Of a stretch of 64,000 bases of DNA, positions 1 to 64,000 are shown piece by piece. A program made the translations under genes and the position numbers. The first letter of the stretch is position 1. Every line of letters begins with the position of its first letter. The notes beneath the pieces were generated by a model. It made no database searches, was not told the DNA's origin, and worked only from the letters and a program-made list of their open reading frames with translations. The stretch is from Molanna angustata (taxonomy: Eukaryota; Arthropoda; Insecta; Trichoptera; Molannidae). Location of the stretch: contig OY754968.1 in assembly GCA_963576475.1 (NCBI GenBank), positions 13,806,616-13,870,615 on the forward strand, read 5' to 3'.

Positions 1-122
1 TTCCTTCATACATTTCTTGCAATTTTATTTTATTTTTTATAATTTTTTAAAGCATGACCGCCAAATAAAATTTATTTTCCCGTAATATTTACGCATTTAT
101 TTATCTATTGATATAAAAATTA
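1..122. other. AT-rich DNA, nothing recognised
   Basis: No coding pattern, repeat or motif was recognised here. The upstream exons of the MRPS18B-like gene were looked for in this stretch and not found. Confidence 0.5.
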
Positions 123-125
123 TTG

Positions 126-262
126 CGATCGGCGAGGGACATCTTATTGAGTTCTATAATATTGCAAGATATTATAGAACTCCATAAGATAATTATATCC
201 GTGATATGGATGTTCATGAGGGTTTTGATTTCACCGTTTGGGGGGACTTGCCCCCTGGTCAG
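126..262 (+). mobile_element. Degenerate copy of a foldback MITE
   Basis: The right half, from GATATTATAGAACTCC to GACTTGCCCCCTGG, matches the right half of the complete foldback element at 7805-7989. The left arm is shortened or scrambled. The part around 150-185 is itself palindromic (GAGTTCTATAAT / ATTATAGAACTC). It appears to be an old copy of a non-autonomous DNA element. Confidence 0.55.
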
Positions 263-500
263 ATCCTTACACAGAGCACTGGATCGATGGGCCGGATTGC
301 AATCCCTAAACTCCACACATTCATTTTTCTAACTATCTTTAGTTTTGAATGTATATGGAGACTAGAAAAAATACAAAAGCCTGTTTCCAAAATATGGTAC
401 AATCTCATTACTCCGGCACTTATGCAGTCGCAAGAGTGCTGAATTACATAAAGTTTGTAAAAAAATATTCATAGAGTGCTTTTCACTTAATATGTATATG
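263..500. other. Spacer, nothing recognised
   Basis: This is AT-rich sequence between the MITE and the LINE remnant. Short chance ORFs only. Confidence 0.4.
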
Positions 501-2440
501 GAAAATTTGGAGACCAGTAAAAGTAGTTTCCATCCCAAAACCAGGCCGAGAAAACTATACAGAGGAAAAAGCTTTTCGACTGATCAGCTTAACCTCCTTT
601 GTTATCAAAACAATGGAAAAACTGGTTGACCGGTATGTAAAGGAGGGAGCATTAAGGAAAAAACCCTTGCACTGACACTTATTTGCATACCAACCGGGAA
701 GATCCACAGAAGCAGCACTACATGAAATAGCACTGAGCATCGAAAAATGCTTATATTATAAGGAGCTAGCACTTGGGACATTCATTGGCATAGAGGGAGC
801 ATTTGACCAAACCTCAAAGTGATTACCAAGGCTGCCAAGAGGCATGGTATTGAGAACACCATAAGAAGATGGAGCAACACAATGCTTAAAGATAGAATAA
901 TATCAGCGACCATTTTCATTGAATTGGTAAGGGCATTCACTAACAGAGGCTGTCCTCAGGGGGGGTACTGTCACCCCTACTTTGGACCCTGGTGGTGGAT
1001 GAACTACTTGTTAAACTTGAGGAAAAAGGGATTAAAGCCATATTGTGAGTGGAAAATTTCCAAGGACAGACTCGGAAGTGACTCAATCAGTTATCCAGAT
1101 AGTAAAAGAATGGTGCAAAGATGTTGGATTGAAAATTAACCTCAAAGCAGCATAAAAAGAAGAAACTAGAAGGGTTTATCACACCAACTCTTTTTGGAAA
1201 GCAGATCACACTTAGTGACCATATTTCAATACCTTGCAGCAATAATCGACAAGGGATTAAACTGGAAACAACACGTTGATTACATAATAAATAAAGCCAG
1301 TAGAGTTTTCTGAGCATGCAGAAGAACCTTTGGGAAATCATGGGGACTTAAACCCAAAACTCTATACTGGGTCTACACCACCAAAATTAAACCAATCATC
1401 AGCTATGCTGCACTGGTGTGGTGGCCAAGAACAAAACTTATATCCTGCAAGAACCAGCTAAGAAGGTTACAGAGACTTACGTATATGGGAATTACAGGTG
1501 CAATAAGAACAGCACCAACAGCTGCTTTAGAGGTCCTTCTTGGCCTCCCACACCTTCACATAGTGATTGAGGCAGAGGCGAGGCTTAGATTATACAGATT
1601 AGTCTGTAATAGCCTTTGGAGTAGTAAGTATGTAGGCTACGATCATACTAATTTTAGTGGGGACAAAATACTGTACTCATTACTACATACAAGTTCAGAT
1701 AAAATGTTAACAAGTATCACTACCAAAAACCATTCACAGTCAGTTACCCTACATATGAAGAATGTGATGGGAAAAAGAATACAAGCCAAAAAAGCAGGGA
1801 TTAAAAACCAACAAGGGCACTGGGACATTGTTGGGGAACCAGGATTAATTTTTCATGTAATCATAAAACGTGGATGTGAGAATATAAATAGGAACTATAT
1901 GAACAAGAACATTTATATTTGATTAGACAGCAAAGCAGCCCTTAAGGCGCCAGAATCATACCAGATTACAACAAAACTGGTATGGGACTGTCTAAAATAC
2001 CTTGAAAGACTAGGGTAACACAAAAAAAATAATTCAGTATGGGTATCTAGTCATAGAGGTATAAAGGGAAACGAGAGAGCAGATAAACTAGCGAAAAAGG
2101 GATCAAGGCAACTTTTCATAGGACTTGAACCAGCAGTTGGCATATCTGCAACCACGATTAAAAGATCAATCATAAACAGATAAGTTCAACATGAATTCTA
2201 GAAGACCAGTTGTGGACAACGACAGGCAAAATATTTCACTGTAGGGCCCTTCAAATAAAGGACAAGACAGCTGCTAAATCTCAGCAGGAACAATTGAGTA
2301 CAATGACTGGTTTATTCACTGGTCAATGTCATCTAAAGACACCATTGCACTGCTTTTTATCCAATCTGTTGGAGTATGTCATGTCTCCCAACATTTGTTG
2401 AAGAGGTGATAATGACACCACATTTCATCATCTTTACACC
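500..2440 (+). pseudogene. Decayed non-LTR retrotransposon: RT plus RNase H (I/jockey-like)
   Basis: Read across several frames, the strand shows the order of a LINE polyprotein. At about 530-800 comes 'IPKPGRENYTEEKAFRLISL', then a 'YQPGRSTEAALHEIAL' block and a degraded GAFD motif. At 1120-1560 there is a reverse-transcriptase thumb and connection region with 'LQRLTYMGITGA' and a 'LEVLLGLP' block. At 1915-2110 an RNase H domain carries 'LDSKAALKA' and 'GIKGNERADKLAKKGS'. At 2300-2340 comes the C-terminal 'LTGHC'-like block, now 'MTGLFTGQCHL'. The endonuclease half is missing, as expected of 5'-truncated insertions. Several stops and frameshifts mean it cannot be active. RNase H points to an I-like or related jockey-group element; the clade is not settled. 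Confidence 0.85.
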
Positions 2441-2490
2441 ACCATATTTGATAAATTTGTATACACCACCATATTTGATAAATTTGTATA
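2441..2490. repeat. 27-bp tandem duplication
   Basis: The unit CACCACCATATTTGATAAAT plus seven bases is present twice, back to back. Confidence 0.75.
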
Positions 2491-2690
2491 TGTGCATTTG
2501 CAGCTTTTCCTATATGTGCATGCTTCACATCTTCAATTGAAATTTTCTCACTGTCATTCTAATATTCGTTTATTGGTATTCTATTGTTCGTCAGACTTTC
2601 GCACTGTGTAATTTCAAATAACTCTTCAAAATATTCTTTCCATCCTTCCTTGACTTTTCCTTGTTGATTTACTCTTTTTTTTGATCCCAG
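2490..2690 (-). pseudogene. LINE fragment, linker before the reverse transcriptase
   Basis: On the minus strand the frame reads 'KEGWKEYFEELFE', followed by 'ISIEDVKHA' and a degraded GKA. This is the conserved 'RWKEYFEELL ... EV..A...LK.GKAAG' block that precedes the RT domain in RTE/jockey-type LINEs. Only about 200 bp remain, with an in-frame stop. It lies opposite in orientation to the LINE just upstream, so it is a separate insertion. Confidence 0.6.
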
Positions 2691-2774
2691 AAAAATCATT
2701 CAATAATTTTTATACATTGGCTCATTCCATATGATATCAACACACTAAAATAAAAATAAGTGGGTTTACACTAA

Positions 2775-3332
2775 ACTCTCCACACCATAGTAAATGTTCA
2801 TTTTTTCTTCTTGAAAAGTTGACAATCTCTAGATGCATTTTCATGAAGAACATTTATATTAGATTCTTAAACAAATATAAGATTCCCAGAGGACAAAAGT
2901 TTTCACAATACACCATACATACAAAAATATTGTCACGAAACGACTTTACATAATATATGATATCAATATAAAGTCAATCGGACTTATAGTTTGGGCTGCA
3001 GAGAGGACACAAAAAAAAACAACGTAAATAATGAATTCATAGAGAAGAAATTAAAAGTTGTCTATGGAAATCTAATCAGTAATGTGTAATCTAATCAGTA
3101 AGTGCATAGACCTCTAGGTCTATGCACTTTACACATATAATGTTAATATGAAGTCAATCGGACTGAACGGTGAACGGTGATCATCCATTATGGCGCAAGC
3201 CACACATACAAACACATCACGATGAAACTCATAGTGTGCACTCTACATGATACCCATTGAAAAATTGATATAAAAAAATATGTTTAAAAATTGTGAAATC
3301 ATGACTCTCCACTATTCCACAGTGTGGAGAGT
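2775..3332 (+). mobile_element. Element with ACTCTCCACAC termini, internally deleted copy
   Basis: It begins ACTCTCCACACCATAG and ends with a hairpin GACTCTCC...GTGTGGAGAGT whose last arm is the inverted copy of the start. The same ends and body recur at 57409-58522 (1.1 kb, fuller copy). Part of the body recurs at 59640-59830, and one end lies inverted at 22022-22100. It is non-coding, so probably a non-autonomous DNA transposon. The sequence just outside the left end (AAGTGGGTT...ACACTAAACTC) is also shared, so the true boundary may lie about 25 bp further left. Confidence 0.6.
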
Positions 3333-3678
3333 AAAAAACTAATGATTAATTCAATCAATATTTTTTTCAAATTATCTGTACTTTCGGATTACTGGACATG
3401 CTGATATAGTGAAGTGCCGGAGTAGAAAGATTGTACTGTATAGTAAATAATAGATTTAGGTATAGTAAAAAAACAAGTATTTATGATTGTGAGAAAAAAT
3501 AATGGTTTTATGAAAAAAGGAAAGCTACATATGTAAAATAACTCAAGACTAACCTATCAGACTCCTTGGAATGATCCTGAATCATTAAATGGCGCTATTA
3601 AAATAATAATGATTATTAAGGAAAATCCTGTATACTTTTTTATAAATGGCATTAAACAAGACTTTTTGTATGTTTCAG
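3333..3678 (+). other. Intron of the MRPS18B-like gene (3' part)
   Basis: This is AT-rich and non-coding. It ends in the acceptor TTTTTGTATGTTTCAG directly before the exon at 3679. No further exon of the gene was found upstream in the window. Confidence 0.55.
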
Positions 3679-3834
3679 ATTCTCAGTTATCGTAAAACTG
3701 GATTATGTCAAAAAAAACATAAAGAACTTGAAATCTCAATTCTCCGTTCTTATGATCAAGGATTGTTATCATATGATGTTCCTTTTCGTGAATATGATTA
3801 TTTAGAATATTTACCAAAAAGTGAAACAAAATAA
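3679..3834 (+). CDS. MRPS18B: Mitochondrial ribosomal protein S18B-like, last coding exon (partial)
   Basis: A splice acceptor (TATGTTTCAG) is followed by 51 codons and a TAA. The peptide begins ILSYRKTGLCQKKHKELE and ends SYDVPFREYDYLEYLP plus five residues. The 'TGLC.k.hk.Le.ai..A.d.GLL' pattern is the C-terminal signature of the bacterial S18/mitochondrial S18 family. It fits the MRPS18B branch best, where TGVC is followed by a QHKRL-like stretch and a hydrophobic end. S18 proteins sit in the small subunit of the mitochondrial ribosome. The exon start is fixed by the acceptor; the ATG at 3646 lies in the intron. Upstream exons are not visible and probably lie before base 1. The stop (3832-3834) is one base from the PYROXD1 ATG. 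The assignment rests on a short peptide, so another S18 paralogue (S18A/C) is possible but less likely. Confidence 0.7.
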   Translation: MLSYRKTGLCQKKHKELEISILRSYDQGLLSYDVPFREYDYLEYLPKSETK

Positions 3835-3835
3835 T

Positions 3836-5242
3836 ATGGCATCTGCAACATTTGTAGTAATAGGTGGTGGAATTTCAGGCGTAACCTGTGTGGAACATTT
3901 GAGTTTTCTAGCTCCTGAAGAGAAAATTATTTTAATTACAGCTTCTCCTCTAATAAAAAGTGTAACAGATCTAATCCCTCTCAGTAAAACTGTGTACAAG
4001 TTTAATGTTTCAGAAAAAAATGTGGAATCACTCAGAATTAAATATCCTAACATGCAGATTGTTTACGATAAATTAGAAAATATAATATCAACAAATAATA
4101 AAGTTTTAACTAAAAATGGCTTGGAAATTCAATACAAATATCTTTGCCTTTGCACTGGAGCAATTCCAAAGATTATTCATGAAGCGAATAATAACCCAAG
4201 AGTGATTGTTATTAGAGATACAGATTCTGTAGAAAACCTTCTCAAAAAGTTGGAAGGATCAAAACGCATTATTATAGTTGGAAATGGTGGGATTGCATCG
4301 GAATTAGTTTATGCAATAAAAAATGTTGAAGTTTATTGGGTTATTAAAGATAAATATATTTCTTCTACTTTTGTTGACCCTGGTGCTGCTGAATTTTTTA
4401 AATCCAGTTTACTTTCACAAAAGTCTAGTGATTCAGTAACAAATGTAACAAGTATGAAAAGGATAAGATATACCGAAGATAAAAATACATCTTTACAAAA
4501 AGGTGAAAGAGCTGCAGCTTTAGGTCCAGATTGGTTAAAACAGAAAAACATTTGTGGAGATGGTGAATATTCTTTAAAAATTATATATGAGACAAACATT
4601 ATAAATATTAAAAATGAAAAAGAAGAATGGCCATTGCAAGTAGAACTTTCAAATGGACAATTTATAAATTGTGATCTGATAGTATCAGCAATAGGTGTTA
4701 TTCCGTCTATAAGATTCACTTGTGATAAACAATTTATATTAGGCCCTGATGGTGGTTTGGCTGTCGATTGGCAAATGAAAACTTCTGTTGATAATATTTT
4801 TGCTGCAGGTGATGTTGTTTTTGCAAACTGGACATTGGCTTTGCATTGGTTTCAAATGCGTCTTTGGACTCAAGCTTACCAAATGGGATCAATGGCTGCT
4901 AAAAGTATGAATGCGTCACATGTTCAGGAGGAAATCTTGCAAGATTTTTGTTTTGAACTTTTCACTCATACTACGACACTATTTGGATATCAAGTAGTCC
5001 TTCTGGGAAAGTATAATGGACAAGGTCTTGGATCCAACTATGAAATTTTGATTCGCACAACACCAAAACTGGAATACATCAAATTTGTTTTAGTAGATAA
5101 TAAATTACAAGGTGTAATTCTTATTGGAGAAACAGGACTTGAAGAAACATGTGAAAATTTAATACTAAATCAAATTGATTTATCGCCATATGGTGATGAT
5201 ATTTTAAACCCTGATATTGATATAGAAGATTATTTTGACTAA
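3836..5242 (+). CDS. PYROXD1: PYROXD1, FAD/NAD-dependent pyridine nucleotide-disulphide oxidoreductase-like
   Basis: This is one uninterrupted frame of 468 codons. Residues 7-15 (VVIGGGISG) are the FAD-binding GxGxxG turn. CTGAIPK at about 106-112 is the second flavin-contact block. IIIVGNGGIASE at about 145-156 is the NAD(P)H-binding GxGxxG/A. NIFAAGDVVFAN at about 320-331 is the second FAD motif. Family-specific stretches DPGAAEFF, GPDWL and WTQAYQMGSMAAK identify PYROXD1 rather than a generic class I reductase, and there is no redox-active CxxxxC pair. Human PYROXD1 is about 500 residues, so this is near full length. In vertebrates it protects the tRNA ligase complex from oxidation and is linked to myopathy (family knowledge). 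The first ATG in the frame is at 3836; in-frame codons before it belong to the preceding exon's region. The start lies one base after the MRPS18B-like stop, with no room for a promoter or 5' UTR of its own unless inside that exon. No intron is needed. Confidence 0.95.
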   Translation: MASATFVVIGGGISGVTCVEHLSFLAPEEKIILITASPLIKSVTDLIPLSKTVYKFNVSEKNVESLRIKYPNMQIVYDKLENIISTNNKVLTKNGLEIQYKYLCLCTGAIPKIIHEANNNPRVIVIRDTDSVENLLKKLEGSKRIIIVGNGGIASELVYAIKNVEVYWVIKDKYISSTFVDPGAAEFFKSSLLSQKSSDSVTNVTSMKRIRYTEDKNTSLQKGERAAALGPDWLKQKNICGDGEYSLKIIYETNIINIKNEKEEWPLQVELSNGQFINCDLIVSAIGVIPSIRFTCDKQFILGPDGGLAVDWQMKTSVDNIFAAGDVVFANWTLALHWFQMRLWTQAYQMGSMAAKSMNASHVQEEILQDFCFELFTHTTTLFGYQVVLLGKYNGQGLGSNYEILIRTTPKLEYIKFVLVDNKLQGVILIGETGLEETCENLILNQIDLSPYGDDILNPDIDIEDYFD

Positions 5243-5510
5243 CGTTTGAATTCAAATATAAGTTTTATCGTTTCATAGATAAATGATTTCATTGTACTAA
5301 AAGTAATGTACCTCAATATACGGAATATTAACTAGTTAAAAATTATATTCTGCTTAAAGATTACATGCATACAGCTTTTTTTATTATTAATCCTTACCTC
5401 TGTATCACTATTTAGTTGGAAAAATTGATAAATGGTAATAAACTCACCACTTGCACTGGGTGCAAGGAAGTGTTTATTATCATTATCTACCTGCCTAATA
5501 GTTCTGAAAT
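5243..5510 (+). other. PYROXD1: 3' flank of PYROXD1
   Basis: AT-rich probable 3' UTR. No clear gene or named repeat was seen. AATAAA lies at about 5437 and could serve as a poly(A) signal. Confidence 0.4.
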
Positions 5511-5717
5511 ATATAATTTTTTTTTAAATATATGGTAATTCATCCAATGTTTATGTCTGAAGTCATGAACAACATACTTATATAATTTTTTTTTAAATAT
5601 ATGGTAATTCATCCAATGTTTATGTCTGAAGTCATGAACAACATACTTATATAATTTTTTTTTAAATATATGGTAATTCATCCAATGTTTATGTCTGAAG
5701 TCATGAACAACATACTT
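5511..5717. repeat. Three 69-bp tandem repeats
   Basis: Three essentially identical 69-bp units, each running from TATAATTTTTTTTTAAATAT to CATGAACAACATACTTA. Because 69 is divisible by three, the minus strand stays open with a repeated 23-residue unit. This looks like a by-product of the period, not a gene. Confidence 0.9.
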
Positions 5718-6160
5718 ATCTACATGATAAGATACAAAAGAGAAAGGCAATCATGATTTCACGGGGCTCATGAATCCAGGCACGCGAGCACAGGCGACCA
5801 GAGTACCAGCCAGAATAGGTGAGCAACATGGGCTTGCGACCATGTATGCAGACTTAAAGGGCCCATTTATGACTCGAGTCACGCTCACCACTCACCCACC
5901 AACCTCTGACTGATACTCCAATCCCCTGTGCAACCAAATCCAATAAGACGCGGACAATGTTACTTTTACCATTGTCAAAATGTTTCTTAAAAGTATTTTG
6001 AATGTAGGTCATTGAGAAGCAATTACAAATTTTGAGTAAAAAACAATTGTAAGGAAAAAATAAAAAATGTAGTTCTACCACGAGTATCACAGTATAATTT
6101 TTTCGGTAATTGGTAAATTTTAGTAGGTTAGGTTAAGTTTTTTGTCATCATATTTTATTA
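5718..6160. other. Intergenic DNA, nothing recognised
   Basis: No coding pattern with family signature was found. The stretch at 5760-5880 is richer in GC and CpG than its surroundings and might be an old element end. Confidence 0.4.
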
Positions 6161-6164
6161 GTTC

Positions 6165-6256
6165 ATGGAATGGAAGAGCTGTTACGGCTAGCTCAGGAAA
6201 GAGAAGCCTATGCCAGATTAATAGCTGAAGTCAAGGGAACCTGACATGGCATACTA
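6165..6256 (+). pseudogene. LINE 3'-end fragment
   Basis: The plus strand reads 'EELLRLAQEREAYARLIAEVKGT' and then stop, followed by CCTGACATGGCA. This is the same C-terminus and 3' UTR start seen at 31190-31375 ('EELFRTAQDREAF...NIGET', GACCTGACATGACA) and at 26040-26090. It lies directly before the 31-bp minisatellite, which therefore seems to have grown from the element's 3' tail. Confidence 0.65.
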
Positions 6257-7404
6257 TATTATAAAACTATCACATCTACCTATACTATACTATAAAACTA
6301 TCACATCTACCTATACTATACTATAAAACTATCACATCTACCTATACTATACTATAAAACTATCACATCTACCTATACTATACTATAAAACTATCACATC
6401 TACCTATACTATACTATAAAACTATCACATCTACCTATACTATACTATAAAACTATCACATCTACCTATACTATACTATACTATAAAACTATCACATCTA
6501 CCTATACTATACTATAAAACTATCACATCTACCTATACTATACTATAAAACTATCACATCTACCTATACTATACTATAAAACTATCACATCTACCTATAC
6601 TATACTATAAAACTATCACATCTACCTATACTATACTATACTATAAAACTATCACATCTACCTATACTATACTATAAAACTATCACATCTACCTATACTA
6701 TACTATAAAACTATCACATCTACCTATACTATACTATAAAACTATCACATCTACCTATACTATACTATAAAACTATCACATCTACCTATACTATACTATA
6801 AAACTATCACATCTACCTATACTATACTATAAAACTATCACATCTACCTATACTATACTATAAAACTATCACATCTACCTATACTATACTATACTATAAA
6901 ACTATCACATCTACCTATACTATACTATACTATAAAACTATCACATCTACCTATACTATACTATAAAACTATCACATCTACCTATACTATACTATAAAAC
7001 TATCACATCTACCTATACTATACTATACTATAAAACTATCACATCTACCTATACTATACTATAAAACTATCACATCTACCTATACTATACTATACTATAA
7101 AACTATCACATCTACCTATACTATACTATCACATCTACCTATACTATACTATACTATAAAACTATCACATCTACCTATACTATACTATAAAACTATCACA
7201 TCTACCTATACTATACTATACTATAAAACTATCACATCTACCTATACTATACTATAAAACTATCACATCTACCTATACTATACTATACTATAAAACTATC
7301 ACATCTACCTATACTATACTATAAAACTATCACATCTACCTATACTATACTATAAAACTATCACATCTACCTATAGTATACTATAAAACTATTATATTTA
7401 CCTA
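6257..7404. repeat. Minisatellite, 31-bp unit with 36-bp variants, about 35 copies
   Basis: The unit is TATAAAACTATCACATCTAC plus CTATACTATAC. Many copies carry one extra TATAC (36 bp), scattered irregularly, and one copy near 7125 lacks the TATAAAAC part. Copies are otherwise nearly identical, which implies recent homogenisation. Confidence 0.95.
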
Positions 7405-7804
7405 TTTACAGAAGTGCATTTCAAATTATAAGGGGTGCCAAATAGACAGGTAGGTATTACAAGAAATACAATATTCAAAGAAAGTCCATTAAGTTTGAAC
7501 GTTTTGTATTGTGTTTTAATAATTAATACACATTTACTAGAAAAATAATTTTATTTCTGTACATATTAAAGCTTTTAAATAAAAATATAACTTTATAAAA
7601 ATGTAGGATATTTTTTTAAGTTTTTAGTATCAACATTAACCACTTCATGCTTTTGAACAAGCAGTGTTTGCGGGTGGCGCATGCGTCCTATAGCGCCAAC
7701 CCAAGCACTGCTCGTATGCTTTTATAAGATATGCGATCAGTGCTCACCAATTTACGAAAATCATTTCTTCTGTTTTGCATATTTTACTGCTTATATAATA
7801 ACCT
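7405..7804. other. Spacer with a short inverted repeat
   Basis: Mostly AT-rich. At 7661-7722 two arms, AGCAGTGTTTGCGGGTGGCG and its near-complement GCGCCAACCCAAGCACTGCT, face each other across about 12 bp. They would form a GC-rich hairpin. No known element was recognised. Confidence 0.5.
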
Positions 7805-7989
7805 GGGGGCAAGTCTGGTCCGACCGGCGAAATCAAAACCCTAGTGATTACCCATATCATGGATATAATTATTATATGGAGTCCTATGACATCTAAAGAT
7901 ATTGTAGAACTTCATATAATAATTACATCCATAATAAAGGTAATCACTCGGGTTTTGATTTCACCGGTCGGACCAGACTTGCCCCCCTG
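7805..7989. mobile_element. Foldback MITE, complete copy
   Basis: Terminal inverted repeats of roughly 36 bp (GGGGGCAAGTCTGGTCCGAC... and its complement ending ...GACCAGACTTGCCCCC) enclose a further palindromic core (GTGATTACC...GGTAATCAC; ATTATATGGAGT...ACTTCATATAAT). Nearly the whole 185 bp can fold into one stem. CCTG lies on both sides and could be a target duplication, though this is unsure. A decayed relative lies at 126-262. Confidence 0.8.
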
Positions 7990-8148
7990 GTGTTTTCAGA
8001 TTTATGTAGTAAATATCCGAGCATGAAATTGTTAATCATTGCAATTGATATCCATAAGTCTAATTCAAAATATTCTAGGCTAAATACCTCTCTATCATCC
8101 CTTTTTGTATATGAATAGGACATAAATAATTTTAACATTTTGGCTTAA

Positions 8149-8446
8149 CCCTTTGGACGCGTGAATCAACTAAAATCGCCCGAATTTTTTTCCCGTTTAG
8201 ACGCTTAAATCAACAATAGTCCATGGCTTGTAAATAAAGTTACCTTTGGATGCGAAAAAAATATTTAAATTAAATTTTTTGAGCCCCCCTCCCCATCAAA
8301 ATATAACCTGACAACTATTTTTTGGTGTATTAAATCAAGATATTGATTTAAAAAAATGAAAAAGAATTTTAAAGAATACTTTATTTTTTATTGAAAATTT
8401 GCATCTTCTAGATCAAATTTTTTTTTTGCTTATCGCGTTCAAAGGG
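8149..8446. mobile_element. piggyBac-type MITE, 298 bp
   Basis: It is flanked on both sides by TTAA (8145-8148 and 8447-8450). Its ends are CCCTTTGGACGCG and the inverted CGCGTTCAAAGGG. A TTAA target and CCC...GGG termini are the hallmark of the piggyBac superfamily. It has no coding capacity. Confidence 0.8.
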
Positions 8447-8450
8447 TTAA

Positions 8451-9351
8451 ACATTACAAAAAATAATAATATTTCTTCTTCTTCTTCTCAGCCTAATCCC
8501 GTCATATTTACCTATGTATAACTAATTCAATGAACATTTAATTGAAATGTATGTATGTTTATTAAATTTGACTCAAATTGATAGAAACATCAAAAAAGTC
8601 ACTAAATTGTCTTGTGTAATGATTTAAAAACAGATCCCGTCAATCAATATGTTTTTTATGGCAACAATATCACAATATATAAGTCAAATAATGTATATAA
8701 TATAATGTCTTAGTTTCAAATTATACAAGTGTTCATTTTTCTATAAAAGTATTTATAACTAATTATTTATATCATTTTTACCTATTATATCAGTAATGTA
8801 CATAAAACATATAATAAAGGTAATGTCTTTGAAATAGCGTTGAAAAATCTAATCTGAATTATTTATTTTGGTCATAGGTTGGTATAAAGAAATAGTGAAG
8901 CCATGAAGGTATGATACTGTTTTGAAGACTGCAAAAATTGACCTGATATGCTTTACATATTTTCCAAGATTAAAAAAAAATAAACAGTGGTAGATTGTAT
9001 TTCATCAAAGAGTGCACTTCGTGGCAATATTGGTACAATCAGATAAATTATGTTGTCATATCGCCAAATTAGGTTCCTCTAATCTCAAATTTAAAAACGA
9101 AAATAATGAGAAATTGTAAAAGAAAGAGTTTAATGTGAAGGAATGAAACATGTCTTCTATGATTATTTTAAACACACTTTTACAAATATTATCAAAACCT
9201 TATTATAACAACACCAAATACAATGTTACTAATATCATGGAGTGCACTTTTTAATGAAACATACTATACTTACCAATTATAATTTGACATTAGAAATTCT
9301 ATATAATACATAGTATGAAATTTATATTAATTGGTATACATATATAAATTA
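8451..9351. other. AT-rich spacer
   Basis: There is a short TTCTTCTTCTTCTCAGCC piece at 8473-8490 that resembles the GAA-repeat 3' tail of the RTE-like LINEs on the minus strand. Otherwise nothing was recognised. Confidence 0.4.
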
Positions 9352-10307
9352 TCCAACTGTCGATTCGTTCAAGAGAATGAAATTCTATTGAAGGAAGAGG
9401 CAGTATAAATTCAAGATGCGTGTACGAAGGAACATTTTGTATGGCGTAGTGGACTTTTTGCATGCTAATAACACCAACTAGAGGCCTCGCAGCATATATG
9501 TTCCCATACATGGATTTACTCAGAATTTGGAGTAGAACATTTTATGTGAGTTTTGTGTGTGTGTCCCTTATAACTTTTGATCCGCTCAATTTACAGAGCC
9601 CAAATTTTCAAAATATTTAAACAGTTATAGACCTACAAAACTTTTATACTCTGGTGAATTTTTGTTTCAGTCAGGGGTTATCAACTTTTGAATTTTTGGT
9701 TAATTTTTCCATGTATCTCAGAAACCATAAAAGCTAGAACGCTGAAAATTGGTATAAACATAGACAAATACAAAATCTCAAATTAGTTTTTTTTTAAATT
9801 CCAGGGTTTCTCAAATATTTTTTATTAAGAAAAATATTTTTTTATGATAAATTTATGAGTTTAACTGCCTATATTTCGAATTTTTTTAAAAATTCGAAAT
9901 ACCCCAACTAGACAATTTAATTTTGTATAAAAAATATTAACATTGTATTAGCACATCTCAATTTTTTTTTAACAATTTTTATAAAAATTGAATTTAGTGA
10001 CGATATTGCTTCATACAATTTGTATGGCAGTCGCCTACACACAATATCGAAGAAGACTTAATAGTTTGATACTAATCTCCAAACATACATACATACCATC
10101 ATGCTGTTTTCATATCCTGGGTAGGATCAAAGGACTGACCTCTATACTATCCTATCTTGACATACATACCTAGGTACATGTGTTGTATAGAAAATATCTT
10201 AAAATATTAAATAATTTCTATTTATGGGTTTAATGTTTGGTACTTATTCTTCAACTATACATGCTATCGCTATCGACAGTTGGATCTCATGTGTTACATG
10301 CAACTAG
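9352..10307 (+). mobile_element. Non-autonomous Helitron, copy 1
   Basis: Starts TCCAACTGTCGATTCG after an A and ends CTAG before a T, the Helitron pattern A|TC...CTAG|T. The inverted copy of the start (TCGACAGTTGGA) lies just inside the 3' end. It is followed by the small hairpin CATGTGTTACATG and then CAACTAG, as in Helitron/DINE-like elements with subterminal inverted repeats. A GTGTGTGT stretch lies inside. No Rep/helicase ORF is present. Other copies: 15980-16968, 29014-31001 (split), 29481-30472, 50430-51325, and fragments at 37453 and 56848. Confidence 0.8.
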
Positions 10308-11350
10308 TAAATATACATATGCCAATTGAATAAAAGCACTAGTGTCACTGTGGTGAAATATGCAAATTTGATTATAGAAAATTAACTTCCCTTTTATGAA
10401 AACCAATTTATTTGGTAAAACTGAAATGTGATAATTTGATACATACATAAACTACAGATTCCCTCATTTGTCCATCTGCTTTATTTTTTTTTAAATATTT
10501 ATATGCATTTACTTTTGAAAATTCCAACATTTCGAGTTTTCACATTTCACACATCCTGTACCAGTTTGCATCATACAATTTTCAAGTGAAAAAAAAAACA
10601 TTTATTTTAAATGTTTGTCACAATAACATTGAAAATTACACAGTTGCAACAATGGTCGCAACAAGGCCTGTCTCTTAAGTCCTTAATTTAAAATTTTAGA
10701 TACACATACACAAAGTTATATATCAAAGTATAAATATTTTCAAGAGATCATACAAAATTTATAAAACTATAAACAAATAATTCATCATTATCATATCCAA
10801 TAATGGTGGAGGTATCTTCATGTTTGGTCTATAAATATTTATGGAAATTCAAATAACACAAAAATATATTACTTACAAAAATTACAAATTATTTTATTTA
10901 TTATATTTTAACAGAATACTAATTATTTTTTAAAAATTTGAATATTTTATGTAAATTTGGCATTTAGCTATGGAAGGGTTCTGTAATTATAAATTTGTAT
11001 AATTTAATTAAATCTAAAAAAAATGTATTTGTGGTTTGCGGGAATGTTAACGCGGAAAGGCAGAGATAATTTTGATTACATTACTATCAATAGAATAGTA
11101 GTCACAATAGAGCCTCAATAATTCGAACACCTATATAATCCCCCCCCTACCTCTAAGCTACTGGCATTTCTAAGTAACTCGCACAGTCAGTATAATACGG
11201 ATAAAGAGTTTTTAATGGCCCTAAATACCACTTATCCAAGCACAATATTGAAAATTCTTTATAAAAGTGTGAATAATAGCATTCTACATGATTAAACTTG
11301 TATTAAAATGCTTCTGCATCTGAATATCAAGGCTCTACTGTATATTTAAG
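10308..11350. other. AT-rich intergenic DNA
   Basis: About 1 kb with no recognised coding sequence, RNA gene or repeat. Confidence 0.4.
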
Positions 11351-11583
11351 ATGTTTAATAAAACCCACTACTTTGTTTCATTCCACTATTTTTTTTTTCA
11401 ATTTTATGCAATTGCCCACATCCAATTCTACCTACCGGTGACCATACCTACACTAAATTCTTCCACCCACATGCTTCAGTCTGTACCCACCTGAAGAAGG
11501 GAACGATAGTTCCCGAAACATGTAGTATTTAAAATATAAAATAAATAGTGGAATTAAACAAAGTAGTATGTTTTATTTAACAT
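11351..11583 (+). repeat. Palindromic element with a hammerhead-like motif (Penelope-type tail)
   Basis: Arms of about 41 bp at 11351-11392 and 11543-11583 are inverted copies (ACTACTTTGTTTCATTCCAC / GTGGAATTAAACAAAGTAG). Between them lies CTGAAGAAGGGAACGATAGT then TCCCGAAAC at 11496-11524. That is CTGANGA, a GGGAAC/GTTCCC stem, and GAAA. Penelope-like retroelements carry this hammerhead-like motif in their terminal repeats, and the right arm would be the 3' tail. It lies just downstream of the MFSD1 stop. Confidence 0.6.
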
Positions 11584-11807
11584 TTTTAAATAATGAATTT
11601 CCACAAAATAGAAACCTCCAAATTTGATTATTTATCTACTGTATATTTTTATTTACTTAAAAATATTAAGATTGTATAAAGATTTATCACAAAATTAAAA
11701 ATATTAGATACATACAAATGTCAAGAAAATATAAAACAACATTGATCTTTTGGTTGCTGGGAAATTTTAAAAAAATTTACTACTTAAAATATAACTTGTA
11801 ATAAAAT

Positions 11808-36912
<25,105 letters not shown>

Positions 36913-37452
36913 GGTTTATATATTATTCTAAAAATGAAAAAATGTATAGTTAAAACAAAAACCTAACAATCCCCACCATAATATTTTAGAAAGTTATATG
37001 TATGTATGTACATATGTGGGTATTTTTTTAGTGGCCTTTTCAATCAACAACTAGAAAACTTTTAATTAAATATTCTTCATATCGCTTCCTTTGCAACTAG
37101 TGAGTAACTTAGACTTTTAAAATAGACTTTTTAATGTTTTATTATGTTATTTTTCATTTTTTCGTAAATTTTCATACAAATTTTGTCACAAATGAAATGT
37201 CAAAATATGTACTTTTTCGTAAGCAAATATTTGTTTATTTCAATTTCATAAGTGCATTTTCCACATATATTTGAGTGAAATACATTGATATTATTTTATT
37301 TCATTTTAATCTTATTCCTATTTATAAAATGTACCTAAATATTTTATAAGGAAATTTGCCATTAACTTTTTTCCTATTTATAAAATGTAAATATTTTGTA
37401 AGGAAATTTGCCATTAATGTTTTTCATACTTATAAAATGAACATATATTTTA
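36913..37452 (-). other. MFSD1: 5' flank of MFSD1
   Basis: This must hold the MFSD1 5' UTR or promoter. No clear TATA or initiator was picked out. Two near-copies of TATTTATAAAATGTA...ATTTTATAAGGAAATTTGCC at about 37320-37440 form a short direct repeat. Confidence 0.45.
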
Positions 37453-37516
37453 TTAGTTGCATGTAACACATGAGATCCAACTGCCGATAGCGATAGTATG
37501 TATAGTTGAAGAATAA
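37453..37516 (-). repeat. Helitron 3'-end fragment
   Basis: TTAGTTGCATGTAACACATG followed by AGATCCAACTGCCGATAGCG is the hairpin end of the Helitron family in minus orientation. The body is replaced by the LINE starting at 37518. Confidence 0.65.
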
Positions 37517-37517
37517 G

Positions 37518-38250
37518 TACATACATACATACCATCACGCCATGTCCCTTGCGGAGTAGGCAGAGAGAACCGAACGCCACATCTTTCTATCCTGGCACGC
37601 ATCCTTCGCCTCATCCACATTCATGCATCGTCTCATACATGTTCGTCTATTGCTCACACTTCTAACATTTCCGTCTTTCAAAATTTCGTTCACATGGTCG
37701 AGCCATCCCTTTCTTGGGCGTCCCCGACCTCTCATTCCATTCCTTTCCGCTCTGTATATTTTCTTCGTCAGGCGCTCCTCATTCATTCTCCCCATGTGAC
37801 CAAACCATCTCAATGTGTTCACTTTCATTCTGGTAATGACATCTTTCTTCATCTTACATTCTTTCCTTATATCCTCGTTTCTTACCCGGTCATACATCGT
37901 TCTATTACAAATCCTTCTTAACAATCTCATTTCAACTGCATTTATTCTACTATCATGCTTCTTCTGCCATGTCCAGGTTTCACTTGCATACGTCAAGGTT
38001 GGCACTATGATGGCGTTATGACTGGCAACTTTGGCATCCTTTGATATGTTGCGATCATTCATATTTGGTCTTAGTGCTCCATTCACTCTATTTCCTGCCA
38101 TAACTCTTCTTTCGATCTCTTTATCGAGTCGTCCGTTCCGTTGAAATATGCTTCCCAAGTATACATATTCGTCGACTTGCTCGAGCCATTCGTTCTCTAC
38201 TCTTATTTGGCACGCTGTTCTGCTTTCACACTTCTCAAACACCATAACCT
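37518..38250 (-). pseudogene. LINE C-terminus, GTAT-tailed family, 236-codon open frame
   Basis: The minus frame 38245-37535 shows 'EYVYLGSIF', 'ERRVMAGNRVNGAL', 'AIIVPTLTYASETW', 'NAVEMRLLRRIC', 'LRWFGHMGRM', 'GRGRPRKGWLDHV' and ends SVLSAYSARDMA-stop. It then runs into the 3' end GGCGTGATGGTATGTATGTA. Only the last third of the polyprotein is present. The absence of stops suggests a fairly recent insertion. Confidence 0.85.
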
Positions 38251-38359
38251 TTTAAATGTATAATAGTTTTAAATGACCAATAACAAGAACCTGTAAGTTC
38301 CTCCTACATAATTAGTCGCAGTTTTAATCTATAAATATAAGTAAAAATTGTCAAAATAG

Positions 38360-38458
38360 TCATAAGCTAGTAAATGCCCTAACCAGGTGAAATAGGCTTA
38401 TCGCAAAAGTAAATTAAATTCATGTAGAATCAAAAAAGTGTTTTACTTTTAATTATAG
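38360..38458 (+). repeat. Diverged Penelope-type 3' tail
   Basis: AAATGCCCTAACCAGGTGAA, ATAGGCTTATCGCAAAAGTA and ATGTAGAATCAAAAAAGTGT align with the outer end of the Penelope-like element at 21737-21826 (AGATGCCCTAGCAAGGCGAA...ACGTAGAATCTAAAACAAAT). The coding part is missing. Confidence 0.6.
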
Positions 38459-38574
38459 ACATCAAATATACATTTACTTCAAGCTGACTCTAGGAGTACT
38501 GTATTTTCGAGAAGCTTCTCAACGTGACATGCTTAGAGAAATTATATTTGATTTATTATTATTAGGGTCACCAA

Positions 38575-39125
38575 CAAATTTTATTTCTTAGCAGATCACG
38601 TCAAGAAGTCTTGATATCACAGAAGGTGTATATCAAGATACTCGAGATTAAGAAACACAGACAGTGGTAGAGAGAGAGTATGAAAATAAAGAATGATTTT
38701 CAACTTACAATGAATATATTGATCACGAATAACTAACAGTTTTTTTACACAGATAATTTTACAATCAATGATACACGTACAGAGAAACTTTCTCACGATG
38801 AGTGCATATTTAAGATAAATCGATAGGGTATAACAGTACGAGTTAGCGAGCGAGTCGAAGTAACCGAGCGAGTAGGTAAGCGAAACGTAGTGAGATCGAT
38901 CGATCGATCATACGATCACGATGCTGTGTACAGGCAAACACTCCCTTATATAGTCTGGTGTTAAGGGTGGTGAGTTTAATGTCCGCGAACTCTCCAGAAC
39001 CTTTTGCTGTAGCTGCACACTGTCGCACGCTCAACACCGCGGGCGATGAACTCGGCCCAGCGACTAATATTCTTTCTGTCACTAGGCGCTTGCGCGAAAG
39101 AAATTTCTCAAAGTGGTCTGTCACA
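38575..39125 (-). mobile_element. Gypsy-type LTR, about 550 bp
   Basis: On the minus strand the unit starts TGTGACAGACCACTTTGAGA right after a polypurine tract (GGAGGGGAGGAA, 39137-39126). It contains a TATA box (CTATATAAGGGAG, near 38950) and an AATAAA near its end. It is followed by TTGGTGACCCTAATAA (38574-38558), a primer-binding-site-like sequence of Gypsy elements. Upstream on the same strand, a C-terminal Pol-like piece ends 'TTRSDRQIRFTQEVDTIMFY' and stop (39165). The right side is thus the 3' end of an element. The 3' boundary of the LTR is uncertain because it does not end in CA. Confidence 0.6.
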
Positions 39126-39164
39126 TTCCTCCCCTCCAAGTGGCATCGAAGATGGCACGACACC

Positions 39165-39330
39165 TCAGTAGAACATAATAGTGTCCACCTCTTGAGTAAA
39201 CCGGATCTGTCTGTCCGATCTGGTGGTGACTGGTCCCGCTGGCTGTGTGTTTTGAGGCAGTTGATGGTGATGACGTCGTTGTTGATGATGGTTTCGGAGA
39301 GATGGGTTGAACAGAATCAACAGTTGGATA
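39165..39330 (-). pseudogene. Gypsy Pol C-terminal remnant
   Basis: Minus-strand peptide with 'LPQNTQPAGPVTTRSDRQIR' then FTQEVDTIMFY-stop, lying 27 bp before a polypurine tract and LTR. 'TRSGR.VK/RFP' near the end of Pol is typical of Gypsy elements. Upstream the coding homology fades. Confidence 0.5.
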
Positions 39331-39958
39331 ACATCAAAATGTATAATTATGTGCCTATTAGGTATTATTGATAAAATTCTATATTTGAATAAATCAGTCA
39401 TCATTCTGTTGACCTTATTAAAGTTTGTTTGTAAATTTAGCAAGAATATAAATCAATGAGAACATAATATCTTAAAATGATATCACTATTATTTTCAATG
39501 GATAAATAATATGATTTTCATTAATTGCATTTATTTAAGTTATTAATAATTTGACTTGTTTAGAGATAGCAGATAATTAATTGAGAGATGGTCATATATT
39601 GAGGATTTACTGAAAACTAGCTACAATAAAATTATGTAGATCCACAACGGCATAGAATTGAATTTGTTGTGGATTTTGAGAATTTTATAAATTATTTTAT
39701 AAATTAAATCAATTTCATTTTCACGGGACAACAAATAAAGAGAAGGGCTGAAGAGGCATTAAAAGGAAGAAGACAACGAGAAAACAACTGAAACATTAAC
39801 GAGAAGCCTAGAGCCAAAAATGTGACTACCCAATAAAGAAATCAAAAGACAAAAGATTTATTGAACTATTACTTAATTATTCAGTTATAAATCAAAACTA
39901 TGATCCTATAGGTTTATTTACAGAGATGGAGATAACAGTGTTTTTGATTGGATAATAT
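39331..39958. other. Intergenic, unrecognised
   Basis: No gene or repeat was recognised. A purine-rich stretch at 39730-39800 might be LINE-derived but gives no clear peptide. Confidence 0.35.
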
Positions 39959-39961
39959 AAA

Positions 39962-40360
39962 TTATTCTTCTTCTTCTTCAGCCTGTTTTTTCCATTCTCG
40001 GACATAGGCCTCCCCCTTGGTTCTCCACAACTCCCTGTCTTGGACACACTGCATCCATCTCCCTCTGGCACATTTCTTGATGTTATCAGACCACCATTCT
40101 ACAATCGTTTTGGTCCATCGCGAATCCTGGCATCTGGCAATATGCCCAGCCCAGCTCCACTTAAGACCAGCGACCCTTTCCGCTGCATCGGCTACTTTGG
40201 TTCTTACTCTTATCATGACATTCTGAATTCTGTCCTTTATTGAAATACCCAGCAACTTTCTCTCCATAGCTCACTGTGTCACTAACAGCTTGTGTATTAT
40301 TCGTTTTGCTAGAACCGATGTTTCCATTCCATAAGTAAGCACTAGGAGAATACATGCATC
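39962..40360 (-). pseudogene. RTE-like LINE 3' end with GAA tail
   Basis: The minus frame 40267-39962 reads 'MERKLLGISIKDRIQNVMIR', 'LKWSWAGHIARCQDSRWTK' and 'RELWRTKGEAYVREWKKQAE', ending in a GAA run (TTCTTCTTCTTC on the plus strand at 39965-39978). This is the C-terminus of an RTE-type polyprotein. Coding similarity continues to about 40355 in another frame. Confidence 0.75.
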
Positions 40361-40506
40361 AAAGATGCTATTTGATGTATGTATATAAATTATAATATTT
40401 TTAAATACAATGGTGACGGCAGAAGACTATGGATATATTTACCGAGATTCAACAAATGGGTTCACATAATAACTATTCCCTGAAAAATGACGGCACATAT
40501 TATTTT

Positions 40507-40918
40507 TGGATTATATTCCACATAAGACATAGGACCTTTTAGGATTATATTCCACATTAGTCATTGGACCTTTTTGGATTATATTCCAAATAAGTCATAG
40601 GACCTTTTTGGATTATATTCCAAATAAGTGATTGGACCTTTATGGATTATATTCCACATAAGTCATAGGACCTTTTTGGATTATATTCCAAATAGGTGAT
40701 TGGACCTTATGGGATTATATTCCACATAAGTCATAGGACCTTTTTGGATTATATTCCACATAAGTCATAGGACCTTTTTGGATTATATTCCACATAAGCC
40801 ATAGGACCTTTTTGGATTATATTCCACATAAGTCATAGGACCTTTTTGGATTATATTCCACATAAGCCATATAGGACCTTTTTGGATTATATTCCACTTA
40901 AGTCATAGGACCTTTTTT
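40507..40918. repeat. 34-bp tandem array, about 12 copies
   Basis: The unit is TTGGATTATATTCCACATAA plus GTCATAGGACCTTT, with small substitutions (CATAAG/AATAAG/CTTAAG; GTCATAG/GTGATTG/GCCATAG) and one copy with two extra bases. Variants are interspersed, suggesting higher-order duplication of neighbouring units. Confidence 0.95.
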
Positions 40919-41395
40919 CCATTTGTTCATAAATAAAATTATAAACTGAAAATAAATATCAAGTAAAATTATAAAATTGTACAAATTTTTCTTTGCAACA
41001 TCCCTGGATATGTCACCAGAACTGAGAAAATCATATTTTATGATTTAATACAAGAGAAATTATGGAAATGTTAAATAGGTATGAGTATTAACCGTGTTTG
41101 ATAATAATGTAAATAACAAATGTATGAATATGATCTCAAGCATAATATTATGTAGATATACACTTTCATCTTCCTAAAAAATAAATATGCTAATTGTAAA
41201 TAAAACAAAAAAATTGTAAATAAAATTTTTATTTATAATAGGCATGATGACTAATTTTGAAAAACTATCTCACGATGTTTTTACGCATTCACTGTTTTCA
41301 AATATATATACATTTCTACATAAAATAAAGGTTTAGTAGCAAAAATCGCCATTTTAAAATCAAATTTGACATTTACGCCAAAAAACGCTTGTAGT
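40919..41395. other. AT-rich intergenic DNA
   Basis: Nothing was recognised. Confidence 0.35.
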
Positions 41396-41515
41396 ATCAT
41401 GGCGGCTGCCGACCCTGACGGTGACGTCACGATATTGTAAACTGCATATCACTACTATATGTAATATATGTATTCTAGGACGATTTGTGTATTTATAATC
41501 AATTCAAAAGTGCAT

Positions 41516-41608
41516 AAGTGTTGTGCGGTCCCTAAATGTACAAACACGACGAAAAAAACACCTACTGAGGTATATGTTTTCGTCCCACGCGAAAAAAAAG
41601 AGAAATAA
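41516..41608 (+). pseudogene. THAP-type zinc-finger fragment
   Basis: The plus strand reads KCCAVPKCTNTTKKTPTEVY then VFVPREKKEK-stop, with open frame continuing upstream. 'C.VP.C.N...K.P...F/YVFVP' is the first half of a THAP domain; the later W, C and H of the finger are not found. THAP domains occur in P-element-like transposases and in host regulators. Upstream, at 41397-41440, is a CpG-rich stretch with a TGACGTCA palindrome, possibly promoter-like. It is probably a broken gene or transposon exon; a real first exon with an unseen donor cannot be excluded. Confidence 0.45.
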
Positions 41609-42352
41609 GTGATTAAATTTCGCACGGCGAGACATAAGTGTATTTTATTAAGTACGCGTTTACAATGAAGTACAGTATTTGTTCCCCCACTTTTAGCTCT
41701 CAATAATATAATATTTACCATTATTTAGGCAATAAGCATATAAAGAACTTCATTAATGTCCAAACGTCAAAATAGGCCGTCATACGTTTCCCGCGTATGT
41801 TTTTAGCTTATGAACACATAATGTAGAGAGAAGAAGGAGCATATTTTATCGATTTTCGAGATGTAAGTTGTATTTAAATTACAGATAAATAAAGTACTTA
41901 TATGTACTTATTATTAAGTTTTTACGTTTCGAAATTCTGATGAACAAAAGTCTTTGTTCGACGCAAAGAAATATCCGACCATCAAAAGTTCCATTCTAGT
42001 TAAGAGTAGTTAAGACAGGCAGAAAAATAACTACTATGGCTGCTATTGCTAAAAATAACGATAGCTATGTAATAATTCGTATGCTGCTAAAATTGTAACG
42101 ATGTTTTAAAACGCATGCTTCGCGTAATCGCCGTCGTTTCGCGAATCGCTTCATTGCATGAAAAAAATATAGCTTGCTAGTTTAGTTTGGCAGTGACCAG
42201 CATCATAACATGTCGAACGTTCGTCAGCTCACCATCGCGTGACAAAATTGTAGAATACTAAAACTAAATTAGTTTACCATACGTTGCGAGCGTTCATTAT
42301 TTATTTATTTATTCAATAAGAACTAAGTTACATACAAAATACAATAAACTTA
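41609..42352. other. Intergenic, unrecognised
   Basis: No coding or repeat assignment. Several CpG-containing hexamers (TTCGCG, ACGTTTC) stand out against the AT-rich background. Confidence 0.35.
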
Positions 42353-42954
42353 GGCCCGATATTACAGTCGGCCCTCAACTCATTGAGTTTGTTAAACTCA
42401 AGATTAATGTTAAGGGGAGATTGAATCCATTTCCGTATTACAGTGCAATATAACATGTCAGTTACTAAATCTTCAATTATAGACATATTTCACTTTTTCT
42501 GTGGTTATTATCTGTCAAATTTAAATAACCTCAAATAATACGAAATACAAAACGGGACGCTACGACTTTAAATACCATTGTTTTATTATCCAACATGGTA
42601 AATTTAATTTTTTTCACCAAAATAATGCTTTTAAATGCCCATGTTCAATACGGCTGTCAGTTTGTTTTGTTGTGTGGCGCCACCGTCGATACAACTAACG
42701 CCTTTAGTGATACAACACTGAAACTACACCCGTTGCCTAACGCCTCTAGTGATAGAAACTGAAACTACACGAGTTGCCTAGCAAATGACAGTTGACTCAC
42801 AGTTAAGTACTTAATCTGCCAGAAACGTTGAGTTAAATATTTGTCGTTTTAGTGACATATTTGAGGGAAGATTAGGTCTAAACGGACACTGTAATACGCT
42901 ATATTTTTGTGAAACTTGAGTTTAGCTCTTAAACTGACACTGTAATACCGGCCC
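42353..42954. mobile_element. MITE with GGCCCGATATTACAGT termini
   Basis: GGCCCGATATTACAGT at the left and ACTGTAATACCGGCCC at the right are inverted repeats (13 of 16). Inner copies of the same motif (CGTATTACAGTG at 42434; CACTGTAATACG at 42887) repeat the pattern. GGG/GGC termini and the 602-bp non-coding body fit a Harbinger-type MITE, but no clean target duplication was seen. Confidence 0.6.
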
Positions 42955-43164
42955 ATAGTATCCCCCGATAGGTAGGCGAGTATCTAGGTAAATTGAAACT
43001 ATTTGCTTTGATGAATCCTTGTTCCATTGCTATTTTATTGTTTTGTTTTAGTTTTAAGTACCTAATTAAAATATTAATATATCAAAAACACCAAAATAAA
43101 CATTGTCCAGACCGACAATTAATGCGTATATTGTATTGAAGACTATCAGAAGAATTGACGCGAC
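42955..43164. other. Spacer
   Basis: Nothing recognised. Confidence 0.3.
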
Positions 43165-43370
43165 CATACTATGACGTCGTGCGCTCTGATTGTTTTTTCT
43201 CATAAAATGGCGGACTAACACATTTTGTATTTTTATATTTATAATATTATTATTCACTCCTTTAAAATGAAAATAAGTACATTTTTTAAATCTTTATAAC
43301 CTATTTTATTTTTTAAAATCATAATTTCAATGATTTTTTCTTACAGTCATCACACCTATTACATAACATT
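43165..43370 (+). repeat. About 205-bp direct repeat, copy 1
   Basis: From ACTATGACGTCGTGCGCTCT to CAATGATTTTTTCTTACAGT plus CATCAC. It is repeated with about 85-90% identity by eye at 43798-44005. It contains a CRE-like TGACGTC, the sequence GCTCTGATTG and AAAATGGCGGAC. Confidence 0.75.
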
Positions 43371-43797
43371 CTATTTTTTTTTTAATATATTAATCATAAT
43401 ATGTATATGAATCATAACAATTATCCCATATGTATATTAGATTCATCATAATACATTGTGTATTTCCATTTCAACCTCATGTAACACTGCTCAACTCCCA
43501 CAAACAATATAATAACATCATTTTATTTTATAATCAAGCAATGAAAGCCACCAAGTTATTTATTTCTGAAACGTTAAATATTCTCCACCACGTTACAATA
43601 CTCGGTGCGTGTTATAACAGATGCGTCAACGATTCAATAGAGCGGATAGCGATATTATTTGGTTTATCGTCCCAAATAAACCAAATAAATCAATAAATAA
43701 AAATAGCATGTTAAAAATAAGCAGCATATTCCATATAGCTTGTTATGAAAAAAATAGCCATTTCGAACAACACTACAGTTGACAGTAACAAACACAA
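43371..43797. other. DNA between the two direct repeats
   Basis: 430 bp without a recognised gene. A frame of 88 codons at 43430 has no family signature. Confidence 0.35.
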
Positions 43798-44008
43798 TTG
43801 ACAGTAACAATATGGTGACGTCATGCGCTCTGATTGGTGTTTCACATAAAATGGCGGACAAACATATTTTGTATTTTTATTTTAATAATATTAATATTAT
43901 TCGCTCTTTTAAAATGAAAATAAATATATTTTTTCAAATCTTTATAACATATTTTATTTTATAAAATCATAATTTCAATGATTTTTTCTTACTGTCATCA
44001 CGCCTATT
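43798..44008 (+). repeat. About 205-bp direct repeat, copy 2
   Basis: Second copy: TATGGTGACGTCATGCGCTC, TGATTGGTGTTTCACATAAA, ATGGCGGAC..., ending AATGATTTTTTCTTACTGTC. Here the CRE (TGACGTCA) is perfect and an inverted CCAAT (ATTGG) follows 13 bp later. Confidence 0.75.
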
Positions 44009-44029
44009 GTAAACAATTGTAATTAAAAC

Positions 44030-44140
44030 AATGTATGAATGTTGACGAGGCGATGAATGTATGTCAAGATAGAAGTAAGTGGCGGTCGGTTCTCTCTGCC
44101 TACCCCGTGAGGGACATGGCGTGATGGTATGTATGTATGC
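44030..44140 (+). pseudogene. LINE 3'-end fragment, GTAT-tailed
   Basis: TATGAATGTTGACGAGGCGA ... GGTTCTCTCTGCCTACCCCG then GGCGTGATGGTATGTATGTA corresponds to the last codons and tail of the LINE at 37518-38250. Confidence 0.75.
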
Positions 44141-45235
44141 AATTAAAACAAGTGTATTTTTAAATACCTACTATATTATATTACAAATGATAAATCAGTG
44201 ACTCAGTAATCAGAGAAAGTTCACTATCAATCAATTGATTTTATTTACCTTCACAAGTGCTTTTTTTGTGGAACGCCAAAAATTAATTAAAAAAAAGTCC
44301 TTTTTTTATTTAATAAATGTATGAGTAGGTAGACTTTCACAAAAACATTTTACATGTATTGTGTCAATAAAAATTTCAATAGATATACAATTAAACTAAC
44401 TAGGCATTAAACTAATTGTGAATATTTTGAAATATTTATTTAAATACAATGATCATTTGAAATACAATTTAGAGTTTGTAGGTACTTGTAATAAAATAAT
44501 AATGATAGTATTTCCATTAAAAAAATAACATGATTTTATATTGAATCAATAAACTATCCAAGTACTTATAAAGTACAAAGAAGTATAATATAATTAAGAT
44601 AACAATGAACACTTTTTATTTACTTGTGGTCCGGTGGTGATGACGAATAGGGTCAATTTGTACTTTATTCACACTGTGATGACTAATGACTGTTAATAAA
44701 TTATACAAATTTACTGAATAATATTATTTTGGTATTTCTCTATAACAATTGACACATGACATCTGATTTTTTAAATATTATATTTCGGAATTCATCAGAA
44801 TCTAGAGTCAAAATGATTTTCTTAAAAATATAAATTTTGAAATTGTATGAAAATGAAATTACTTACGTAGCGTAAATAATATACAACAAAAATAAAACAC
44901 TGATAAAAATAATTGACAACGAAACAAAAAGTTTTATCACTATCACTACATGGATGATAATAATAATTTAAAGTGTAGAGTAGAGAATTAATAATCAAAA
45001 CAATCAAATAATCTCTAATACACCTTCATGCAATCAATGAAGTTATACCAAGTTACTGAAGTTACACACAAACGTCAAAATAATGATAATAAGAAAACAT
45101 GACCATAGATATAGATGATGAATTTCAAAAGCCACATGCACAAGCCAAGGCCAGCGCCCTCTGAATTTCCCGTTTTTTTTTTATTAATTACGACTGTCAT
45201 CTGTCACTTGTAATGTCACATATTTTAGGCTATGT
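44141..45235. other. AT-rich intergenic DNA
   Basis: About 1.1 kb with no recognised gene, RNA or repeat. Confidence 0.35.
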
Positions 45236-45890
45236 TGTTATGCCCGAGAATAAATTTTGCCGAAAAACAATATTTTTAATTTTTTTTCCACGGTAACATT
45301 CCTGGAAAAAAAAACTAGCGCTGGCTGTTTTGCGGGCGAGCAACGAGACTTGCAGCTAGCAGCTAGCACGCGCTCTCTTGGCATTCAACTCTGGTGGGAG
45401 ACGGACGGTTTGGTGTGACGCCGTCATCGGTCGACATGTGCTCCCGATTGCGGCCATATTTTCACGACACACGATGTCTGCTTGACAGGACACGTCACAC
45501 GCATGGACGCTGCCGGTGCTATGGGGCCGCCAAGGTGAGGGCATAAACAGGGCAGAGGCATGAAGGCAGGGCGCAGTGTTGGGCCACCACAGCAGGGAAC
45601 GCGGCGGCTCTCAGATTGGACCACGAGGGGCTTTCCATGTCGTCTGGGGCGTCGGTTCGCCTCCGGTGAGGCTCCCAGCTGGCCTGCCGCCTCTGTCGAA
45701 ATGCGCCGTCATAGCGTTGCTGTGTGGCACGGATCCAGCCATGGGTAACTATCTGGCAGACGAGAAGAGGAAACTACACCGGGTACGACAAGGACCTGCC
45801 AGCCTGGCGCAGAGGCTGGGCCCCGCCAGACTCTCAGCCACCACGTGGAAGACAGTGACATGCCTGGAGAAAGTGACGCGACCTCTCCTA
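45236..45890 (+). mobile_element. GC-rich LTR, copy 1 (3'-truncated)
   Basis: Starts TGTTATGCCCGAGAATAAAT and runs in parallel with the complete LTR at 47952-48865 up to AGTGACATGCCTGGAGAAAG, where homology stops. The poly(A)-signal end is missing. The sequence is strikingly GC-rich for this window. ORFs across it are not conserved in frame among copies. Confidence 0.7.
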
Positions 45891-46130
45891 TTCGCTTTAT
45901 TTTTTTATTTTGAATTCGGCGCTAAATCAGACCACAAACAAATATTTGTGAAGCGTAAAGTGTGAGAAAATAAAATAAAGAGATATCTCACTATTTCTTT
46001 ATACAAGCGTCATCGCGCTAAAAATTCGCAGTCGTCCTGACGCGACCTCTCGTTCATGTTATATTTTATTTGAATTCGGTGCCAAATCCGCAGACCACAA
46101 ACTAATATTTATGAAAAATTATATGTGAAA
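45873..46130 (+). repeat. Two direct repeats of about 90 bp
   Basis: TGACGCGACCTCTC...TTGAATTCGGCGCTAAATCA...GACCACAAACAAATATTTGTGA at 45874-45950 recurs at about 46038-46115 with small changes. Confidence 0.65.
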
Positions 46131-46329
46131 AAATATATATACTTGATATTTCCATGAGTATTGTGATCGATATATTTCCATGCATTATGATATCAAAGAA
46201 ACCCAATAACCATTATTTTACTTTGGCCTAATGTATTTATTCTATTAATTCTAGGAACGGATTATAGCGGCCCCCCAGGCCTTGTTCATATGTTTTAGCA
46301 TTGTCTTTTATATTGAAAAGAAATTTGAA

Positions 46330-46580
46330 ATGTAAAATGCATTAGGCAGATTCCTGGAATCTTGGATGTCACCCGGCGGTACGGGTTGGTTCTTCAGTTT
46401 AACCACCCCCCTCCCCATCTCCATGATTCACGGGCGCTGGGTCGCCCTGCTGTGTCCAGTCAGTTGTCATTCGGTAGGAGTCAGTGGTTGGTCGGTAGTT
46501 GTAGAGACCCGCGTGCGAGAGTGCGAGTTTGCTAGGCTATCGGACGGCCTTAGCATTTTTTTTTAATTGTATAAAGTAGG
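46330..46580 (+). other. GC-rich island, possible LTR or leader
   Basis: CCCCCCTCCCC and CpG-rich sequence between 46370 and 46550, distinct from the AT-rich flanks. No coding homology was recognised. It lies 0.5 kb before the PBS-like tandem array and may belong to the same element. Confidence 0.35.
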
Positions 46581-47024
46581 TAGTGATTAAGTTCTTTTCA
46601 GATTCTCTACCTATCATCGGGGGTGATTTTAAGATAGTTTAAGTTACTATTAAAAATAACTTTTAAGAATAAAAATAACTTAAATAATCGCATAATAGTG
46701 AATAAGTGTGTTTCAGGTCCATATAACCAACGAGGGGTGAATTTAAGCTAGTTTTAAGTTATTTTTAATTACAAAAAAGTGATATGTAGTGTAAGTGTTT
46801 CCTCTACAGCCTCGTTACGAGAGCAGCAGTTTGGTAAGATCTTTCCAGTTATGTATATATTATTTTACCATGCCTGTATTTGTATGTATTTGTTTTTTTT
46901 AGGCACATCGCAGTCGAATGGGTTTTATTAGATTTTTATTTTCACAGACAGCGTTTAATGTATGTTATGTATTTTTCTTTTCAGACACATGAGAGCCGAT
47001 AATATTTGTTTTAATAGAAGTATT
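46581..47024 (+). other. Unassigned DNA before the PBS-like array
   Basis: Contains two degenerate copies of a segment with GGGGTGA followed by TTTTAAG(A/C)TAGTTTAAGTTA (46620 and 46735). No gene was recognised. Confidence 0.35.
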
Positions 47025-47256
47025 CTTCTCAGCATTTTTTATATATGCGCGTCCCAACATGGGACCAATATATTTCTTCTCAGCCTCCTTATATCAATTT
47101 CGCGTCCCAACGTAGGACGAGTATTTTTCTCCGCCTTCTCTCTTGATATCAATTTGGCTCCCAACGTAGTACAAGTACTCTTCTCCGCCTTTCTCTAGAT
47201 ATCAATTGGCTCCCAACGTGGAACCGTATTTTTCTCAGCCTTTCTCTAGATATCAT
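47025..47256 (+). repeat. About 58-bp tandem array carrying PBS-like sequences
   Basis: Four units each hold a core like TTGGCTCCCAACGTGGAACC, in variants CGCGTCCCAACATGGGACC, CGCGTCCCAACGTAGGACG, TTGGCTCCCAACGTAGTAC and TTGGCTCCCAACGTGGAACC. The core is followed by TATTTTTCTC(A/C)GCC(T)TTCTC and GATATCAAT. The core resembles TGGCGCCCAACGTGGGGC, the primer-binding site complementary to the 3' end of tRNA-Lys used by many LTR retroelements. A partial fifth unit begins near 47020. Confidence 0.65.
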
Positions 47257-47283
47257 ACTTTTACAATAACGCATTTATGAGCC

Positions 47284-47520
47284 CTCTCTCCGACCACGAG
47301 GAAACATTAATGGCAGTGTGAGGAAGAAAAGGAGACAAATTATGGTGACAATAAAAATTTAAATAAAAAAACAAACAAACACAACAAGCAACAGAGTACA
47401 AAAAACAAAACGAAGAATAACACATGGCATATAACAATCAACTTCTCAAACACAACCGAGCACGAAGAGACGCCGACCAGAAGGTGCAGCCCCAAGGTTC
47501 AGAAACATCCTTTTGATACC
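47284..47520 (-). repeat. GC-rich LTR family, diverged fragment
   Basis: CGACCACGAGGAAACATTAA, GTGAGGAAGAAAAGGAGACA and ACCGAGCACGAAGAGACGCC match the poly(A)-end third of the LTR family (compare 62170-62440). It is more diverged than the other copies and lacks the opposite end. Confidence 0.7.
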
Positions 47521-47947
47521 CTCCTCTCAAGAGGCTTGGAGGATGAGCTCACTTTTGTCAATATCGGGTCGAAGCACCATTTCAGGTCAATAATTAAAAA
47601 AATATTACTTAATGCAATCGTGGTCTGAATATCCAAAAAAAGAATGTCAAATTGTTAATGGTCAAAGGTCAGACGGCACGATTATGTCACAGAATAAAAT
47701 ATTGAAATAAATAAAATTCACAAATTAAGATAGACAGAGACAATATTGGACGTCATAAATTTAAATAAATATATTCTATATATAGAACAAAATTACATCG
47801 ATAAGGGAACTCTATAAGAAGGCATAATTGGTGAACGTTGCGCAAGCGCATAAAGTGATCACGTGTACCAGCCGATGACAGATCGTAAGCCCTGTAGGTG
47901 CCTCGAGTTCCTTGTTCTTCTACAATATCCCAACTTCGTCTCTATTG
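47521..47947. other. Intergenic, unrecognised
   Basis: Nothing was assigned here. Confidence 0.35.
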
Positions 47948-47951
47948 AGAT

Positions 47952-48865
47952 TGTTATAGCCGAAAAACAGTGTTGTCGAAAAACAATAATTTTTAATTTT
48001 TTCCGCGGCAACATTTTGGCGGAAGACTACTAGCGCCCCTGACGGCGTGAGAGAACGACAAGGAAGCTTATAGCACGCGCGATGGCACGCGCTCTCTTGG
48101 CATTCGACGCTGGTGGAGGACGGACGGTTTGGTGTGACGCCGTCATCGGTCGACACGCGCGTCCCGATGGCGGCCATATTTCAAGAGCACGAGGAGGTCT
48201 GTGTGACAGGACCCGTCACGCGCATGGACGCTGATGGTGCCCCAGAACCAAGATGAGGGCATCAACAAGACAGGAGGTTGGAGGCAGAGCGCAGTGTGGG
48301 GCCACCGCGTAGGGAACGCGGCGGCTCGCAGATTGGACCACGAAGGGCAATCCGTGTCGTCTGGGGCGTCGGTTCGCCTTCCGGTGAGGTCCCGACTGGT
48401 ATGCCACCTCTGTCGAGATGCGCCGTCATAGCGTGTCGTGGGGCACAGAGCCAGCCATGGGTGACGGTCTGGAGGAGGAGATCAGGAGGAGAAGAAGAAC
48501 CCACGCCGGACACGAGGAAGACCTGCTAGCCTGACGCAGAGGCTGGGCCCCACCGATCTACCGTCACCACGTGGAAGACAGTGACATGCCTGGAGTAAGG
48601 ATGTCGCTGTACCCTGGGGCGGTATATTCTGGTCGGCGTCTTTTCGTGTGTTTGACAGTTCGTTTCGGTAGATGCCACGTGTTTTTATTTGTTGTCTGTT
48701 GTTTTGTTTTTTTTTTTATTATTTTATTGCCATGGACCTACTATAATGATTTTTTGAATAAATGCGCCGTACTACTACAATTTCATAGTGTCACCATCAT
48801 TTCTCTCCTTTTCTTCCCCACACCTTGGCTTGATGTTTCCTCGTGGTAGACGAGAGGTCTCATCA
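47952..48865 (+). mobile_element. Solo LTR, 914 bp, with target duplication
   Basis: Begins TGTTATAGCCGAAAAACAGT and ends GAGAGGTCTCATCA (TG...CA). It is flanked by the 4-bp duplication AGAT (47948-47951 and 48866-48869). An AATAAA at 48758 lies about 110 bp before the end, as in an R/U5 region. Other copies: 45236 (truncated), 62162-63042 and 63297-64000. No internal coding region is attached, so this is a recombination product. It stands in the same orientation as Catsup, with its end about 300 bp upstream of the Catsup ATG. Confidence 0.8.
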
Positions 48866-48869
48866 AGAT

Positions 48870-49162
48870 GTTGGAAAAAAATGTTTGTCAATAAAAATAT
48901 CAAAATTGAAAAGATAAAATGGTAAATGGTGTGTACACCATAGATGATATGTACAGTTTCTGTATACGTAGGTCAAATCGTCTGTCTTGTCAATTGTCAA
49001 ATACAAAACACGTCAGTGCTTTGAATTTAGCCCAGCTTTAAAAACTATCATATATGTAATTTCGGTCGCATTTTGTATTGAAGTTATTAATAACATAAAT
49101 AGGTTAAATAATATTTCAATAGACAAAAGTTTTGCAAGCATTATAATTAATTTATTTAAAAA
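48870..49162 (+). promoter_or_regulatory. Catsup: Catsup 5' flank
   Basis: The only space between the solo LTR and the Catsup ATG. It must contain the proximal promoter or 5' UTR unless the LTR supplies one. No TATA box or initiator stands out. Confidence 0.4.
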
Positions 49163-50236
49163 ATGTATACATTTAATAGGTTAGTTTTACTATGGATAGG
49201 ATTATTAGTGATTATTTTAATATCTTCATGTTCTTCACATGATCATTCTCACCATTCACATGATCATTCTCATGAGCATTCTCATCATTTACATGAAGAT
49301 CAAGAGTCACCGTCATATAAATATTCTCAAGCTGCAAATGAAGCTAAAAAAAACAAGGAAAGAGATACAATGGATTCATCACAGTTTAAAGAAGAAAGAG
49401 ATAATTACGAATTATGGATTTATGCAATGGGCTCTACACTGTTGATAAGTGCGGCTCCTTATCTAATTTTGTTTCTTGTTCCTGTTGATGGTACAGCAGA
49501 AAAACAGTCACTGTTAAAAGTTCTACTGGCATTTGCGTCCGGTGGTCTTTTGGGTGATGCATTTCTGCATCTGATTCCGCATGCTTTGACTCCACATAAC
49601 CATGGGCATCAGCACTCTCACAGTCATGATAACGAGGAACACACTCATGACATGAGCGTTGGTTTGGCCGTTTTGGGAGGAATAATAACATTTTTAATTG
49701 TAGAAAAATTTGTTCGTTTAATGAATGCAGGTCATGGACACAGTCATTCTAAAAACAAAAAGCAGTCTAAAACTGATACTATCAAAGTTGCTGGGTATTT
49801 GAATTTGGCTGCTGATTTTATGCATAATTTCACCGATGGGCTTGCAATAGGAGCTTCGTATGTAGCTGGAAAAAACATTGGAATTGTTACTACAATCACA
49901 ATTTTACTACACGAAGTTCCACATGAAGTGGGTGATTTTGCTATACTTTTACAATCTGGATGCTCTAGGAAGAAGGCTATGTACCTTCAATTAGTGACTG
50001 CGCTTGGTGCTGTAGCTGGAACAGCATTATCTTTGTTCCTTCAAGGAGATTCGGATTCCATTACCTCTTCTTGGATATTGCCCTTTACTGCTGGTGGATT
50101 TATATATATAGCTACTGTATCTGTGATACCTGAATTGTTAGAAGATTCTAATACTAAATTTTTACAGTCAATAAAAGAAATATTTGCTTTACTATGTGGT
50201 GTACTTATGATGGTTTTTATTGCAATGTATGAATAA
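49163..50236 (+). CDS. Catsup: Catsup / SLC39A7 (ZIP7) zinc transporter
   Basis: One intronless frame of 357 codons. Residues 5-23 are a hydrophobic signal or first membrane segment, then a His-rich stretch (25-45, [12 protein letters not shown]). Membrane helices follow near 86-107, 117-140 and 167-184. His-rich loops lie at 145-163 and 191-195. The metal site has [10 protein letters not shown] (221-230) and [14 protein letters not shown] (250-263), the HNxxD and HEVPHE motifs of the LIV-1 ZIP subfamily. [10 protein letters not shown] is specific to the ZIP7/Catsup branch. Family members move Zn2+ from the ER/Golgi to the cytosol; Drosophila Catsup also affects catecholamine synthesis and membrane trafficking (known). 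It is shorter than human ZIP7 (about 469 residues), mostly through shorter His-rich parts. Stop at 50234-50236. A retrocopy cannot be excluded, but the frame is fully intact. Confidence 0.95.
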
Positions 50237-50429
50237 TTCTAATGCACTTACATATAAACATAATTATAATTTATATCTTCTTCTTTATTTATCCCTATAT
50301 ATTATCAAAAATTACAATATACTTAATAAAGTACATGCAGAAATAGTACGAAACATCATTTCTTAAATATAGATAAATATTCTTGGTTTTAGTTTTATAA
50401 CTTTAATTTGATTATTAATGTGATTAGTA

Positions 50430-51325
50430 ATGGCGATAGTATGCATAATCAAAGAATACGTACCAAACTATAAACAACACAAATTAATAAATATTTGAAG
50501 ATATTTTATTTTCTATATAAAACATGTAGGTATGTTTGTCAGGATAGGATAGTATGAAGGTCAGTCTGTTTTTCCTACACAGAATATGAAAACAGTATGA
50601 TTGTATGTATGTATGTTTGGAGATTTAAGTATCAAACTGTTAAGTCTTCTTACATATTGTTTATAGGCGACTACCATACAAATTGTATGAAGTGATGTCG
50701 TCACTAAATTCAATTTTTATAAAAATTGTTAAAAAAAAATTGAGATGTGCTAATACAATGTTTATATTTTTTATATAAAATTAAATTATCTAGTTGGGGT
50801 GTTTCGGCTTTTTTTGATATTTTAAAAAAAAATGGAAATATAGGCAGTTAAACTCATAAATTTATCATAAATAAAATATTTTTCTTAATAAAAAATGTTT
50901 GAGAAACCCTGGAATTTAAAAAAAAACTAATTTTGTATTTGTCTATCTTTATACCAATTTTCAGCGTTCTAGCTTTTATGGTTTCTGAGATATATGGAAA
51001 AATAAAGTAAAAATTCAAAAGTTGAACCCCTGACTGAAACAAAAATTCACAATTCTGAGTATAAAAGTTTTGTAGGCCTATAACTGTTTATCAAAAGTTA
51101 TAAGGGGACACACACACACACACAAAACTCACATAAAATGTTCTACTCCGAATTCTGAGTAAATCCATGTATGGGAACATATATGCTGCGAGGCCTCTAG
51201 TTGGTGTTATTAGCATGCAAAAAGTCCACTACACCATACAAAATTTTCCTTCGTACACGCATCTTGGCTTAATAATGTCGATTCATTAAGAGAATTGAAT
51301 TCTCATGAACGAATCGACAGTTGGA
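50430..51325 (-). mobile_element. Helitron copy 5, lacking the hairpin end
   Basis: Minus orientation. The 5' end TCCAACTGTCGATTCGTTCA is at 51325. The other side stops near 50430 at GGCGATAGTATGCATAATCA, before the CTAG hairpin. It lies about 200 bp downstream of Catsup. Confidence 0.75.
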
Positions 51326-51508
51326 TAATGGAGGTCTATCAAGAATTGTCAATTGACAAACTGAACTTGGCAAGACATTTAAGTATTAATGGAGGTCTAT
51401 CAAGAATTGTCAATCGAAAAATTGAACCTGGCAAGACATTTAAGTAATAATGGAGGTCTATCAAGAATTGTTAATCGACAAACTAAACTTGGCAAGACAT
51501 TATTGTTT
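51326..51508. repeat. Three 61-bp tandem repeats beside the Helitron
   Basis: TAATGGAGGTCTATCAAGAA ... GGCAAGACATTTAAGTA occurs three times directly after the Helitron terminus, with a few substitutions (AATTGACAAACTG, AATCGAAAAATTG, AATCGACAAACTA). Confidence 0.9.
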
Positions 51509-51640
51509 CGGGAATAAATTTTTGACACTAAGCACTATTATTCAATAGAACTTTATAAGGCGGAGGATTAGTTCGCTCAAAGTGACAACATGGGAACTAT
51601 ATATGAAACTCCTAGAATTTTATTTTCTTTGTCAGTGGGA

Positions 51641-51715
51641 TAGTGGTATCCTGATTTAGCAATCCAGTGGATTAAGGTTTGAATCCTGCCTTGACTGATT
51701 TGCTTACAAGTCTAT
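51641..51715 (+). mobile_element. tRNA-derived SINE, degenerate head
   Basis: GTGGGATAGTGGTATCCTGA ... AAGGTTTGAATCCTGCCTTG then ACTGATTTG aligns loosely with the SINE heads at 26750 and 31422, B box GGTTTGAATCC. Confidence 0.55.
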
Positions 51716-52013
51716 TTTCTTAATAGAGATAGTTTAGTAAATTTTTACTAAAAATTAAAACATCAAAACTTTGTTTCTTCTAATTCACAATATTTAGTAA
51801 ATGGAATGTATGAGTATACACAATAGCTTCATATAAAATATTTTTTCTTTAAAAAGAACTCTTATTTAACACTTGAAAATCCATTTTTAACCAAATTCAC
51901 AAAAAGGAGGAGGAGGAGGTTATAAATTTCTTGTGATTTTTTTATAACACATTTATTCTCTAATTAGTACAATGACACTATCAATATTTAAATAAACTTA
52001 AAAAAATATATAT
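51716..52013 (-). other. TTC19: 3' flank of TTC19
   Basis: AT-rich and probably the TTC19 3' UTR and intergenic DNA. A GGAGGAGGAGG run lies at 51906. Confidence 0.4.
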
Positions 52014-61931
<9,918 letters not shown>

Positions 61932-61991
61932 TGTTAATTTAAATAATAAAAAAATATATTTCCTATTGGTTTTCAAGAAACATAACCGCAA

Positions 61992-62161
61992 TAACCTTAA
62001 TCATAACAAACTTGTCTGACAGTCGATTTGACAGTTTTTTTTTCCTCTTCTAATTTTTATGGGCATTTCGTCCTTGCAAATATTTGCAATCTTTTTTGTG
62101 GAATATTATTATTTATTTTTATGGAATTTGAGAGTGAAAAAATATATGATCTGAATACTCT
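61992..62161 (-). promoter_or_regulatory. TTC19: TTC19 5' flank
   Basis: Only about 230 bp separate the TTC19 start codon from the LTR at 62162. The promoter must lie here, inside the LTR, or beyond it. No core-promoter motif stands out. Confidence 0.35.
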
Positions 62162-63042
62162 TGATGAGACCTCTCGTCTACCACGAGGAAACATCAAGCC
62201 AAGATGAGGAAGAAAAGGAGACAAATGATGGTGACACTATGAAATTGTAGTAGTACGGCGCATTTATTCAAAAATCATTATAGTTGGTCCATGGCAATTA
62301 AATAAAAAAAAAACAAACAAACACAACAACAACAGAGTACAAATGACAAAACAAAACGAAGAATAACAGTCCAACTCTTAAACACAACCGAGCACGAAGA
62401 GACGCCGACCAGAAGGCGCAGCCCCAGGGTACAGCGACATCCTTTCTCCAGGCATGTCACTATCTTCCACGTGGTGGCTGAAAGTTCGGCGGGGCCCAGC
62501 CTCTGCGTCAAGCTGGCAGGTCCTTCTCGTACTCGGCATAGTTTCCTCTTCTCTGCAAGGCTGGCTCCGTGCCACACGGCAACGCTATAAAGGCGCATCT
62601 CGACAGAGGTGGCAGGCCAGCTGGGAGCCTCACCGGAGGCGAACCGACGCCCCAGACGACACGGAAAGCCCCTCGTGGTCCAATCTGCGAGCCGCCGCGT
62701 TCCCAACTGCGGTGGCCCAACACTGCGCCCTGCCTCCACGCCTCTGCCCTGTTGATGCCCTCATCTTTGCTCCGTAGCACCGGCAGCGTCCATGCGCGTG
62801 ACGTGTCCTGTCAAGCAGATCTCCTGCGCCGTCGAAAATATGGCCGCCATCGGGAGCACGTGTCGACCGATGACGGCGTCACACCAAACCGTCCGTCGCC
62901 CACCAGAGTTGAACGCCAAAGAGAGCGCGTGCTAGCTGCTAGCTGCAAGTTTCGTTACTTGCCCGAGCGCTAGTATCTTTCCAGGAATGTTGCCGTGGAA
63001 AAAAATATTGTTTTTCGGCAAAATTTATTCTCGGGCATAACA
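62162..63042 (-). mobile_element. GC-rich LTR, downstream (3') copy
   Basis: Minus orientation: TGTTATGCCCGAGAATAAAT at 63042 to GAGAGGTCTCATCA at 62162, 881 bp. It is almost identical to 63297-64000. Immediately before its start on the minus strand is AAAAAAAAGTGGGGTGGAAT (63062-63043), a polypurine tract. This marks it as the 3' LTR of an element whose 5' LTR is the next feature. Confidence 0.8.
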
Positions 63043-63296
63043 ATTCCACCCCACTTTTTTTTGACGAAAAACAATGTCACTGAAAATTCTTATATCACTG
63101 AAGTTTATAGGCGCCACCGAATTTTTTCTCGAATTCGGAAACGGTTAATGCACATGGTTCGTTTGTTAGCACAGCACAAATTTACAGTTCAAAACACAAC
63201 AAATAAACATCACTTTTCTTCCTCACACGTGTCTGATCTCAGGGTGTTGATTCGTGCAAATACCTATTCGCAAAAGCCACACGTCGGCAAGCCAGT
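63043..63296 (-). mobile_element. 254-bp internal region between two LTRs
   Basis: The only DNA between two same-orientation LTRs. On the minus strand it starts ACTGGCTTGCCGACGTGTGG after the 5' LTR and ends with the polypurine tract. No gag or pol coding is visible. This is the layout of a TRIM-like or heavily deleted LTR retrotransposon. A primer-binding site was not clearly identified. Confidence 0.6.
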
Positions 63297-64000
63297 TGAT
63301 GAGACCTCTCGTCTACCACGAGGAAACATCAAGCCAAGATGAGAAAGAAAAGGAGACAAATGATGGTGACACTATGAAATTGTAGTAGTACGGCGCATTT
63401 ATTCAAAAATCATTATAGTTGGTCCATGGCAATTAAATAAAAAAAAACAAACAAACACAACAACAACAGAGTACAAATAACAAAACAAAACGAAGAATAG
63501 CAGTCCAACTCTTAAACACAACCGAGCACGAAGAGATGCCGACCAGAAGGTGCAGCCCCAGGGTACAGCGACATCCTTTCTCCAGGCATGTCACTATCTT
63601 CCACGTGGTGGCTGAAAGTCCGGCGGGGCCCAGCCTCTGCGTCAGGCTGGCAGGTCCTTCTCGTACTCGGCATAGTTTCCTCTTCTCTGCGAGGCAGTCA
63701 CCCATGGCTCGCTCCGTGCCACACGGCAACGCTATGAAGGCGCATCTCGACAGAGGTGGCAGGCCAGCTGGGAGCCTCACCGGAGGCGAACCGACGCCCC
63801 AGACGACACGGAAAGCCCCTCGTGGTCCAATCTGCGAGCCGCCGCGTTCCCTGCTGCGGTGGCCCAACACTGCACCCTGCCTCCACGCCTCTGCCCTGTT
63901 GATGCCCTCATCTTTGCTCCGTAGTACTGGCAGCGTCCATGCGCGTGACGTGTCCTGTCAAGCAGAACTCCTGCGCCGTCGAAAATATGGCCGCCATCGG
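63297..64000 (-). mobile_element. GC-rich LTR, upstream (5') copy, cut by the window end
   Basis: Minus orientation, ending GAGAGGTCTCATCA at 63297. By comparison with its partner about 180 bp lie beyond base 64000. It differs from 62162-63042 by only a few substitutions and short indels (such as the CAGTCACCCATGG segment), indicating a recent insertion. Flanking target duplications cannot be tested. Confidence 0.78.

Follow-up and report, generated by a model that had tools for sequence, protein, structure and literature searches.

The window analyzed here is a 64,000-nucleotide stretch of the Molanna angustata genome that forms part of contig C4 of the assembly. Close to its start, two unrelated protein-coding sequences lie tail to head on the forward strand. 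The last coding exon of MRPS18B (mS40), assigned by direct reading and by matches to solved structures, occupies positions 3679..3834 (+) and consists of 51 codons and a TAA stop at 3832-3834. A single T at 3835 separates this stop from the ATG of PYROXD1 at 3836-3838, and the resulting junction, TAATATGG (TAA-T-ATGG; 3832..3839, +), places an A at -3 and a G at +4 of the PYROXD1 start. The preliminary description had reported an S18-type mitoribosomal last exon ending at this TAA, the ATG at 3836 as the only plausible PYROXD1 start, and two intact frames in the same orientation with no intergenic space. All three statements held: the exon through the direct read and the MRPS18B/mS40 matches, the start through the sequence and a nearly full-length match to a solved PYROXD1 chain, and the arrangement through the coordinates and both protein matches. 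Two separate open reading frames thus lie close together on the same strand, which is one of two features of a dicistronic locus in the FlyBase sense, the other being a processed mRNA that includes both.

The assignment of the upstream gene to MRPS18B rests on several features. The best solved-structure matches of the last exon were MRPS18B/mS40 (E 1.2e-4), with S18A (0.39) and S18C (0.49) well behind; MRPS18C was dropped as the identity of the exon on the basis of these values. The protein resembles S18B more closely than S18A or S18C and includes the zinc region NPCPICRD, and the Pfam Ribosomal_S18 profile scored 20.5 bits on the last exon, just below its cut-off of 21. An upstream exon was sought by a motif scan of the three forward frames over 50 kb. 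One frame carries NPCPICRDEYLVL and ends in HTGQ at a GT donor (gtattt). This coding exon lies outside the window, at -1806 to -1402 (contig C4:13804809-13805213, +), and joins in frame to position 3679, giving a spliced product of 186 amino acids. The intron measures 5,080 nt, from the donor at -1401 to the TTTCAG that ends at 3678, and its 3′ part fills positions 1..3678 (+). Frames at 807-1922 within it resemble, by eye, a decayed non-LTR retroelement, and a Pfam search of these frames returned no match. The genome (995 Mb, 131 contigs) has one two-exon S18B locus and one weak match on another contig (32%, E 0.005) that is perhaps a paralogue.

The PYROXD1 gene is intronless and spans 3836..5242 (+), with 468 codons and a stop at 5240-5242 inside an open frame that extends from 3806 to 5242. 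Its product matches the solved PYROXD1 chain 8orj_B (E 8.8e-133) over residues 4-254 and 259-468 of 468, that is, nearly over its full length, and has the FAD motif and the DIEDYFD end. A search of the genome found one match, indicating a single copy. The next in-frame methionine falls beyond the FAD motif and, therefore, 3836 is the sole reasonable start. The first AATAAA on the 3′ side of the stop, at 5437..5442 (+), is a candidate for a poly(A) signal shared by both genes. Further downstream there are three perfect copies of a 69-bp unit (5510-5719) and, still a short distance from PYROXD1, an array of 36 copies of a 31-bp unit (6251-7405). The rest of the window includes reverse transcriptase open reading frames (PF00078) at 12700-13902 (-) and 55664-56437 (+), and an uninterrupted 358-amino acid frame for a ZIP zinc transporter (PF02535) at 49160-50236 (+). 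Two more open reading frames, 19525-20499 (-) and 20641-21225 (+), have a nearly identical stretch in common in inverted order; the former has a GIY-YIG domain and is presumably Penelope-like.

The same order of genes was found in other insects. A protein search in which S18B was the scored region and the length bounds were those of S18B plus PYROXD1 returned 13 proteins from 163 candidates, and in ten of these over-long proteins S18B is followed by PYROXD1 in the same model. They come from Exocentrus, Trypoxylus, Molorchus and Gonioctena, which we take to be beetles; from Anopheles christyi, Glossina (two entries) and Clunio, presumably all flies; and from Diploptera and Blattella, which we take to be cockroaches. 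The three remaining proteins (Didymodactylos, an entry labelled Tk05432, and Notodromas) combine S18B with a different sequence. Nine of the ten joined models have the Pfam S18 label, and the Clunio model, which does not, has the zinc motif. Since the FAD-binding GxGxxG is absent from three of the ten and the S18B tail motif from four, the joined models are probably the work of gene predictors bridging two close genes and not true fusions. The A. christyi model reads SSS-N-MAEN at the joint. The S18B C-terminus is SSK in eight of 12 other named Anopheles proteins, so the A. christyi model seems to drop one lysine. The asparagine before the methionine would fit TAA-T-ATG, a gap that is not readable from a protein model as such.

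A second comparison relied on the sizes of the contigs that encode the two proteins, and covered the best 120 of 1,388 PYROXD1 proteins and the best 120 of 591 S18B proteins, for which the contig size was known in 114 and 113 cases, respectively. At least seven S18B/PYROXD1 pairs were located on contigs of exactly equal size; 400 offset controls gave 0.91 on average and never more than 4. Both open reading frames fit in six of the seven (controls: mean 0.59, maximum 4), and a check of kinship retained five: Coccinella and the contigs of 2,844, 4,318, 6,680 and 8,480 nt. The Coccinella pair was matched by name on one chromosome-sized contig, which indicates linkage, not adjacency. The 2,844-nt contig leaves 897 nt outside the two frames. 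The 2,844, 6,680 and 8,480 rows are mutually consistent for both proteins (PYROXD1 81-85%, S18B 81-90%), and flies are the nearest by name to the S18B of the 6,680 row. Agreement is weaker in the 4,318 row, where PYROXD1 is nearest to beetles (74%) and S18B is as close to a beetle as to a cockroach (70%). A 1,730-nt pair was rejected because it is too short for the two frames and its PYROXD1 resembles that of moths. A 2,140-nt pair, first taken for a compact dicistronic contig, was also rejected, since it combines a PYROXD1 with 93% identity to Aedes and an S18B with 96% identity to Bactrocera. In a tree of 41 chosen PYROXD1 rows, four rows labelled lgn group with beetles; the lgn contigs may be genomic, and they do not prove a shared RNA. 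PYROXD1 scans of the viral_contigs and genome_contigs sets found no relative. The proposal that the pairing is conserved is supported by the ten joined models of 13 and by the five of seven equal-size pairs that passed the kinship check.

The tree joins the window protein to five other proteins (95/87), and this group to Lepidoptera and one further protein (97/96). Trichoptera is the sister order of Lepidoptera, and this placement therefore points to a caddisfly as the likely source. Many names in the two protein lists are shortened; four moths recognizable in both (Galleria, Diatraea, Amyelois and Plutella) have S18B and PYROXD1 on contigs of different size, which may come from different assemblies. 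On this basis, PYROXD1 seems able to do without S18B in moths, and the apparent split in Lepidoptera offers a natural comparison.

These results indicated that S18B and PYROXD1 are a genuine pair of very closely spaced genes, found linked in several insect orders, and the intactness and conservation of both proteins go beyond chance. Our preferred reading of the arrangement, somewhat better than an even bet, is that the two genes share a transcript. S18B has no room for a 3′ untranslated region of its own and, therefore, its mRNA must either end inside the PYROXD1 frame or contain PYROXD1. In the proposed pathway, transcription would begin at the S18B promoter, the intron would be removed and, given the lack of room after S18B, the mRNA would continue to a poly(A) site past PYROXD1, producing a dicistronic message. 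Ribosomes that finish S18B would then restart at UAAUAUGG, the most likely route to PYROXD1, perhaps assisted by additional transcripts of PYROXD1 alone. Reinitiation is inferred more weakly, and we would give it roughly half the weight of the shared transcript. Taken together as a conserved tail-to-head pair of winged insects with a dicistronic message and a restart of PYROXD1 after the S18B stop, the proposal stands at about even chances. Counting from the S18B start, there are 13 AUGs, and the PYROXD1 AUG alone combines a purine at -3 with a G at +4. Release 6.04 of the D. melanogaster genome has 159 annotated dicistronic pairs (PMC4528330), and dicistronic messages are thus not unusual in insects. 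A synonymous-shuffle test found no depletion of poly(A) signals within PYROXD1 (four AATAAA against 1.95 expected, with 99% of the shuffles at four or fewer) and early polyadenylation of the S18B mRNA is therefore possible. Nothing marks a reinitiation element in S18B exon 2, since the UGGGA core that defines TURBS 40-90 nt before a stop (PMC5972666) is absent (no TGGGA on the forward strand between 1987 and 4288) and the RNA before the S18B stop does not fold beyond chance (z -1.13; 29 of 200 shuffles had an equally stable or more stable fold). A search of Rfam over 3000-5600 gave nothing useful, and the efficiency of reinitiation drops as the first open reading frame lengthens (PMC11892635).

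The most serious competitor of the shared transcript, which we consider plausible at somewhat over one chance in three, is that PYROXD1 is transcribed from a separate promoter, located either in the S18B intron or in its last exon, or that PYROXD1 has a first exon of its own, spliced to 3679 or to a weak acceptor at 3804-3805; the two genes would then simply be closely packed. None of the upstream AUGs would be in the way if transcription began within 41 nt of the PYROXD1 ATG or if the AG at 3804-3805 were used; PYROXD1 is apparently away from S18B in the four moths, and 45 of the 159 FlyBase dicistronic pairs have single-gene transcripts for both genes (PMC4528330). An initiator-like word, TCAGTT, occurs at 3683-3688, but one such word in the 836 nt scanned is close to the 0.89 expected by chance, it has no DPE or TATA partner, and a start there leaves five AUGs before PYROXD1 (-131, -84, -63, -60 and -42). 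The CpG profile and the search for promoter words gave nothing useful. Moreover, a free promoter alone would not explain why the order recurs across several insect orders.

Leaky scanning, the other translational option raised in the preliminary description, requires ribosomes to skip the S18B start and every AUG within S18B before beginning at PYROXD1. It is known for stoned and Snapin in Drosophila and in green algae (PMC11892635), and seven of the ten joined models have no methionine beyond the first in the counted stretch of the first cistron, a count that stops at a late motif and so excludes two later methionines of A. christyi. However, the window species has 12 AUGs before PYROXD1, a number not depleted relative to synonymous shuffles (12.85, sd 1.49). 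Nine of the 12 are out of frame and three are in the S18B frame; one of these three is the S18B start itself, with a G at -3 and a T at +4. Leaky scanning is thus disfavored in the window species, at perhaps one chance in ten. It could still apply in beetles, because their S18B proteins average 0.44 internal methionines (n=16), compared with 1.33 in Diptera (n=24), 1.60 in moths and butterflies (n=10) and 1.11 in others (n=9), averages that cover the 59 named proteins among the best 120 of 591. Finally, a +1 shift at the stop (AAA-U-AAU-AUG), or splicing within the last S18B exon, could yield a single fused protein. The ten joined models exist, and the A. christyi joint, with an Asn codon before Met, is consistent with TAA-T-ATG, but the loss of the FAD-binding motif or the S18B tail motif from some of these models is what annotation joins would be expected to show, and relatives such as A. 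gambiae and A. coluzzii have S18B and PYROXD1 as separate protein entries. We regard a fused protein as very improbable.

A stronger form of the shared transcript is doubtful, perhaps one chance in five. Here the dicistronic mRNA would be obligate and would have been retained since cockroaches, beetles and flies last shared an ancestor, with the output of PYROXD1 coupled to translation of S18B by stop and restart at UAAUAUG and no known reinitiation element. If true, it would link an oxidoreductase to mitochondrial ribosome supply. Should both proteins come from a single mRNA, the pair would be a long-lived cellular test case for how a second open reading frame is translated when the first is long, and one found in insects amenable to assay. 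Annotators should also be aware that gene predictors have merged S18B and PYROXD1 in at least ten database entries, which are probably false fusions.

The Drosophila counterparts suggested earlier were correct: CG10757 is named mRpS18B (PMC2246290) and CG10721 is the fly orthologue of PYROXD1 (PMC6710884). Neither mRpS18B nor CG10721 appears in the main text of PMC4528330. A literature search, supplements outside its scope, found no paper on MRPS18B and PYROXD1 as a pair (a mouse paper names each once), none with both fly names, and none with mRpS18B together with the term bicistronic. The TURBS of caliciviruses and influenza B resemble the junction in that a stop and a start lie within a few bases after a long open reading frame; they differ in having the UGGGA core that S18B exon 2 lacks, and the stop and start in the window do not overlap (PMC5972666). 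The stoned and Snapin loci also have a second open reading frame downstream of the first, although the first frame in the window, unlike theirs, is not depleted of AUGs (PMC11892635). The layout also resembles that of the FlyBase gene_with_dicistronic_mRNA pairs of Drosophila, in which two unrelated open reading frames occupy the same strand at close spacing; a shared transcript is annotated for those pairs and is proposed for the pair in the window. The eIF2-gamma / Su(var)3-9 unit of holometabolous insects is reportedly likewise an insect-specific joining of two unrelated genes.
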